A stretch of DNA of 64,000 nt from Desulfoplanes formicivorans. Lineage in GTDB: Bacteria > Desulfobacterota > Desulfovibrionia > Desulfovibrionales > Desulfomicrobiaceae. The stretch lies in contig NZ_BDFE01000016.1 in the NCBI RefSeq assembly GCF_001748225.1, positions 186,001 to 250,000 of the forward strand, given 5' to 3'. Below, piece after piece: positions 1-64,000 of the stretch. Below the pieces are notes generated by a model. It searched no databases. It was not told the DNA's origin and worked only from the letters and a program-made list of their open reading frames with translations. Each line of letters opens with the position of its first letter. Position 1 is the first letter of the stretch. The translations under genes were made by a program, and so were the position numbers.

Positions 1-225
1 GAAAACGCCATCCGCAAAACAACCGGCACGTCCGTTCTCGGGGTGGTCCGCAACCAGGAGCTCATTCTCAATCCCGGAGCCGATTTCACCATCCAGGGAG
101 GTGACACCCTGGCCATCATCGGCACGGACAAGGCCAGGGAGACTTTTTTTGCCACCTTCAGCCCGGGTTCATGGTCGCCCATCACCATGCAGGACCCCGG
201 CCCTTTGAACCAATGCCGTTCATGA
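1..225 (+). CDS. C-terminal fragment of a TrkA-C (RCK_C) domain protein
   Basis: The reading frame is open from the left edge, so only about the last 74 residues are present. The visible stretch (TSVLGVVRNQELILNPGADF, then GDTLAIIGTDKARETF) has the beta-rich pattern of a TrkA-C domain. This ligand-sensing module is found at the C-terminus of K+ channels, Kef-type antiporters and some other transporters. The parent protein lies outside the window, so the transporter type cannot be told. A family call is reasonable; a function call is not. It converges on the ABC permease gene that ends at 279. Confidence 0.7.
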   Translation, partial: ENAIRKTTGTSVLGVVRNQELILNPGADFTIQGGDTLAIIGTDKARETFFATFSPGSWSPITMQDPGPLNQCRS

Positions 226-278
226 ACACCATGGTCTGACTCGGGTCTCCCCTGGCGCGCCCACAACGTTGCACCGGG

Positions 279-2810
279 TTACTCGTTGCGCAGGTACCCG
301 GCCGGTTTCTTGCCAAGGGCCCGGATGGTTCCCAGAAGTCCCAGGCCCACAGCCATGACAATCCCGGCAATCACCGTGGTCACGGCCAGCAGGGGATCCA
401 CCACAAAGGGCATGTGCATGAACCCGGCAATCACCCCCCAGGCTGCCAGGCTGCCTGTCAGGCAGCCGATACACCCCGCTCCCAGCCCTATGACAGCGAA
501 TTCCGTCATCAATGCAAGGATGATATCCTTGCGTGTGGCCCCGCAGACTTTGTAGATGACGGCATCATAGATCCTGCGGTGCTGATCCGCTGAAAAGGCC
601 CCGGCAAGAACCAGAAATCCGCTTACAAGGGCCAGTGCCGACACGGATTGGAAAACACGGGCCATGCGCCCGAACAACGCGCCCACATGATCAAGAACAT
701 CCTTGATGCGGATGATGGCAACCGTGGGGAAGAGATCACTGACCACGCCGAAAATCCGCGATTCCTGCTCGGGAGTCGCCCTGACGGCTGCCAGAGTGGT
801 TCCCGGGGCCTTGTCCAGCACACCCGGGGCAAAAATGATGGCAAACTGCATGGCCAGAGTGGTCCAGTCCACATCCCGGATATTGGCGATGGTTGCGGTG
901 ATGTTGCGGCCAAGCACATTCACCGTCAGGGTATCGCCCACATCCACGCCAAACCCCCGGGCAAGATCAGAGGTCAGGGAGATGAGGGGCTTGCCCTTAT
1001 AATCCTCCGGCCACCAGATTCCCCGGGCAATGATCGTATCCTCGGGCATGGCACCGGCATAGGTGAGCATGCGATCGCCCCGAACAGCCCAGGACACCTC
1101 GGGATCAATGACGACCTGTTCCACGTTTTTCCCGGCTATTTTCATGATCCTTCCCCGGATGACCGGGCGTGCACTCATGTTTTCGGGACCGCTTATCCCT
1201 CCAACAACCTCCATGAACCGGGCGGTTTCATGCTGCTGGATATCCATGAAAAAAAAGCTCGGTGCCTTGTCGGCCACGTCCCTTGAAAGGGCCCGGGTCA
1301 GATTGGCGTTGACCAGGGCAACCGCAACCAGACAGGTCAGTCCAAGGCCCAGAGCAAATACAAGACTGGTTGTGGGTGCACCAGGCCGGACAATCTGGCC
1401 CAGGCCAAGACGCGCCCAGGCATAGGGCAGATACGGAACATGGGCTGCCAGCCAGCACAATCCCCTGGCTGCCAGGGCAAAAACCACGAAACATCCCAGA
1501 GTGCCCAGAATGAATCCCAGGGCCAGGCGGGTGTTTTCGGTAAAGGTCATCACAAAAATGACGAGCAGGGCAAAAAACAGCCCGGGCAAAACCCTGGCCA
1601 GAAACCCGCCGCCCTGATCCTGATCCACGTATCCCCGAAACAGGGTGGCTGGCGATACGCTCACCGCCCGAACCAGAGTTCCCGAACAAAAGGCCATGGT
1701 GGTGCATATGCCGAATAAACCGGCCCGAATCATGGGTTCCACATACACGCCCGTACGCAGGGAAATGGGCAGAACCTCCGAAAAGAACAGGGCCGCCAGG
1801 GTCGGAACCAGAGCGCCCAGTACCATGCCGATCCCGGATCCCAGGGCGCCCAGCAGCAGGATTTGCAGAAAATAGGCCCACAAAAGTACGCCTGCGGTCC
1901 CCCCCACGCATTTCATCACGGCAATGCGTTTGATGCGCCTGCCAATATACCCCCTTACCGCACCGGAAATGCCCAGGCCGCCGATCAGCAGGGCCGCCAG
2001 GCCCATGAGGGTCAAATTGATATCTAACCGCTCCAGAAGTCTGCGTATACTGGGCGCGGCCCGGGAAAAATCACGAATAGCCCAGCCGGCATGGGGAAAG
2101 CGCTCCTTGGCCAGGGCCACAAGCTGTTGGGCGTCACCCCCATCCATTTTCACCCGGTAGCGATACCTGACCAGATTGCCCGGCTTGGCAAGGTCGGAAC
2201 GATTCAAGTCCTTGAGAGCCACCATGACCCGGGGCCCCAGGGAAAACGCCTGGACAATCCTGTCGGGTTCAAAAGTGAGCACGCCGCCAATGCGAAAGGG
2301 CATCCCGCCCACGCCAATGACTTCACCCACATGCACCCCGAGACGATCTAGGAGCAGGCCCTCCACAAAACACAAGGGGAGATCCCCCTCATTACCCAAA
2401 AGCGCACCAGGTTCTATTCCTTCACGTGTTTGAACCTGTCCATACAAGGGATAGTTGCCATCGACCCCCTTTAATTCCACAAGAAGGGCATCATCCCCGA
2501 AACGGGCCATGGTCCGGGTCTCGGCCACCTGACTTATGGTTCCAAAACCCGCAAAAAACGCATGTTGTTCCGTTGTCATCTGCCTGGAGGTGAGCATCAC
2601 CTCCACATCTCCGCCCATAATGGACCGGGCGTCGGCAAGAAGCCCCTGGCGGGCTGCCTGGGAAAAAGAGCCCACCCCGGTTATGGCAAAGACCCCAAGG
2701 ATCAGGCAGGCCAGAAAGACCCCGAATTCGCCCTTGCCCTGCCGGAGCTCGCGCCAGCAGATGACCAGGGCGGGCGGCACCAGGCGTGTCCCGGTTCTAG
2801 GCATATTCAT
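279..2810 (-). CDS. FtsX-like ABC transporter permease (YbbP type)
   Basis: This 843-residue membrane protein resembles the YbbP family of the MacB/LolC (FtsX-like) superfamily. It has an N-terminal TM segment near residues 28-50, a large periplasmic domain, three TM segments near 260-390, a central pair of TM segments, a second periplasmic domain, and three TM segments before the C-terminal GTIRALGKKP. The duplicated FtsX layout and the length (E. coli YbbP is about 800) fit. Its start overlaps the end of the ATPase gene by 14 bases, so the two are translationally coupled. Next to tesA, the pair is expected to move a lipid or envelope molecule, but the substrate is unknown. Confidence 0.88.
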   Translation of the reverse strand: MNMPRTGTRLVPPALVICWRELRQGKGEFGVFLACLILGVFAITGVGSFSQAARQGLLADARSIMGGDVEVMLTSRQMTTEQHAFFAGFGTISQVAETRTMARFGDDALLVELKGVDGNYPLYGQVQTREGIEPGALLGNEGDLPLCFVEGLLLDRLGVHVGEVIGVGGMPFRIGGVLTFEPDRIVQAFSLGPRVMVALKDLNRSDLAKPGNLVRYRYRVKMDGGDAQQLVALAKERFPHAGWAIRDFSRAAPSIRRLLERLDINLTLMGLAALLIGGLGISGAVRGYIGRRIKRIAVMKCVGGTAGVLLWAYFLQILLLGALGSGIGMVLGALVPTLAALFFSEVLPISLRTGVYVEPMIRAGLFGICTTMAFCSGTLVRAVSVSPATLFRGYVDQDQGGGFLARVLPGLFFALLVIFVMTFTENTRLALGFILGTLGCFVVFALAARGLCWLAAHVPYLPYAWARLGLGQIVRPGAPTTSLVFALGLGLTCLVAVALVNANLTRALSRDVADKAPSFFFMDIQQHETARFMEVVGGISGPENMSARPVIRGRIMKIAGKNVEQVVIDPEVSWAVRGDRMLTYAGAMPEDTIIARGIWWPEDYKGKPLISLTSDLARGFGVDVGDTLTVNVLGRNITATIANIRDVDWTTLAMQFAIIFAPGVLDKAPGTTLAAVRATPEQESRIFGVVSDLFPTVAIIRIKDVLDHVGALFGRMARVFQSVSALALVSGFLVLAGAFSADQHRRIYDAVIYKVCGATRKDIILALMTEFAVIGLGAGCIGCLTGSLAAWGVIAGFMHMPFVVDPLLAVTTVIAGIVMAVGLGLLGTIRALGKKPAGYLRNE

Positions 2811-3489
2811 CCTCCCCGATATCCTGCACCTTGCCCGAAATCATGCGCAACGTTCGCGAACACAGCTTGGCAAGCCCCTGATCATGGGTGATGAGAACAA
2901 GCCCGGTACCATGGTTTCGGTGAAGCTCGAACAACGTCTGCATGACCCGTTTGCCGGTATCCTGATCCAGGTTGCCGGTGGGCTCATCGGCCAGGATGAC
3001 CTTGGGCCGGGTGACAAATGCCCTTGCCAGGGCAACCCGCTGCTGCTCGCCACCGGAAAGCTGGGCCGGATAATGGTTGCTCCGTGCGGCAAGTCCCACG
3101 GCGTCCAGGGCCTCGCGTGCCCGCTTGAGGGGGTGGGGCTTGCGCGCGAACTCCAGGGGCAGGGCCGTGTTTTCCAAGGCGGTCATGGAACCGATGAGAT
3201 GAAACGACTGAAATACAATGCCCATATTCGCCCGCCTGAACCGGGCCAGCTGATTTTCGGTCATGTTGTCCAGACGGGTGCCGGCAATACGCACCTCACC
3301 GGAAGTGGGACGTTCAAGACCGGCCATGACCATCATGGTGGTGGTCTTGCCCGAACCCGACGGGCCCACAATGGCCAGGGTCTCCCCCTGGGGAAGAACA
3401 AGATCGATTCCCCGCAGGATATTGACCTCACCGCCCGGCCCGGTTAGCGTTACATGGATGTTAACAAGTTCGACAACGGGTGATTTCAT
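2797..3489 (-). CDS. ABC transporter ATP-binding protein (YbbA/LolD type)
   Basis: This is a 230-residue ATPase. It shows Walker [10 protein letters not shown] (residues 42-50), the signature LSGGEQQR, Walker [13 protein letters not shown] and the switch histidine in LITHD, as expected for the MacB/LolD/YbbA subfamily that pairs with FtsX-like permeases. The start at 3489 is chosen because AGGAAT lies about 8 bases upstream and the family begins there; an upstream ATG in frame at 3549 is less likely. The start codon overlaps that of tesA on the other strand within a single CATG. It forms one unit with the permease downstream. Confidence 0.92.
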
Positions 3490-4192
3490 GACACCATTCC
3501 TGTGGGGAGCATGGACTCGCATCCTGCTCCTTGTTGGCTGTTTGTTCATCGTTCCTGCCGGTCTGCCGGCACACGCTCAATCCCCGGATTCAACCCCAAC
3601 CATGCACATTCTCGCCTTTGGAGACAGTCTGACTGCCGGATACCGCCTTGGCCCGCAGAAATCCTTTGCCTCCCGGCTCGAGGCCGCCCTGCTCCAGGAA
3701 GGATATGATGTCCGGGTGACCAATGCCGGGATTTCCGGAGACACCACCAGTGCGGGCCGATCCCGTCTGGCCTGGTCCCTGGAAGACACGCCCCACCTGG
3801 TCATTCTGGAACTGGGAGCCAATGACGCCCTTCGGGGCATCGACCCGGCCATCATACGCGACAATCTTGCAGCCATGATCAAGGCATGTCTTGCCACAGG
3901 AAGCCGCGTGCTTTTGTGCGGCATAACACCGCCCGGCAATTTCGGGCCCCAATACGCCCGGACCTTTTCCGCCATGTACGAGGAACTGGCCGAACAATTC
4001 ACTATTCCCCTGTATCCTGCATTTCTCAAGGACATTCTGGGCAACCCGCGCCTGACCCTGGACGACGGTCTCCACCCCAATCCCCAGGGCGTGGACAAAA
4101 TGGTTGCCAACATCCTGCCCCAGGTAACATCCCTTCTTGACGATATCATGTCCGAGTCTGTTCACTCCCTGGAGCACGACCGTCCCGACTGA
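3488..4192 (+). CDS. tesA: Secreted SGNH esterase / lysophospholipase L1 (TesA/ApeA family)
   Basis: This 234-residue hydrolase has an N-terminal signal peptide (hydrophobic residues 11-25, then AHA). The SGNH blocks are clear: ILAFGDSLTAGY with nucleophile Ser47, a Gly in block II, GAND in block III, and DDGLHPN with the Asp and His of the triad near the C-terminus. In E. coli the homologue TesA is a periplasmic thioesterase, protease and lysophospholipase, also divergent from ybbA-ybbP, and that arrangement is kept here. The upstream Shine-Dalgarno is weak. The last 47 bases overlap the convergent transporter gene. Confidence 0.93.
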   Translation: MTPFLWGAWTRILLLVGCLFIVPAGLPAHAQSPDSTPTMHILAFGDSLTAGYRLGPQKSFASRLEAALLQEGYDVRVTNAGISGDTTSAGRSRLAWSLEDTPHLVILELGANDALRGIDPAIIRDNLAAMIKACLATGSRVLLCGITPPGNFGPQYARTFSAMYEELAEQFTIPLYPAFLKDILGNPRLTLDDGLHPNPQGVDKMVANILPQVTSLLDDIMSESVHSLEHDRPD

Positions 4193-5033
4193 TCACCACC
4201 CCGACCATGACGCAAGCGGCTCCCACCCATTGCAGGGGCAGCAGAGTTTCTTCAAAGACCAGCCAGCCCAAAAACAGGGCAAAAACAGGAACAAGATTGG
4301 TAAAGGCCGAGGCCTGGCCGGCAGGAAGCCTGCTCACGCCAAAGTTGTACAACCCATACGCGCCCATGCTCACGGCCACGGCCAGATACACAATGGCCAG
4401 AACCGGGATAAGGGGAAGGGTCTCGGGAAAATGAATCCAGGGCAGACTCACAACAGGAACCGTAAAAAAGACACTCCCCACCAGTGTCTGGACCGCCGTG
4501 AGAAAAAGGGGTGGATACCGCGCACTCAATTTTTTCAGACAGATGGTGTATCCCGCTCCCCAGCACATGGCACCCAGTTCGAGAATGTTCCCCAGAAGCG
4601 GACGGGGCGCACCGGCCTCGGGGGTTCCGTTCAGACTCATGAGCACCGCACCGGAAATGGCCACGCAAAACCCGGTCATGGTTCGCCTGCTGATGCGTTC
4701 TCCGAGAAAAAAACGGGCCATGAGGGCAACGATCAGGGGAAGCATGGCCGTGATCATCCCGGCCTGGGAGGCAGTTGTCTGGGTCAGGGCATAGGCCTCA
4801 AAGGTAAAATACATGCAGGGTTCGCACAAGGCCATGAGCACGAGATATTTCCAGTCCCCGGGCAGATACACGACCCGGGAAAACCGTTTCCATACACAGA
4901 CAAAGACGAAAAAGGCAATGAGCATCCGTGCCCAGATGGTCACCAAAGGATCGAATCCGGTAAAGGCAATCTTCAAAGCCAGAAAAGAACTTCCCCAAAG
5001 CAGCATGGCCAGAATCAAGCCGAGAACCGGCAT
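4146..5033 (-). CDS. EamA-family DMT-type transporter
   Basis: This is an inner-membrane protein of about 295 residues with ten predicted hydrophobic helices in two EamA repeats. The first begins PVLGLILAMLLWGSSFLALK and the second contains GAMCWGAGYTICLK. Drug/metabolite superfamily members usually export amino acids or metabolites; the substrate cannot be read from sequence. The start at 5033 places helix one at the N-terminus as usual, while an in-frame start at 5084 would add 17 residues. Neither start has a strong ribosome-binding site. It ends inside tesA (tail-to-tail overlap). Confidence 0.88.
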   Translation of the reverse strand: MPVLGLILAMLLWGSSFLALKIAFTGFDPLVTIWARMLIAFFVFVCVWKRFSRVVYLPGDWKYLVLMALCEPCMYFTFEAYALTQTTASQAGMITAMLPLIVALMARFFLGERISRRTMTGFCVAISGAVLMSLNGTPEAGAPRPLLGNILELGAMCWGAGYTICLKKLSARYPPLFLTAVQTLVGSVFFTVPVVSLPWIHFPETLPLIPVLAIVYLAVAVSMGAYGLYNFGVSRLPAGQASAFTNLVPVFALFLGWLVFEETLLPLQWVGAACVMVGVVISRDGRAPGSEQTRT

Positions 5034-5276
5034 TGTGTCAGAGCCAAAAAGACTGAATGTTTTCACCACGAATATTCCCTGCATCTTGCAACAAGCACTA
5101 CAACAACATACTGCATCTGATCCTCAAGGATTCTGCCAGCAAAATGATCAGGCAGCATGATGCGCATAAATCTTCAGCATAATGCGCTTACGCCTCCAAC
5201 CGCCTTTCCCTTGACCATTGGCCCGGGAAAACTTACCCAAACACCGAAACAATTCCCATAAGCCCTGGTGGATCGC

Positions 5277-5666
5277 ATGGCCAAAATCAGAAAACAATAT
5301 CGATTGTCCAAAAGATACCATACCTGCACCTGCGATGAGCACGAATTTGTCATTGACTGGAGTTCAACAGAACTCGTTGATATCAATTTCGATACGCCCG
5401 AGCTGTATATCCCGGAAGGCCGGACCATGTGGTTTGTCAGCACATGCAAGACCTGCCACAACAAGATTCTGCACGGCCGCCGATTGTGCGACCCCAGAAT
5501 CACGGGCAAACGGCTTATCCTGGAAGCCGTGCGCACGGCCAGCATCAACCTGCCCCTTCGCAAACAAAGCGGTCTGCCCCGCAGGATTAAGGCCTTGTGG
5601 GAGAAATACAATTCCTCTCTCTACCACCATGAAATCCAAACCTGCTTTGCCCACCATTGTCCGTAA
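5277..5666 (+). CDS. Small Zn-ribbon-like protein of unknown function
   Basis: I do not recognise this family. The protein is about 129 residues, basic, with a CTC pair near residue 18 and STCKTCHNK followed by RRLC near residues 58-71. That arrangement could bind one metal ion as a zinc ribbon. The C-terminal third is rich in Lys and Arg and ends with FAHHC. ATG 5277 is preferred (GGTGG about 6 bases upstream); a GTG in frame lies at 5268. It sits 122 bases upstream of another small Cys-rich protein gene, and the two may be functionally linked, but nothing else supports a role. Confidence 0.55.
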   Translation: MAKIRKQYRLSKRYHTCTCDEHEFVIDWSSTELVDINFDTPELYIPEGRTMWFVSTCKTCHNKILHGRRLCDPRITGKRLILEAVRTASINLPLRKQSGLPRRIKALWEKYNSSLYHHEIQTCFAHHCP

Positions 5667-5687
5667 CCGCATATCAAACCCCAAGGC

Positions 5688-5716
5688 TTGACAATATCCA
5701 TTTCGTACACATTCTC
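5688..5716 (+). promoter_or_regulatory. Weak candidate sigma70-type promoter for the gene at 5789
   Basis: A perfect TTGACA lies at 5688-5693 in the gap between the two small Cys-rich genes. The sequence 16-17 bases on (CATTCT) is only a poor match to a -10 box. If real, it would transcribe the downstream gene separately. Confidence 0.25.
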
Positions 5717-5788
5717 AAAGACCGGATACATCGGCCTTTCCAGAAACGTTATACGTCCTGATCTTCCTACACCTTCCAAGAGGTTTCC

Positions 5789-6385
5789 ATGATTTGTCAC
5801 AAATGCCACCAAGCAGAATACGAAGATATCGTCACCCAGTACAAGATGGAGTGCCAGAACAGATTGTTCAACTTTGAAAACGTACCCGCCAAAAAATGTC
5901 CGCAATGCGAACACCTTTTCATTGAAGAATCAGTGATCCGTACGTTGCTTTTCAGGACGCAGAAGGTCAATCAATGTCCCGGCATTGCCTATCACAAGGC
6001 CAAATGGGGCCCGGAACTGGAAGAAGAAGCCCTGCAGGCCAAGACAGGCAACACGGAACCGGATACCCGGGACAGCCTCAACAAGGTCATCCGCTACATC
6101 GACAAGAACAAAAAACGCCTGCAGGACACCAAAACAACCAAAAAGAATATTCTCAAACTCTTCAAGTGGACTTTTGACCAGGAAACCGGCGTCAAAAAGG
6201 ACCATGTTGTCAATGAAATCCTCCTGAAAATCCGGGAACGTCAGCAGGGCGTATCCACCTTTGCCTGCAAAACAACCCCCACAGCAGCCTTTGATACCTT
6301 CGAGTACATACTGGCTGTCACCGAAGAGGATGCCTGGTTTTTTGCCCGGCACGACACAACAGCACCCATCTACCATCTGATCTGA
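5789..6385 (+). CDS. YgiT/MqsA-type zinc-finger protein with unknown C-terminal domain
   Basis: This 198-residue protein begins with a two-knuckle zinc finger, ICHKCHQAEYED and then VPAKKCPQCEHLFIEES. The spacing and the VPA-x-x-C pattern are like the N-terminal domain of MqsA/YgiT. Unlike MqsA, no Xre-type helix-turn-helix follows. Instead there is a charged helical middle (residues 85-150, many Lys and Glu) and a C-terminal part ending in DAWFFARHDTTAPIYHL that I do not recognise. AGAGGT lies about 6 bases upstream of the ATG. No MqsR-like toxin ORF is adjacent, so a toxin-antitoxin role is not supported. It is followed by a long palindrome. Confidence 0.6.
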   Translation: MICHKCHQAEYEDIVTQYKMECQNRLFNFENVPAKKCPQCEHLFIEESVIRTLLFRTQKVNQCPGIAYHKAKWGPELEEEALQAKTGNTEPDTRDSLNKVIRYIDKNKKRLQDTKTTKKNILKLFKWTFDQETGVKKDHVVNEILLKIRERQQGVSTFACKTTPTAAFDTFEYILAVTEEDAWFFARHDTTAPIYHLI

Positions 6386-6435
6386 TCCCTTTGCCCCGGC
6401 AAGGCGATGCCTGCCAGGGGGTTCTTCCCGTAACG

Positions 6436-6489
6436 GCGCCAACAGGACACCCCACCACGTCACAACATGGTGGGGTGTCCTGTTGGCGC
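6436..6489. terminator. Perfect 22-bp palindrome between convergent genes, probable bidirectional terminator
   Basis: Arms 6436-6457 and 6468-6489 are exact reverse complements (22 of 22) around a 10-base loop. It lies between the Zn-finger gene (plus) and the rluD-coaE fusion (minus). No T-run follows on either strand, so if it terminates transcription it does so by structure, or it stabilises 3' ends. Confidence 0.7.
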
Positions 6490-6574
6490 ATCTGCTGTCT
6501 TCCCGCCCTTTTCACGGTAAAGCCGGTGCCGGGCATGGCTGCAGGCAACGCCAGGTTTCTGCAAGGCAAAGACA

Positions 6575-8203
6575 TCACTCCCAGCCGGTATGCACAAACC
6601 CGTCAAGCCATTGCCACCATGCGCGGACCCGTTTGCGACGCCATGACCGAAGCAGACAGGCAGCGCGGGCAACCCTGGATTCGAGTCGTGTTCTGCCTGC
6701 GTCATTGGCAATGATCAGATCGCACTTGGCAAGCTTGTCCCCTTGGGACCACTGCCAGGAATCCACAAGAGACATGGTCTCATCGGACCAGCCCCGGTCC
6801 TTGAGCCGTGAAGCCCTCAAGGAATCCGGACAAAAAATACCCAGGATATGGTCGAACAGATCCCTGTGGTGCCAGCCCGACTCCATGAGCAAGGGCACCT
6901 CGCTCACGGTCATCCGGGCATGAGCATGTTCGTCCAGAAACCGCTCAAGATCCCATTGGACCATGGGATGGATCATAGCTTCGATTTCCCGACGCAGACC
7001 AGGATCACTGCACATGGCCCGGAAAAGTTTCCCCTTGTCCACGGGTGCTGTTGCGCAGGGAACAAAACGCTCGCCAAACCGGGCACGCATAACCTCCCAT
7101 CCGTCCCCGCCCGGGGCATACAGGCGGGCAACGCATGCGTCCGCCGACCAGACCGGCACGCCCAGACCGGCAAAGGCGGCAAGGACCGTGCTCTTGCCGG
7201 ATCCGCTCATGCCGGTGAGTCCCACATGCTGGGGCCTTCTGCTGGCAAGCACAAGGGCACGCACCATATCCCTGGGCGGCTCCTTGACAAAAGAACAACG
7301 CTTTTTCGTGGTCGGATGGACAAAGCCCAACCGCCAGGCATGGAGCATCTGACGATCAACCACCCTGTCAAGCAAGGCCGCGTTGACAGAAGGTGACGTG
7401 TGCCCGAGGGCGTACACCCCGTCACCCACCAGGGGATGACCGATACGGGCCATGTGGACGCGTACCTGGTGCGTACGGCCGGTATGAATACGCACGCCCA
7501 CCAGACTGTAACAGCCATCAGGACTCGCCCAGACAACCTTGTAGGTGGACCTGGCAGGACGCCCGCCCTTGTCAACCACGGCCATGCGCGTCCTGATGGA
7601 AGGATGGCGGCCAATGGGATAGTCGATCTCCCCCGTGGAGGGCGCAGGCACACCATGCACCATGGCCAGGTACTCCTTGTCCATCTCCCGTCGGGCAAAA
7701 GCCTTGATAAGGGCAAGTCGTGCGGTCTCGTTTTGGGCAACCATCATCAGGCCGGAGGTATCCTTGTCCAGTCGGTGAACAATGCCCGGACGCTCGGGAT
7801 CCATGGAAGCCATGTGGGGAAAATGGTACAGCAGGATATTGACCAGGGTCTGACCAGTCACGCTGGGGGCGGGATGCACCGTGAGTCCTGCTGGCTTGTT
7901 GATGACCAGGATATCATCATCCCTGTACACCATATCAAGGTTGCCGCCTCTGGGAGCCGCTCCCTGTTGCAGGCTTTCGGCATCCAGACGCACCTGCTGA
8001 CCGGCTCCCAGCCGGGTGTTGGGTTTTGTGCATATCCTGCCCTCCACCCAAGCGCGTCCGCGCCTGATCCATTTCTGGATCTTCGACCGGGAGATACCCT
8101 CCCCCTCAAGCACGACAGACCAGAAAACATCCAGCCGGTCCCCGGCATGGACATCGTCTACGATCTTGTTCCATTGGACCTCGTTGTCATCCACGCGTTT
8201 CAT
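6575..8203 (-). CDS. Fusion of RluD-family pseudouridine synthase and dephospho-CoA kinase
   Basis: This is a 542-residue two-enzyme protein. Residues 20-85 form an S4-like RNA-binding domain and about 88-315 an RluA/RluD pseudouridine synthase with GIVHRLDKDTSG (catalytic Asp146), which should modify 23S rRNA. Residues 325-520 form a CoaE kinase, the last step of CoA synthesis: P-loop GMSGSGKST at 331-339, HP at 412-413, and EVPLL at 435-439. Each half is near full length and no stop or frameshift lies between them. Similar fusions are known in Desulfovibrio relatives. The sequence GGAGCCAGG directly precedes the ATG. The gene is monocistronic. Confidence 0.93.
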   Translation of the reverse strand: MKRVDDNEVQWNKIVDDVHAGDRLDVFWSVVLEGEGISRSKIQKWIRRGRAWVEGRICTKPNTRLGAGQQVRLDAESLQQGAAPRGGNLDMVYRDDDILVINKPAGLTVHPAPSVTGQTLVNILLYHFPHMASMDPERPGIVHRLDKDTSGLMMVAQNETARLALIKAFARREMDKEYLAMVHGVPAPSTGEIDYPIGRHPSIRTRMAVVDKGGRPARSTYKVVWASPDGCYSLVGVRIHTGRTHQVRVHMARIGHPLVGDGVYALGHTSPSVNAALLDRVVDRQMLHAWRLGFVHPTTKKRCSFVKEPPRDMVRALVLASRRPQHVGLTGMSGSGKSTVLAAFAGLGVPVWSADACVARLYAPGGDGWEVMRARFGERFVPCATAPVDKGKLFRAMCSDPGLRREIEAMIHPMVQWDLERFLDEHAHARMTVSEVPLLMESGWHHRDLFDHILGIFCPDSLRASRLKDRGWSDETMSLVDSWQWSQGDKLAKCDLIIANDAGRTRLESRVARAACLLRSWRRKRVRAWWQWLDGFVHTGWE

Positions 8204-8347
8204 CCTGGCTCCAACCGCAAATATTGATTCCCATGCATGCGGGGCAAGGTTCCAGCCACCCCGATGTTTCCCTCTTGCACAAGGGGTGCATGGCCTCTTG
8301 TGAAGATTCCCTCGAACATGCCCCCATGATACGTCATGTCAGCACAT

Positions 8348-8384
8348 CCAAAAAGACCGGGCCATGCTTACATGACCCGGTCTT
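8348..8384 (-). terminator. Rho-independent terminator after moaC
   Basis: On the minus strand a 14-bp stem (one mismatch, 8371-8384 with 8353-8366, loop of 4) is followed by TTTTT. It lies about 40 bases past the moaC stop and closes the rpoZ-dnaJ-moaC unit. Confidence 0.85.
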
Positions 8385-8425
8385 GCCGTATCTCGGAAAG
8401 GATGGACACACCATGGCCCCGACCT

Positions 8426-8908
8426 TTATCCGGAGTATTCATAGGTTCCGCTACGACCCCCGCTCTTGTGGAGCAGTTTGCAATCGGTGATGACAATATC
8501 CCGCTGTACCGCCTTGCACATGTCGTAGATGGTCATGGCAGCGCATTGGGCGGCCACCAGCGCCTCCATCTCCACACCTGTTCCTGCCGTGGTTCTGGCT
8601 TCAGCCTGGATGTGGATTATGTTCCTGGAGGTGTCCACCTCGAACCTGACGTCAAGAAAGCTCAAAAGCAGGGGATGACACATGGGGATGAGTTCCCAGG
8701 TCTTCTTGGCTGCCTGGATGCCGGCAATCTTGGCGGTTGTCAGGACATCGCCCTTGGGAAGGGCCTTGTTCATCAGCAGTTCCATGGTCCTGGCATTGAC
8801 CACCACACTGGTTCCGAAAACGGCCTTGCGCAGGGTGTTTGGCTTGTGGCCCACATCCACCATGGTCACATTGCCGTCTTCATCAATATGCGTCAGCCCC
8901 TGATCCAT
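8426..8908 (-). CDS. moaC: Cyclic pyranopterin monophosphate synthase MoaC
   Basis: This 160-residue molybdenum cofactor enzyme converts the cyclised GTP product of MoaA to cPMP. Visible family hallmarks are [13 protein letters not shown] near the start, [19 protein letters not shown], the [10 protein letters not shown] block and the VEMEALVAA stretch. The length matches the family. Its ATG starts one base after the dnaJ stop codon, so it is read from the same message, an unusual partner for dnaJ. The only other Mo-cofactor genes would be elsewhere. This organism type needs the cofactor for formate dehydrogenases. Confidence 0.96.
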
Positions 8909-8909
8909 G

Positions 8910-10022
8910 TCAGTCGCCCATAACCTTCTTTGATGTCTTACGGAAAAAATCCTTGACCTTTTCCATGGGTTTTTCCTGATCGAGTTTCTCGAATTCCCGA
9001 AGCAGTTCTTCCTGGCGTTTGGAAATGCGTTTCGGGGTGAGAACCTTGATTTCCACCAGAAGATCGCCCTTTTGCCCTGTGTTCAAATAGGGAATGCCCA
9101 TGGATGGAAGCCGCAGCACCGTGCCGCTTTGCGTTCCCTTGGGAATATCCATGGGAACGGGATCATCCAGAGTGGGTACTTCAATGCGAACCCCCAGGGT
9201 GGCCTGAACAAAGGTGATTTCTGCAGAGGTGATCAGATCCTGGCCCTGACGCTTGAAAACCTTGTCCTCTTCCACATAGATGACCACATACAAATCACCA
9301 TGTGGTCCTCCGTTGGAACCGGGTTCACCTTCTCCGCGCAGACGCAAGCGACTGCCGTTGTCCACTCCTGCAGGGATGCGTACGCTCAATTCCTTGTTGA
9401 CATTGACCTGTCCCCGCCCGCGGCACTTGGAACAGGGATGGGCAATGACCTCGCCACGACCATGGCAGACAGGACAGGCCACGGCAATGCGGAAAAAGCC
9501 CTGGCTCTGGTACACCTGGCCCTGGCCATTACAATGCCGACAGGTTTCAGGTGAGGTGCCCGGTTCGGCACCGCTTCCCGCACATTGGTCACAAACTTCC
9601 TTTTTGGGGATCTTGAGTTTGGCCTCCATGCCCTTGGCCGCATCCCGAAAGGAAATGGTCAGGTTGTACCGAAGATCCGCCCCTGCCTGGGGCCGTGGTC
9701 CCCTGCCGGAAGCTCCAAACCCGAAAATATCGCCGAAAATATCGCCAAAAGCGCTGAAAACGTCTTCCGTGGATTGGAAGCCCTCAAAACCGTTTCCGTT
9801 CATGCCGGCATGGCCAAACTGGTCATACCGTTGACGCTTGCCCTCATCCCGGAGGACTTCATAGGCCTCGGCGGCCTCCTTGAACATGGCCTCGGCTTCG
9901 GGATCATCCGGATTGCGATCAGGATGATACTTCAAGGCCAGTTTGCGATAGGCTTTTTTGATCGCATCTGCGGATGCGTCTTTGGGTACACCAAGGACCT
10001 CGTAATAATCCCTTTTGGACAT
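8910..10022 (-). CDS. dnaJ: Chaperone DnaJ (type I Hsp40)
   Basis: This is a 370-residue co-chaperone of DnaK. It has the J-domain with HPD near residue 33 (residues 1-70), a short G/F-rich linker with FGASGRG, the cysteine-rich domain with four CxxCxGxG-type repeats ([32 protein letters not shown]), then the substrate-binding C-terminal domains. All zinc ligands are present. It follows rpoZ and precedes moaC with almost no spacing, so the three are probably one operon; dnaK and grpE are not in the window. Confidence 0.98.
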
Positions 10023-10036
10023 ATGCTTCCTCGCCC

Positions 10037-10237
10037 TTATTCCGGATCAGTAGTCTTGGCAGGACGAACCTTCCCGGCTGCGATCTCCCGCAAGGCCGTG
10101 ACAATTTCCTTGTTGTCACATTCGATCATTGGTCGGTAACCTTCCCGGTACTGCTTGACCCGCTCGATAGCCAACTGGCAAACCATGAATCGGTTGTTCA
10201 CCTTGGCAAGGCAATCTTCAACAGTAATTCTCGCCAT
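10037..10237 (-). CDS. rpoZ: RNA polymerase omega subunit
   Basis: This 66-residue protein starts [13 protein letters not shown] and continues with [15 protein letters not shown], the conserved omega fold that holds the beta-prime subunit. The next block, [16 protein letters not shown], matches the family helix. The start at 10237 is set by a strong AAGGGAGGT about 5 bases upstream; a longer in-frame ORF to 10315 lacks such a site. It is first gene of rpoZ-dnaJ-moaC and has a good promoter about 120 bases upstream. Confidence 0.95.
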
Positions 10238-10356
10238 GCAACCTCCCTTGCAACGAGCAGCAGGACGTTTCTGGTGGCCCGCACACGGGTGATCACCACA
10301 AAAGCCGCACTGCATATTGGATATGCTGATTTAGATATTGACGTGGAAAACGAAAA

Positions 10357-10385
10357 AAAATAGGGGACAACGCTCCACTTGTCAA
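10357..10385 (-). promoter_or_regulatory. Sigma70-type promoter for rpoZ-dnaJ-moaC
   Basis: On the minus strand TTGACA (10385-10380) is followed after exactly 17 bases by TATTTT (10362-10357). It lies 120 bases upstream of the rpoZ start and points at it. This is one of the best promoter matches in the window. Confidence 0.6.
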
Positions 10386-10454
10386 CCGCAAACAGGTCCG
10401 GAACCAGCTCCAGACGTCTTGTGATCGACCCTGAAGAACGTCCTCCGGAAACCG

Positions 10455-10769
10455 CTAGTTCCCTGCAGGAATCGTGGCCGAGGCAACGGCCTTGGATATG
10501 TAGTCGCGAATATTGTCAGGGCTGAGTCCCGGCAGAAAAAGGGCCTCCTTGGGGCATGTTGCCTGGCAGACCCCGCATCCCTTGCACAGGCGGGGATGAA
10601 CAAAAACAACCTTCTTGCCCGGTCGGTTCCTGTTGGGCACAATTTCAAGCGCATTTGTAGGACAGGTATCAACACACATGGAACACCCATCGCATCGATC
10701 ACGGTCTATGTGGATGACCTGATCCTGGGATACATCAGAAAACACATCATCATTGACAACAAATTCCAT
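10455..10769 (-). CDS. Ferredoxin-like protein with two 4Fe-4S clusters
   Basis: This 104-residue protein carries two cluster motifs, CDGCSMCVDTCP and CKGCGVCQATCP, each a full CxxCxxCxxxCP. It should carry electrons in the cytoplasm, as no signal peptide is seen. The start at 10769 is chosen because GGAG stands 8 bases upstream; an in-frame start at 10823 would add 18 residues without a clear site. The N-terminal 20 residues (EFVVNDDVFSDV) are acidic. The partner enzyme is unknown. The neighbour ttcA is divergent; TtcA itself is a 4Fe-4S enzyme, so a link is possible but unproven. Confidence 0.85.
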   Translation of the reverse strand: MEFVVNDDVFSDVSQDQVIHIDRDRCDGCSMCVDTCPTNALEIVPNRNRPGKKVVFVHPRLCKGCGVCQATCPKEALFLPGLSPDNIRDYISKAVASATIPAGN

Positions 10770-11009
10770 GTCATTTCTCCAAGCCTCTAAAATATTTTTT
10801 CCACGAACCCTCTGTGGCACCAACCGGCTCCGGAGTTGTCGCCCAAACAGCCCGATATTACCCTGTCCGTTCCATGCCCAACATCCTCAACCTGCCGATT
10901 TCATTGAAATGGTGATTGAACGACCCGGCCTGTAACAGACAACACGCAATACCGTAAAGACATAACGAGACATGGGCAAAAGTCAATGGCCCCTACAACG
11001 AGACACGTC

Positions 11010-11759
11010 ATGCTCAAACGCAGAAACCTCACCTTTGCCCAACGAAGCTGTATCGGCAAAAGCGGAAAGATCATCCAGCAAACCGGCATGCTGCACCAAG
11101 GCGCCCGCGTGGGCGTGGCCGTTTCAGGCGGCAAGGACAGCTGGGTTATGCTTCAGGCCCTTCGCATGCGCCAGAAAATCCTTCCCTATCCGTTCGAAAT
11201 CATGGCCCTGCATCTCAACCCCGGATTCGACCCCAGGGACCATGCCCCCCTGCACCAATGGCTGGCAAAGCACAACATTCCCGCCCACATCGAGCTCACC
11301 GACTACGGTCCCCGGGCCCACTCGCCGGAAAACAGAAAAAAATCCCCCTGCTTTTTCTGTTCCTGGTTTCGGCGCAAACATCTTTTTGACCTGTGCAGAC
11401 GCTACCGGTTGACCCACCTGGCCCTCGGGCACACAAGCGACGACCTGGTCCAGACCTTTTTCATGAACCTGTTCAAGACAGGCAAGGTCGCGGGTCTCTC
11501 CCCCAGGGAACAATATTTTGACGGTCGTCTCGTTCTGATTCGCCCCATGCTCCTTTTGGATGAAAAAACCATCGCCACTGCAGCCAGACAATGGAAATTC
11601 CCGATCACGACCACATCATGTCCCTCGGCAGGCACGACCCAGCGGAGCCGGACCGGGGAGTGGCTCAAGGAACTTACACGCAAAGATCCAACCCTCAAAA
11701 AAAATATTTTCAATGGATTGCGCCGATGGCAACTTGACGAAACAGCAAAGTTTTCTTAG
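11010..11759 (+). CDS. ttcA: tRNA 2-thiocytidine synthetase TtcA-like protein
   Basis: This is a PP-loop ATPase of about 249 residues of the TtcA/TtuA group that thiolates tRNA. It shows the PP-loop VSGGKDSWVML near residue 43, then CFFCSWFRRK supplying a CxxC for the Fe-S cluster, and LGHTSDDLVQTFFMNL. A further Cys in TTSCPSAG would complete the cluster ligands. Start 11010 gives the usual N-terminus (LKRRNLTFAQR); an in-frame ATG at 10986 is also possible. TtcA proper modifies cytidine 32; related proteins act on other positions, so the exact target is inferred. Confidence 0.85.
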   Translation: MLKRRNLTFAQRSCIGKSGKIIQQTGMLHQGARVGVAVSGGKDSWVMLQALRMRQKILPYPFEIMALHLNPGFDPRDHAPLHQWLAKHNIPAHIELTDYGPRAHSPENRKKSPCFFCSWFRRKHLFDLCRRYRLTHLALGHTSDDLVQTFFMNLFKTGKVAGLSPREQYFDGRLVLIRPMLLLDEKTIATAARQWKFPITTTSCPSAGTTQRSRTGEWLKELTRKDPTLKKNIFNGLRRWQLDETAKFS

Positions 11760-11845
11760 CCACCACTATCCAATGCACGATGGGAGGTTGATGATTCCGC
11801 TTTCCCTTTTTTCCGCGTGCCATAAAAAAACCCCAAGGCGACATC

Positions 11846-12754
11846 ATGCTCATGGACAAGTATAAAATAGTCATTTTTCATGGAACAAAAGGATCATGCC
11901 GCCAAATTTCCTGCAGCAAATGGTTCCTCATGTTTCTGATTGTCTTCATCACGGGGCTGCTGGGGAGCAATTTCTATCTCTATCGCCATTGGTCAAAAGC
12001 TCGTCATTGTCAGCGCCAGTTGGCTGCGGTAACCAAAGAAAATCGAGAACAAAAAATCCAACTTGCCAGCTTCAGCAGTAAATTCAAAAAGATGGCTGAA
12101 GATATCAACCGTCTCCAGGAATTCAACACACGCATTCGGGTCATGGTCGATCTTGATCATCCCTCCTTTGAAAATAGCATGACCGGTCTTGGCGGTCCCC
12201 GCAGCAAGGATTTGGACAACGAATTCTTTCCCCTGTACCAGACAGAACGTTTGGCAAGAAGGATGCATTCCTTCATTGATCAATTGTCAACCAATGCCAA
12301 GCTCGAAGAACTACGCCAACAGGAAATCATTTCCATCATCCAGAAAAAGGAAGACATTCTGGCCCGGACACCTTCCATCTGGCCCACCAAGGGATGGCTG
12401 ACCTCCAAATTCGGATACCGTAAATCCCCGTTCACGGGTCAGCGGGAATTCCACAAAGGACTGGACATTTCGGCTCCCAAGGGAACGCCCATCTACGCAA
12501 GCGCCGAAGGCAAGGTTGTCATGGTCCACCGGACGCATGGCTATGGCAAAAATATCCTGATTGACCATGCCAACGGCATTGTCACCCGCTATGCCCACTT
12601 GAGTAAATACGCTGTCAAAAAAGGGGACCGGGTCAAACGTGGCCAACTCATTGCTTATGTGGGTAATACCGGTCGCAGTACGGGTCCTCATCTTCACTAT
12701 GAAGTCCGTGTCAACGGCGTCCCCGTCAATCCGCTCCGCTATATTCTTGACTGA
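11846..12754 (+). CDS. Membrane-anchored M23 (LytM-type) metallopeptidase
   Basis: This 302-residue envelope protein has one N-terminal TM segment (residues 27-45), a coiled-coil-like region (55-95 and 140-170), then an M23 domain from about 190. The catalytic and zinc residues are present: FHKGLDIS gives the His and Asp, and GPHLHYEV gives the HxH pair. It should cut peptidoglycan peptide bridges or activate an amidase. AAGG lies about 8 bases upstream of the ATG; ATG 11852 is an alternative. It immediately precedes the flagellar operon, so a role in making room for the flagellum or in cell division is possible. Confidence 0.9.
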   Translation: MLMDKYKIVIFHGTKGSCRQISCSKWFLMFLIVFITGLLGSNFYLYRHWSKARHCQRQLAAVTKENREQKIQLASFSSKFKKMAEDINRLQEFNTRIRVMVDLDHPSFENSMTGLGGPRSKDLDNEFFPLYQTERLARRMHSFIDQLSTNAKLEELRQQEIISIIQKKEDILARTPSIWPTKGWLTSKFGYRKSPFTGQREFHKGLDISAPKGTPIYASAEGKVVMVHRTHGYGKNILIDHANGIVTRYAHLSKYAVKKGDRVKRGQLIAYVGNTGRSTGPHLHYEVRVNGVPVNPLRYILD

Positions 12755-12803
12755 TCCCGCCCGCCATACATCTTTATGGTCCATGAATTGCTAATATAAA
12801 TCC

Positions 12804-13577
12804 ATGGACCTTTTTCATTTTGACCCCCTAGCGATTCTGAGCTTTCTGCTCACGCTTTTCCGCATCAGTCTCCTTGTTTTTCTATTGCCGTTTTTCGGGG
12901 GCGATGGCGTACCCACGTTGGTCAAGGGAGCCTTGTGTCTTCTTCTCAGCTTTGCCTTGTGGCCGACATTGTCCTTTTCCGGCATCACTTTTCCGGCGCA
13001 TCCTTTTTCCATTGCGCTGATGATCGGTTCCGAGATCCTGCTTGGCCTGACCATTGGCCTTGTCATCAGATTTCTGTTTGCTGCCATTCAGACCGGCGGT
13101 ATGCTCATCGGCTTTCAGATGGGCTTTTCCATGGTCAATGTGGTTGATCCGGACAGTGGTGTTTCTGAATCGGTCACCGCGCACTTTTTGTACATGATTG
13201 CCCTTATGACCTTCCTGTCCATCAACGGTCACCTGTATCTTCTGAAGGCTTTGGCCCTGAGTTTCAAGTTCATCCCCCCAGGGGGCATGGTCATCACCCC
13301 TCAAATGTACAAAGGCATCCTCTCTTTTTCAGGTCAAATTTTTGTCCTTGCCATCAAAATCGCAAGCCCGGTGATGATCGCCATTTTTCTGGTGGACCTG
13401 GCCCTGGCCCTTATTTCCCGAGCTGCGCCCCAGATGAACGTGCTCATTGTGGGGTTCCCCATCAAGATTGCTGTCGGCTTCCTGTTCCTGGGCGTCCTCT
13501 TTACCATCGTGTCCATGCTGTTGAACGATTTTGTCGCCACCATCGGCCCGGCCTATCACCGCCTTCTCGCGCCCTGA
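12804..13577 (+). CDS. fliR: Flagellar type III export protein FliR
   Basis: This 257-residue integral membrane protein has six hydrophobic segments. It shows the FliR family features RISLLVFLLPFFGGDGVP near the start and GGMLIGFQMGFSMVNVVDP in the middle. FliR forms the export gate with FliP and FliQ and contacts FlhB, which follows 44 bases later. No Shine-Dalgarno is seen; a TAATAT hexamer lies 7 bases before the ATG. It is first of a run of flagellar genes all on the plus strand. Confidence 0.96.
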   Translation: MDLFHFDPLAILSFLLTLFRISLLVFLLPFFGGDGVPTLVKGALCLLLSFALWPTLSFSGITFPAHPFSIALMIGSEILLGLTIGLVIRFLFAAIQTGGMLIGFQMGFSMVNVVDPDSGVSESVTAHFLYMIALMTFLSINGHLYLLKALALSFKFIPPGGMVITPQMYKGILSFSGQIFVLAIKIASPVMIAIFLVDLALALISRAAPQMNVLIVGFPIKIAVGFLFLGVLFTIVSMLLNDFVATIGPAYHRLLAP

Positions 13578-13621
13578 CCATTTTCTTTGCGGCGCAGGGC
13601 ATTCCCTAAATCCCAGACATC

Positions 13622-14683
13622 ATGCCCCAGAAAGACCCGAGCAAAACAGAAAAAGCCACTCCCAAACGAAGAAAAAAAGCACGGGAGGAGGGAAATGTTC
13701 CCAAGAGCCAGGAACTTTCCAAGTCCGTGCTTCTCATAGGCGGCGTGCTCGCTCTTTATGTGACCATCGGATTTTACTATCAGCAGATCAGTTCGCTCAT
13801 GCGCTGGTTCCTGGGTCCGGGCATGCAGACATCGTTCACCCAAGGCAATGTCTATAATATGTTCATTCAGGTGAGCAAAGCCCTGGCCATGATGCTCCTG
13901 CCCACCCTGCTCTTTCTGGCTCTGATCTCCTTTCTGGTCATGCGCCTCCAGGTGGGCCAGCTGTGGTCCTCCAAAATCCTCAAGCCCAAATTCAAATTCA
14001 ACCTGCTTCAGGGCATCAAGCGGATGTTCTTTGATGTCCAGACCATTGCCCGCCTGCTCAAAAGTATTCTCATGGCTGCGGCCGTAGCCGTGGCCCCTTA
14101 CCTGATACTCAAGAGTGAATTCTTCAAGCTCGCGCCCCTCTTCTACCAGCCCCCCGAAGCCATTGCCGTTCACATGCTTTCGGTGGGAGCCAAAATGGCC
14201 CTTTATGCCCTAGTTCCTATGACCATCATCGGCATCGGCGACCTCATCTACACCCGATGGGATTACGAACAGAACCTCAAGATGACCAAAGACGAGATCA
14301 AGGACGAACACAAGCAGGCCGAAGGCGATCCCAAGATCAAAAATCAACAGAAGCAAAAAATGCTCGCGGTGTCCCGGCAGCGGATGATGCAAAAAGTGCC
14401 CGAGGCAGACGTGATTATCACCAACCCGACCCACTTGGCACTGGCCATCAGATACAAGCCATCGGAAGCACCAGCCCCCCTGATCCTGGCCAAAGGAGCC
14501 GACCGGGTAGCCCAACGCATCAAGGACATTGCCCGTGAACACGGGATCCCCATCAGGGAGAACAAGCCCCTGGCACGTGCCTTGTATAAAACCGTCGAGG
14601 TCGGGGACATGATCCCGGAAGAAATGTTCCAGGCGGTAGCGGCTATCCTCGCCCAGGTCTATAGCGCCAGGAACCGCAACTGA
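13622..14683 (+). CDS. flhB: Flagellar export switch protein FlhB
   Basis: This 353-residue export apparatus protein has a basic N-terminus (KTEKATPKRRKKAREEG), four TM segments between about 30 and 210, and a cytoplasmic C-domain. The C-domain holds the self-cleavage site NPTH at residues 268-271, which switches export from rod-hook to filament substrates. All features of a working FlhB are present. No clear Shine-Dalgarno precedes the ATG. It lies between fliR and flhA, as in Desulfovibrio-type operons. Confidence 0.97.
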   Translation: MPQKDPSKTEKATPKRRKKAREEGNVPKSQELSKSVLLIGGVLALYVTIGFYYQQISSLMRWFLGPGMQTSFTQGNVYNMFIQVSKALAMMLLPTLLFLALISFLVMRLQVGQLWSSKILKPKFKFNLLQGIKRMFFDVQTIARLLKSILMAAAVAVAPYLILKSEFFKLAPLFYQPPEAIAVHMLSVGAKMALYALVPMTIIGIGDLIYTRWDYEQNLKMTKDEIKDEHKQAEGDPKIKNQQKQKMLAVSRQRMMQKVPEADVIITNPTHLALAIRYKPSEAPAPLILAKGADRVAQRIKDIAREHGIPIRENKPLARALYKTVEVGDMIPEEMFQAVAAILAQVYSARNRN

Positions 14684-14724
14684 TCCGACAGGTTCGAACC
14701 TCCAGCACACACAACGTCAAATAT

Positions 14725-16827
14725 ATGGCAACAGCAAACCCTTCCTTCAAGATTGATTACGCCAAATTTGCCAAGCAGGGTGACCTTCTGCTGGCCGGCG
14801 GCGTGGTGGTCATCCTCTTCGTCATGCTCATCCCCATGCCGACGATGGTCCTTGACGTCCTGCTGGCCTTCAACATCTCGTTTGCCCTGGTCATTCTGGT
14901 CACCTCCATGTTTCTCAAGTCACCTTTGGAATTCTCCATTTTTCCCTCCCTGCTGCTGGTGACCACCCTGCTTCGCCTGGGTCTCAACATCGCCACAACC
15001 CGGGTCATCTTGCTCCACGGCAGCGAAGGAACGGCCTCGGCCGGCAAGGTCATCCAGGCCTTTGGGCAATTTGTGGTCGGTGGCAATTACGTGGTGGGTG
15101 TGGTCATCTTCCTCATTCTCTTCGCCTTGAACAAAATGGTCATCACCAAAGGCACCACCAGAATCGCCGAAGTGGCGGCCAGATTCACCCTGGACGCCAT
15201 GCCGGGCAAGCAGATGTCCATTGAGGCTGATCTCAATTCCGGCCTGATTACCGAGGAAGAAGCCAAGAACCAACGCAACGACATCCGACGGGAAGCTGAC
15301 TTCTACGGAGCCATGGACGGTGCGGGTAAGTTTGTCGAAGGGGATGTCATGGCCGGCATGCTCATCACGGCCATCAACATTATCGGCGGGCTGTTCATCG
15401 GTGTTCTCCAACAGGACATGTCCTGGATGGATGCGGCACAAACCTACACCCTCCTGACCATTGGTGACGGTCTTGTCTCCACCATCCCGTCCATCATCAT
15501 TTCCACATCTGCAGGCATCATTGTCAGCCGGGCCGCTGCCAGCGCCAAGATGGGCGAAGAATTCATTGCTCAGCTGACTTACCAGCCACGTGCTCTGCGC
15601 CTGGTTGCAGGCGTATTGCTCCTGTTCGCCCTGGTTCCGGGCATGCCCACCGTGGCCTTTCTGGTGATTGCCAGCGCTCTGTTCGTGCTGGCCCGGATAG
15701 GACCGGATTCCAAGGCGGCCGAGGAAGCCGAGGCCAAAGCCAAGGCCAAGGCAAAACCGAGTCTCGACAGCCCCGAAGAGGTCAGGTCACTGCTGCCTCT
15801 GGACATCATGGAACTGGAAGTGGGATACGGCCTCATCCCCCTTGTGGACGAAGAGCAAAACGGCAACCTGCTTGCACGCATCAGGTCCATTCGTCGCCAG
15901 TTTGCCCTGGACATGGGGGTCATAATCCCGTCCCTGCACCTGCGTGACAACCTGGAATTGAAACCCGGGGAATATGCCCTGCTCATCAAGGGCAACAGAG
16001 TGGGACAGGCCGAGATTCTCATCGATCATCTTCTGGCCATGGATCCGGGCGATGCCAAGCACAAGATCAAGGGCATTGAAACCCTGGAACCCGCCTTCAA
16101 CCTGCCTGCCGTCTGGGTGCCGGAAAGTCGGAAAGAGGAAGCCATGGTTGCCGGTTATACGGTGGTGGATCCCTCTACGGTCATAGCCACGCATTTAACA
16201 GAGATCTTCCGACGCAATCTCCACGAATTCCTGGGACGTCAGGAAGTCCAAAACCTGCTTGACAATGTGGCCCAACGATCACCCAAGGCCGTGGAAGAAC
16301 TTGTTCCTGGAACCCTGACCCTGGGGGCCGTGCAAAAGGTCTTGCAGAACCTGGTACGCGAAAATATCTCCATCAGGGATATGCTGACCATTGTCGAAGC
16401 CCTGGCTGATTTCGGTCAAAGCATCAAGGATCCCGATCAGCTCACGGAATTTGTTCGCCAACGCCTAGCCCGAACCATTGTCAAACCCTATATCGGCCCG
16501 CAAAGCGGGACTCTTTCCATCATCAATCTGGGTGCGGATATTGAACAGGAATTCCAGTCCAGTCTCCGTCAAACCGATCAGGGTACGTTTCTGGCCATGG
16601 ATCCGGGCATGGCCCAGAAAATCATCAAGGCCATCAACCAGGCTGCTGAAAACGCCGTGGCCGCCGATGGTCAGCCTGTTTTGCTCACAAGTCCGCAGAC
16701 ACGGCCACACCTTGCACAACTTGTTACCAGATTCATTCCGACCCTTCCTGTCATTTCCCAGGCTGAGATTCCCGCCGAAATCCGGCTGGAATCCCTTGCA
16801 ACCGTGAGTCTGAACAATGCACGTTAA
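14725..16827 (+). CDS. flhA: Flagellar export gate protein FlhA
   Basis: This 700-residue protein has eight TM helices in the first 330 residues and a large cytoplasmic C-domain that forms a nonameric ring docking chaperone-substrate complexes. The cytoplasmic loop between TM helices 4 and 5 carries the conserved FHIPEP-type block, here RFTLDAMPGKQMSIEADLNS. The length is standard. Its last 11 bases overlap flhF. The start has no obvious Shine-Dalgarno; the leader is C/A-rich. Confidence 0.98.
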   Translation: MATANPSFKIDYAKFAKQGDLLLAGGVVVILFVMLIPMPTMVLDVLLAFNISFALVILVTSMFLKSPLEFSIFPSLLLVTTLLRLGLNIATTRVILLHGSEGTASAGKVIQAFGQFVVGGNYVVGVVIFLILFALNKMVITKGTTRIAEVAARFTLDAMPGKQMSIEADLNSGLITEEEAKNQRNDIRREADFYGAMDGAGKFVEGDVMAGMLITAINIIGGLFIGVLQQDMSWMDAAQTYTLLTIGDGLVSTIPSIIISTSAGIIVSRAAASAKMGEEFIAQLTYQPRALRLVAGVLLLFALVPGMPTVAFLVIASALFVLARIGPDSKAAEEAEAKAKAKAKPSLDSPEEVRSLLPLDIMELEVGYGLIPLVDEEQNGNLLARIRSIRRQFALDMGVIIPSLHLRDNLELKPGEYALLIKGNRVGQAEILIDHLLAMDPGDAKHKIKGIETLEPAFNLPAVWVPESRKEEAMVAGYTVVDPSTVIATHLTEIFRRNLHEFLGRQEVQNLLDNVAQRSPKAVEELVPGTLTLGAVQKVLQNLVRENISIRDMLTIVEALADFGQSIKDPDQLTEFVRQRLARTIVKPYIGPQSGTLSIINLGADIEQEFQSSLRQTDQGTFLAMDPGMAQKIIKAINQAAENAVAADGQPVLLTSPQTRPHLAQLVTRFIPTLPVISQAEIPAEIRLESLATVSLNNAR

Positions 16828-17878
16828 AACCTATCAGGGCACAACAACCAGCGAGGTCATGGCCGAAATCAAACAGGATCTCGGTCCTGACGCCGTTATC
16901 CTGAGTTCGCAAACCAAAACCGTGAACGGCTGCAAAATCTGTGAAATCATGGCCGCCCTTGAAAGCGATCCCGGCGCCCAAACCAATGGGAATCCTTTGC
17001 CTACCGTCGATCAGCCACCCTTTGACTGGCAGACCATGCAAAGGGAATGGATGGAGCTTCGCGAGCAATGTCTGAGCGTTCTGCGTCCGAAAATGGACCT
17101 GGAGCTGCTCCCCTCCAAACACCGCCAGGTCATCCGATATCTGGACAAGGAAGGGGTTTCTTCTCCGTGTTTGTTTACCATCTGGAAACGACTGGTCGAA
17201 AACGCCGATCGTTCGGCCTTGCGTGTTCTCGGCGACCTCCTTCCCATTACCGCATGGAAGACAAAAGCCCCCCAAAACACAGTGCACGCCCTGACCGGAC
17301 CCTACGGATGCGGCAAGACCAGTACTCTCCTTAGAATGGCACTAGGCGTGAAAAAGCATAACCCTTCGGCACGAATCTGTATTGCCAATGGGGATCACTA
17401 CCATAGCAAAGGGCGACTTTTTCTCAAACATTATGCAGATATATCAGGTTTTTTCTACCGAGATCTCACAACGGATGCCGACTGGAGAGAGATTATCGAA
17501 CATAAAGCCCAGTACGATACCGTGCTCATCGACCTTCCGGGCCTGAACAAAGGGCAATCCATGGCCGCATGGATGGAGGCCGAATGCCCGGGCATCAGCA
17601 GTGCCATCAGGTATCATCTCGTCCTCAGCCCTCTGTACGCATCGTCCCAACAAACCGCGTTCGTCAACCGCTTCCGCATGCCCAACACAACCAGCATCAT
17701 CTGGACGAAGCTCGACGAAGCATGTACATTCGGTGACCTCGTGAGTCAGAGTTATGCCACGGGATTGCCCATCTCGCTCTTTTCCTTTGGTCCTGGCATC
17801 AGAAACACCATTGCCGAAGCATCTCACAAGGATGTATGGCGATTGCTTTTTAAACACCAACTTCCAGCGGCCCGATGA
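16817..17878 (+). CDS. flhF: FlhF-like SRP-family protein with degenerate GTPase motifs
   Basis: FlhF, with FlhG, sets where flagella form. This 353-residue homologue has the family N-terminus (VKTYQGTTTSEVMAEIKQDLG), a Gln/Glu-rich linker and an NG domain. G1 is GPYGCGKTS (161-169, normally GPTGVGKTT) and G4 is TKLDE (297-301), both usable. The G2 region, normally DxYRIGA, reads DHYHSKGR. G3, normally DTAGR, reads DLPGL (239-243). Nucleotide binding may persist but hydrolysis is doubtful. Identity is firm from position between flhA and flhG; activity is an open question. It overlaps flhA by 11 bases. Confidence 0.9.
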   Translation: MHVKTYQGTTTSEVMAEIKQDLGPDAVILSSQTKTVNGCKICEIMAALESDPGAQTNGNPLPTVDQPPFDWQTMQREWMELREQCLSVLRPKMDLELLPSKHRQVIRYLDKEGVSSPCLFTIWKRLVENADRSALRVLGDLLPITAWKTKAPQNTVHALTGPYGCGKTSTLLRMALGVKKHNPSARICIANGDHYHSKGRLFLKHYADISGFFYRDLTTDADWREIIEHKAQYDTVLIDLPGLNKGQSMAAWMEAECPGISSAIRYHLVLSPLYASSQQTAFVNRFRMPNTTSIIWTKLDEACTFGDLVSQSYATGLPISLFSFGPGIRNTIAEASHKDVWRLLFKHQLPAAR

Positions 17879-17977
17879 TACCAATCAACCCATTAACCCA
17901 ACACTTATTCCATCAACCCCTGGAGCCCTCATACTCCCATGCAGCGCTCGCCAATACCACGCACAAGGAATCCTGAC

Positions 17978-18793
17978 ATGAACGGCAACCTCCCATTGGT
18001 ATTTTCAGTGACATCCGGCAAGGGTGGCGTCGGCAAAACAAACATTTCGGTCAATCTCGCCTATCACCTCCACAAGCTCGGCAAACGGGTCATCCTTCTG
18101 GATGCCGATCTGGGATTGGCCAATGTGGATGTTCTTTTGGGACTCGCCCCCGCCTATAACCTGTTCCATCTTTTTCACGAGCAGATTCCCCTTGAAAAAA
18201 TTCTGTACAAAACCAAGTACGGATTTTCCATCCTTCCGGCAGCCTCCGGAGTCAGCTCCATGATGTCCCTGTCAACGGGACAGAAGCTCGAACTTCTGGA
18301 ATCCATGGATTTTCTCGAAGACACCACTGACTTTCTCATCGTGGACACAGGGGCAGGCATCAACGACAATGTCTTGTACTTCAACCTGGCGGTGCAGGAG
18401 CGCGTGGTCATCCTTACTCCCGAGCCAACGTCCCTCACCGATGCATACGCATTGATCAAGGTTCTGAAGCTGGGTCATGGTCTGGAGCATTTCCGCGTCA
18501 TTGTGAACATGGTCAAGGATATTAAGGAAGCAAAGGGGGTGTTCGCAAAACTCTATGAGGCCTGCGATCATTTTCTCAGCGGGGTCTCCCTGGACCTTGC
18601 CGGATTCATTCCCCTAGACCCGGGAGTCCGCAAGGCAGTGACCGAACAGGTCCCTTTTTCCCATTACGCACCCACATCTCCGGCAGCTATCCATGTAGCC
18701 CAGGTGGCCCAAAAAATCACCACGTGGAAAACACCTCGACGACTTGACGGCAACATCAAATTCTTCTGGAAAAAGCTTCTTTTCAATGAATAA
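17978..18793 (+). CDS. flhG: FlhG/FleN MinD-like ATPase
   Basis: This 271-residue ParA/MinD ATPase has the deviant Walker A SGKGGVGKTN near residues 12-21, the switch region LLDADLGLANVDVLLG and DTGAGIND. It limits flagellar number by acting on FlhF and, in some species, FleQ-type regulators. The N-terminal DQAxxLR helix that activates FlhF GTPase in Bacillus is not visible before the P-loop, which fits the degenerate FlhF upstream. ATG 17978 is chosen for AAGGAA about 7 bases upstream; an in-frame ATG at 17939 adds 13 residues. The 40 bases at 17881-17920 contain no G. Confidence 0.93.
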   Translation: MNGNLPLVFSVTSGKGGVGKTNISVNLAYHLHKLGKRVILLDADLGLANVDVLLGLAPAYNLFHLFHEQIPLEKILYKTKYGFSILPAASGVSSMMSLSTGQKLELLESMDFLEDTTDFLIVDTGAGINDNVLYFNLAVQERVVILTPEPTSLTDAYALIKVLKLGHGLEHFRVIVNMVKDIKEAKGVFAKLYEACDHFLSGVSLDLAGFIPLDPGVRKAVTEQVPFSHYAPTSPAAIHVAQVAQKITTWKTPRRLDGNIKFFWKKLLFNE

Positions 18794-19538
18794 ACCCTGG
18801 CTTATCCTTGAGAAACAAGGCACGGCCTTTGCCGAACTTGATCCTGCAACCCAGCAGGAAATGGTTCGTGCCTGCAGTGTCATGGTTAAGGCTCATGCCC
18901 TGCGGCTCAAGGCAAAACTTCCCAACCACATTGATTTCGAAGAACTCCTAAGTGCGGGTTCCCTCGGCCTCATGGAGGCACTCTACAAATACGATCCTGC
19001 CTCGGAAAACCGTTTCGAAACCTATGCGGATAAACGCATCAAAGGGGCCATGCTCGATGAGCTCAGAAAAATGGATTGGCTCTCCAGAGGGATGCGTCAG
19101 AAAATAAAAAAACTTGAATCCGCCATGCAAATCTGGGAAGCCAAACACGGTGCCATGCCCTCCCATGAACAACTTGCGTCCATAACGGGCTATCCCCTTC
19201 GCGAAGTTGCCCGGTGCATGGAGGCCCTGGAGAATCAATTCTGTCTGGATATCGACGCTATTGAAGATACAACCCGGTTCCACCTTTCGAGTGATCCCTT
19301 TACCCAACCGTTCAACCAGGCCGCCCAACACGAGATCATTGACAAATTGGGCAGACTCATTGAACAATTGCCTCACAAAGAAGCCCTTGTCCTCTCCCTG
19401 TACTACACTGAAGAACTGAACATGCGTGAAATCGCCCAGGTTCTTGAAGTCACCGAGGGAAGGGTCTCGCAACTTCATTCCCAAGCCATCAAAAAACTGA
19501 GGGAAAAATTTTCCACAGCATATGGCAGTATCGCCTAG
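18786..19538 (+). CDS. fliA: Flagellar sigma factor FliA (sigma28)
   Basis: This 250-residue sigma factor has region 2 (IDFEELLSAGSLGLMEAL, then RFETYADKRIKGAMLDELR), a region 3 block (SRGMRQKIKKLE) and region 4 with a helix-turn-helix (EELNMREIAQVLEVTEGRVSQ). These match the FliA/WhiG group. It would direct late flagellar and chemotaxis gene transcription. ATG 18786 overlaps the flhG stop (AATGAATAA), so it is coupled; GGAAAAAG lies about 10 bases upstream. Confidence 0.96.
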   Translation: MNKPWLILEKQGTAFAELDPATQQEMVRACSVMVKAHALRLKAKLPNHIDFEELLSAGSLGLMEALYKYDPASENRFETYADKRIKGAMLDELRKMDWLSRGMRQKIKKLESAMQIWEAKHGAMPSHEQLASITGYPLREVARCMEALENQFCLDIDAIEDTTRFHLSSDPFTQPFNQAAQHEIIDKLGRLIEQLPHKEALVLSLYYTEELNMREIAQVLEVTEGRVSQLHSQAIKKLREKFSTAYGSIA

Positions 19539-19588
19539 ATGGCCCCGTCCATCTTCAACCTTTTTTACAAACCGTAAGGGAGTCATGC

Positions 19589-19969
19589 ATGGCCACTCAT
19601 ACCAATATGCGCATTCTCGTTGTTGACGATTTTTCCACCATGCGTCGGATTATAAAAAACATCCTGCGTCAGCTGGGCTACAACAACATTGTCGAAGCTG
19701 ACGATGGTTCCACGGGCTGGGATATCCTGAACAAGGACAAAATTGACTTTATCATCAGCGATTGGAACATGCCCATCATGAGTGGCATCGAATTGCTCAA
19801 GAAAGTCAGAGCCAGCGAAGAATTCGCCGATCTTCCCTTTCTCATGGTCACGGCCGAGGCCCAGCAGGAAAACATTATCGAAGCGGTCCAGGCCAAGGTA
19901 TCCAACTACATTGTCAAGCCTTTCACGGCAGAGACACTGGGTCAAAAAATCGACAAGATTTTTGCCTGA
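19589..19969 (+). CDS. cheY: Chemotaxis response regulator CheY
   Basis: This is a 126-residue single receiver domain. All key residues are present: acidic pair Asp13-Asp14, phosphorylation site Asp58 in SDWNMP, Thr88 in MVTAE, and Lys110 in VKPF. The WNMP and TAEA blocks are typical of CheY rather than other receivers. When phosphorylated it should bind the flagellar switch. GGGAG stands upstream of the ATG. Placement right after fliA ties it to the flagellar operon; CheA and CheW are not in the window. Confidence 0.96.
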   Translation: MATHTNMRILVVDDFSTMRRIIKNILRQLGYNNIVEADDGSTGWDILNKDKIDFIISDWNMPIMSGIELLKKVRASEEFADLPFLMVTAEAQQENIIEAVQAKVSNYIVKPFTAETLGQKIDKIFA

Positions 19970-20050
19970 TTTTGTCAGACCACGTCGTGCATCTTGTATC
20001 CCCAAAGAAAACCATTTGCTTCCATTGCGAAGTAAACGGATTGAGGCATC

Positions 20051-20776
20051 ATGGCAGACGATCAAGAAGACATTGTATCACAAAATGTGAACGAGTCTCC
20101 TTCTGAGACGGACCAGCAGCCCAAGGTAACCCTTGATACGGGTAAAATCGGCGCGCCCTCGGGCAGGTCCCTGCAAAAGGTCGAGCTCGATCTGGATGAT
20201 GCCGTGTTTCTTGATGTGGAGGACGACGAGGAAGAGGCTTCGTCCCAACCGCAAGACCCTCTCCTGCAGGACAAACATGAGGAACCGGGCCAAAGGCAGC
20301 CGAAACAATGGAATTATAAAAAAATCATCATCTTTGCGGGAATAGCATTTGTCTGTATCGCAATAATCATTTCCCTGTGGATGTTGCTCCGACCAGAGCC
20401 CGAGGCCCCTCCTCCAGCCCCCATCCAAAACAAGAAAACGACTTCTCCCCCCCGGAAAGAACCGCCTGAACTCACCGAACATGTGATGGCATTTGATCCT
20501 TTCTGGGTCGAATTCAACGTCAACGGAACGAACCGATTCCTCACCTGCCGGTTCTCGTTTCCCGTCAAGGGAGACCTGCTGCAATACGAGGTGAACCGCA
20601 AACGAATCATCATCCGCGATGCCGTATACTATTATTTCAAGAACAAAGATCTTGTCTTTCTTGCCAACAAGAACAATGGTGACAAGTTGAAATCCGATCT
20701 TCTGGAGATCATCAATCAATATCTCGGCAACGGCCAACTCGAGGAGATTCTGATTCAGGAATACAGGGTGCAGTGA
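20051..20776 (+). CDS. FliL-like single-TM flagellar protein
   Basis: This is a 241-residue protein. Residues 1-90 are cytoplasmic and very acidic (DLDDAVFLDVEDDEEEA), followed by a TM segment at about 94-115, a Pro-rich linker (PEAPPPAPIQ) and a periplasmic domain ending YLGNGQLEEILIQEYRVQ. The periplasmic part resembles FliL, which associates with stators, but the fit is loose and the acidic N-terminal extension is unusual. GAGG lies upstream of the ATG. It ends one base before the next small gene. Location after cheY supports a motility role. Confidence 0.7.
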   Translation: MADDQEDIVSQNVNESPSETDQQPKVTLDTGKIGAPSGRSLQKVELDLDDAVFLDVEDDEEEASSQPQDPLLQDKHEEPGQRQPKQWNYKKIIIFAGIAFVCIAIIISLWMLLRPEPEAPPPAPIQNKKTTSPPRKEPPELTEHVMAFDPFWVEFNVNGTNRFLTCRFSFPVKGDLLQYEVNRKRIIIRDAVYYYFKNKDLVFLANKNNGDKLKSDLLEIINQYLGNGQLEEILIQEYRVQ

Positions 20777-20777
20777 C

Positions 20778-21092
20778 ATGGGAGCCTCCATCAATTTGCC
20801 GGTCATGCTCAACCAGACACCGCACGTGCAAAAGATGCAGCACGCAGCGCAGTCACATCCCGAACACCAGCAAGTGCTCGTGGCCCAGGAGGCAGTGGAA
20901 AAAAGCAAGCGCGAGCAAACCTCGGTGCCCAAAACGGAGAAAAGCCAGGGGGGATTGAGCGTTAAAAAGGACAAGGACAGAAAAGACGAACAGTCCTTTT
21001 CCGGCTCCCAAGACAGGGATAAGAAGGACAAGGATCAGGAACAGGACCTGCCTGCAACCGGAAGTGGCAGGATCATCAACCTGACCGTGTAG
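20778..21092 (+). CDS. Small charged protein in the flagellar operon, function unknown
   Basis: I do not recognise this family. The protein has 104 residues. The first 20 (GASINLPVMLNQTPHVQKMQ) look ordered and may be a conserved motif. The rest is low-complexity Lys/Asp/Gln (KKDKDRKDEQ, KKDKDQEQD), probably disordered, and it ends GSGRIINLTV. It starts one base after the preceding stop, so it is coupled to the FliL-like gene. The length and disorder would suit a chaperone, linker or exported assembly factor, which is only inference. Confidence 0.65.
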   Translation: MGASINLPVMLNQTPHVQKMQHAAQSHPEHQQVLVAQEAVEKSKREQTSVPKTEKSQGGLSVKKDKDRKDEQSFSGSQDRDKKDKDQEQDLPATGSGRIINLTV

Positions 21093-21187
21093 AAAGCCGG
21101 CGTCAGCCATTTCCTCCACTGCCCGTTCCCCTTTTTTCCTTTTCCGGACACAACCCTCTTCAACCATCATGTACAGGCATAGACGGC

Positions 21188-21604
21188 ATGTCATCCTTTC
21201 AATGGCTCATCATTCTATCGGGACTGTTTGAAATCGTTCTCATTGCGATCATTGTTGTCATTTTTCTCAAACTGCGCAGATCCCAATCACTTATCCTCCA
21301 ATTGCAGAATAAGCAGGAAGATTTCCTGGCCCGCCTTGATTTCAATGCCAAGCTCGAACAGGAACTGGTCACCAGCTTTGAAGAACGCCAAAAGCAGTTG
21401 AGCCGTCTTGATGCCCGTCTGGAGCAACGAGCCAACACCCTGCAGGGACTTCTGGAACAGGCCGACGCCTTTACCCATTCACCTGCCTTTTTGAAACAGA
21501 CGGTCCTTACCGGCTACCGGCGCGGCCAATCCATTGAGGCGCTAGCCCGGTCCACCGGGTTGAGCATGGACGAGATTGAAGTCATCATCGAACAGGAAGG
21601 CTAG
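21188..21604 (+). CDS. Membrane-anchored coiled-coil protein with C-terminal HTH-like end
   Basis: This 138-residue protein has one N-terminal TM segment (residues 7-28), then a coiled coil (30-90), then GYRRGQSIEALARSTGLSMDEIEVIIEQ. That C-terminal pattern resembles the helix-turn-helix-like tail of DUF2802/DUF6115-type proteins often encoded near flagellar genes. No enzyme motif is present. It is one base and a stop away from the next small gene. Exact role unknown; a scaffold at the cell membrane is possible. Confidence 0.68.
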   Translation: MSSFQWLIILSGLFEIVLIAIIVVIFLKLRRSQSLILQLQNKQEDFLARLDFNAKLEQELVTSFEERQKQLSRLDARLEQRANTLQGLLEQADAFTHSPAFLKQTVLTGYRRGQSIEALARSTGLSMDEIEVIIEQEG

Positions 21605-21606
21605 CC

Positions 21607-21915
21607 ATGCGCATTGGCGATCGGCACCATTCCTTTTCCTCGGGCAGGGACCGCAAGGAATCCGACCGGCAACGAACGTTCAGATCGACATACAGGGTGG
21701 GCGATCTTGTGCTCGGAACCCTTGTGGACTACCAGACCGATTCCATGGCCTGGGTACAAATTGATGAGCTCCGCGTCCTTGCCCAACTGACCCGAAAATA
21801 CTCCCCGGGGTCGCAGATAGGTCTTGTGGTCACGGCCCTGCACCCCGACATCATCCTGCGGGAAGCCCGCGACCAGGACCGAAAACGCCCCCAGGGACTT
21901 CACCTCATTGTCTGA
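21607..21915 (+). CDS. Small conserved-looking protein of unknown function
   Basis: This 102-residue protein is not recognised. The first 30 residues are basic and probably disordered (RHHSFSSGRDRKESDRQR). The rest alternates beta-strand-like stretches, YRVGDLVLGTLVDYQ, SMAWVQIDELRVLAQL and GSQIGLVVTALHPDIIL, which could be a small barrel. It is packed 2 bases after the coiled-coil gene and 23 bases before dus, so it is probably co-transcribed with the end of the flagellar run. Confidence 0.65.
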   Translation: MRIGDRHHSFSSGRDRKESDRQRTFRSTYRVGDLVLGTLVDYQTDSMAWVQIDELRVLAQLTRKYSPGSQIGLVVTALHPDIILREARDQDRKRPQGLHLIV

Positions 21916-21938
21916 TCGCACATCTGCCGCTACTCATT

Positions 21939-22892
21939 ATGTCATCACTTTTCCCCATAAGCCCCCATCATCCCTGGCTGGCGCCCCTGGCCGGTTTTAC
22001 CGATCTTTCCTTCAGACTCTTGTGCAGGGAGTTGGGGGCATCCGTGGCCTGTACCGAGATGATCAGTGCCAAGGGTCTGGTATTTGGCAGCAAGGGCACT
22101 CGTGATCTCCTGGCCACCTGCCCGGAGGATACGCCCCTAGTGGTCCAGTTGTTCGGGGCCGAACCCGAGTACATTGCCAGGGCCATGGATATTCTTCTTG
22201 AGCAGGGATTTCGTTATTTTGATCTCAACAGCGGATGTCCGGTCAAAAAGGTGGTCAAGACGGGAAGCGGTGCCGCCTTGCTCAAAACCCCTGCCCTGCT
22301 TGTCCACCTGGTGAAAATCATGGCGGATAAGGCGGGTACAAACCGGGTGGGCGTAAAAATCCGCCTGGGTTGGCGCACTGATGAACCCGTTTATCTGGAT
22401 CTTGCGCCCCAACTGGAAAAGGCCGGGGCCGCCTGGATCACCCTGCACCCCCGTTCGGCCAGACAGGGATTTGCCGGACAGGCCGACTGGACCTGCCTTG
22501 CCGAACTCGTCAAACAGGTATCTGTTCCCGTCATCGCCAGCGGCGATCTTCTCCACGCCGAGGATGGTGTTCGCTGCCTCGAACAAACGGGCGTGGCCGC
22601 CATCATGTTTGCCCGGGGTGCATTGAACGATCCGGCCATTTTCAGACGGTTCCATGCCCTCATGCAGGGAAAGCCCCTGCCGCCCAAGACCGCTGCCGAG
22701 CTGGTAACGACCATGGAACGATTCATGGCACTAAGCGCCGCCCACGGAAGCGAGGCCAGAGCCCTGTTGCGCATGCGGACCCTGGCCCCCCGCTTTGTCC
22801 GGGATTTTCCGGGATCACGCGCGGCCCGAAGCTACCTGACAGGCTGTCGCACCTGGGAGGATTTTGCCCAGGGCATTCAACGTCTGGTGTGA
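21939..22892 (+). CDS. dus: tRNA-dihydrouridine synthase (Dus family)
   Basis: This is a 317-residue FMN-dependent TIM-barrel reductase. Family features are LAPLAGFTDLSFR at the N-terminus, the DLNSGCPVKKVVKTGSGAALL block with the catalytic Cys, GVKIRLGW, and the phosphate-binding SGDLLHAED and AIMFARGALNDP. It reduces specific uridines in tRNA to dihydrouridine. The subfamily (DusA/B/C) is not settled here. No Shine-Dalgarno precedes the ATG (leader CTACTCATT). Confidence 0.95.
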   Translation: MSSLFPISPHHPWLAPLAGFTDLSFRLLCRELGASVACTEMISAKGLVFGSKGTRDLLATCPEDTPLVVQLFGAEPEYIARAMDILLEQGFRYFDLNSGCPVKKVVKTGSGAALLKTPALLVHLVKIMADKAGTNRVGVKIRLGWRTDEPVYLDLAPQLEKAGAAWITLHPRSARQGFAGQADWTCLAELVKQVSVPVIASGDLLHAEDGVRCLEQTGVAAIMFARGALNDPAIFRRFHALMQGKPLPPKTAAELVTTMERFMALSAAHGSEARALLRMRTLAPRFVRDFPGSRAARSYLTGCRTWEDFAQGIQRLV

Positions 22893-23025
22893 ACGATCAA
22901 GGAGACCTCAGAAAGGGACAAGGGAACCCGCAAAAGTAACAATGTGTTTTCAGAAAACGACACAGGTTTATCTGCGCACCGTTTCCCTTCCAGACCGCAC
23001 CATTTCAAACCTCAAGCCATACCCC

Positions 23026-23883
23026 ATGAAAACAATCCATCTCGCCCAGACAGCTGGTTTTTGCATGGGCGTCGCCCTGGCGCTCAAAAAACTCGACCAG
23101 GCCCTGGCCGGCAAAAAGGCTCACCAGCACATTGTCACCCAGGGACCCATCATCCACAATCCCCAGGTGCTCAAATACTATCAAGCCAAGGGGGTCTTCG
23201 AGTGCCAATCCCTTGATGAACTCAATGCCCGGACAGTGGTGGTCATCCGTGCCCACGGGATTCCCCTTGACATGCAGCACGCCATCCAGGCCACAGGGGC
23301 CACTCTGGTGGATGCCACTTGTCCCAAGGTCAAAAAAGCCCAGATCCTCATCGGCAAAAACTCCGAGCAAGGTCGCCATCTTCTCCTCTTTGGTGAAAAA
23401 GAGCATCCCGAAGTCAAGGGGCTGGTCAGTTATGCCCAGAACGGATTCACGGTTTTTGAAAGTCTTCAGGAACTGGAAACCATCCTTCCGCACATTGCCC
23501 AGCCCTGCTTTCTGGCGGCCCAGACCACCCAGGACCGGGAAGAATTCAAGACGATCCAGGCCCGACTGACCAACATTCTGGGAGACATTCCGGTCATGGA
23601 CACCATCTGCACAGCCACCAAGGAAAGACAGCAGGAAGCCATTGCCATAGCCAGACAGGTTGATTTCATGATTGTTGTGGGAGGCAAAAACAGCGGCAAC
23701 ACCAGGCGGTTGGCCCAAGTGGCCGCTGCAACCCATACTCCCTGCTGCCATGTGGAATGCAGGGAGGAAATCCCTGTGAAAGACCTTGTCTCCTGCAGAA
23801 CCATCGGCTTGACTGCCGGGGCTTCCACCCCACAGCATGTCATCAATGACATTGTCATGTATGTGCGACAATTGCAGGCTTGA
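23026..23883 (+). CDS. ispH: 4-hydroxy-3-methylbut-2-enyl diphosphate reductase (IspH)
   Basis: This 285-residue 4Fe-4S enzyme is the last step of the MEP isoprenoid pathway. The three cluster cysteines are seen in AGFCMGV (Cys12), VDATCPKVKK and DTICTATKERQ, and the catalytic Glu and substrate His motifs QGPIIHNP and RAHGIP are present. ATG 23026 gives the usual N-terminus (KTIHLAQTAGFC); in-frame starts upstream overlap dus and have no family support. The leader is pyrimidine-rich without a Shine-Dalgarno. Confidence 0.97.
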   Translation: MKTIHLAQTAGFCMGVALALKKLDQALAGKKAHQHIVTQGPIIHNPQVLKYYQAKGVFECQSLDELNARTVVVIRAHGIPLDMQHAIQATGATLVDATCPKVKKAQILIGKNSEQGRHLLLFGEKEHPEVKGLVSYAQNGFTVFESLQELETILPHIAQPCFLAAQTTQDREEFKTIQARLTNILGDIPVMDTICTATKERQQEAIAIARQVDFMIVVGGKNSGNTRRLAQVAAATHTPCCHVECREEIPVKDLVSCRTIGLTAGASTPQHVINDIVMYVRQLQA

Positions 23884-23925
23884 TCTTTTCCCCAACTTGT
23901 TCCCCTGATGCCCATGTAGGATCCC

Positions 23926-24930
23926 TTAACAAATCCGGGGCAACTGCGCCCCTTCGAGCATATCCAGAAGCCTGTGCCCTCCAATGGGGGTCTCCAGAAC
24001 CACCTTGCCGGGATGATCCTTTCTGACTTCACCGATCTGTTGCGCATTGGTGGCAAGGACATCGCTGCGCATGATCTCCAGGGCCTTGTCAGCAAATTTT
24101 TCGGGAAGAATACAGATGAACTTGCCCTCGTTGGCCAGGTACAAAGGATCAAGCCCCAAAAAGGAACAGCCCCCGGCCACGGCCTCGCGAACGGGAATAT
24201 CCTTTTCCCGAATAAAACATTCCACATTGGACTGCAGGGCGATTTCGCTCAGGGTCGTTGCCAGACCACCCCGGGTGGGATCCCGGAGCACATGGATTTC
24301 GGGAATTTCCTGGAGAAGACGTACAATGAGATGATTGAGGGCTGCGGAATCGCTTTCCACCGGGGCGTCAAAGGAAAGCCCTTCCCGCTTGGACAGGATG
24401 GTCAGTCCATGATCTCCCATGGTTCCGCTGATCAAGATGGCATCACCCGGCTTTGCGCTGTGGCCGCTCGGGCCGGGCGTGACAAAAATCTCTCCCACGC
24501 CTGTCGTGTTGATGAAAATCTTGTCGGCAGCTCCCCTGGGAACCACCTTGGTGTCCCCGGTGACCACCTCCACTCCGGCGTTTCGAGCCGCCCGCCCCAC
24601 GGAAGCGATAATCCTCTCGAGCACATCCATGTCCAGACCTTCCTCAAGAATCAGGCCGCAGGTAATGAAGCGTGGCCGTGCCCCGAGCATGGCCACGTCG
24701 TTGACCGTGCCATGCACGGCCAGAGATCCGATATCCCCTCCGGGAAAGAACAGAGGGTCGACCGTAAAGGTGTCCGTACTCATGGATATCGGTCCGGAAA
24801 GTTCGAGAAACGCGGCGTCGTCCAGTCGATTGAGTCGGTCATTGCCAAGATACTTGAGGAACATCCCGGAGATGAGACGCTGGGAGGCCTTGCCGCCACT
24901 GCCGTAATCCAAAAGAAGTTTCTGACTCAT
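23926..24930 (-). CDS. hypE: Hydrogenase maturation protein HypE
   Basis: This 334-residue PurM-like ATPase converts the carbamoyl group received from HypF into the cyano ligand of the [NiFe] site. The family N-terminus DYGSGGKASQRLI, the DTKVVPRG block, SGTMGDHG, and the essential C-terminal PRIC with its terminal Cys are all present. It is downstream of hypC-hypD on the minus strand, after a 139-base gap with no gene. HypA, HypB and HypF must be encoded elsewhere. Confidence 0.97.
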   Translation of the reverse strand: MSQKLLLDYGSGGKASQRLISGMFLKYLGNDRLNRLDDAAFLELSGPISMSTDTFTVDPLFFPGGDIGSLAVHGTVNDVAMLGARPRFITCGLILEEGLDMDVLERIIASVGRAARNAGVEVVTGDTKVVPRGAADKIFINTTGVGEIFVTPGPSGHSAKPGDAILISGTMGDHGLTILSKREGLSFDAPVESDSAALNHLIVRLLQEIPEIHVLRDPTRGGLATTLSEIALQSNVECFIREKDIPVREAVAGGCSFLGLDPLYLANEGKFICILPEKFADKALEIMRSDVLATNAQQIGEVRKDHPGKVVLETPIGGHRLLDMLEGAQLPRIC

Positions 24931-25069
24931 GGGTTGTGCACTTCCTTAACAAACCGGTTGTACAGGCGAACCAACCATGTTGGAGCACCAAGGGCATACG
25001 CGGACACAAGTCCTGGGTTGTCTGGAAGGGATCGTGTGTCCCACCGGTTGCGGTAATTGGGTGGAAGAA

Positions 25070-26158
25070 TCAAATCTGATACTTGTAATAGGCTGCACAG
25101 GAGCCTTCCGTGGAGACCATGCATGGTCCCACCGGATTGGCAGGCGTGCAGACCTTCTTGAAAAGCGGGCACTCATCGGGACGGATCTTTCCCCTGAGCA
25201 CATCACCGCACTTGCATCCGGCCAGGGGCGGAACATCCGGCAGGGTCAGACCAAGGGCGCGTATGGCGTCAAAATCCCCGTAGGCTTCCCGGATGCCGAG
25301 TCCGGCAGCAGGGATGGAACCCATGCCCCGAAACAGGGCATCACAGGGCTCAAAGACCTCGTTCATGATTGCCTGGGCCTTGGGATTTCCGCCATCAGCA
25401 ACCGCCCGGACATACCCGTTGGTCACAGCGGCCTCGCCCTTGTTGCGCATGCGTATAAAGGTCAGAATAGATCGCAAAATATCCACGGGTTCAAACCCGG
25501 TCACAACAGCCGGGATACCGTGCTTGTCCGCCAAAAATCTATAGGGTTCCAGCCCCGAAACCATGCAGACATGGCCTGGCAGCATGAACGCATTGACCGC
25601 AAGCTCCGGATCTTCAACCAGAACCTTCATCACCGGAGGAACAAGTTTGTGAAAGGAGAGAACCAGAAAATTGTTCACGCCCGCTTCCTGGGCGATCTTG
25701 ATGGTCGCGGCAATGGTCGGGGCCGTGGTCTCAAATCCCACACCCAGGAAAACCACCTTGTCCCCTGGATGCTCTTTGGCCAGATTGACGGCGTCAAAGG
25801 GGGAATACACCACTTTGATCCTGGCCCCTTCGGCCTGGGCCGCCTTGAGATTGCGCTTGTTGGGACCTGGAACGCGCATGAGATCGCCAAAGGTGGCCAC
25901 AATAACATCCTTGCGTTCGGCCAGGTCCAGAAACGCGGCCACCTCCCGCTCATGGGTCACGCAAACCGGACAGCCCGGACCGGACAGATGAATGATCCCG
26001 TCAGGGAGCAGGGAACGGACACCGCTTTGAAAAATGGATACCGTATGGGTTCCGCAGACCTCCATGAACCTGAGTTCCCCATCAAGTTCCTCGTTGATCC
26101 TGCCAACAATGGACCGGCACAGCTTGGGATCTTTGAGTTTTTGTTCAAGTGAGTTCAA
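25070..26158 (-). CDS. hypD: Hydrogenase maturation protein HypD
   Basis: This is a 362-residue Fe-S scaffold on which the Fe(CN)2CO group is assembled with HypC. It has the conserved FMEVCGTHT, GPGCPVC and a Cys-rich C-terminus (CKCGDVLRG, DECPLFKKVC, TEGSCAAYY) that binds the 4Fe-4S cluster. Its start overlaps the hypC stop by 14 bases, indicating translational coupling and equimolar need. Confidence 0.98.
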   Translation of the reverse strand: MNSLEQKLKDPKLCRSIVGRINEELDGELRFMEVCGTHTVSIFQSGVRSLLPDGIIHLSGPGCPVCVTHEREVAAFLDLAERKDVIVATFGDLMRVPGPNKRNLKAAQAEGARIKVVYSPFDAVNLAKEHPGDKVVFLGVGFETTAPTIAATIKIAQEAGVNNFLVLSFHKLVPPVMKVLVEDPELAVNAFMLPGHVCMVSGLEPYRFLADKHGIPAVVTGFEPVDILRSILTFIRMRNKGEAAVTNGYVRAVADGGNPKAQAIMNEVFEPCDALFRGMGSIPAAGLGIREAYGDFDAIRALGLTLPDVPPLAGCKCGDVLRGKIRPDECPLFKKVCTPANPVGPCMVSTEGSCAAYYKYQI

Positions 26159-26372
26159 GGTTCAACCCCTCTTCAAACAGCTTGATGGTTTCAAGGCCCT
26201 CCTCCCTGTCGAGACGGCGCAGGGCGAACCCCGCATGAACAATGACAAAATCCCCGACCTTTGGCTCCTCGTCGATGAGCTCGAGACGAACCTCATTGGC
26301 GACACCGCCGACTTCCACCTGGGCGACATTGTTGCTGATACTCTTGATTTCCATGGGAACTGCCAGGCACAT
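26145..26372 (-). CDS. hypC: Hydrogenase maturation chaperone HypC/HybG
   Basis: This 75-residue protein begins MCLAVPMEI, giving the essential Cys2 that holds the iron fragment, followed by the beta-barrel pattern (VGDFVIVHAGFALRRLD). A strong AAAGGAGG stands about 10 bases before the ATG, and a consensus-like promoter lies just upstream. First gene of hypC-hypD-hypE. Confidence 0.98.
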   Translation of the reverse strand: MCLAVPMEIKSISNNVAQVEVGGVANEVRLELIDEEPKVGDFVIVHAGFALRRLDREEGLETIKLFEEGLNLELT

Positions 26373-26407
26373 AGGCTGTTTTCCTCCTTTGCTTTTTATG
26401 ACAGGTG

Positions 26408-26436
26408 TTGATAAGCTTCCGCATATTGCGTGTCAA
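26408..26436 (-). promoter_or_regulatory. Sigma70-type promoter for hypCDE
   Basis: On the minus strand TTGACA (26436-26431), a 17-base spacer and TATCAA (26413-26408). The expected start point is about 30 bases before the hypC ATG. Confidence 0.6.
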
Positions 26437-26482
26437 CCAAGGGGCGCTGACATGCTTTTTTCCCACGCAATCGGGCACGACC

Positions 26483-27196
26483 ATGACGCCCGGACAATCC
26501 GACCACTTTCCACTCGCCCTGCCCACGCTCATGACGCAAGCATCCCCTGCTTCCTTCACGACCCCATCCGGTTCATTATCCTGCGATCTTCCCAAGGTGC
26601 CTCCGTTACGTATCAACCCCTCCTGGAGGATTCCGACGCCCTCGCAGTGCATGACCTGGTGGGACACCTACGCCATGCTGGACAACATCCGTGATCACAG
26701 CCTGGCGGTTACCCATGTGGCCACAACCATTACCCGCATGACCCTTGAAAAGGCGCCGAACCTGCCTGCATCCTGCAATCTTCTGGAAACGGTCACGGCC
26801 GCCGCACTTCTTCACGATCTGGCCAAAACCTACTGCATCCGTCACGGCGGCAATCACGCCCAGGTCGGTGCGGCATGGGTTGTGGCCCTGACCGGCAATC
26901 CGGCCATTGGTCATGCCGTGTTCCATCACGTTTTCTGGCCCGGCAGGATTGATGTCAGAAATCATTTCATCCCTCTGGTGGTCGCTTATGGCGACAAACG
27001 GGTCAGACACAACGAGATCGTTTCCCTTGAAGACCGCATGGAAGATCTCATGCTCCGCTATGGAACCTCTACCTCTCGCAGGAAGATGATCCTCAGGGCC
27101 CACGATCAAATCATAACCATTGAACAACAACTTGAACAACTCACGGGAGTTCCGCTTCATGCGCATTCTTTTGATAGCCGGCGGCTGGTCCAGTGA
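26483..27196 (+). CDS. HD-domain phosphohydrolase-like protein
   Basis: This protein is about 237 residues. The core begins near IPTPSQC and continues MLDNIRDHSLAVTHVA, then AALLHDLAK with the HD pair, HAQVGAAWV and a later Asp in VAYGDKRV. This is the HD superfamily of metal-dependent phosphohydrolases, whose substrate here is unknown. The true N-terminus is uncertain: ATG 26483 is chosen by default, but homologous sequence seems to begin about 50 residues in. It overlaps the next gene, ddl, by 38 bases, so the two are co-transcribed. Confidence 0.78.
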   Translation: MTPGQSDHFPLALPTLMTQASPASFTTPSGSLSCDLPKVPPLRINPSWRIPTPSQCMTWWDTYAMLDNIRDHSLAVTHVATTITRMTLEKAPNLPASCNLLETVTAAALLHDLAKTYCIRHGGNHAQVGAAWVVALTGNPAIGHAVFHHVFWPGRIDVRNHFIPLVVAYGDKRVRHNEIVSLEDRMEDLMLRYGTSTSRRKMILRAHDQIITIEQQLEQLTGVPLHAHSFDSRRLVQ

Positions 27197-28070
27197 ACGG
27201 GAAATCGCCCTGCTCGGGGCCCGGGAAATCACCAAGGCCCTGCACGACCTTGGCCATGACGTCGTTTTTCTTGATCCTGCTCACGACCTTGGCAATCTGA
27301 TTTCTGCGGCTGAATCATGCGATTTTGCCTTTATCAACCTGCATGGATCCCCGGGCGAAGACGGCCTTGTCCAGTCTCTTCTCGACACCGTCCCCATCCC
27401 CTACCAGGGAGCAGGACCTGCGGCTTCCCAACTGGCCCTGAACAAGGTGGCCACCAAAATGATCTACCAGCGCCATGGGGTGAACACCCCCAACTGGGCC
27501 TTTATCCCGGCTGTGGATCGAAAAAAACCATCAACGATTTCCCTGCCTTTTCCCCGGGTCATCAAGCCCTGCACCGCAGGATCCAGTGTCGGTATCTTTT
27601 TTGCCCGATCCCCCCAGGACTTTGAAGCAGCCCTGGGGCACGAGGCCCTTGCCGGCCAGGATCTTCTTGTGGAAGAACAGATCAGGGGCCAGGAAATCAC
27701 CTGTGCGGTTCTGGACGACACCCCCCTGCCTCCCGTACTCATCATCCCCAAGAAGGGGACCTTTTTCGATTATACGAGCAAATACGAAGACCAGGGAGCC
27801 GAAGAGATCTGTCCGGCACCCTTAGAGGACAGCCTGCTCGCCGAAATCCAGCACATGGCCCTGACGGCCCACAGGATACTCGGGATCAAGGATTACAGCC
27901 GAACGGACTTTATTGTTGATGACAGACAATGCGCTTTTGCCCTTGAAACCAATACCCTGCCGGGAATGACCAGTGCCTCGCTGTTGCCCAAGGAAGCCCT
28001 TGCCGCGGGCATGTCCTTCAAGGATCTCATTGGACGACTGATCACCCTGGGCATGAGGAAAAGCACATGA
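27159..28070 (+). CDS. ddl: D-alanine--D-alanine ligase
   Basis: This 303-residue ATP-grasp enzyme makes D-Ala-D-Ala for peptidoglycan. Features include GGWSSEREIALLGA, the Ser-bearing ATP-grasp loop GSSVGIFFA, KYEDQGAEEICPAP and the metal-binding ALETNTLPGMTSASLLP. ATG 27159 is set by GGGAG upstream and by the family N-terminus. It starts within the HD gene and its stop overlaps the waaA ATG (ATGA), so HD-ddl-waaA form one unit. Confidence 0.96.
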   Translation: MRILLIAGGWSSEREIALLGAREITKALHDLGHDVVFLDPAHDLGNLISAAESCDFAFINLHGSPGEDGLVQSLLDTVPIPYQGAGPAASQLALNKVATKMIYQRHGVNTPNWAFIPAVDRKKPSTISLPFPRVIKPCTAGSSVGIFFARSPQDFEAALGHEALAGQDLLVEEQIRGQEITCAVLDDTPLPPVLIIPKKGTFFDYTSKYEDQGAEEICPAPLEDSLLAEIQHMALTAHRILGIKDYSRTDFIVDDRQCAFALETNTLPGMTSASLLPKEALAAGMSFKDLIGRLITLGMRKST

Positions 28071-29323
28071 AAACATCTCTGTTCTTGGGGCTGTACACCC
28101 TGCTTTGGACCCTGGCCCTTCCTCTTGTTTTCCTGAATAAACGGCTCAGGGAACATTGGTTTGCTCGACTGGGATGGAGCATAGGGCGCAAGCATCATGA
28201 CATCTGGATGCAGGCCGCCTCTGTTGGCGAAGCCTTTCTGGCCATATCCCTTGCCGACCATCTTGCCAGGGAGCATCCCGAGCTTTCCGTACTCATCACC
28301 ACCAACACCTCCCAGGGGTACGACATCCTCACGGAGCATGCGCGCAAATGTCCGGAGGCAACCCGCCCGGCCATCAGCATCTGCCCGCTTGATCACCCCT
28401 GGATCATCAGCCGTTTCATGCGTCGCACAACGCCCGGGGCAGTGGTCCTTCTGGAAACCGAACTCTGGCCGGGCATTCTCGGGTACTGCAAGCGGCACAA
28501 ATGCCCGGTGCTCGTTGCCAACGCCCGCATGAGTCCCACAAGTTTTGCTGGCTATATGCCTTTGAGCCCGATTCTTGAATCCCTTGGTCCCACCGATATC
28601 ATGGCCATATCTTCGGCCGATGGTGCCCGGTTTTCCCTGCTTTTCAAAGATGCCCGGGTGACGACCATGCCCAATATCAAATTCGACCGCATTGGTGAAA
28701 ACCCGACCATCCCGTATGTGGCCAATCCCTTGTCCCGTTTTTTCAGACCATCGGCCAAGCTCGTGGCCCTGGGGTCCATCAGGGAGGAAGAGGAACCGGT
28801 TATCAGCGCCGCCATCACCCAACTTGTCAGCCATCACCCGGCAACCATCATCGCCCTGGTTCCCCGGCATCAGCACCGGATTTCTGCCTGGAAAACATTT
28901 CTCAAATCTACGTCCATTTCCTGGGTGCTGCGGTCGAAACTTGTCGGACCCGTCAAACCGGGAACGGTTGTCCTCTGGGATCGATTCGGCGAACTGCAGC
29001 ACATTTACGCCCTGGCCAAGACGGCCTTTGTAGGCGGCAGTCTGGCCCCACTGGGTGGCCAGAATTTTCTCGAACCCCTGGCCCAGGGCGTTTGCCCGGT
29101 CATTGGCCCATTCTGGAAGAACTTCCACTGGGTCGGCCAGGAACTCATTGACCAAGGGCTGGTTACCGTGGTCTCAGACCACCAGCAACTGGCCAACGAA
29201 CTGGGTGCGGCAGCCTCCATGTCCCGGGAAAAAGTCCGGGCCGCAGCCGAGGCCTATCTTGCCTCCCGCAGGGGGGGCACCGCCCTGGTTGGAGCACGGA
29301 TCGCCAGCCTGCTGAACCTTTGA
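28067..29323 (+). CDS. waaA: 3-deoxy-D-manno-octulosonic acid (Kdo) transferase
   Basis: This 418-residue glycosyltransferase adds Kdo to lipid A. It has an N-terminal membrane anchor (about residues 5-22) and GT-B features: DIWMQAASVGEAF with the catalytic Glu, LLETELWPG, and the nucleotide-sugar part FVGGSLAPLGGQNFLEPLA. Length fits the family. The ATG overlaps the ddl stop codon. With kdsB next, this part of the window covers Kdo activation and transfer. Confidence 0.96.
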   Translation: MKTSLFLGLYTLLWTLALPLVFLNKRLREHWFARLGWSIGRKHHDIWMQAASVGEAFLAISLADHLAREHPELSVLITTNTSQGYDILTEHARKCPEATRPAISICPLDHPWIISRFMRRTTPGAVVLLETELWPGILGYCKRHKCPVLVANARMSPTSFAGYMPLSPILESLGPTDIMAISSADGARFSLLFKDARVTTMPNIKFDRIGENPTIPYVANPLSRFFRPSAKLVALGSIREEEEPVISAAITQLVSHHPATIIALVPRHQHRISAWKTFLKSTSISWVLRSKLVGPVKPGTVVLWDRFGELQHIYALAKTAFVGGSLAPLGGQNFLEPLAQGVCPVIGPFWKNFHWVGQELIDQGLVTVVSDHQQLANELGAAASMSREKVRAAAEAYLASRRGGTALVGARIASLLNL

Positions 29324-29489
29324 CCCAGCGTGACGCCCCCGGGACAGGAGATGGTCATCTGAAGCAGGATCCTGCCGACATTGGCCGGAATCCTTTGAAC
29401 AAGCTCTTCAGCACGCCCTTTTGTCTCCACCAAGGTAACACCGCACACACTCCCACTTTGTAAACCCAACAACCTCAACACAAAATCCC

Positions 29490-30221
29490 ATGTCCCAACC
29501 CATATACGGAATCATCCCTGCCAGGTACGGCTCTTCCCGTTTCCCGGGCAAGCCCATGGCCGAAATCCTGGGCAAACCCATGTTCTGGCATGTATATCAA
29601 CGTGCCGTGCGCTCCACATCGCTGACCCGCGTGGTCCTGGCCACCGACAGCACGGTCATTGCCGACAAGGCAACAGAGCTTGATATCCCGGTAATCATAA
29701 CCAGAGATGATCACACCAGCGGCACCGACAGGGTTCTGGAAGCGGCCACCAAGATGGACGTGGGACCCGAGGCCATCATCGTCAACATCCAGGGCGATGA
29801 GCCTGTTCTCGAACCGGCCATGCTCGACCAACTCACGGCACTGTTTGCTGATCCCCATGTCCAGGTGACCACCCTGGCCAAGGCCATTACCCCCGAGCAG
29901 GCCCGGGATCCCAACCTGGTCAAGGTGGTCCGCTCGCAAGATGGCCGGGGTCTGTATTTTTCCAGGGCCCCTGTTCCCTTTGCCCGAGACGGTTCCTCCT
30001 CATTCCTGGGACACATCGGTTTGTACGGATTCAGGTTTCCCGTGCTTGAAAAATTTCAGACTTTGGGCGAAAGCCCCCTTGAGCGCATGGAAAAGCTGGA
30101 ACAGCTGCGACTTCTCGAAGCTGGCATTCCCATCCATGTGGCTCTTACCGAGTATCCCTCCATTGGAGTGGATACGCGTGAAGACCTGGAAAAGGTACGC
30201 GCACTGCTTGCCTCGTCCTGA
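29490..30221 (+). CDS. kdsB: CMP-Kdo synthetase
   Basis: This 243-residue cytidylyltransferase activates Kdo with CTP. It shows GIIPARYGSSRFPGKP at the N-terminus, ATDSTVIADKA, and NIQGDEPVLEPAMLD, all standard for KdsB. The 29 bases before the ATG (29461-29489) contain no G and no Shine-Dalgarno. It is separated from waaA by 166 bases, so it may have its own promoter, though none is evident. Confidence 0.97.
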   Translation: MSQPIYGIIPARYGSSRFPGKPMAEILGKPMFWHVYQRAVRSTSLTRVVLATDSTVIADKATELDIPVIITRDDHTSGTDRVLEAATKMDVGPEAIIVNIQGDEPVLEPAMLDQLTALFADPHVQVTTLAKAITPEQARDPNLVKVVRSQDGRGLYFSRAPVPFARDGSSSFLGHIGLYGFRFPVLEKFQTLGESPLERMEKLEQLRLLEAGIPIHVALTEYPSIGVDTREDLEKVRALLASS

Positions 30222-30287
30222 CACGTTACACACAACCTTTCGTTCACCCATACAACAATGGCGCCTGCCATGTCGGAGTTACCCTCT

Positions 30288-31403
30288 ATGCAAGCGATTC
30301 TCGCCCTTGAAGACGGCACTTTCTTTGAATGTTCATCCTTTACCGGCCCGGGAGAAACCCAGGGAGAAGTCATCTTCAACACCGGCATGACCGGTTATCA
30401 GGAAATCCTGACCGATCCTTCCTACCGAGGCCAGATGGTCTGCATGACCTATCCGCTCATGGGCAACTACGGGGTCAATCTCGAAGATGTGGAATCCGAC
30501 AGGATCCAGGCAGCGGCCCTCATCTGCAAGGAGTGCTGTGCCAAGCCCTCCAATTGGCGCTCGACCCAGAGCCTGCCCGAATATCTCAAGGAACACGGGG
30601 TCATGGGCATCCATGACCTGGATACCAGAGCCCTGACCAAACATCTGCGCATCCACGGCGCCATGCGGGCCGTCATTGCCACGGGCAAGAACGATCCCCG
30701 GGAACTGGTGGCAAGGGCAAACAGCATCCCTGCCATGGAAGGTCAGAACCTGGTTGATGTGGTTGCCCCCACAAGTCCTTACCAATGGGTCAACGGCCAC
30801 CCGGACAAGCTTCATGAACCAGTGACCCCGGCCGCATGGTCCGGTTGCGGCCCCAAGGTGATTGTCTATGATTTCGGGATCAAGTGGAATATCCTCCGCC
30901 TTCTTGCCGCCCAGGGACTGGACATGATCGTGGTTCCCCCGACCTTTACCGCCCGGGAAGTGGACCAGCTGGCACCCGACGGCATCTTTCTCTCCAACGG
31001 ACCCGGCGATCCCGCGGTTCTGACTCGGACCATCGCCACGGTGGGGGAACTGGCCTCCAGATATCCCATTGCCGGCATCTGCCTGGGGCACCAAATCCTG
31101 GGGCTCGCTCTGGGCGGTACCAGTTACAAGCTCAAGTTCGGTCACCATGGCTGCAACCACCCGGTCAAGGATCTGACCACCGGAAAAATCGAAATCTCCT
31201 CCCAGAATCATGGATTCTGCGTGGATGTTCAGGGTATTGACACCCTTGAAATCACACATGTCAATCTGAACGACCAGACCCTTGAGGGATTCAGACACAC
31301 CACAAAACCCATCATGGCCGTGCAGTATCATCCGGAATCCGCACCCGGCCCCCATGACAGCAGGTATTTTTTCGCCCGATTCAAGGACATGCTTACCCGG
31401 TAA
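30288..31403 (+). CDS. carA: Carbamoyl-phosphate synthase small (glutaminase) subunit
   Basis: This 371-residue subunit releases ammonia from glutamine for CarB. The N-domain carries [20 protein letters not shown] and PLMGNYG. The class I glutaminase has SNGPGDPAV, nucleophile Cys in [15 protein letters not shown] and the His/Glu pair in [14 protein letters not shown] 30288 has GGAGTT upstream and fits the family better than ATG 30258. carB is not next to it, which is common in this group; the following gene is a TPR protein. Confidence 0.97.
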
Positions 31404-31475
31404 CCTTTCGAACGTCACTATGTTCCCTGTATTAACCGCCCCCACGAACAACCCGTTCAAGCTTGGGAGACCATT

Positions 31476-32276
31476 ATGAGCAACACAGCATTCATTAAAA
31501 TCAAACAACAGCTTGCCGGGGTCAACACACTGCTCAAACAGGGAAAGCTGTATGCGGCTGTCAATTCCCTGCACGAGGCATTGGCCTTTTTCCTGCGTAC
31601 AACGTTCCTGAAACACGAAAAAAAGGAATTTGAACAACAAATCGAGCGGGCCGTTTATCAGCTTGGTCATGACCAGGAACTCAAAAAAATTTTCCCCCTG
31701 CTGATTTCCTATACCCCGGGGACAGAAATGGAGCTCCACGAAACCATCAACGAACTCCTTGCAACCCTTCAGGATGAAAAGAACAAGGAAGCTCTGGCCA
31801 AACTCGAAGAGTGGAAAAATAAGAAACAAAAGGCGCTGGACAAAGCCCAGGCAGCTCTGGACGGCAAGGAATACGAAAAGGCCAGATATCTTTTTGCCAA
31901 ACTGTGTCAGGAATTCAACGATGACATGGAACTCAAGGCAGAGGTTGGAGAACGCTTTCTGAATGCAGAGCTCTATGACGAGGCGATCCACTACCTCAAG
32001 GCCGCCTATGAAAACAATCCCGAGTCCCCCCGGGTATTCAACAAGCTGGGCATGGCCCTTCGCCGAAGTAAAAAATTTGAAGAAGCCGAACGATTCTACC
32101 GTCACGCCTTAGCCACTTCACCCAACGACGAATATATTCTCTTCAACCTGGGACGGGTGTATATTGACTGGCGGCAATGGAAAAACGTGGAAAAAACAGC
32201 CCTCAAAGCGCTGGAGATCAATCCTGATTTTGTAGAGGCACAAAAGATGCTTAAGTTTGCCAGGAAGTATGTCTGA
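31476..32276 (+). CDS. TPR-repeat protein of unknown role
   Basis: This 266-residue soluble, Lys/Glu-rich protein has no signal peptide. The N-terminal 60 residues are helical with [18 protein letters not shown]; about 120-260 contains at least three TPR-like units ([53 protein letters not shown]). It should be a protein-binding scaffold. GGGAGACC precedes the ATG. Position between carA and gmd gives no clear functional clue. Confidence 0.8.
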
Positions 32277-32301
32277 AATCAGGCAGGCTAAACGTCCCTC
32301 G

Positions 32302-32330
32302 GATGCACCAGGCTTTATGCATGGTGCATC
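32302..32330. terminator. Candidate hairpin after the TPR gene
   Basis: 9-bp perfect arms (32302-32310 and 32322-32330) with an 11-base loop, 26 bases past the TPR gene stop. No T-run follows, so this is a weak terminator call. Confidence 0.35.
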
Positions 32331-32413
32331 GTTGCGGACCCGACCTGCACAGACGAGCTGACAGCAGACAGTCAAGCACCACAACCTTTTCCTACTCTCC
32401 ATGGGATGCCTTC

Positions 32414-33499
32414 ATGAAAAAAGCGCTCATCACCGGTCTGACCGGCCAGGACGGATCGTACCTGGCAGAATTTCTTCTTGAAAAAGGCTATGAAGTCCAC
32501 GGTATCAAACGGAGATCATCCTCGTTCAATACCGCCAGGGTGGATCATCTCTACAAGGACCCCCACGAAAAAGACGTCCGGTTTTTCATGCACTACGGGG
32601 ATCTGACCGATTCCACCAACCTCATCCGAATCATCCAGCAGGTCCGACCCGACGAGATCTACAACCTGGGTGCCCAAAGCCATGTCCAGGTCTCCTTTGA
32701 CACCCCCGAATACACGGCCAATTCCGATGCCCTGGGAACCCTGCGCCTGCTGGAAGCCATCCGGGTACTGGGTATGGAGCAATCCACCCGGTTCTATCAG
32801 GCCTCAACCAGCGAAATGTTCGGCAAGATCCAGGAAACCCCGCAAAAGGAAACCACGCCCTTTTATCCCAGAAGCCCGTATGCCGCGGCCAAGGTCTATG
32901 CCTACTGGATAACGGTCAATTACCGCGAAGCCTACAACATGTTTGCCTGCAACGGCATCCTTTTCAACCATGAATCACCCCTGCGGGGAGAAACCTTTGT
33001 CACCCGCAAGATCACCCGGGCCGCCGCCCGCATCAAGCTCGGCCTGCAGGACTGCCTGTATCTCGGCAATCTTGATGCCCAAAGAGACTGGGGCCATGCC
33101 AGGGATTACGTTCGAGCCATGTGGCTCATGCTCCAGCAGGACACTCCCGAGGATTATGTCATTGCCTCGGGAGAGGCCCATTCGGTCAGGGAATTTGTGG
33201 AAAAAAGCTTTGGCGAGCTGGCCATCTCCATTGTCTGGGACGGTCAGGGAATTGATGAAGTGGGCAGGGATGAACGTACCGGCAAGATCCTTGTGCGCGT
33301 CGATCCGCGATACTTCAGGCCCACGGAAGTGGATTTTCTGCTGGGAGATCCCACCAAGGCCCGAGAAAAACTTGGTTGGAAACCGGAATCGGATTTTGAC
33401 GGACTTGTCCGGGAAATGATCCAGACCGATCTCAGGGAAGCCGACCGGGACAACCTGTGCCAAAAGGCCGGTTTTTCCGTACTCAATCACAATGAATGA
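32414..33499 (+). CDS. gmd: GDP-mannose 4,6-dehydratase
   Basis: This 361-residue short-chain dehydrogenase makes GDP-4-keto-6-deoxymannose. The Rossmann motif is [15 protein letters not shown]; catalytic residues are Thr in STSEMFG and the YAAAK Tyr-Lys pair ([11 protein letters not shown]); [15 protein letters not shown] is typical of Gmd. ATG 32414 gives the family N-terminus. With fcl directly downstream it would supply GDP-L-fucose or a related sugar for surface polysaccharide. Confidence 0.97.
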
Positions 33500-33571
33500 T
33501 CCCGGGGTGGCCGATACGTCCTTGACAGGTCATCCCACGATCACATCCCATATTCCATGGGGGAGCTGATC

Positions 33572-34498
33572 ATGCAACCTACCGATTCCATTTATGTTGC
33601 CGGCCATCGAGGCCTTGTGGGCTCGGCCCTGTGCCGGGAACTCAGACGCAAAGGCTATACGAACATCATCACCCGGACCCACAGGGAGCTCGACCTGTGC
33701 AACCAGCAGGCTGTCAATGCCTTTTTTGCAAGCCAGCGTCCGGATCATGTGTTTCTGGCTGCAGCCAAGGTCGGGGGCATTCATGCCAATGACACCCATC
33801 CGGCTAGGTTCATCTTTCAGAATCTGGCCATTGCCACCAATGTCATTGACGCAGCCCATCGCCATGGGGTCAGGAAACTCCTCTTTTTGGGTTCATCATG
33901 CATTTATCCCAAGCTGGCGGACCAGCCCATCAAAGAAGAGTACCTGCTCACCTCGGCCTTGGAACCCACCAATGAAGCCTATGCCATTGCCAAGATCGCC
34001 GGGCTCAAGATGTGCGAGTTCTACAACCAGGAATACGGCACAACCTACTGGTCGGCCATGCCCACCAACCTGTATGGCCCCGGAGACAATTTTGATCTGG
34101 AAACCAGCCATGTTCTCCCGGCCATGATCCGCAAATTTCACGAAGCCAAACTGGACGGCCACCGGCCCGTCACCCTCTGGGGCACAGGTTCGCCACGGAG
34201 GGAATTCCTGCATGTGGATGATCTGGCCAGGGCGTGCGTCCACCTTCTGGAACTCCGGGATATGGCTCCCCGTCTGGTGAATATCGGATGCGGCAAGGAT
34301 CTGACCATCAGGGAACTCGCCCATATGGTCCAGTCATGTGTGGGACATGAAGGTGAAATCTTCTGGGACACAACCAAACCCGACGGCACCCCCCGAAAAC
34401 TTCTGGACATCTCGACCATACGGGGGCTGGGCTGGAAACCTACAATCGATTTGGAAGAGGGTATCATGCGGGTCTACCAGGAATACGCCCGGCAATGA
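33572..34498 (+). CDS. fcl: GDP-L-fucose synthase (epimerase/reductase)
   Basis: This 308-residue enzyme takes the Gmd product to GDP-L-fucose. It has the GxxGxxG motif in [27 protein letters not shown], the Tyr-Lys pair in [16 protein letters not shown], and [13 protein letters not shown] 33572 has GGGGAG about 7 bases upstream; an in-frame ATG at 33557 is less likely. It converges on dapB. Confidence 0.96.
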
Positions 34499-34511
34499 CC
34501 CGCACGCCTCT

Positions 34512-34545
34512 TGTTCCAGCATGGCACCAGGTGCACGGGGGAACA
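34512..34545. terminator. Candidate hairpin between fcl and dapB
   Basis: Outer arms TGTTCC/GGAACA (34512-34517, 34540-34545) enclose an inner GCACC-A-GGTGC stem. It lies between convergent genes; there is no T-run. Weak call. Confidence 0.35.
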
Positions 34546-34555
34546 GGCCGGCCAA

Positions 34556-35338
34556 CTAGCCCAGCATGTCAGCCATGGTATACAATCTTCCCGGTTGCTG
34601 GGAACCGATCCACTTGGCGGCGCGCAGGGCCCCACTGGCAAAGGTCTCTCTGGAGTGAGCCCGGTGGGTGATTTCAATGCGTTCCCCGGGTCCCAGGCAA
34701 TACACCGTATGATCCCCCACCACATCACCCCCTCGCAGGGTCTGCACCCCTATCTGGCCCTTGGGTCGTTCCCCGATGATACCATGCCGGGAAAAACAGC
34801 CCACGTCATCCAGTGCCTTGTTCCTGGCCTTTGCCAGACATTGGGCCAGCTTGAGAGCGGTCCCGCTGGGGGCATCCTTTTTGTGTTTGTGATGGATCTC
34901 CATGACCTCAAGGTCATAGTCCTCTCCCAGGATGCGAACCAGATCCGGCAGGCAGCGAAGCAGGGCATTGACACCCACGCTCATGTTGGGGGCCCAGAAC
35001 ATGGGGGTCCTTGAAGCCAGTTGCTCGAGTCGATCCAGTTCTTCCTGGTTCAACCCGGTTGTTCCCATGACCAGGGGGACTGACCTCTCGGCTGCCTTGG
35101 CCGCCACATCCATGGTGACTGCAGGGGCCGTAAAGTCGATGACCACGGCACCTGAAATATCCAAAAGCTCCCGGACATCCTCAACCACCGGACACCCGAA
35201 CCCCTCCAGCCCGTGTTGTCGTCCTTTCCGTTCCACCAGACCAGCCAGTTCCAATTCCGGATCATGAACAGCCATGTGGCTCAATGTGGAGCCCATGCGT
35301 CCATTGGCCCCCATGATGATGACAGGTACTGCACTCAT
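34556..35338 (-). CDS. dapB: 4-hydroxy-tetrahydrodipicolinate reductase
   Basis: This 260-residue enzyme works in lysine and meso-diaminopimelate synthesis. It shows the N-terminal IIMGANGRMGSTLSH, the GTTGL loop, APNMSVGVN, MEIHHKHKKDAPSGTA with the substrate-binding residues, and IGERPKGQIG. ATG 35338 is set by a perfect AAGGAGC about 7 bases upstream; the longer frame to 35503 lacks homology. A good promoter lies about 90 bases upstream. Confidence 0.97.
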   Translation of the reverse strand: MSAVPVIIMGANGRMGSTLSHMAVHDPELELAGLVERKGRQHGLEGFGCPVVEDVRELLDISGAVVIDFTAPAVTMDVAAKAAERSVPLVMGTTGLNQEELDRLEQLASRTPMFWAPNMSVGVNALLRCLPDLVRILGEDYDLEVMEIHHKHKKDAPSGTALKLAQCLAKARNKALDDVGCFSRHGIIGERPKGQIGVQTLRGGDVVGDHTVYCLGPGERIEITHRAHSRETFASGALRAAKWIGSQQPGRLYTMADMLG

Positions 35339-35430
35339 TATGATGCTCCTTGAATGATTATGGGCACAAAACCCCAAACAACCTTGCACCCGGACCATTT
35401 TCAACCGCGGTCTGATGACCGCAATTACGC

Positions 35431-35459
35431 CATATATCGAAGAGTATACAGGATGACAA
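35431..35459 (-). promoter_or_regulatory. Sigma70-type promoter for dapB
   Basis: On the minus strand TTGTCA (35459-35454), a 17-base spacer and TATATG (35436-35431), pointing at dapB about 90 bases away. Confidence 0.5.
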
Positions 35460-35623
35460 ATGGGTTTGTGGCTTGAAAAAGGGCCATGGATTGTTCTTGG
35501 CAAATCCCGCGGTATCCCTTAAAAACCCATGTTTCCAATCCTGCACCCATGCTGAACCCCTGGCAGGACATGGATTGAACTTCTTCGGCCCTCGTACCCA
35601 ACATCCAACCCCCACAATCCATC

Positions 35624-37462
35624 ATGCCTGATTCATCCTCCATCGCCATTCTGGTCCAACGCCTGAACACGTACAACAAGGCCTACAGGGCCGGGAACCC
35701 TCTTGTGAGCGATGCGGAATACGACAATCTGGTCGAGACCCTGCGCAGGCTTGATCCGGACAACCCCTTTTTGCACCAGGTCGAGCCCGAGGTATTCAGC
35801 AACAAGCAGGAAATCCGCCATCCCGTGCCCATGCTTTCCACGGACAAGGCCTACACCATCGCCGAACTCCAACGGTTTGTGGATCGGGTTTACAAGGAAG
35901 CCGCCCCCCTGGAACCCCAGCACATCACCTTCAGGGTCACGCCTAAACTGGACGGTCTTGCCGGACGCGACGACGGCCATATTCTTGCTTCGCGGGGCAA
36001 CGGATGGACCGGGTTCGACATCACTTCGGCCCTGGACAAGGGGGTCGAGGTGGTTGGTCAACGGGGCCTGGGTCTGGGCGAGCTGGTCATCTCCCTTTCC
36101 TATTTTCAGGAACACCTTGCCGACAAATTCGAGCATCCCAGAAACCTGGTGGTGGGCATTGTGTCATCGGATACGGTGAACACCCTGGCCCTGCAGGCTC
36201 TGGAGGACAAGGCCGTGCGTTTTGTCCCCTACGCAACCCTTCCCCAATGGACGGGAAACGGTGACGAGCTTGTAAAGGCCATTGAAACCATCAAACAGGA
36301 CCTCAGGGAAAAAGTGGACTATCCCATGGATGGGTTGGTGGTCGAGGTCGTGGAACAGGAGATCAGGGACGCCATGGGCGCCACCAACCACCACTACCGG
36401 TGGCAAATCGCGGTCAAGGACAAGGGAGAGACCGCCAGAACACGGGTCCGGAAAATCCTCTGGCAGGTGGGCAGAACCGGCAAGGTTACTCCGGTCATGC
36501 TGGTGGAACCCGTGCCCCTGTCAGGGGCAACCATCAAACGGGTCACGGCCCATAATGCGGGTTTCTTGAAAAAAAGGCGTATCGGCAAAGGGGCCATCAT
36601 TGAAATCATCCGAAGCGGTGAGGTCATTCCCAAACTCGAGGCCGTGATAACAGAAGCAAAGACCATGGACATTCCCCACACCTGTCCGGTCTGCTCCACC
36701 CCGCTTGTGGAAGACAATGATTTTCTCATCTGCCCCAACGCGCAATGTCCGGCGCAAATCCGTCAGGCAATCGAGCATTGGTTCAACATCCTGGGCACGG
36801 CCGACTGGTACGGAACCAAGACCGTAGAAAAGCTGGTGGACAACGGGGTACATACCCTGGAACAGGTCTACGCCCTGACCCAACAGGATTTCATACGCAT
36901 GGGATTTGGCCCGGTGCAATCCCGAAATCTCCATCAGGCACTGACCATCAGCAGGACCAAGCCGGTGGAAGACTGGCGGTTTCTGGCCGCCTTTGGCATT
37001 CCCGATCTCGGCAAGGGGGACAGCCGCAAACTCCTTGAACACCATCCCATTGATACCATCACCCGCATCACGGCCGGAGACATCCTGGCCATCAACGGAT
37101 TTGGCGCCATCACCAGCCAATCCATTTCCAGGGGCATACAACGGATCCGATCAACCATTGAGCATATGCTGGCCTTGGGGTTCAATCTGCAGCACACCCC
37201 CCTGGCATCCGAGATGGCTCAGATGGATTCTCCCATCAAGGACAAGGGCATCGTGTTCACCGGAAAGATGGTCCACGGGACCCGACAGGACATGCAGAAC
37301 ATGGCCCGGACCATGGGGGCCAGGGTTCAAAGCGCTGTTTCCAAAGCAACAGACTATCTGGTATGCGGTGAAAAGGTAGGAGCCACTAAAAAAGCCCAGG
37401 CAGAAAAGCTGGGCACCAAAATCATTTCCGAACAGGAATTTCTGGATCTGATCACATCCTGA
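35624..37462 (+). CDS. Aberrant NAD-dependent DNA ligase (LigA-like)
   Basis: This 612-residue protein has the full LigA domain order: NAD-binding Ia-like start (LVSDAEYDNLVETL), adenylation domain, OB fold (QVGRTGKVTPVMLVEPVPLSG), Zn finger (CPVCSTPL and CPNAQCP), helix-hairpin-helix repeats and a C-terminal BRCT (from about 540, KGIVFTGKMV). The active-site Lys108 stands in KLDG, but the next stretch is about 5 residues shorter than usual, the conserved RGDG reads RGNG, and the Glu before the motif is Thr. It is about 60 residues shorter than standard LigA. It may be a second, specialised ligase or a weak one. The leader (35595-35623) has no G. Confidence 0.85.
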   Translation: MPDSSSIAILVQRLNTYNKAYRAGNPLVSDAEYDNLVETLRRLDPDNPFLHQVEPEVFSNKQEIRHPVPMLSTDKAYTIAELQRFVDRVYKEAAPLEPQHITFRVTPKLDGLAGRDDGHILASRGNGWTGFDITSALDKGVEVVGQRGLGLGELVISLSYFQEHLADKFEHPRNLVVGIVSSDTVNTLALQALEDKAVRFVPYATLPQWTGNGDELVKAIETIKQDLREKVDYPMDGLVVEVVEQEIRDAMGATNHHYRWQIAVKDKGETARTRVRKILWQVGRTGKVTPVMLVEPVPLSGATIKRVTAHNAGFLKKRRIGKGAIIEIIRSGEVIPKLEAVITEAKTMDIPHTCPVCSTPLVEDNDFLICPNAQCPAQIRQAIEHWFNILGTADWYGTKTVEKLVDNGVHTLEQVYALTQQDFIRMGFGPVQSRNLHQALTISRTKPVEDWRFLAAFGIPDLGKGDSRKLLEHHPIDTITRITAGDILAINGFGAITSQSISRGIQRIRSTIEHMLALGFNLQHTPLASEMAQMDSPIKDKGIVFTGKMVHGTRQDMQNMARTMGARVQSAVSKATDYLVCGEKVGATKKAQAEKLGTKIISEQEFLDLITS

Positions 37463-37482
37463 AACCCGGCATTCACGGGCCG

Positions 37483-38214
37483 TTACGCCAGAACACAATC
37501 CGTATACTCCGCCAGATCGCCCTGCAAAAGCAACTCGCGACCAAAATGCGTTTGCAAACGGCATCCCCGGATACCGTCCCTGATCCCGGCAAGAAATTGT
37601 TGCCGCGGAATTTCCTGCGCTCCGAAGCGGACCATGTGTGCCGTGGTCTGCTGGCAGTCGACCATGGTAAATCCCAATGAGGCCAGATGGCGGACAAACA
37701 GAACAAAACCGACCTTGGCCGCTTCGGAACAGCGGTGAAACATGGACTCCCCGAAAAACACCCTTCCCAGGGCCACTCCGTAGAAACCTCCCACCAACTC
37801 TCCGGCCTTCCAGACCTCCACGGAATGGGCATAGCCGTGGCGGTACATGTTTTCATAGGCCTCGATCATTTCCGGAAGAAGCCATGTCCCCTGGTTATCC
37901 CCGCGATCCATGGTGGCACAGGCCTGAATGACCCCGTAAAAGTCACGATCAACCGTTACTCGAAAGGGATGTTGCCGCAAAAAACGCTCAAACCGTCTGG
38001 GTACATGGAGCTTTTTCGGAAAAATGACCGGACGGGGGTCTGGCGACCACCACAGGATGGGCATGCCCTCACTGTACCAGGGAAAGATCCCCCGGGAATA
38101 GGCGATGACCAGGCGATCAAGCTGCAGATCACCGCCAACGGCCAGCAGGCCGTCCGGTTCGGCCAATTCCGGATCCGGAAACAGGGGATCGCTGGACAGA
38201 TAGAAAACAGGCAT
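37483..38214 (-). CDS. aat: Leucyl/phenylalanyl-tRNA--protein transferase
   Basis: This 243-residue enzyme adds Leu or Phe to proteins with N-terminal Arg or Lys, creating N-degrons. It has FPDPELAEPDGLLAVGGDL, YSRGIFPWYSEG, WWSPDPRPV, the GFYGVALGRVFFGESMF block and DCQQTTAHM. It follows clpA-clpS on the same strand with 39 bases between, placing the N-degron writer, adaptor and unfoldase together. Confidence 0.97.
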   Translation of the reverse strand: MPVFYLSSDPLFPDPELAEPDGLLAVGGDLQLDRLVIAYSRGIFPWYSEGMPILWWSPDPRPVIFPKKLHVPRRFERFLRQHPFRVTVDRDFYGVIQACATMDRGDNQGTWLLPEMIEAYENMYRHGYAHSVEVWKAGELVGGFYGVALGRVFFGESMFHRCSEAAKVGFVLFVRHLASLGFTMVDCQQTTAHMVRFGAQEIPRQQFLAGIRDGIRGCRLQTHFGRELLLQGDLAEYTDCVLA

Positions 38215-38253
38215 GAGGGTTATTGGACAGCAGGGTTAATCATTGGCGCCCCA

Positions 38254-40470
38254 TTACTTGGCTGCACTGGCATAACGGAAGGTAAGCCCTGACTTCTTGG
38301 AAAATCCCACGGTGACCACACCGCCCTTGGCGAGCTTGCCAAAAAGGATCTCGTCGGTAACCACGTCTCCAATCTCTCGTTCAATGAGCCGGGACAGGGG
38401 CCTGGCGCCGTAAGCCGGATCATATCCCTTGTCAGCCAACCATTTTCTGGCCTGGGGGGTCAGCTCCAATCGGACCTTGCGCGGAGCCGAACGTTCATTG
38501 AGCTCGGCAATGTACTTGTCCACCACCTTTTCCATGACGGACTGATCCAGGGAATGGAATTGGACAATGGCATCCAGACGGTTTCTGAATTCCGGACTGA
38601 ACAGCTTTTCGGCCGCCTTGAGTCCCCGATCGGAAACATCCGAAGCGCTGGTGGCTCCGAATCCGATGGGAGACGCAGCCATCTCCCGGGCCCCCACATT
38701 GGAGGTCATAAGCAGAATAACATGACGGAAATCCGCCTTGCGCCCGTTATTGTCCGTCAGGGTGGCATGGTCCATGACCTGAAGAAGGATGTTGAACATG
38801 TCTTCGTGGGCCTTTTCGATCTCATCCAGCAGGAGAACGCAATAGGGATTTTTGCGCACTGCATCCGTGAGAAGGCCCCCCTGCTCAAACCCCACATACC
38901 CGGGAGGGGCACCGATGAGCCGGGCCACGGCGTGCTTTTCCATGTACTCGCTCATGTCAAAACGGACAAACTCCACGGCCATGGCCTTGGCCAGCTGACG
39001 GGCCAGTTCGGTCTTGCCCACACCGGTAGGACCGACCATGAGGAAGCATCCCGAAGGCTTGCGCTGATCCCCGAGCCCTGCCCGGGACCGCTTGATGGCC
39101 CGGGTCAGGGTCTTTACAGCTTCATCCTGTCCATACACCTGGGAGGTGATGCGGGCCTCGAGATTGCCCAGCTGGTCCTTTTCCGAGGAGGTGATGCTCT
39201 GGCTTGGGATGCCGGCCATGCGGGCAACCACCTTTTCCACATCGGTTTTGGTGATGCTTTTTTTGGAGGACGAGCTCAACCGGAACACGGCTCCGGCCTC
39301 ATCCATGACGTCAATGGCCTTGTCGGGCAAAAACCTGTCGTTGATGTGCCTGGCGGCCAGTTCCACGGCCGCGCGCAGGGCCGTGGGCCTGTATTTGACC
39401 TGGTGGAAATCCTCGTAATGGGGACGCAGCCCTTCAAGAATTTTCACGCTCTCCTCAATGGACGGCTCATTGAGATCGATTTTCTGAAACCGGCGTGACA
39501 GGGCCCGGTCCTTTTCAAAATGGTTCTTGTACTCTTCAAAGGTGGTTGATCCGATGCACCGGAGTTCTCCTGATCCCAAAACAGGCTTGAGGATGTTGGA
39601 GGCATCCATGGTCCCGCTGCTGGTGGCCCCGGCCCCCACAATGGTATGGATTTCGTCAATGAACAAAATGGCCTCGGGAATTTTGGTGATTTCCTTGATC
39701 ACGCCCTTGAGACGGGCCTCGAAATCCCCCCGGAACTTGGTTCCAGCCAAAAGGGCCCCCATGTCCAGGGCAAAGATGCGCACATTCTTGAAGGGTTCAG
39801 GCACATCCTGCTTGGCGATGCGCAAGGCCAGCCCTTCGGCCATGGCGGTTTTGCCCACGCCGGGATCGCCCACAAAAACAGGATTGTTCTTCCTGCGCCG
39901 GGCCAATACCTGGATGACCCGCCGCAGTTCGTCCTCACGTCCCACCAGGGGATCGATCTTGCCCTCCTGGGCTTTTTTCACAAGATCCACGCAGTATTGG
40001 GCAAGCATGGACTTCTTGCCAGGCTTGGCCGAGGCTTCCTCTTCCTGTCCGGGATTGTGGGAAATGTATTCGAGCACTCCCAGCCGGGTGACCCCCATGG
40101 AAGTCAGATAATACACGGCAAAGGAATCCTGCTCCTCAAGCATGGCTGCCAGGAAATCCCCGGACCGGACAATCTCCTTGCCCGCCGAACGGGTATGGTT
40201 CATGGCCCGTTGCATGACCCGCTGAACCCCGATGGTCTGGACAATCTCGTAATCCGTGTGCGGCTGGACCTCCACATGCTCCTGGAAAAACCGGGTAAGC
40301 AGATTCTTGAGCCGGTGGACGTCCGCGCCGACACCGTCCAGCAGTTCCTTGCCCTCGGGATCAATGGCAAAGGCGAACAAAAGATGTTCCAGGGTCAGAA
40401 ATTCATGGTGACGCACCTTCACCTCCCTGATGGCCAGGGCGATGATCTTTTCCAGTTCTCTGCTGATCAT
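38254..40470 (-). CDS. clpA: ATP-dependent Clp protease ATP-binding subunit ClpA
   Basis: This 738-residue AAA+ unfoldase feeds ClpP. It has an N-domain (1-145) that binds ClpS, then AAA domain 1 with GDPGVGKTA and VGAGATSSGTMD, and AAA domain 2 with GPTGVGKTE and LLLDEIEKAHED. The ATG directly follows the clpS stop. No ClpP gene is in the window. Confidence 0.97.
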   Translation of the reverse strand: MISRELEKIIALAIREVKVRHHEFLTLEHLLFAFAIDPEGKELLDGVGADVHRLKNLLTRFFQEHVEVQPHTDYEIVQTIGVQRVMQRAMNHTRSAGKEIVRSGDFLAAMLEEQDSFAVYYLTSMGVTRLGVLEYISHNPGQEEEASAKPGKKSMLAQYCVDLVKKAQEGKIDPLVGREDELRRVIQVLARRRKNNPVFVGDPGVGKTAMAEGLALRIAKQDVPEPFKNVRIFALDMGALLAGTKFRGDFEARLKGVIKEITKIPEAILFIDEIHTIVGAGATSSGTMDASNILKPVLGSGELRCIGSTTFEEYKNHFEKDRALSRRFQKIDLNEPSIEESVKILEGLRPHYEDFHQVKYRPTALRAAVELAARHINDRFLPDKAIDVMDEAGAVFRLSSSSKKSITKTDVEKVVARMAGIPSQSITSSEKDQLGNLEARITSQVYGQDEAVKTLTRAIKRSRAGLGDQRKPSGCFLMVGPTGVGKTELARQLAKAMAVEFVRFDMSEYMEKHAVARLIGAPPGYVGFEQGGLLTDAVRKNPYCVLLLDEIEKAHEDMFNILLQVMDHATLTDNNGRKADFRHVILLMTSNVGAREMAASPIGFGATSASDVSDRGLKAAEKLFSPEFRNRLDAIVQFHSLDQSVMEKVVDKYIAELNERSAPRKVRLELTPQARKWLADKGYDPAYGARPLSRLIEREIGDVVTDEILFGKLAKGGVVTVGFSKKSGLTFRYASAAK

Positions 40471-40788
40471 TTACACCTCTTCCATTGTGCATTTGAGGGG
40501 ATATCCCTTGCCATGAGCCATGGAATGCACCAGCGAGACCTTTGTCTCGGCAATTTCGGCCGTGTAGATTCCGCACAGACCGACCCCGTTCTTGTGAATA
40601 TTCATCATGATCAGGTTGGCTTCCGCCTCGTTCTTGTGGAAGACGCGCTTGAGGACCTCGACCACGAATTCCATGGTCGTGTAGTCGTCATTGTGCATGA
40701 GCACCTTGAACCGTCTGGGTTCGTCGAGCTCGTCCTCAATCACGTCCTCGGGTTCCAGTTCCGGCATGTCGTTGTTCCGGGCCATCAC
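40471..40788 (-). CDS. clpS: ClpS adaptor protein
   Basis: This 105-residue adaptor hands N-degron substrates to ClpA. An acidic disordered N-terminus (PELEPEDVIEDELDE) leads to the core: FKVLMHNDDYTTMEFVVEVL with the substrate-pocket residues, then VFHKNEAEANLIMMNIHKNG. The stop abuts the clpA ATG with no spacing, so they are coupled. Confidence 0.97.
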   Translation of the reverse strand: MMARNNDMPELEPEDVIEDELDEPRRFKVLMHNDDYTTMEFVVEVLKRVFHKNEAEANLIMMNIHKNGVGLCGIYTAEIAETKVSLVHSMAHGKGYPLKCTMEEV

Positions 40789-40992
40789 ATCCCTCTTCGA
40801 TCAAAAGGCTGATTAAAGAAACATACCACCATGGCGTCTTGTCCCCACGAGCAGGCATCCCGGACATCCTCCGGCATGACACCCAACCGGTATATTCTCA
40901 TGCAAAAAAATGTCCAGGATACAGGCCGCCCCGGTTCAATCGCCGGTACAGTACCGCATGCGCTCGCGCCTGTTCCGGGTTGGGCCATTGCC

Positions 40993-41289
40993 CTATTCCT
41001 CCACCTCGTCCATCCACTCCTGAAGTTTGGCAACAATCTCCCTGGCCTGTTTGACCGAAGAGATATTGAACTTGGAGTGGGGAAGATACCGGCCATTCTT
41101 TTTCTGGTAACGTCCGACCCGGAATTTGACAGGCCCGAATTCACCGGTTTGACGATTGCGTTCCTCATAGGCGAACATGATCGTTGACCAGGCTCCCTTG
41201 GTCAGGACATGCTTCTTGATCTGCCTGACCTGCTGTTCTCCGTCCTCATTAGTCCAATCAATGCTTATTTCGTCAACGGTTTCCGCCAT
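40993..41289 (-). CDS. Small PC4-like protein (tentative)
   Basis: This is a 98-residue protein. The stretch FGPVKFRVGRYQKKNGRY followed by LPHSKFNISSVKQAREIVA resembles the beta-strand then helix pattern of PC4/YdbC-like single-stranded nucleic-acid-binding proteins. This is a pattern judgement, not a firm family match. It is acidic at both ends. A 19-bp palindrome sits about 30 bases upstream, which suggests its expression is controlled. No operon partner is clear; clpS lies 200 bases downstream on the same strand. Confidence 0.55.
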   Translation of the reverse strand: MAETVDEISIDWTNEDGEQQVRQIKKHVLTKGAWSTIMFAYEERNRQTGEFGPVKFRVGRYQKKNGRYLPHSKFNISSVKQAREIVAKLQEWMDEVEE

Positions 41290-41319
41290 TTTTTTTGCTC
41301 CTGATGTTTGTGACCGGTC

Positions 41320-41338
41320 GATTTTTCCTGGAAAAATC
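41320..41338. promoter_or_regulatory. 19-bp perfect palindrome, operator-like
   Basis: GATTTTTCC-T-GGAAAAATC, 9 of 9 paired about one centre base, in the leader of the PC4-like gene. A TACAAT hexamer (minus strand 41349-41344) just upstream would put the start point at the palindrome edge, a classic repressor position. Confidence 0.5.
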
Positions 41339-41542
41339 CGATCATTGTATTTGTGTAATCCCTTCTTTGGGCTTGTAAAGTCAAAACAGCAGCGCCCTGA
41401 TCAGGGAATCACGATCATTGTGCATACCACGTCAAATTTCAACCAAAATTCCATCCCTCCCCGGGATGCCTCCATTTTGCATCTTACGATTTGCAGCAAA
41501 ACATGCTAGGGAGCACCCTTCATTCACGCCAAGGACACCACC

Positions 41543-42430
41543 ATGCTTCACTACATCCTTCACCTTGCCACCCTCGGGGGTATCTATGTCTTGCTGGCCT
41601 CAAGTCTGAACATCATTGTCGGACTTTCCGGTCAGGTCTCCCTGGGCCATGGCGCGTTTTTCGGCATGGGTGCGTACACATCCGCCCTTGTGTCACAGGC
41701 CTTTCCCCATATTCCTTTTGCCCTGCTCATGCCCCTTTCCGGCATTCCCGCCCTGGTGTTTGCCCTCCTCCTCAGTCCTCCGGCCCTCAAGCTCAAGGAC
41801 GAGTATCTGGCCGTGGTTACCCTGGGCTTCGGGATCATCTGCGAACTGACTATCAAGAATCTCGAATTCACCGGCGGCCCCGACGGTCTGTACGGATTGG
41901 ACAATTTCGGCCTGTCCGCAGCCGGATTCCTCCTCCCGGTCTGGATCTGGGTTGGTCTCTGCCTTCTGGTCACCTGGCGCATGCGTTCAGGCCAGTTCGG
42001 CAGAAACCTGACCGCCATCCGGGAAGAAGAACAAACCGCCAGAACCATGGGCATCTCTCCCTTGCCCATCAAGGTACTCTGCTTCGGGATTTCCGCCTAT
42101 TTCGCGGCCGTGGCCGGCTCCCTGTACGCCCATTTCATCACCTTTATCCAGCCCGGCGTATTTGGCCTGTCCACATCCATCCTGCTTTTGTGCATGGTCG
42201 TTCTCGGCGGCATGGGCACGGTGTTCGGGCCATTGATGGGCGCAGCCATTCTCTTTCTGCTGCCGGAATTCCTCCAGGCATTTGCCGACTATCAGGAACT
42301 GATCTATGGCCTGCTACTCATCCTGACCCTTATCTTCCGCCCCCAGGGCATTGTCGGCAAAACCTCGGGGCCGGATCACGGTTTGATCAATGTGTTGGCC
42401 AAAACGTTACGCAGGGAAAAGGCAGTTTGA
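41543..42430 (+). CDS. livM: Branched-chain amino acid ABC permease LivM
   Basis: This 295-residue membrane protein has eight or more helices and family motifs: SLNIIVGLSGQVSLGHGAFF near the start, GPDGLYGL and MVVLGGMGTVFGPLMGAAIL near the end. It belongs to the LivM half of the LivHM permease pair for branched-chain amino acids or related substrates. AAGGAC stands upstream of the ATG. livH is not present upstream; the preceding gene is on the other strand. Confidence 0.93.
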   Translation: MLHYILHLATLGGIYVLLASSLNIIVGLSGQVSLGHGAFFGMGAYTSALVSQAFPHIPFALLMPLSGIPALVFALLLSPPALKLKDEYLAVVTLGFGIICELTIKNLEFTGGPDGLYGLDNFGLSAAGFLLPVWIWVGLCLLVTWRMRSGQFGRNLTAIREEEQTARTMGISPLPIKVLCFGISAYFAAVAGSLYAHFITFIQPGVFGLSTSILLLCMVVLGGMGTVFGPLMGAAILFLLPEFLQAFADYQELIYGLLLILTLIFRPQGIVGKTSGPDHGLINVLAKTLRREKAV

Positions 42431-42614
42431 GACTGCACATGTCAGATGGCAGCCCAGACAACATGGAATCAGGTGCTCCTGTGCACCTCTTGCCCGCCTG
42501 GAATGCAAGGCGGATTTGTATACCGTCCATGCCGAAACACCATACAGGCAACCAGGCACAAAGAAAAACCATACTGTTCCTGGACACATTTCCTAACACC
42601 TAACACCAAAACTC

Positions 42615-43346
42615 ATGCTCAACGTCCGCAGTCTGCAAACCTATTACGGACGGATTCATGTTCTGAAGACCGTCTCCCTTCACCTCCATCCGGGCGAAAT
42701 CGTTGCGGTCATCGGGGCCAATGGCGCCGGAAAAACCACCCTTTTGAAAACCCTGGTGGGGCTTCTTGTCCAGCAATCCGGGACCATCCTGTTTCGGGAC
42801 AGGGATATTTCGCACCTGCCCACGGAAAAGCGCCTGCAGGCCGGACTGGTCCTGTGCCCGGAAGGCCGCAAGCTCTTTGGTGACCTGAGCGTTCAGGACA
42901 ATCTTGCCCTTGGGGCCTTTTCCAGAAAGGACCGCCAGGGAATCAAGGCCGACATGCAACGGCTCCGGGATCAGTTCCCCATTTTGAACAAATTCTGGAC
43001 TCGGCCTGCTTCCAGCCTGTCCGGCGGAGAACAGCAGATGGTCGCCTTGTGCCGTGCCCTCATGTCCAACCCCGAGGTTCTCCTGCTGGACGAACCCTCT
43101 CTGGGCCTCTCGCCCCTGCTTTCCCAGGAAATTCTCAAGGCCATTGTCAGCCTCAACCGGAACCAGGGACTCAGCGTCCTTTTGGTGGAACAAAACGCCA
43201 GGGCGGCCCTCAAAATCTGTCACCGGGCCTATGTACTGGAAACGGGACGGGTTGTCATGGAAGGGGAAGGCCGGGAACTGTTGAACCACAAGGGAGTCCA
43301 GCGAGCCTACCTGGGCAAGGGATATGACAAGATATGGGAACGATAG
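42615..43346 (+). CDS. livF: Branched-chain amino acid ABC ATPase LivF
   Basis: This 243-residue ATPase has Walker A GANGAGKTTLL, VLCPEGRKLFGDLSVQDNL (characteristic of LivF), signature LSGGEQQMV, Walker B LLLDEPSLGL and LLVEQNA. It lies 185 bases after livM. The leader 42584-42614 contains no G and no Shine-Dalgarno. Usual order is livG then livF; here F precedes G. Confidence 0.95.
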   Translation: MLNVRSLQTYYGRIHVLKTVSLHLHPGEIVAVIGANGAGKTTLLKTLVGLLVQQSGTILFRDRDISHLPTEKRLQAGLVLCPEGRKLFGDLSVQDNLALGAFSRKDRQGIKADMQRLRDQFPILNKFWTRPASSLSGGEQQMVALCRALMSNPEVLLLDEPSLGLSPLLSQEILKAIVSLNRNQGLSVLLVEQNARAALKICHRAYVLETGRVVMEGEGRELLNHKGVQRAYLGKGYDKIWER

Positions 43347-43348
43347 CC

Positions 43349-44125
43349 ATGGACGATCACACCAAACACCCCCTTCTCGTTCTGGACGGGGTGAGCAAAC
43401 ATTTCGGCGGGGTCCAGGCCGTTTCAGACGTGAGCTTTTCCATTCCCCAGGGACGGATCACCGGACTGATCGGCCCCAACGGAGCCGGCAAGACCACCTT
43501 GTTCAACCTCATTTCGGGAACCATTCTCCCCAGTTCCGGAACCATCTTGTTTGCCGGGCGCGACCTAACCAGACTTCCGCCCCAGACCCGCAGCAGACAG
43601 GGCATGATGCGCACCTTTCAGAACTTAAGCCTGTACCCCGAGCTTTCCTGCCTGGAAAACGTGACCATCGGTGCCAATGCCTGGTACCGGCCCGGGCTCC
43701 TGTCCCTGGTGCGTCCGGGCGGCGGTTCCATCGAACACACCATCATGACCCAGGCGCGGGAACACCTGGACCTTGTGGGCCTGGCCGACAAAAGCGAACT
43801 CCCACCGGATGCCCTTTCCTACGGAGATCAACGCAGACTGGAAATCGCCCGGGCCATGATGGGCAATCCCCAGCTCCTTCTTCTGGACGAACCAGCAGCC
43901 GGGCTGAACAATCAGGAATCCCAGGAACTGGCCGAACTCCTGCTTGCCCTGCGCAAGGAGACAGGGCTGACCATATTGATCATCGAACATGACATGGATG
44001 TACTCATGACCGTTTCGGACATGGTCCTTGTCCTGGTCGAAGGCCAGCTGCTTCTCGAAAATACCCCGCGCAAGGTCCAGCAGGACCCGCGCGTGATCGA
44101 GGCGTATCTGGGCAGAGAGGGATGA
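43349..44125 (+). CDS. livG: Branched-chain amino acid ABC ATPase LivG
   Basis: This is an ATPase of about 258 residues with GPNGAGKTTLFNLISG, RQGMMRTFQNLSLYPELS (LivG hallmark), Walker B LLLDEPAAGL and LIIEHDMDV. The ABC signature reads LSYGDQRRLEI, a normal LivG variant. ATG 43349 starts 2 bases after the livF stop; ATG 43334 in frame would overlap livF. Confidence 0.95.
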   Translation: MDDHTKHPLLVLDGVSKHFGGVQAVSDVSFSIPQGRITGLIGPNGAGKTTLFNLISGTILPSSGTILFAGRDLTRLPPQTRSRQGMMRTFQNLSLYPELSCLENVTIGANAWYRPGLLSLVRPGGGSIEHTIMTQAREHLDLVGLADKSELPPDALSYGDQRRLEIARAMMGNPQLLLLDEPAAGLNNQESQELAELLLALRKETGLTILIIEHDMDVLMTVSDMVLVLVEGQLLLENTPRKVQQDPRVIEAYLGREG

Positions 44126-44291
44126 AAACCTACGCAATGTACAGGAGCCAGTAGGCAGAATCGATTACCGTCCGCATGCATCCCAGACATCACGACGCAC
44201 ATATGGACACGCATTTAATCAACATTTCAACCAGCTCTCAAAGCTCATGACACTGATCAGTACATATGGTCACACGATTATTTTCATTGAT

Positions 44292-44330
44292 TGCGCACTG
44301 CATAATGTGCACTGTGCTCTGCGCACTATA
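44292..44330. repeat. GCGCACT-rich short repeat cluster
   Basis: TGCGCACTGCA at the left, TGTGCACTGTGC in the middle and TGCGCACTA at the right, about 60 bases upstream of the flavoprotein ATG. Related sequence recurs at 46268 and, inverted, at 61269. Confidence 0.45.
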
Positions 44331-44387
44331 GTAGTACACTGATTAACAGCTCATCTCCATACTTTATTTTTAATGCAGGAGTACACC

Positions 44388-46106
44388 ATGTCCCAACACG
44401 TAGTCATAATAGGCGGCGTAGCCCTAGGCCCCAAAGCGGCCTGCCGACTCAAGCGGGTCCAGCCCGACGCCAGAGTGACCATGATCGATTCCCAGAAGAT
44501 CATTTCCTATGGCGGTTGCGGCATCCCCTATCTGGTTTCCGGTGATGTCAGCGATCCCGATCAGCTTCGGACCACCAATTTCCATGCCCTGCGCGACGAG
44601 GCCTTTTTCAGGCAGGCCAAGGGCGTGGATGTGCTCTCCGAGACAACCGTCCTCAAGATTGATCGCGCCCGCAAAAAGGTTCTTGTCCAGGAAAAAGGCC
44701 AAAAACCCCGTGAAATCGGGTACGACAAGCTGGTCCTGGCAACGGGAAGCCGTCCTCGGCCCCTGCCCATCCCCGGGACCGATCTGCCCGGCTGCCTGGC
44801 CGTGGGTTCCATGGAAGACGCCCTGACCATCAGGGAGATGGTCACCACGGGAAAGGTTTCCCGAGCGGTCATCGTGGGTGCCGGGTTCATCGGGCTGGAA
44901 ATGGCCGAGGCCCTCACGGACATGTGGGGAATTGAAACCTCGGTCATCGAGGTTGCCGACCAGGTTCTTCCCGGTGTTGTCAGCAGGACCCTTGCATCCA
45001 TGGCCCAGAAGCACCTCGCGGACAACGATGTTTCCCTGCACCTCGCGGAAATGGTCACGGCCATTGAGGGTGAGGGCAAAGTGGAACGGGTCATTACCAC
45101 CAAACGGACCCTGGAGGCAGATCTGGTCATCCTGGCCGCAGGCGTGCTGCCCAATGCCGAACTGGCCCGGGATGCCGGATTGAGCGTGTCCTCGTCAACA
45201 GGCGCCATTCTCGTCAACAAGACCATGCAAACCTCGGATCCAGACATCTACAGCGGCGGTGACTGCGTAGCCATTGAGAATCTGATCACAGGCAAACCGG
45301 CCATGTTTCCCCTGGGCTCCATGGCCAACCGCCAGGGAAGGGTCATCGGGACCAACCTGGCCGGAGGACGGGCAACCTTTCCCGGAGCAGTGGGTTCCCT
45401 GTCCATCAAGCTCTTTGATGCGGGTATCGCCGGAACCGGCCTGACCCTGAAACGAGCCCAGGCCGAAGGATTCGATGCCATCAGCGCCCAGGTCATTCAG
45501 TTCGACCATGCCCATTTCTATCCGGAAAAAACCCTCATCACCCTGGAACTGGTGGTGGAAAAAGGCACCCGGCGTGTTCTCGGCATCCAGGGCATGAGCA
45601 AAAACCTCGAAGGTGTGGCTGGCAGGATCAATGCGGTTGCCGCCATCCTCAAATACAAACCCACCATCGAGGATATCAGCAATCTCGAACTGGCCTATTC
45701 CCCCCCGTTTGCCGCAGCCATGGACGTGCTCAACGTGGTGGCCAATGTGGCTGACAACATCCTTGCCGGACGAAACACACCCATCACGCCGGATGAATTC
45801 GCCCGCATGTGGGCCGGCCGCAAGGATGACAATTTCATTGTCCTGGACTGCCGCGACAGGGATAATGCCATCAAATTCCTGGAAAAACATCCTGATTTCT
45901 GGATGAACATCACCGGAGAAACCATTCAGGAACATGTGGACGAACTCCCCAAAGACAAAAAGATCGTTTTGATGTGCAACACCGGAGCCCGTTCCTACGA
46001 AGCCCAGGTCAAACTGACCAAGGCGGGACTGAACGACACGGTCAACCTCCAGGGCGGGTGGGGCAACCTGCGTCAATGGGGACTTGATCCCACAACGGAG
46101 GACTAA
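44388..46106 (+). CDS. CoA-disulfide-reductase-like flavoprotein with rhodanese domain
   Basis: This 572-residue protein has FAD-binding VIIGGVALGPKAA, single redox Cys44 in SYGGCGIPY (CoADR/NADH-oxidase group), NAD-binding VGAGFIGLEMAE, and a dimerisation domain to about 450. A C-terminal rhodanese with CNTGARS (Cys530) follows. Relatives reduce CoA disulfide, persulfides or polysulfide. CAGGAG stands 9 bases upstream of ATG 44388. Position before paaK suggests a CoA- or sulfur-linked role, not proven. Confidence 0.9.
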   Translation: MSQHVVIIGGVALGPKAACRLKRVQPDARVTMIDSQKIISYGGCGIPYLVSGDVSDPDQLRTTNFHALRDEAFFRQAKGVDVLSETTVLKIDRARKKVLVQEKGQKPREIGYDKLVLATGSRPRPLPIPGTDLPGCLAVGSMEDALTIREMVTTGKVSRAVIVGAGFIGLEMAEALTDMWGIETSVIEVADQVLPGVVSRTLASMAQKHLADNDVSLHLAEMVTAIEGEGKVERVITTKRTLEADLVILAAGVLPNAELARDAGLSVSSSTGAILVNKTMQTSDPDIYSGGDCVAIENLITGKPAMFPLGSMANRQGRVIGTNLAGGRATFPGAVGSLSIKLFDAGIAGTGLTLKRAQAEGFDAISAQVIQFDHAHFYPEKTLITLELVVEKGTRRVLGIQGMSKNLEGVAGRINAVAAILKYKPTIEDISNLELAYSPPFAAAMDVLNVVANVADNILAGRNTPITPDEFARMWAGRKDDNFIVLDCRDRDNAIKFLEKHPDFWMNITGETIQEHVDELPKDKKIVLMCNTGARSYEAQVKLTKAGLNDTVNLQGGWGNLRQWGLDPTTED

Positions 46107-46110
46107 GCCA

Positions 46111-46154
46111 CGGTTCTCCCCTTGCTGAATAATCAACCAGACAAGGGGGAACCG
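46111..46154 (+). terminator. Hairpin after the CoADR-rhodanese gene
   Basis: Arms 46111-46124 and 46142-46154 pair over 13 positions with one bulged base; loop of 17. It begins 4 bases past the stop codon. No T-run follows. Probably a terminator or a 3' stabilising stem. Confidence 0.45.
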
Positions 46155-46168
46155 GCCGAAGCACACCC

Positions 46169-46209
46169 TGTTCACGTCATCCCGGACCTGATCCGGGATG
46201 ACGTGAACA
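46169..46209. repeat. Perfect 18-bp palindrome with ATCCCGGA core
   Basis: Arms 46169-46186 and 46192-46209 match 18 of 18 about a 5-base loop. The core TCATCCCGGA-CCTGA-TCCGGGATGA is like the small palindromic repeats scattered through many proteobacterial genomes. It lies between two genes on the same strand. Confidence 0.75.
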
Positions 46210-46267
46210 CGAAAACCCGTTTTCATCATTCCCTTTGACCGGTGCAGCATTCCGGACCAATACAACC

Positions 46268-46282
46268 TGCGCACTGCGCACT
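46268..46282. repeat. Tandem TGCGCAC repeat
   Basis: TGCGCACTGCGCACT, two copies of the unit seen upstream of the flavoprotein gene, located 18 bases before the paaK ATG. Confidence 0.4.
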
Positions 46283-46300
46283 TTCCACCAGGAGTTTTAC

Positions 46301-47563
46301 ATGTCCCCCTGCCCAGCCCACCATCTGCGATTGACCCGGGAAGATATCCGCCAGATCCAGCTTGAGCGGCTGCAATCCACCCTGCACAGGGTTCGACGCC
46401 GGGTGGCCTTTTACAAGCAACGCTTCCAGGAGACGGGATTCAATCCCGACCAGTTCGAATCTCTGGATGATATGGTCAAGCTCCCCTTTACCACGGAGCA
46501 GGATCTGTCCGATGCCTATCCCTATGACATGTTCTGCATCCCCTTGCGCGATGTTGTCCGCATCCATACCACCACGGGACGGGGCAACTCCCCCATTGTC
46601 ATTGGCAATTCCGAACGCGACCTGACCAACAGGGCCAAGCTTCTGGCTCGGGTCTACACCTCCATCGGTTTGACCAGTGAAGACGTTTTCCAGATCACCC
46701 TGCGCTATGGCCTGGGGACCGGGGCCTTTTCCTTCCACGATGCAGCCCGGGAAATCGGCGCATCAACCATTCCCACCTCGGTGGGTCATACGGACAAACA
46801 GCTCAAAATCATGCGCGACTTCGGCACATCCTGCCTCATCGCCACCCCGGGATACGCCAGGATTCTCCTGGAAGCCATGGAATCTCGCGGTATGACCCCC
46901 TCCATGCTCCGGCTCAAGGCCATTCTGCTCACGGGCGAGCCCTGGTCCACCAACCTGGCGGCCGACCTGGAGCAGGGATTCCAGGCCCCTGTCTATGACA
47001 TCTACGGACTCAGCGCGGTCTGCGGACCTGGCATTGCCGCCCAATGTCAGGAAAAAACAGGGCTGCACCTGCAGGAAGACATGGTTTATGCGGAAATCAT
47101 TGATCCCCAATCAGGCAAGCCTGTCGCGCCCGGCCAATGGGGCGAACTGGTACTGACCACCCTGGTGGAAGAGGCCGTTCCGGTGATCCGCTACAGGACA
47201 GGAGATAGGGCCAGATTGCTTACCTCACCCTGTGCCTGTGGCAGCACGTTCCGACTTTTGGACCATGTTCCGGGCAGGATCGACGATGTTCTGATCGTCA
47301 AGGGAATCAATATCGCCCCGGAAATGATCGAACGGGTGCTTACGGATGTTTTGGGAACCGCGGTTTCCTGGAAAGCCGAAGTCACGGGAGAAGGTCCGAC
47401 CCAACAGCTTGTTCTGCGCATCGGTATCACCGAACCCCTGTTCTTTGATCAGATGAAACGCCAGCGGGCCATGGTGGATCGTCTCCGTCACGCCTTTGCC
47501 CAGTGGATCGGTGTCACGCCCAGAATTCTCCTGGTAGAACCCCAAAGCGTGAACAACGGGTAA
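46301..47563 (+). CDS. paaK: Phenylacetate-CoA ligase family protein (PaaK)
   Basis: This is a 420-residue adenylate-forming enzyme. It has a helical start (QLERLQSTLHRVRRRVAFYK), a Thr/Gly-rich loop (TTTGRGNSPIVIG), VYDIYGLSAVCGPGIAAQC, RYRTGDRARLL and GRIDDVLIVKGINIAPE before the C-terminal domain with LVEPQSV. In Desulfovibrio-like genomes such ligases work with Liv transporters and indolepyruvate oxidoreductase to conserve energy from aromatic amino acids; the oxidoreductase is not here. CCAGGAG precedes ATG 46301. Confidence 0.9.
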   Translation: MSPCPAHHLRLTREDIRQIQLERLQSTLHRVRRRVAFYKQRFQETGFNPDQFESLDDMVKLPFTTEQDLSDAYPYDMFCIPLRDVVRIHTTTGRGNSPIVIGNSERDLTNRAKLLARVYTSIGLTSEDVFQITLRYGLGTGAFSFHDAAREIGASTIPTSVGHTDKQLKIMRDFGTSCLIATPGYARILLEAMESRGMTPSMLRLKAILLTGEPWSTNLAADLEQGFQAPVYDIYGLSAVCGPGIAAQCQEKTGLHLQEDMVYAEIIDPQSGKPVAPGQWGELVLTTLVEEAVPVIRYRTGDRARLLTSPCACGSTFRLLDHVPGRIDDVLIVKGINIAPEMIERVLTDVLGTAVSWKAEVTGEGPTQQLVLRIGITEPLFFDQMKRQRAMVDRLRHAFAQWIGVTPRILLVEPQSVNNG

Positions 47564-47581
47564 CAGACAAAATCAACCGGT

Positions 47582-47631
47582 AACAACAATCCCCTGGTTT
47601 TCCCGATCATGGAAACCAGGGGATTGTTGTT
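47582..47631 (+). terminator. Terminator after paaK (19-bp perfect stem)
   Basis: Arms 47582-47600 and 47613-47631 match 19 of 19, with a 12-base loop; the 3' arm ends TTGTTGTTT. It lies 18 bases past the paaK stop and before the convergent chemoreceptor gene. Confidence 0.8.
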
Positions 47632-47705
47632 TGGACGAACATGCCGAAAATCCGGCAACTTCAGGTCCTCGTTCTCCGGTCATACAGCGAATGGCTTCTG
47701 ATTCT

Positions 47706-49862
47706 TTACGAAACTGTTGCAGAACGACTTTCAGCGTGGGAACAATTGTGTGTCACCTGCTTGAGCACATCCATCTCCTCAACCAGCCGGGCAATGATTC
47801 CCAGAGCCTTCTGAACATCGGAACAGGTGGTTGCAGCAAACAGATTCATTTTGTGCAGGGCAGAATCCACCTGCTCGGCAGTGGTGGACTGGGCTTCCGA
47901 CCGAAGCAGAATCTCTTGGGAACCCGCTTCAGCCTCCCTGGAAAGGGAAACAATTTCTTCAAGACTTTCACGGGATGCAGCAGACATGGTCACGCAATGA
48001 TCAACAGCCTTGGCTGCATTTTTCATCCGCGTCGTGCTTTGCAGAATCACCGAACGCGTGGAATCCACATTGGCGGTAACTTCCTTGGTTGCGGACATGG
48101 TTCGTTCCGCAAGCTTGCGCACTTCATCGGCCACAACGGCAAACCCTCGCCCGGCCTCTCCGGCACGAGCCGCTTCAATGGCCGCATTCAGGGCCAGCAG
48201 GTTGGTCTGGTCAGCAATGTCTCCGATAATCCCGGCAATGGACGTGATCTGACCGAGCATATTACCCAGCCCATCCAAATCAGCCTTCAACTTGTCCGTC
48301 ATTTTGCTGACCGAAGAAACAGCATCCACGCTGGCCTGGACGCGCTCCAATCCGTCATCGGCCTTCTGCCTGACACACCGGGATCCCTTGACTCCATGTC
48401 GAGCTGCCGCAGCAACATCTTCCACCGCTTGGAGCATCACGGTCATGGCTTCGGAGATCTGGGAAGCGTGCTCTTTTTGGTCCCTGGCCCCGCCACCCAC
48501 GGTGTTGAGTTCCAGATTGAGTTCTCCGGCCAGATCAAGGATGACCAAGGTCAGCTCATCAGCCTTGCGAACCAGGGTATTCAGGGTTCCAAGCATTTTG
48601 GCCAGCTGTTGCTGCTGGGCCTCGGTCTCGGCCTCGGATTCCTGGGCGCGCTTGGCATGTATCTCGGCCTGTTCGGCTTTGTGTCGAGCATCGTCAGTCT
48701 GCGTGCGCAGATTTGAAACCATGATGAAAATGGCCTTTTTGAGGACCTCCCATTCAGGCCTGAATGTCGCGTCCATCTTGGCTTCCAAATCACCTTGGGC
48801 CACAGCACAGGCAAACCCCTTGATACGCTCCAATGGTCTGAACAATTCCCGGCTGAGAAAAAAAACAGCCAAAACAACCACAACCACTGACAGCAGCATC
48901 CCCAGAATGAAAACCTGATGTCTGAGATGGACCGTGGACTCAAGGATCGTGCCCATATCCGCGCGGGTAACCAGGGCCCATGCATTGGAGCCCATGTTAA
49001 AAGGAGCAAAGGCCACAAGGAGTTCATTGCCCAAGCGGTCCCTGGCCGGAACAATCCCGGTCTCCCCCTTGAGAGCTCGTTGGACCGGATCATTCAACCC
49101 GGGCAGAAAAAACGTGGCAACCGGCTCCTGTTTTCTATGGCGCCCCAAAAGATCCTGACCAAAAGCCAGGGTCTTGACCCCGTCTGCCTGGACACCCGTA
49201 CTGTCCAGAATGGATGCCAGATGATTCGGCCCGACAACAAGGATGGCTGCTCCGGCGTGCTCGCCGGTATGGTCTAGAACCGGCGCACCCACAAAGGCAC
49301 AGGGCTCCCCACCGGCGGGTTCATAGGGCAACAAATCCGAAACGCTTTGACGGCCCTGCATGGCCTGCTTCCAGACATGAGCAAGGGGCTTGTCACACAA
49401 AAATTCATGGTTGAGGTCTTGGCCAAGATCACTCCTTTTTTTCAGACTGAACACAATACGACCATAATCATCAATCAGGAGAAGATCTTCGTAGCCCAGC
49501 AGCCCGGAATAGGCCTGGAAGGAAGGGAGTACATAGGTGTAATTGTCTTCATATTCGGGAGTGTCCACATTTGCAGGCTCCCCTTTTTGGGCAGAAGCAT
49601 CACTGAAATAATCCTGGAACATGACAATGGCGTTGTAGACCTCGCTTCTGCCTGCAAGCAGCGCAACCTCCCGCTTCCACACCTCAAGCTTCTGATGTAG
49701 ACCATCCCGGGCAATATCCCGTTCCATTGCCAGTCGCTCTTTGGCCTGCTCAAGGAGACTGTCCGCGGCTTGACGTACGGCAATCTCTCCTACACAACCC
49801 ACCGGAATGATGGACATACTCAGACAAAACATCAGGAAAACGACTCGAATGGAACGCTTCAT
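47706..49862 (-). CDS. Methyl-accepting chemotaxis protein
   Basis: This 718-residue receptor has TM1 or a signal-like segment at residues 7-25, a periplasmic double-Cache-like domain (about 40-310, with [17 protein letters not shown]), TM2 at about 315-335, a HAMP region ([12 protein letters not shown]), a coiled coil rich in Glu/Gln, and the signalling hairpin ([20 protein letters not shown]). No C-terminal CheR-docking pentapeptide is present (it ends SRSATVS). ATG 49862 has CGGAG upstream; the open frame to 50072 lacks homology. The ligand is unknown. Confidence 0.93.
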
Positions 49863-50204
49863 GGCATGACTCCGAAAAAATGAAAACCAGAGTTCATTTA
49901 CCCGGAGTTTGTGACATTTTCTTGCCCTTTGTATGACAATTTGCGAATTGGATTCTGTTTTTCCTGTTGTAAACGGTTTTGACACAAGGGCTATCAAACT
50001 CCTGCGCAAAAAATTCCCGCTCATGGTAAAGATCACACTCAATTCACAGATTTTTGCACGTTGTCTTACCAAAATAGACTACGACTGTCCCCTGTTCCCA
50101 GGAATCACTCCTTGACGAAACGCGCAATATAGTCCATCGAATCATATAGTTCGTTACTCAATAATTGATATACAAATACAATACAAAATATTGGCCACTG
50201 TTTC
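49863..50204. other. 342-base gene-free interval between divergent genes
   Basis: The interval is AT-richer than its surroundings and lies between the chemoreceptor and the diguanylate cyclase starts. It should hold promoters for both. I see AT-rich stretches (around 50150-50190) but no pair matching consensus at good spacing, and no hairpin or repeat worth naming. Confidence 0.5.
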
Positions 50205-51485
50205 ATGATACCTGCTTCCACATTGCGTTCACCTCTTTCCGCCAAGAGCCAATTCCATGTCCACGACTGGCTCCTGGATCGACTACGCGCAATCGAACTG
50301 TCTGTCAGGGCGAACGACCGGGATCAGGCCCTGAAACTTCTGGAAGATCTCCGCAAGGGTGTGGCTGCAACGGAACAAGGCGACGACCTTCCAGATTCCG
50401 TGTCAATCAATGTTATGGAATCTGAAATCTGCCGACTTCAAGACCTTGTTGCCACTACCCGGGACAAGCTTGAGACTGTTATCGCCATACAGCGCGGCAA
50501 CGCAGAAACCTTTGCCCGGTTTGACCAGGCCATCAAAATGCTTCAAAACGCAGAAGATTTTAATCAAGTTCCTGCTATCATTGTAAAAATCGCCAAACTG
50601 CTTAATACGGACGGTATACGGCTCTTCCTTGACAAGGATTTATATGGAGACTTTGTGCCCGAGGGCATAGACATTCTTAACCAGGAGACCTTGCAGGCGA
50701 TTTGCGCGCGGATCGCTTCGACAGAAGAACAACTTTTTCTTGGACCGTGCAGGGATATGCAGCACATTGATATGCCGGGAGGTATGGCGGATTTGTTCGC
50801 TTTTCGGAATACAGCATACCCCCGGGGATCCTGCCTAGTGTATCCGTTTTACGAACGGAGAAACAATGATTGCCCGGCTGGCCTCATCTGTCTGCACGAC
50901 CAGGCGCCGGATCGGTATTCCCCCAATAAGGCTACGGATTATCTCAAACATTTCTGCTATATTTTCGGCTGTACCGTTTCCATGCTCCGGGCCCAGAAAT
51001 TTCTGGAAAAAGAACGATTCACCGACCCCCTCACAGGGGTTCCCAACAGGGCTTATCTCATGGCCTACGGGCAACAGATACTGGAATTTGCCGAACGGAA
51101 AGCCTTTCCGGTTACCCTGCTGTTCATCGATCTGAATGAGTTCAAGGCCGTCAACGACAACTATGGACATCATATCGGTGACGATCTTCTCAAAAAAGTT
51201 GCCTCATGTCTCAAGAATCTGGTGCGCAAGTATGACATGGTCGTTCGTTTGAGCGGAGACGAATTCGTGATACTTCTTCCTGGAGTGGCCCATGAAAAAA
51301 CCAAACGGCTCATCGCACGGATGGAAGCCCGTATTGCTGACATTCCCGTGGGCAACGAAACTTCTTCCACAAGTCTTTCCGCATCTATTGGTGTTTCCGG
51401 ATTCAAACCGGGTCAGACCATGCAGGAACTCATGGTGCATGCCGACCAGGCCATGTACGCTATCAAGCGTCAACGATACAAATAG
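50205..51485 (+). CDS. Diguanylate cyclase with N-terminal DUF484/GAF-like sensor
   Basis: This is a 426-residue protein. Residues 1-100 are helical, about 115-265 form a DUF484/GAF-like domain (FNQVPAIIVKIAKLLNTDGI), and 270-426 a GGDEF domain with FTDPLTGVPNR, active site SGDEF at 350-354 (Ser in place of the first Gly) and inhibitory site RKYD at 341-344. SGDEF enzymes can be active. Cytoplasmic; no TM segment. No Shine-Dalgarno is evident at the ATG. It may make c-di-GMP in response to a small ligand. Confidence 0.88.
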   Translation: MIPASTLRSPLSAKSQFHVHDWLLDRLRAIELSVRANDRDQALKLLEDLRKGVAATEQGDDLPDSVSINVMESEICRLQDLVATTRDKLETVIAIQRGNAETFARFDQAIKMLQNAEDFNQVPAIIVKIAKLLNTDGIRLFLDKDLYGDFVPEGIDILNQETLQAICARIASTEEQLFLGPCRDMQHIDMPGGMADLFAFRNTAYPRGSCLVYPFYERRNNDCPAGLICLHDQAPDRYSPNKATDYLKHFCYIFGCTVSMLRAQKFLEKERFTDPLTGVPNRAYLMAYGQQILEFAERKAFPVTLLFIDLNEFKAVNDNYGHHIGDDLLKKVASCLKNLVRKYDMVVRLSGDEFVILLPGVAHEKTKRLIARMEARIADIPVGNETSSTSLSASIGVSGFKPGQTMQELMVHADQAMYAIKRQRYK

Positions 51486-51531
51486 CCCCCTCTTCAGCAT
51501 TATCCCCTCCTTTGCTCTCCGGGGTGCGACC

Positions 51532-53175
51532 TCATCCCCATTGACAACATGATATCCGCTTGCCCTCAAGCGTAACGATTTCGTTCGTGCAGGCCATGAT
51601 CCGATCAAAAAGGGCTTTGCGAAATCGGGGCAGGGGAAACCATTTGTTTCTTCCAGCCCCGTAAAGGACGCCTTCGTTGCACAGTCGAAGCAGGATGTCC
51701 GCTCCCAATCGATCCCGACCGCCCCTGCCGCGAGCCGCATCAAGAACCTCAAAAACGGTTTTCTTCGGGGTATCCACCACACAGCCTTTGAAAAAATTGA
51801 TAATCCGTGCGGTCACAAACAGGGTGTAGATATCATCCCGAGTAAAGGCTTCGGTTGTAACGGCCATGGCTGTGGAGCGCGAGGCAAAAATGTCCTCGGC
51901 TGTCATGGGCGGAAAATCCCGGGCAAGGGCACTCCCCGGTGTGAGATAAAAAATGGAGGCCCCCACAAGCACCGGAAGCCGGGCCAAAAGCACCAGGGTT
52001 TGGATCATTTCATCCAGGGTTTCCCCTGGCAGGCCAAGGATGAGGTAGGCCACGGTGTGCATTCCGATTTCACAGGCGGCCAGGGCCACCTCCTTGAATC
52101 GGGCCACGGGATGGGGCCGATGCATCCGGGAAAGGGTTGCCGCCTGGGCCGAAACAAGGGAGAGGTTGACGTGGGTGAAACCGACCCGACGCATCTTTGC
52201 GAGCAGCTCCCTGTCCAGATGCAGATAGGAAATCCCATTCATGGCCAGAAAGCGAACCTGTTTGCCGGCAAAGGTCTCCATGAGCAGATCCAGGAGGGTC
52301 GAAAAATCGTGTTTGTTCAAGGTCAGGTTGTCGTCCTCAAAATCAAAGACACGATAGCCCTGAGCGTATCGCAAACGGATTTCCTCCACAATATCAGCTG
52401 GATCACGGTGCTGATACCCATGTCCAAAGGTCAGGTGTACGGAGCAGAAAGCGCATCGATGGGGACAGCCCCGGGATGTGGTCACAAAACACATGGGCTG
52501 CCCCTGAAATGTGTAGTCCCGGGGATCAAGATCCGAGAGATCGGGAAAAGGCAATGAAGCAAAGGGATAATTGGGTTCCACCGGATTGAGAATGCACCGG
52601 CCCTTGTTTTTCCATCCTAGGTTGGGGACCCGTTCCCAGGCCCGGTCACTGGTCAAGGCTTGCAAAAAGGCGACAAAAGGCCGCTCTCCCTCACCCTGGA
52701 TGACAAAATCCACGTTCCTGTCTTCAAGCAGGGTCAAGGGCGCCGCACTGGCATGACTGCCCCCAATCAGAATGGGAAGATCAATGCACTGTTTGATGGC
52801 CCGGGCACAGGCAAGGACTTCCCGATAATACGGAGAAAAAAGTGAAGAGATTCCCACAAGATGGGGTTGGTATTCCTGCACGAAATGGGCTATGGTGTCC
52901 ACATCGGCTCCAAAATGGAAGTATTGGGAAAATGACGAGAACGGACTTTGATCGTGCCCGGGGTAATAGGTCTTGAGATAGCGCAATTCTCTGGGCAGGG
53001 AGATGGTCCGACGACCACACCCCTGATGAAAATCCTTGACCAGAACCTCTATTTCAGGGAATGCCCGGTTAACGACAGCCTTGAGATAGCAAAGTCCCAA
53101 CGGCTGGAGACGAACGTCGGTATCGTAGAAATCCTCTATTGGCGGCTGTATGAGAAGTATCTTCACGCCATACAC
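51532..53175 (-). CDS. B12-type radical SAM protein of unknown substrate
   Basis: This is a 547-residue protein. The N-terminal part (1-170) is a B12-binding-like Rossmann domain (ILLIQPPIED, HLVGISSLF, LIGGSHAS, VIQGEGERPF). The radical SAM core has CPHRCAFCS at Cys237, Cys241 and Cys244, EDDNLTLN and YLILGLPGET. The C-terminal 130 residues are not recognised. Such enzymes do methylations or rearrangements. The start is a GTG at 53175; another GTG lies 9 bases in. It diverges from a response regulator 72 bases away. Confidence 0.85.
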   Translation of the reverse strand: MYGVKILLIQPPIEDFYDTDVRLQPLGLCYLKAVVNRAFPEIEVLVKDFHQGCGRRTISLPRELRYLKTYYPGHDQSPFSSFSQYFHFGADVDTIAHFVQEYQPHLVGISSLFSPYYREVLACARAIKQCIDLPILIGGSHASAAPLTLLEDRNVDFVIQGEGERPFVAFLQALTSDRAWERVPNLGWKNKGRCILNPVEPNYPFASLPFPDLSDLDPRDYTFQGQPMCFVTTSRGCPHRCAFCSVHLTFGHGYQHRDPADIVEEIRLRYAQGYRVFDFEDDNLTLNKHDFSTLLDLLMETFAGKQVRFLAMNGISYLHLDRELLAKMRRVGFTHVNLSLVSAQAATLSRMHRPHPVARFKEVALAACEIGMHTVAYLILGLPGETLDEMIQTLVLLARLPVLVGASIFYLTPGSALARDFPPMTAEDIFASRSTAMAVTTEAFTRDDIYTLFVTARIINFFKGCVVDTPKKTVFEVLDAARGRGGRDRLGADILLRLCNEGVLYGAGRNKWFPLPRFRKALFDRIMACTNEIVTLEGKRISCCQWG

Positions 53176-53247
53176 TCTCTTGGAAACGGGGGTTGGGGCA
53201 ACCGTTGCTGTCTGCTGCTGCAGGCATCAACCAACAGGATGATTGCC

Positions 53248-53634
53248 ATGGACAAGGTGCTCAAGATATTGATCGTGGACGATGAAGCAGGGGTCCGCGA
53301 AAGCCTGGCCGACTACCTGGAGGACCTGGGATTTACGGTGTTCACGGCAGAAAACGGCGAAAAGGCATTGGACGTGCTCGCCGACCATCCCATGGACTTG
53401 GCCATTGTCGATGTTCGACTGCCCGGCATTGACGGAACCCAAACCATTGTCAAGGCAAGAAACATCCAGCCAGACCTCAGGTATATCGTTCATACGGGCT
53501 CGGTCACCTATCAAATCGCACCAGAGCTCAAGGCCATGGGCATAACGTCCGAACAAATCCTGCACAAACCCGTTTCCAATCTGGAAACGATCATTCAAAC
53601 CATCCGCAGGGTCATGCACGTATCCACCGAATGA
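53248..53634 (+). CDS. Single-domain response regulator
   Basis: This 128-residue receiver has Asp11-Asp12, phospho-acceptor Asp55 in DVRLPG, Thr in HTGS and Lys in HKPV. No output domain follows, so it works by protein contact, like CheY or Spo0F-type relays. AGGA stands about 9 bases before ATG 53248. Its stop overlaps the ATG of the next gene. No histidine kinase is adjacent. Confidence 0.9.
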   Translation: MDKVLKILIVDDEAGVRESLADYLEDLGFTVFTAENGEKALDVLADHPMDLAIVDVRLPGIDGTQTIVKARNIQPDLRYIVHTGSVTYQIAPELKAMGITSEQILHKPVSNLETIIQTIRRVMHVSTE

Positions 53635-54227
53635 ACAAGCGTTCCTGTACTCCGATCTTCCCGCACAGCATCCACCAGGCTTCCGCATACCTGCATCCCG
53701 GCATGATCAAAATCCTTGTTTCCCTGTATCTCTATTTCCGCGTCGCCCCTTTTCCCCATCTGACCAGCATCAAGGTCTCCCTGCTGTCCTGGATGGCCGG
53801 GATCAAGGCCAGGGAACTCCTGGTCACGGACATGGTCGGATGGGCATGGATGTTCATGATTTTATGCGGTCTGTTTGCATGGGGCGTGATTCTCTGTCAG
53901 GCCGATGCCCTGTCCCGTTTTCAAGAATTCAAGAGGTTGGTGGAAATCACGAACCGGTACGGATTCCGAACCCGCTTTTTCAAACTGTTTGCCTCATCGC
54001 GTTGCCAACGCGACGCCGCTCTGGCCGCAGCCCGGCAGGCAGGTCTCTGTCACCAGGCCAGGGAGTATTTCAAAAGTCTCGGGTACAAATGGTACCACAT
54101 CCTTCCAGATACCATCCTCCAGAACCCCTTGTGCTTTTTTCATCCCGGTTTCCTCATGGCCACCTTCATTCCCCGGCAGGTACGCAAACGATGGCGACTG
54201 GCGGACACCCCCCGCCGTCTGGCATAG
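53631..54227 (+). CDS. Membrane protein of unknown function
   Basis: This 198-residue protein is not recognised. One strong TM segment lies at about 67-90 (WAWMFMILCGLFAWGVILCQ), with a weaker hydrophobic stretch near 25-40. The C-terminal half is basic with Cys (SSRCQRDAALAAARQAGLC) and ends in Arg-rich KRWRLADTPRRLA. The ATG overlaps the stop of the receiver gene (ATGA), so the two are coupled and probably work together. Confidence 0.6.
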   Translation: MNKRSCTPIFPHSIHQASAYLHPGMIKILVSLYLYFRVAPFPHLTSIKVSLLSWMAGIKARELLVTDMVGWAWMFMILCGLFAWGVILCQADALSRFQEFKRLVEITNRYGFRTRFFKLFASSRCQRDAALAAARQAGLCHQAREYFKSLGYKWYHILPDTILQNPLCFFHPGFLMATFIPRQVRKRWRLADTPRRLA

Positions 54228-54241
54228 CCACCATAATGTCC

Positions 54242-54275
54242 TTGACAAAAATCACTGGTTTTTTTTTAGTATAGA
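54242..54275 (+). promoter_or_regulatory. Candidate promoter with a T9 tract in the spacer, upstream of the AsmA gene
   Basis: TTGACA (54242-54247) and TATAGA (54270-54275) are 22 bases apart instead of 17. The spacer contains nine consecutive T (54259-54267). As it stands the spacing is poor; loss of T would improve it. Confidence 0.35.
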
Positions 54276-54326
54276 ACGTCTGATCCCCCTGCTGTTTTCT
54301 CCCTCGCCATAACCTGGAGGTTGTGC

Positions 54327-56504
54327 ATGCGCGCTCTGAAAATCATTCTCATTATCTGCTGCATCCTGATCATCCTAGTTGGCGGAACCATGGCCGCTCT
54401 TTTCTTTCTCGTCGATCCCAACGACTACAAGGAGGACATAGCTGCCGCAGTCAAAAAACAAACCGGCAGGGAACTCACCATCCCCGGAGATATCAATATG
54501 TCCGTGTTTCCCTGGCTGGGCCTCGAACTGGGTCGGGTCAGCCTGGGGAATGCGCCCGCATTCTCGGACAAGATGTTTGCCGAAATTGACAAGGCCCAGA
54601 TACGCATCAAGCTCCTGCCCCTGCTGCACAAGGAAATTCGCATTGGAACCATTGTCCTGGACGGATTCCGACTCAACCTGGAAAAAGGACCCCAGGGAAC
54701 CACCAATTGGTCGGATCTGGGCACAAAGGATACCCCCCCATCCGACAAGCCGGTTCCGGACCAACAACCCCAACAAGCTCCCGATGCCCAGCGCAAGGGC
54801 CTTGCTCTGGCCGCCCTGACCATTGACGGGGTGCGGATCACCAACGGTCAAATTACCCTGCACGACCTGGTCAACAAGGTTTCGACCAAGCTGACCAATG
54901 TGGAGATGTCCGCCGACCATATCACTCTGGGTTCTCCCTTTGACCTTTTTTTCGCCTTTGATGTGCAGATGTCCGAACCCCAACTCACGGCCCGAATCAC
55001 CTTCAAGGGAACTCCCCTTGTCGATCCCCAGTCCGGAACCTACTCCGTATCAGCGGCCGCCCTGAACATGAGCGGAACAGGTCAGGCTCTTCCCGGCGGC
55101 AAACTGGATCTCGACCTGACCATGGACATGGCCGCCGATCTCCGTCAGGAAACCCTGACCATCTCCCATATCCAGCTGTCCTCCCATGGCCTGCAGCTCA
55201 CCGGCGCCATCAACGGCCAAACCATCCTTGCCGAGCCCAGGCTCAAGGGGGACTTGCACCTGGCCCCCTTCAATCCCAAGAAATTTTTGACAACCATGGG
55301 ACTTCCCCCCGTGCAGACCGCCGACCCCACTGCCCTGACCAACCTGCAGGCAGACATGAACTTCTCGGCTGGAAAAGATCAGGCAGCCCTGACCGCTTTG
55401 ACCATGAAGCTGGACGCGACCACGGTGCAGGGAACCGGTCAGGTCAAGCATTTTGACCATCCGGCCATAACCTTTCAGGTTCACGTGGATACCATCAATG
55501 TAGACCGGTATCTTGTAGCCGCCCCGGACGACGGGACCAGCGAATCGGATGCTGCCCAATCGAACAGGCAAGCCTCTTCTCCGAGCCGATCATCCAAAAC
55601 GGCCACCAGCACCCAAACGGAAGTCGTCCCCATTCCCCTGCCCCTGGACACCTTGCGAAACCTGGATGTCAACGGCAAACTGACCATGGACACCATCACG
55701 GTGAACAAGCTCAACCTGTCCTCCCTGCTGGTCCAGCTGGTTGCCAAACAGGGGCTGATCACCATGGATCCCATCGCGGCCAACCTGTATGAAGGAACCT
55801 TTGACGGAACTACCGTGCTTGATGTGCGGGGCAAGACCCCCAAGATGCATGTGACCCACCGGATCTCCTCCATACAAATGGGACCGCTGCTCAAGGACAT
55901 GACCGGTAAGGACACCCTCACCGGAACCACCATGAGTTCGGGCTCCCTGAGCACTTCAGGGATGAGCGTCAACGAACTCAAGGCCGGACTGAACGGCAAG
56001 ATGGCCTTTGAATTCAAGGATGGAGCCATCAAGGGAATCAACCTGCCCAAAATGATCAGGGACGCAGTGACCAGGATCAAGGGCGGAACACCCGACCCCT
56101 CTGATGTCAACCAGACGGACTTTGCCTCCCTTGGCGGGACAGCCACCATCACCCGGGGAATTGTGGACAACCGGGATCTGCTCATGATGTCCCCGCTCAT
56201 GCGGGTCAATGGTTCCGGAACCTTTGATCTGCCCAGGGAAGGCATGGATTACCTGCTCAAGGCCACCATTGTCTCCAGCCTCAAGGGTCAGCAGGGAGAG
56301 CCCCTGGCCGAGCTCGCCGGACTGACCGTACCCGTGCGTATCTCCGGCACCTTTGCCAAGCCGTCCTTCCGGTTGGACATCGGGAGTCTGCTCAGGGACA
56401 AGGGGTTGCAGGAACTCAAGGAAAAGGCCACGGAAAAGCTGTTCAAGGACAAAAAGCCCGGCGGCATCGACCCGGGCAAAGTGCTGGAAGGCTTGTTCAA
56501 GTAA
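54327..56504 (+). CDS. AsmA-family envelope protein
   Basis: This is a 725-residue protein. It has an N-terminal TM anchor (residues 5-30), the AsmA N-terminal pattern (DPNDYKEDIAAAVKKQTGRE) and a long beta-rich periplasmic region with low-complexity inserts near 420-440 (QSNRQASSPSRSSK). The C-terminal AsmA_2 part is ATITRGIVDNRDLLMMSPLM, then GSGTFDLP. AsmA proteins are thought to bridge inner and outer membranes and move phospholipids. GGAGGT lies 6 bases before ATG 54327. Confidence 0.9.
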   Translation: MRALKIILIICCILIILVGGTMAALFFLVDPNDYKEDIAAAVKKQTGRELTIPGDINMSVFPWLGLELGRVSLGNAPAFSDKMFAEIDKAQIRIKLLPLLHKEIRIGTIVLDGFRLNLEKGPQGTTNWSDLGTKDTPPSDKPVPDQQPQQAPDAQRKGLALAALTIDGVRITNGQITLHDLVNKVSTKLTNVEMSADHITLGSPFDLFFAFDVQMSEPQLTARITFKGTPLVDPQSGTYSVSAAALNMSGTGQALPGGKLDLDLTMDMAADLRQETLTISHIQLSSHGLQLTGAINGQTILAEPRLKGDLHLAPFNPKKFLTTMGLPPVQTADPTALTNLQADMNFSAGKDQAALTALTMKLDATTVQGTGQVKHFDHPAITFQVHVDTINVDRYLVAAPDDGTSESDAAQSNRQASSPSRSSKTATSTQTEVVPIPLPLDTLRNLDVNGKLTMDTITVNKLNLSSLLVQLVAKQGLITMDPIAANLYEGTFDGTTVLDVRGKTPKMHVTHRISSIQMGPLLKDMTGKDTLTGTTMSSGSLSTSGMSVNELKAGLNGKMAFEFKDGAIKGINLPKMIRDAVTRIKGGTPDPSDVNQTDFASLGGTATITRGIVDNRDLLMMSPLMRVNGSGTFDLPREGMDYLLKATIVSSLKGQQGEPLAELAGLTVPVRISGTFAKPSFRLDIGSLLRDKGLQELKEKATEKLFKDKKPGGIDPGKVLEGLFK

Positions 56505-56535
56505 CACGGCAGAATCCGTTTCAAAGGCGGAATCC

Positions 56536-56583
56536 TGTTCATGCAACAAAGGCTGCCCAATGGCAGCCTTTGTTGCATGAACA
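56536..56583. terminator. Perfect 22-bp palindrome between convergent genes
   Basis: Arms 56536-56557 and 56562-56583 match 22 of 22 around a 4-base loop. It lies between the AsmA gene (plus) and the DMT transporter (minus). No T-run on either side. Confidence 0.75.
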
Positions 56584-56623
56584 CACCCGATGCGTTCTGT
56601 CAGAATGAACACGTATACCCCTT

Positions 56624-57511
56624 CTACGATGATCCGCGAGCACGCCGTTGGGGCCACTCGGCCAGAACCATGGCCCCGAAAATGAAAAGGGCCCCAAGCC
56701 ACCCCCACTTGCCCAACCGTTCATGGGCGAACACATGGGCGTACACGGCCCCAAAAACCGGTTCCAGACAAAAGATGAGGGCGGTTTTCACCGGGGAGGT
56801 ATACCGCTGCATGGACGTCTGAACCAGAAAGGCAAAAACCGTGGCAAAAACCACGCAAATAACCATGGCCCAGAGGATGTCCGGTTCCCAGAAAACCACC
56901 TCATACCCCCGGGTCCAGGCGCACATGTTGGAGCACAGGGCCACCATGCCGATTTGAACGGCCGTAAGCCAGTAGGCGTCGCAGTTTTGAACAAACCTGG
57001 CCGTATAAATGATGTGCAGGGCAATGGAAACAGCGCAGAGAATGACAATGAGATCTCCCTTGTTCACGGCCATGGTACCGTCGGTACACAGGAAGAACAG
57101 CCCGGCCCCGGCAAGAGCCACGCTGATACCGAGCTTGAATCCCAGGGGTCGGCCAAAAAACAGCCCGCCCAGAACCGGAACCAGAATGACGTTGAGCCCG
57201 GTGACAAACCCGGTGTTGGAAGCGGTTGTGAACAGCAACCCCATGGTCTGGAAGGCATACCCGCCGAACAGAAGCAGGCCGAGCACCCCCCCCTTCCAGA
57301 AAATGTCCCGGGAAAAACCCTGGCGTCTGTACAGGCAAAAGGGAAGAAGCAGCAGGGCCGAAAGGGTGAACCGTTGTCCGAGAAAGGCAAACAGGTCCAC
57401 CTGGGCAATGGCATCCTTGACCAGGGTAAAGGTGATTCCCCAGAAAAAGGTCACCACCACAAGCATGGCCTCGGCTGCCCAGGTATGGTCTTGGAAAAAG
57501 GATGGTTTCAT
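56624..57511 (-). CDS. EamA-family DMT-type transporter
   Basis: This is a 295-residue protein with ten predicted helices in two EamA units (AMLVVVTFFWGITFTLVKDA near the start; CLEPVFGAVYAHVFAHERLG near the end, a typical second-repeat motif). Substrate unknown. ATG 57511 fits the family; an in-frame ATG at 57550 would add 13 residues. Unrelated in close detail to the DMT protein at 4146. Confidence 0.88.
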   Translation of the reverse strand: MKPSFFQDHTWAAEAMLVVVTFFWGITFTLVKDAIAQVDLFAFLGQRFTLSALLLLPFCLYRRQGFSRDIFWKGGVLGLLLFGGYAFQTMGLLFTTASNTGFVTGLNVILVPVLGGLFFGRPLGFKLGISVALAGAGLFFLCTDGTMAVNKGDLIVILCAVSIALHIIYTARFVQNCDAYWLTAVQIGMVALCSNMCAWTRGYEVVFWEPDILWAMVICVVFATVFAFLVQTSMQRYTSPVKTALIFCLEPVFGAVYAHVFAHERLGKWGWLGALFIFGAMVLAEWPQRRARGSS

Positions 57512-57719
57512 GACAGAAGGGCATGTACGATAGAAGCTACCGGGCAGCAAGCCCGGACCCAGGCCCTTGGCGCCGGTTTTTTTCGTTGCACTTTGGGGCC
57601 AGAAACTATACAGAATGCATGTTTGCAGCTGTTCAAACGCTTATACATGCATTTCAACTATTTGAAATTCAAAATTAATTTGAAATTTTAACCCGAATTG
57701 TCAAAAATGTTGAAACCCG

Positions 57720-57767
57720 GGAAATGCCAAAGCCGGGTGGCAGAAAGGCCAACCACCTGACATTTCC
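57720..57767 (+). promoter_or_regulatory. Nested stem structure in the gcvH leader
   Basis: GGAAATG (57720-57726) pairs with CATTTCC (57761-57767) and encloses GGTGG (57736-57740) pairing with CCACC (57753-57757). It could be an RNA leader element or chance. Confidence 0.3.
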
Positions 57768-57804
57768 TGAACATATGAACCTTTTGACATCCAGGATGCT
57801 GCAT

Positions 57805-57850
57805 GTTGCAAACGCTCCTGAATGGTTGCATGTGTTGTTGTGCTGTTGCA
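57805..57850. repeat. Three GTTGCA boxes at 20-bp spacing
   Basis: GTTGCA at 57805-57810, 57825-57830 and 57845-57850, each exactly 20 bases from the last, about 150-200 bases upstream of gcvH. It looks like a regulator array. Confidence 0.45.
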
Positions 57851-58002
57851 TTTGTGGATGATCCTCTTCAGGACCATCCGTTCAAACGGCCAGAAGGTCA
57901 CATCGCATTGGCAACGATCCCTGATCCCCTCCGGTCCGTTGCAATCCCATATTCGCGTTTTTACCCTGAACACGACTCTACGACAATCACGGAGGACGCA
58001 TC

Positions 58003-58383
58003 ATGATTCCCGACAATCTCTTGTACACCAAATCACACGAATGGGCCAAAATCCAAGGCGAAGAAGCCGTTATCGGCATCACCCAGTTCGCCCAGGAACA
58101 GCTTGGCGACCTCACCTTTGTGGAACTTCCTGAAGCAGGGCAAACCATATCTGCTGGTGAAGAAATGGGCACGGTCGAATCTGTCAAGGCGGCCAGCGAA
58201 ATCTACGCCCCCATCTCCGGCGAGGTTGTGGAGGTAAACAGCGAGCTGGAAGATGCCCCGGAAAAGGTGAATGAAGATCCCTACGGCCAGGGATGGCTCA
58301 TCAAAATCAAGATCGCCGAGGTTCCGGAAAATCTGCTTTCTCCCTCCCAGTACGAGGCCCATATCGCCGAGGAAGCCCACTAG
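58003..58383 (+). CDS. gcvH: Glycine cleavage system H protein
   Basis: This 126-residue lipoyl carrier shuttles the aminomethyl group between P, T and L proteins. It has the lipoylated Lys62 in [15 protein letters not shown] and the family start [19 protein letters not shown] precedes the ATG. First gene of gcvH-gcvPA-gcvPB-lpdA. Confidence 0.98.
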
Positions 58384-58492
58384 GCCAGCAACATGATTAT
58401 CCCTGACAGATCCCTTTTTCCTGACAGGAAATCAACACCATCGAGGCGTGCCCTGTGGCCCGCCTTTCTTTTTTGAAACACTGGAGTACCCC

Positions 58493-59827
58493 ATGCCCTA
58501 CATTCCGCACACCCCAGACGAGCAGCAGGCCATGCTCGCCACCATTGGCGTTCCGGACATGGCCGCCCTGTTTGCGGACATTCCCCCGGAGCTTCGACCC
58601 AAAAGTTTTGACCTTCCCCAGGGCCAAAGCGAGATGAGCGTGCTTTCGCACATGGAAGAGCTCGCTGCTCGCAACAGCACCGATCTGACCAGTTTTCTCG
58701 GTGCCGGGTTCTACGACCACTACAATCCGGCAGCCATCAAGGCCCTGGCCTCGCGGGGAGAATTTTTCACCGCCTACACTCCCTACCAGCCCGAGGCCTC
58801 CCAGGGCACCCTGCAGGCCATTTTCGAATACCAGACCTCCATTTGTCGCCTTCTGGACATGGAGTATTCCAACGCCTCCCTGTACGACGGGGGCACGGCC
58901 ATTTATGAAGCCATAATGATGGCCGTGCGCAAAACCAGAAAGCGCACCAAAATTCTGGTCTCCCAGGGGGTCAACCCCATCTACAGGACCATGCTCGACT
59001 CCTACACCACCAATCTGAATCTGGAGTTGATCACGGTTCCCCACAACCAGGGACAAACCGATGTGGCGGCCCTCATGGACCATCTGGATGAGGACATTGC
59101 CGCCATCATTGTCCAGAATCCCAACTTTTTCGGTTCGGCCAACGACTTTACCCAACTCTTTGAACAGGCCCGGAAAAACGGGGTGGTCTCCATTCTCTCG
59201 GTTTACCCGGTCATGCAGTCGGTTCTCAAAACCCCGGGGGAGATGGGCGCCGACATTGCCGTGGCCGAAGGCCAGTCCCTGGGTCTTCCCCTGAGTTTTG
59301 GCGGTCCCTACCTGGGCATCATGACCTGCACCAAACCCCTCATCAGACAGATGCCCGGACGCATCGTGGGCAAGACAACCGATGTGGACGGCAAAACCGG
59401 GTACGTGCTCACCCTGCAGGCCAGGGAACAGCACATCAGACGTCACAAGGCCACGTCCAACATCTGCTCCAACCAGTCGTTATGCGCGGTCTGTTCCCTC
59501 ATGTATCTGGCCCTGCTCGGCCCCGAGGGTCTCAAACGCACGGCCGAACTTTCCATACAGCAGGCCCATTACGCTGCAGAACGCCTGACCAGTATCCCCG
59601 GGGTGTCCTTGTACAACAAGACCCCCTTTACCAACGAATTCGTGCTCAGTCTGCCCTGCGAAGCCTCCAAGGTGATCAACGCCCTGGTGGACAAGAAGTT
59701 CATCCCGGGATTTCCCCTGGGACGGTATTATGAGGGGATGGACAATATGCTTCTGGTGGCGTGCACGGAAAAGACTTCCAATCAGGACATCGGCATCCTG
59801 GCAGAACTCATGGGAGGTGTGCTGTGA
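58493..59827 (+). CDS. gcvPA: Glycine dehydrogenase (decarboxylating) subunit 1
   Basis: This is the 444-residue N-terminal half of the split P protein. It has the family start PYIPHTPDEQQAML, FLGAGFYDHYNPA, the block LSFGGPYLGIM and RREQH-like REQHIRRHKATSNICSNQ. It acts as a heterodimer with GcvPB. TGGAGT lies about 7 bases upstream of the ATG. Its stop overlaps the GTG start of gcvPB. Confidence 0.97.
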   Translation: MPYIPHTPDEQQAMLATIGVPDMAALFADIPPELRPKSFDLPQGQSEMSVLSHMEELAARNSTDLTSFLGAGFYDHYNPAAIKALASRGEFFTAYTPYQPEASQGTLQAIFEYQTSICRLLDMEYSNASLYDGGTAIYEAIMMAVRKTRKRTKILVSQGVNPIYRTMLDSYTTNLNLELITVPHNQGQTDVAALMDHLDEDIAAIIVQNPNFFGSANDFTQLFEQARKNGVVSILSVYPVMQSVLKTPGEMGADIAVAEGQSLGLPLSFGGPYLGIMTCTKPLIRQMPGRIVGKTTDVDGKTGYVLTLQAREQHIRRHKATSNICSNQSLCAVCSLMYLALLGPEGLKRTAELSIQQAHYAAERLTSIPGVSLYNKTPFTNEFVLSLPCEASKVINALVDKKFIPGFPLGRYYEGMDNMLLVACTEKTSNQDIGILAELMGGVL

Positions 59828-61263
59828 AAACCATGTTCCAAACATCCACTCCCGGCCGCAAGGGTGTATGGCCCAAGGCCGCTGACAAAGGTGCAGCCCA
59901 TTTTCTTCCGGACAATCTCCTCAGGGGCAGGGATCTTCCCCTGGCAGAATTGAGTGAACTGGATGTGGTCCGCCACTTCACCCGCCTTTCCCGCCTCAAC
60001 TTCAGTGTGGACGGCAACATGTATCCCCTGGGTTCCTGCACCATGAAGTACAATCCCAGGTTCACCGAAGAGGTGGCAGCCCTTCCGGGATTTGCCAGAC
60101 TCCATCCCCTGGTTCCCCAGATTCGGGGGGCCGGCAAGCTCACCCAGGGCGCATTGGAGGTGATCTATCACCTGGAAGAATTGTTGTGCGAACTCACGGG
60201 CATGGCCGGATTCACCCTCCAGCCCATGGCCGGAGCCCACGGCGAGCTCACCGGGGTCATGCTCATCGCGGCCTATCATCGGGACAAGGGGAACAAGAAG
60301 ACCAAGATCATTGTTCCCGACTCGGCCCATGGCACCAATCCGGCCTCGGCAACCATTGCCGGATTTAACGTTGTGTCCATCGAATCCAAGGACGGAATCA
60401 TTGATCCCGAGGCCCTGGAAGCGGTCATGGACGATCAGGTGGCCGGCATCATGATGACCTGTCCCAACACGTTGGGGCTTTTTGAGCGCAACCTCCCCAA
60501 AATCGTGCAACTGGCACGAAAGCACGACGCCCTGCTCTACTATGACGGAGCCAATTTCAACGCCATCATGGGCAAATTGCGACCAGGAGACGCCGGGTTC
60601 GACGTTGTCCACCTGAACCTGCACAAAACCTTTGCCACCCCCCATGGCGGCGGCGGTCCGGGATCAGGCCCTGTGGGCGTATCCGAACGACTTCTGGAGT
60701 ACCTGCCCATCTCCCGGGTTGTACGTCTTGAAGACGGCCAGTACTTTCTGGATTACGATTATCCCAAATCCATCGGATACATTGCCCCGTTTTACGGGAA
60801 TTTCGGCGTGTTCCTCAAGGCCTACGCCTACATCCTCCGTCTGGGCAGACAGGGCATCATCAATGCCACGGAGAACGCCGTGCTCGCAGCCAACTACCTG
60901 CGCAAACGCCTCGAAAACCACCTGGAAATTCCGTACAACCGGATCTGCATGCACGAGTTCGTATCTTCGGCCGTGAACCAGGCCAAAAAGGGCGTCCGGG
61001 CCCTGGATATTGCCAAGGGTCTTCTGGACAAGGGTCACTACGCCCCGACCATCTACTTCCCCCTTATCGTGCACGAATGTCTGATGATCGAACCCACGGA
61101 AACCGAATCCAAGGAGACCCTGGACCGGTTCGTGGACGACCTCATTGACATCCTGGCCAAGTCGGAAACAGATCCGGAATCCCTGCACCAGGCACCCGTG
61201 ACAACTTCGGTCCGCCGACTGGACGAGGTCAAGGCGGCCCGTGCCATGGAGTTGAAGGAATAA
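59824..61263 (+). CDS. gcvPB: Glycine dehydrogenase (decarboxylating) subunit 2
   Basis: This is the 479-residue C-terminal half of P protein with the PLP site VHLNLHKTFATPHGGGGPG (Lys near residue 268), LGSCTMKYNPR and DSAHGTNPASA. GTG 59824 is preferred: it lies 5 bases after GGGAGGT and overlaps the gcvPA stop (GTGA). The in-frame ATG 59833 is an alternative. Confidence 0.96.
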   Translation: MKTMFQTSTPGRKGVWPKAADKGAAHFLPDNLLRGRDLPLAELSELDVVRHFTRLSRLNFSVDGNMYPLGSCTMKYNPRFTEEVAALPGFARLHPLVPQIRGAGKLTQGALEVIYHLEELLCELTGMAGFTLQPMAGAHGELTGVMLIAAYHRDKGNKKTKIIVPDSAHGTNPASATIAGFNVVSIESKDGIIDPEALEAVMDDQVAGIMMTCPNTLGLFERNLPKIVQLARKHDALLYYDGANFNAIMGKLRPGDAGFDVVHLNLHKTFATPHGGGGPGSGPVGVSERLLEYLPISRVVRLEDGQYFLDYDYPKSIGYIAPFYGNFGVFLKAYAYILRLGRQGIINATENAVLAANYLRKRLENHLEIPYNRICMHEFVSSAVNQAKKGVRALDIAKGLLDKGHYAPTIYFPLIVHECLMIEPTETESKETLDRFVDDLIDILAKSETDPESLHQAPVTTSVRRLDEVKAARAMELKE

Positions 61264-61268
61264 AAGAA

Positions 61269-61304
61269 AGTGCGCAGTGCACAGGACGCAGTGCGCAGAT
61301 GCAC
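61269..61304. repeat. AGTGCGC short repeat cluster (inverted copy)
   Basis: AGTGCGCAGTGCAC and GCAGTGCGCAGATGCAC, reverse complement of the TGCGCACT units at 44292 and 46268. It follows the gcvPB stop by 6 bases. Confidence 0.4.
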
Positions 61305-61378
61305 AACAGATTGCCGATACATGGCAGGGGCGGCGCTCCGTCCCTGCATGTTTTCGGCATCTTTTCCCGGAGGGACCC

Positions 61379-62743
61379 ATGCAAACATACGATCTGATCA
61401 TCATCGGTTCCGGACCGGGCGGGTATGCAGCCGCCCTGGCCGCCGGCAAGGCAGGACTTGTGACCGCTCTTGTGGAATCCGGACCCCTTGGGGGCACGTG
61501 CCTCAACTGGGGCTGCATCCCCACCAAACTCTTTTTGGGAGCCACCGAACCCATTGCCGGAATCAGGGCCCAGGAACGTTTGCGTTTGGCCTCCGGGTCC
61601 ATGACTGTTGATCTTCCGGCCCTTCAGAGACGCAAGGATACCATGGTCGGAGCCAGCCGCAAAGCCATTGAGCAATCCCTGACCAGGGTAAACGTGGAGC
61701 TCATCCGGGGACGGGCCCGGCTCGCCTCGCCCACATCAATCATCGTGAATAACGCGGATAATGGCGAGGAGACCGAATTGGGATTCGCCAAGCTGATCAT
61801 TGCCACGGGATCAAGCCCCTCTTTTTTCCCGGGCATGGAACCCGATCACCAGACCATTCTTGATTCCACGGATCTGCTCGATCTTGCCGAGGCACCCGAA
61901 TCCCTGGCCATCATCGGTGCCGGAGCCATCGGCCTGGAAATGGGCCAGTTCTGGGAACGCCTGGGCACAAAAATCACCCTCATCGAGGGCATGGACCGGG
62001 TAGCGCCCACCGAAGATCCGGAAATTTCCAAGGTGATAACCACAGCCCTCAAACGGGCCAAATGGAAGATCAGTACAGGGAAAAAAGTCGCCAGTATCCA
62101 GGCAGAAAACAACAAAGCCGTTGTCACCCTGGAAGACGGAACCACCTTTGAAGCGGACAAGGCCCTGGTGGCCGTGGGCAGGAAGCCCAATACGGAAGGT
62201 TTGAACCTGGAAGCGGCAGCCATCGCCACCCAGGGAAGAGGCTGGATCACTACAGACGATTGTCTCCTGGCGGGCGAAAACATCTACGCCATCGGCGACG
62301 TCAACGGCCGGACCCTGCTGGCCCATGCGGCATCGGACCAGGCCGAATATGTTATCCGGCACATTCTGGAACAAACATCCGATCCCTACGGACCCGGTCC
62401 CATCCCCGGGTGCATCTACGGCTCCATGGAAGCCATCCGCACGGGGTTCACGGCCGAGGAACTGACCACGCAGGGCAAAACCGTAACCATATCCAGGGCC
62501 ATGCTCAGCGCCAATCCCATCAGCCAGTCCCACGGCGCACCAGCCGGCCTGGTCAAGGTTGTCTGGTCCCAGGGAAAAGTCATGGGCATCAGTGCCGTGG
62601 GCCACGGGGTATCCCATCTGATCACCCTGTGCGAGGTCGTGGTCAAGGAAGGCTGGACAAGGGAAAAGGCCGAGAACATTGTTTTTGCCCATCCCACGCT
62701 GGACGAGGCATTGAAAGAGGCCTTGCTGGCCCAACAGGCGTAA
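61379..62743 (+). CDS. lpdA: Dihydrolipoyl dehydrogenase
   Basis: This 454-residue flavoprotein (L protein) re-oxidises the H-protein lipoyl arm. It has FAD motif GSGPGGYAAALAAG, redox disulfide GGTCLNWGCIPTK, NAD motif IGAGAIGLEMGQF, and a C-terminal His-Glu pair in FAHPTLDEAL. GGAGGG precedes ATG 61379. It completes the cluster apart from gcvT. Confidence 0.95.
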   Translation: MQTYDLIIIGSGPGGYAAALAAGKAGLVTALVESGPLGGTCLNWGCIPTKLFLGATEPIAGIRAQERLRLASGSMTVDLPALQRRKDTMVGASRKAIEQSLTRVNVELIRGRARLASPTSIIVNNADNGEETELGFAKLIIATGSSPSFFPGMEPDHQTILDSTDLLDLAEAPESLAIIGAGAIGLEMGQFWERLGTKITLIEGMDRVAPTEDPEISKVITTALKRAKWKISTGKKVASIQAENNKAVVTLEDGTTFEADKALVAVGRKPNTEGLNLEAAAIATQGRGWITTDDCLLAGENIYAIGDVNGRTLLAHAASDQAEYVIRHILEQTSDPYGPGPIPGCIYGSMEAIRTGFTAEELTTQGKTVTISRAMLSANPISQSHGAPAGLVKVVWSQGKVMGISAVGHGVSHLITLCEVVVKEGWTREKAENIVFAHPTLDEALKEALLAQQA

Positions 62744-62753
62744 AATTCATGGA

Positions 62754-62796
62754 GACGGGAGACAGGAGACGAGACCACCTGTCTCCCGTCTTTCCT
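62754..62796 (+). terminator. Terminator after lpdA
   Basis: 13-bp perfect stem (62754-62766 with 62778-62790), loop of 11, followed by TTTCCTT. It closes the gcv operon. Confidence 0.75.
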
Positions 62797-62828
62797 TATC
62801 AATCCTTTATCCTTCTTCAAGAGCCCCC

Positions 62829-63464
62829 ATGTTCCAGATGACACCCCGCGGTCCCTTCCGCATCAATCATCCCATCATCCTGGCCTCGGCATCCCCCAGG
62901 CGGCAGGCCCTGCTCAGTTCCCTGGGCATCCATTTCGAGGTCATTCCGGCCAGGACCAAGGAACCGGCTCCTGATGCAGACGAAGCCCCGTGCGCCTATG
63001 CCCAGCGCATGGCCGTGTTCAAGGCCCAGGAGATCGCCAACAAGCGTCCCGAGGCCATTGTCATCGGCGCCGACACCATCGTGATCCAGGGTTCCACCAT
63101 CCTGGGCAAACCCCGTTCACGGGAAGATGCTCTAGCCATGCTCACCCGCCTTTGCGGTACCACCCACGAGGTCATCACGGGGTGCTGCATCATGCACAAG
63201 GCAGACAACCGCTGCGAGCGCACAAGCGTCTCCACCCGGGTCAACATGCCTCCCCAGGACCAGGCTATCATTGAGGCCTACATCGCCACGGGCGAGCCCA
63301 TGGACAAGGCAGGCAGCTACGCCATCCAGGGGGTGGGCGGTTTTCTGGTCAGCGACATAAGGGGATCCTACACCAATGTGGTGGGACTGCCCCTGACAGA
63401 AATCCTGAAGATTCTGCTGGATTGGGAAGCAGTGATCCCGGCGGGAACGAAAATCCGGTCATGA
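62829..63464 (+). CDS. maf: Maf-family nucleotide pyrophosphatase
   Basis: This 211-residue house-cleaning enzyme hydrolyses non-standard or methylated NTPs. It shows ILASASPRRQALL, VIGADTIVI with the catalytic Asp, GKPRSREDALAML, and AGSYAIQGVGG with IRGSYTNVVGLPL. The first 12 residues (FQMTPRGPFRIN) are a short extension, so the true start may be the ATG at 62838. Leader AAGAGCCCCC is a weak ribosome-binding site. Confidence 0.93.
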   Translation: MFQMTPRGPFRINHPIILASASPRRQALLSSLGIHFEVIPARTKEPAPDADEAPCAYAQRMAVFKAQEIANKRPEAIVIGADTIVIQGSTILGKPRSREDALAMLTRLCGTTHEVITGCCIMHKADNRCERTSVSTRVNMPPQDQAIIEAYIATGEPMDKAGSYAIQGVGGFLVSDIRGSYTNVVGLPLTEILKILLDWEAVIPAGTKIRS

Positions 63465-64000
63465 TCTGTAGTAATGCAAATCTTTGATTGCTGTGCACCC
63501 AAGTCTTTCCACAAAAGACCGAACTGCGGCCCCCCTTTGTATCCCTCAATGTTCTTTCAATACACCGCACCAAGCCCCTCTATGAGTAGCTTCAGGCCAG
63601 CTACAGAATTCCGCAACATCGGAGACAGACCGGCCTGAACGCATTCCGCTCCTTCTGCCCCCTTGCTACCTGCTCCTTGTGAACGCTTGGTTGAGGTCAC
63701 TGCCAGCACTGCAGTCCTATCAAAAAGCGTTCACCATCCGACAACCAGGAGTGCACTCCCCCGAGATGAAAAGCCCAACGCATGATGCCTGGAAACCATT
63801 CATCCACCTGCTGGCAGAGTCTCCTCTACCAGACACAACAGAAGAATCCAGCGGCTGAAATTGGCATCCCAGACAAACAAGCTCATCCAATTCGTTGGAC
63901 TGACTCATGCGGGGTGGAAACCGTAATCAATGAAGTTCTCCAGAACAAGGCTAATTTGTCCATCCAAAAGGGATGTTTGACGTGTCATGTCGGATTCGGA
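63465..64000. other. 536-base interval with no recognised gene at the right edge
   Basis: No known protein is recognised on either strand. On the plus strand the frame 63586-63858 is open for 91 codons but has no good start. On the minus strand a short frame enters from the edge and ends at 63906, and an ATGA overlap leads into a 62-codon frame (63908-63720) with CLGC and three more Cys. An 8-bp inverted repeat (TTCAGGCC 63591-63598, GGCCTGAA 63632-63639) is present. It may be a decayed gene or an intergenic region. Confidence 0.4.

Follow-up and report, generated by a model that had tools for sequence, protein, structure and literature searches.

The window, a 64,000-nucleotide stretch of the Desulfoplanes formicivorans genome, carries a run of flagellar genes in the order flhA, flhF, flhG, fliA, a cheY-like gene and a fliL-like gene, with flhA and flhF overlapping by 11 bases, consistent with an operon. 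The features considered here are given below. Counts of relatives refer to 131 distinct FlhF sequences of the order Desulfovibrionales, drawn from five families, and represent distinct sequences rather than independent events.

14725..16827, + strand: flhA, matching TIGR01398 at 891 bits, above the cut-off
16817..17878, + strand: flhF of the divergent Desulfovibrionales type, 353 amino acids
16817..16960, + strand: FliG-interaction domain (FID, as defined in PMC11236974), FlhF residues 1-48, conserved in the alignment
17297..17320, + strand: G1 motif (P-loop) GPYGCGKT, residues 161-168, kept; K167 occurs in 126 of 131 relatives
17393..17416, + strand: G2 segment DHYHSKGR, residues 193-200; Asp kept, arginine finger (position 196) changed to His, with a clade-specific GKGR-like element
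17531..17545, + strand: G3 motif DLPGL, residues 239-243; DxxG kept, Thr-Ala and Arg lost
17705..17719, + strand: G4 motif TKLDE, residues 297-301, kept; D300 and E301 occur in 131 of 131 relatives
17789..17800, + strand: G5 motif GPGI, residues 325-328, in place of GQxV; the ribose-contacting Gln is lost (Gln at 326 in 0 of 131 relatives and 23 of 24 outgroup sequences)
17978..18793, + strand: flhG, a MinD-type ATPase that lacks the N-terminal DQAxxLR enhancer helix; Walker motif SGKGGVGKT intact, probable start at 17978
21188..21604, + strand: FipA-like membrane protein, candidate FlhF partner; N-terminal transmembrane segment, coiled coil and DUF2802-like C-terminus

The flhF reading frame is unbroken. 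Its product matched the FlhF model TIGR03499 with an E-value of 1.2e-33 and 117.4 bits, short of the curated cut-off of 174.15 bits, and contains an SRP54 GTPase domain (E=2.6e-13). The protein is therefore described as a divergent FlhF and not as a standard equivalog, an assignment that rests upon fold, FID and synteny, the neighbouring flhA, flhG and fliA being in keeping with flhF. An AlphaFold2 model computed with 41 relatives reached a pLDDT of 90.7, with one disordered linker at approximately residues 50-70. The best PDB matches to this predicted model in Foldseek were the FlhF structures 8r9r, 2px3 and 2px0 (rmsd 2.8-3.5), which together with the SRP54 match indicates an NG domain of SRP type. 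The N-terminal FID, modelled as beta-alpha-beta-beta, is among the best-kept parts of the protein, and M1, T5, G23, A26, I28 and L29 are invariant in the alignment. FID and NG fold, P-loop, DxxG and TKLDE are common to the window protein and the FlhFs of Shewanella putrefaciens and Bacillus subtilis (PDB 8r9r, 2px0/2px3), at about 22% identity in the fold comparison.

A second flhF had been suggested as something to look for. In the window genome, rated 100% complete, no second, classical copy was found: two strong SRP54-family matches had scores typical of Ffh and FtsY, and the protein search yielded one FlhF only. A pseudogene or frameshift was discounted by the open frame and by purifying selection in relatives. 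On balance, the window protein is probably a functional FlhF, the only one in this Desulfomicrobiaceae-like genome, and a member of an order-wide FlhF variant.

The original prediction held that G1 (GPYGCGKTS) and G4 (TKLDE) are kept while the DxYRIGA segment has become DHYHSKGR and G3 is degraded. Alignment bore this out for G1 (the fuller string occupying residues 161-169), for G4 and for the altered G2 segment. Degradation of G3 proved only partial: DLPGL stands in place of DTAGR with loss of Thr-Ala and Arg, but DxxG, the Mg2+ and water element, is kept as DLPG. The losses also run wider than had been stated. Set beside FlhFs whose structures are known, the window protein has His196 at the G2 arginine finger (for its role see PMC10910532 and PMC6092412), Phe202 at the G2 Gln (AAxEQL), Leu243 at the G3 Arg and Pro326 at the G5 Gln, the residue that contacts the ribose in S. 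putrefaciens FlhF (PMC10910532). P-loop Lys and Thr, the G2 and G3 Asp, DxxG and TKLDE are retained. Of the hallmarks of an active SRP-type GTPase, the G1 P-loop and G4 [NT]KxD are thus present, and the G2 DxxR arginine finger and its Gln are absent (DHYH, and Phe for Gln). This sets the window protein apart from the S. putrefaciens and B. subtilis FlhFs in arginine finger, EQ, G3 Arg and G5 Gln, although S. putrefaciens FlhF also lacks the G3 Arg, having Met there. Drift in G3 need not abolish hydrolysis, since Campylobacter jejuni FlhF(T368A), a G3 change, has activity only about 2-fold lower (PMC6282759).

Full-length orthologues with 30-45% identity were found in most of the 150 genomes of the order searched, and comparison with many Desulfovibrionales FlhFs, which had been advised as a check, revealed the same positions altered in 131 distinct sequences. 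On the hydrolysis side, the G2 Gln, G3 Arg and G5 Gln each occur in 0 of 131; on the nucleotide-binding side, the P-loop Lys occurs in 126, the G3 Asp in 127 and the G4 Asp and Glu in all 131. Among 24 FlhFs from other classes of the phylum, the G2 Gln was present in 24, the G5 Gln in 23, the G2 Arg in 23 and the G3 Arg in 17. With the same positions altered in 131 orthologues, as against a G2 Gln in 24/24 and a G5 Gln in 23/24 outside the class, the changes are far beyond chance. As judged from the aligned sequences, motif loss is a property of the whole order and not of the window genome alone. The window sequence does have a long end branch, as might be seen had the motifs of an ordinary FlhF drifted in one genome, or were the gene decaying or the sequence in error. 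However, the frame and operon are intact, the same changes recur in 131 relatives of five families, and full SH-aLRT support separates the divergent clade from 10 outgroup rows; such an origin is highly improbable, and the order-wide alignment refutes it.

Loss of the G2 Arg is not universal. It is present in 58 of 131 sequences, all from Desulfovibrionaceae, and absent from 73, being missing from every other sampled family; in the tree, all members that have it are nested within Desulfovibrionaceae (family f5). Loci of this family such as L027, L060, L070 and L102 carry the arginine as DxxRGxGR, a family-only form that was either retained or regained. Across the order the segment follows the pattern D-x-x-[QRH]-G-K-G-R-L-x-L-[RK]-H-Y, in which G199 and R200 are nearly invariant (R200 in 120 of 131), K198 occurs in 85 of 131 and H205 in 70 of 73 representatives sharing less than 90% identity. 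Judged by alignment, the GKGR element would lie in the nucleotide pocket. A loop so conserved could belong to a rebuilt, active GTPase in which [Q/R/H]GKGR replaces the DxYR...EQ machinery, either with no need of the FlhG helix or with a different activator. The near-invariant G199 and R200, the frequency of K198, the retention of D193, D239 and the P-loop, and a mostly polar residue three positions past the G2 Asp (R 58, Q 49, H 13 of 131) are consistent with this, as is loss of the GKGR Lys in the same three clades that have lost P-loop or Asp residues. However, the place of that Lys can be taken by N, H, G or Q where the P-loop is intact, the G3 Arg, G2 Gln, G5 Gln and FlhG helix are gone throughout, and some lineages persist without the P-loop Lys. 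We consider a rebuilt enzyme unlikely.

Those three clades belong to different families and occupy separate places in the FlhA tree. The P-loop Lys is gone in L087/L106 (family f1) and L109-L111 (family f2), and the G2 and G3 Asp in L086/L107/L108 (family f5); the G3 Asp is also lost in L201. Pairwise dN/dS within the clades was approximately 0.16-0.36 by simple counting, with one pair saturated at synonymous sites. As dN lies well below dS, indicating purifying selection, their flhF genes are working genes, and nucleotide binding seems dispensable, at least in these three clades. By extension, the window FlhF might no longer bind GTP usefully and serve as a nucleotide-free scaffold whose kept motifs only hold the fold. 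G4 TKLDE is still largely present where the P-loop Lys or G3 Asp is lost, and the G5 ribose contact is missing from all members, both of which agree with a scaffold. Against this, a P-loop Lys in 126 of 131 and a G4 in practically all sequences over a deep tree are hard to explain without bound nucleotide, and for the window protein a mere scaffold appears quite improbable. It is possible, and is advanced tentatively, that the order's FlhF is no GTPase switch at all, that in at least two clades it does not bind nucleotide and that number and release are controlled by other parts.

FlhG had been predicted to lack the FlhF-activating N-terminal helix, which contributes a co-catalytic Gln (PMC12826062). 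The prediction stood: no DQAxxLR was found in the window FlhG even with the frame read back to the upstream stop, in which it differs from the S. putrefaciens and B. subtilis systems, nor upstream of the Walker motif in any of the 127 loci with a divergent FlhF and a readable FlhG. The motif is present in all in-order genomes found to have a classical FlhF. Retention of SGKGGVGKT suggests that the ATPase role of FlhG is intact. In the phylum sample, DQAxxLR or a close variant was present in 15 of 24 genomes, all 15 with an FlhF G2 Arg, and absent from nine, eight of which still have that Arg. Helix loss therefore permits but does not force erosion of FlhF and was discounted as a sufficient explanation. 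By itself it proves little, since it is found in these nine phylum members and in FleN, the FlhG homologue of Pseudomonas (PMC12713375). The FlhF of Pseudomonas, unlike that of the window, is reported to conserve its G1-G5 motifs and to have a GTPase activity that can be measured.

Taken together, these data favour an FlhF that, throughout the order, keeps the fold and the FliG tether, probably binds GTP and has been uncoupled from FlhG-triggered hydrolysis; we regard this as rather more probable than otherwise. FlhF would retain the FliG-binding FID, the NG fold and most GTP-holding residues while missing the canonical SRP-type hydrolysis residues, and would act as a tether that is GTP-bound or constitutively 'on'. 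The FID would grip FliG/FliF and the NG domain the pole, perhaps via the FipA-like protein. Control of release and of flagellum number would then fall to the FlhG ATPase cycle, competition by FliM/N or protein turnover, with FlhG-triggered GTP hydrolysis serving neither. As most of the cutting residues and the FlhG trigger are gone, flagellar placement in the order probably proceeds without GTP hydrolysis. The original prediction had suggested as much, and the suggestion fits the catalytic-side losses in FlhF, the FlhG helix loss, the single flhF and a GTPase-dead FlhF mutant of Vibrio that still places flagella. It must be qualified by a binding shell that is mostly kept and a G2 Arg in 58 of 131; the charge of GKGR could serve a rebuilt site, and another factor might activate the window FlhF.

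Tethering without hydrolysis has precedents. S. putrefaciens FlhF links FliG, via the FID, to a polar landmark, via the NG domain, apparently independently of nucleotide (PMC11236974). In Vibrio alginolyticus, FlhF(R334A) is devoid of GTPase activity, yet the polar flagella are normal, although the majority of GTP-site mutants are impaired (PMC6092412); the principle of a hydrolysis-free FlhF is therefore already known. The window counterpart of R334 is His196. Loss of the G2 arginine is common to the order and to the laboratory mutants V. alginolyticus FlhF(R334A) and Pseudomonas aeruginosa FlhF(R251G), but these are single engineered changes with FlhG intact, whereas that of the order is natural and multi-site and includes the activator. 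Desulfovibrionales FlhF looks, by this analogy, like a natural counterpart of R334A, with the binding shell kept and the hydrolysis side dismantled in both partners. The current model holds the FlhF-FlhG GTPase circuit to be a conserved switch (PMC12826062). No natural, order-wide GTPase-dead FlhF was found in the papers searched, and a search that mostly stopped short of subscription papers found no literature on FlhF mechanism in Desulfovibrio; a published description of Desulfomicrobium baculatum mentions a single polar flagellum (PMC3035215). The field has not settled why hydrolysis matters, as mutants differ between species. In this order the experiment seems to have been run by evolution: the residues for hydrolysis have disappeared along with the activator, those that hold GTP for the most part remain, and in some lineages even the latter have gone. 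Natural proteins thus offer a direct test of which of the two, GTP binding or hydrolysis, FlhF requires, if either.

The FipA-like gene lies downstream of flhAFG-fliA-cheY-fliL. FipA is a known FlhF partner of gamma-proteobacteria encoded near flhAFG (PMC11620751), and both the position and the single-transmembrane architecture of the window product are compatible with such a protein. The gene is conserved over the order and lies downstream of flhF in relatives whose loci extend that far. Matches to PF10975 were weak, occurring in 18 of 24 members with a best value of 5.3e-5, and the window member scored 16.8 bits against a cut-off of 33.5. Its product is a plausible remaining partner of FlhF. 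The FimV_Cterm model (HubP/FimV) had no match in the window genome, but it matched only one of 14 control genomes, below the cut-off, so its silence says little about HubP/FimV.

The TIGR03499 cut-off was passed by one of 199 genomes of the class (G006), a bearer of classical FlhF. Five genomes within the order (G006, G033, G038, G043 and G013; loci L095-L099) have a classical FlhF with a DQAxxLR-bearing FlhG. Their FlhA falls outside the FlhA clade of the order, for which reason simple ancestral retention was discounted; the whole flagellar module was probably replaced by transfer, the divergent FlhF type being the order's own. This history is moderately firm, the FlhA tree being a quick build with long branches flagged. 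Elsewhere in the phylum, profile matches fall from about 430 bits to below 160 and motifs are classical, except in family f34 (L193, L195-L199). This is a second, separate lineage of eroded FlhF, in which the G2 Arg is Lys (DTYK/DNYK), G3 reads DTPxx and the FID is intact; its pattern differs from that of the window in that G4 TKxDE has become TFxDK or TFxDR. The FlhG of L193 lacks DQAxxLR. A contig titled Geobacter (L064) encodes an FlhF of Desulfovibrionales type together with an FlhA match whose branch is very long, and is probably a mislabelled MAG or carries a partial or paralogous FlhA frame. At L188 (G507), the FlhA-matching open frame spans 1399 codons, about twice the usual length, suggesting a fusion or read-through.
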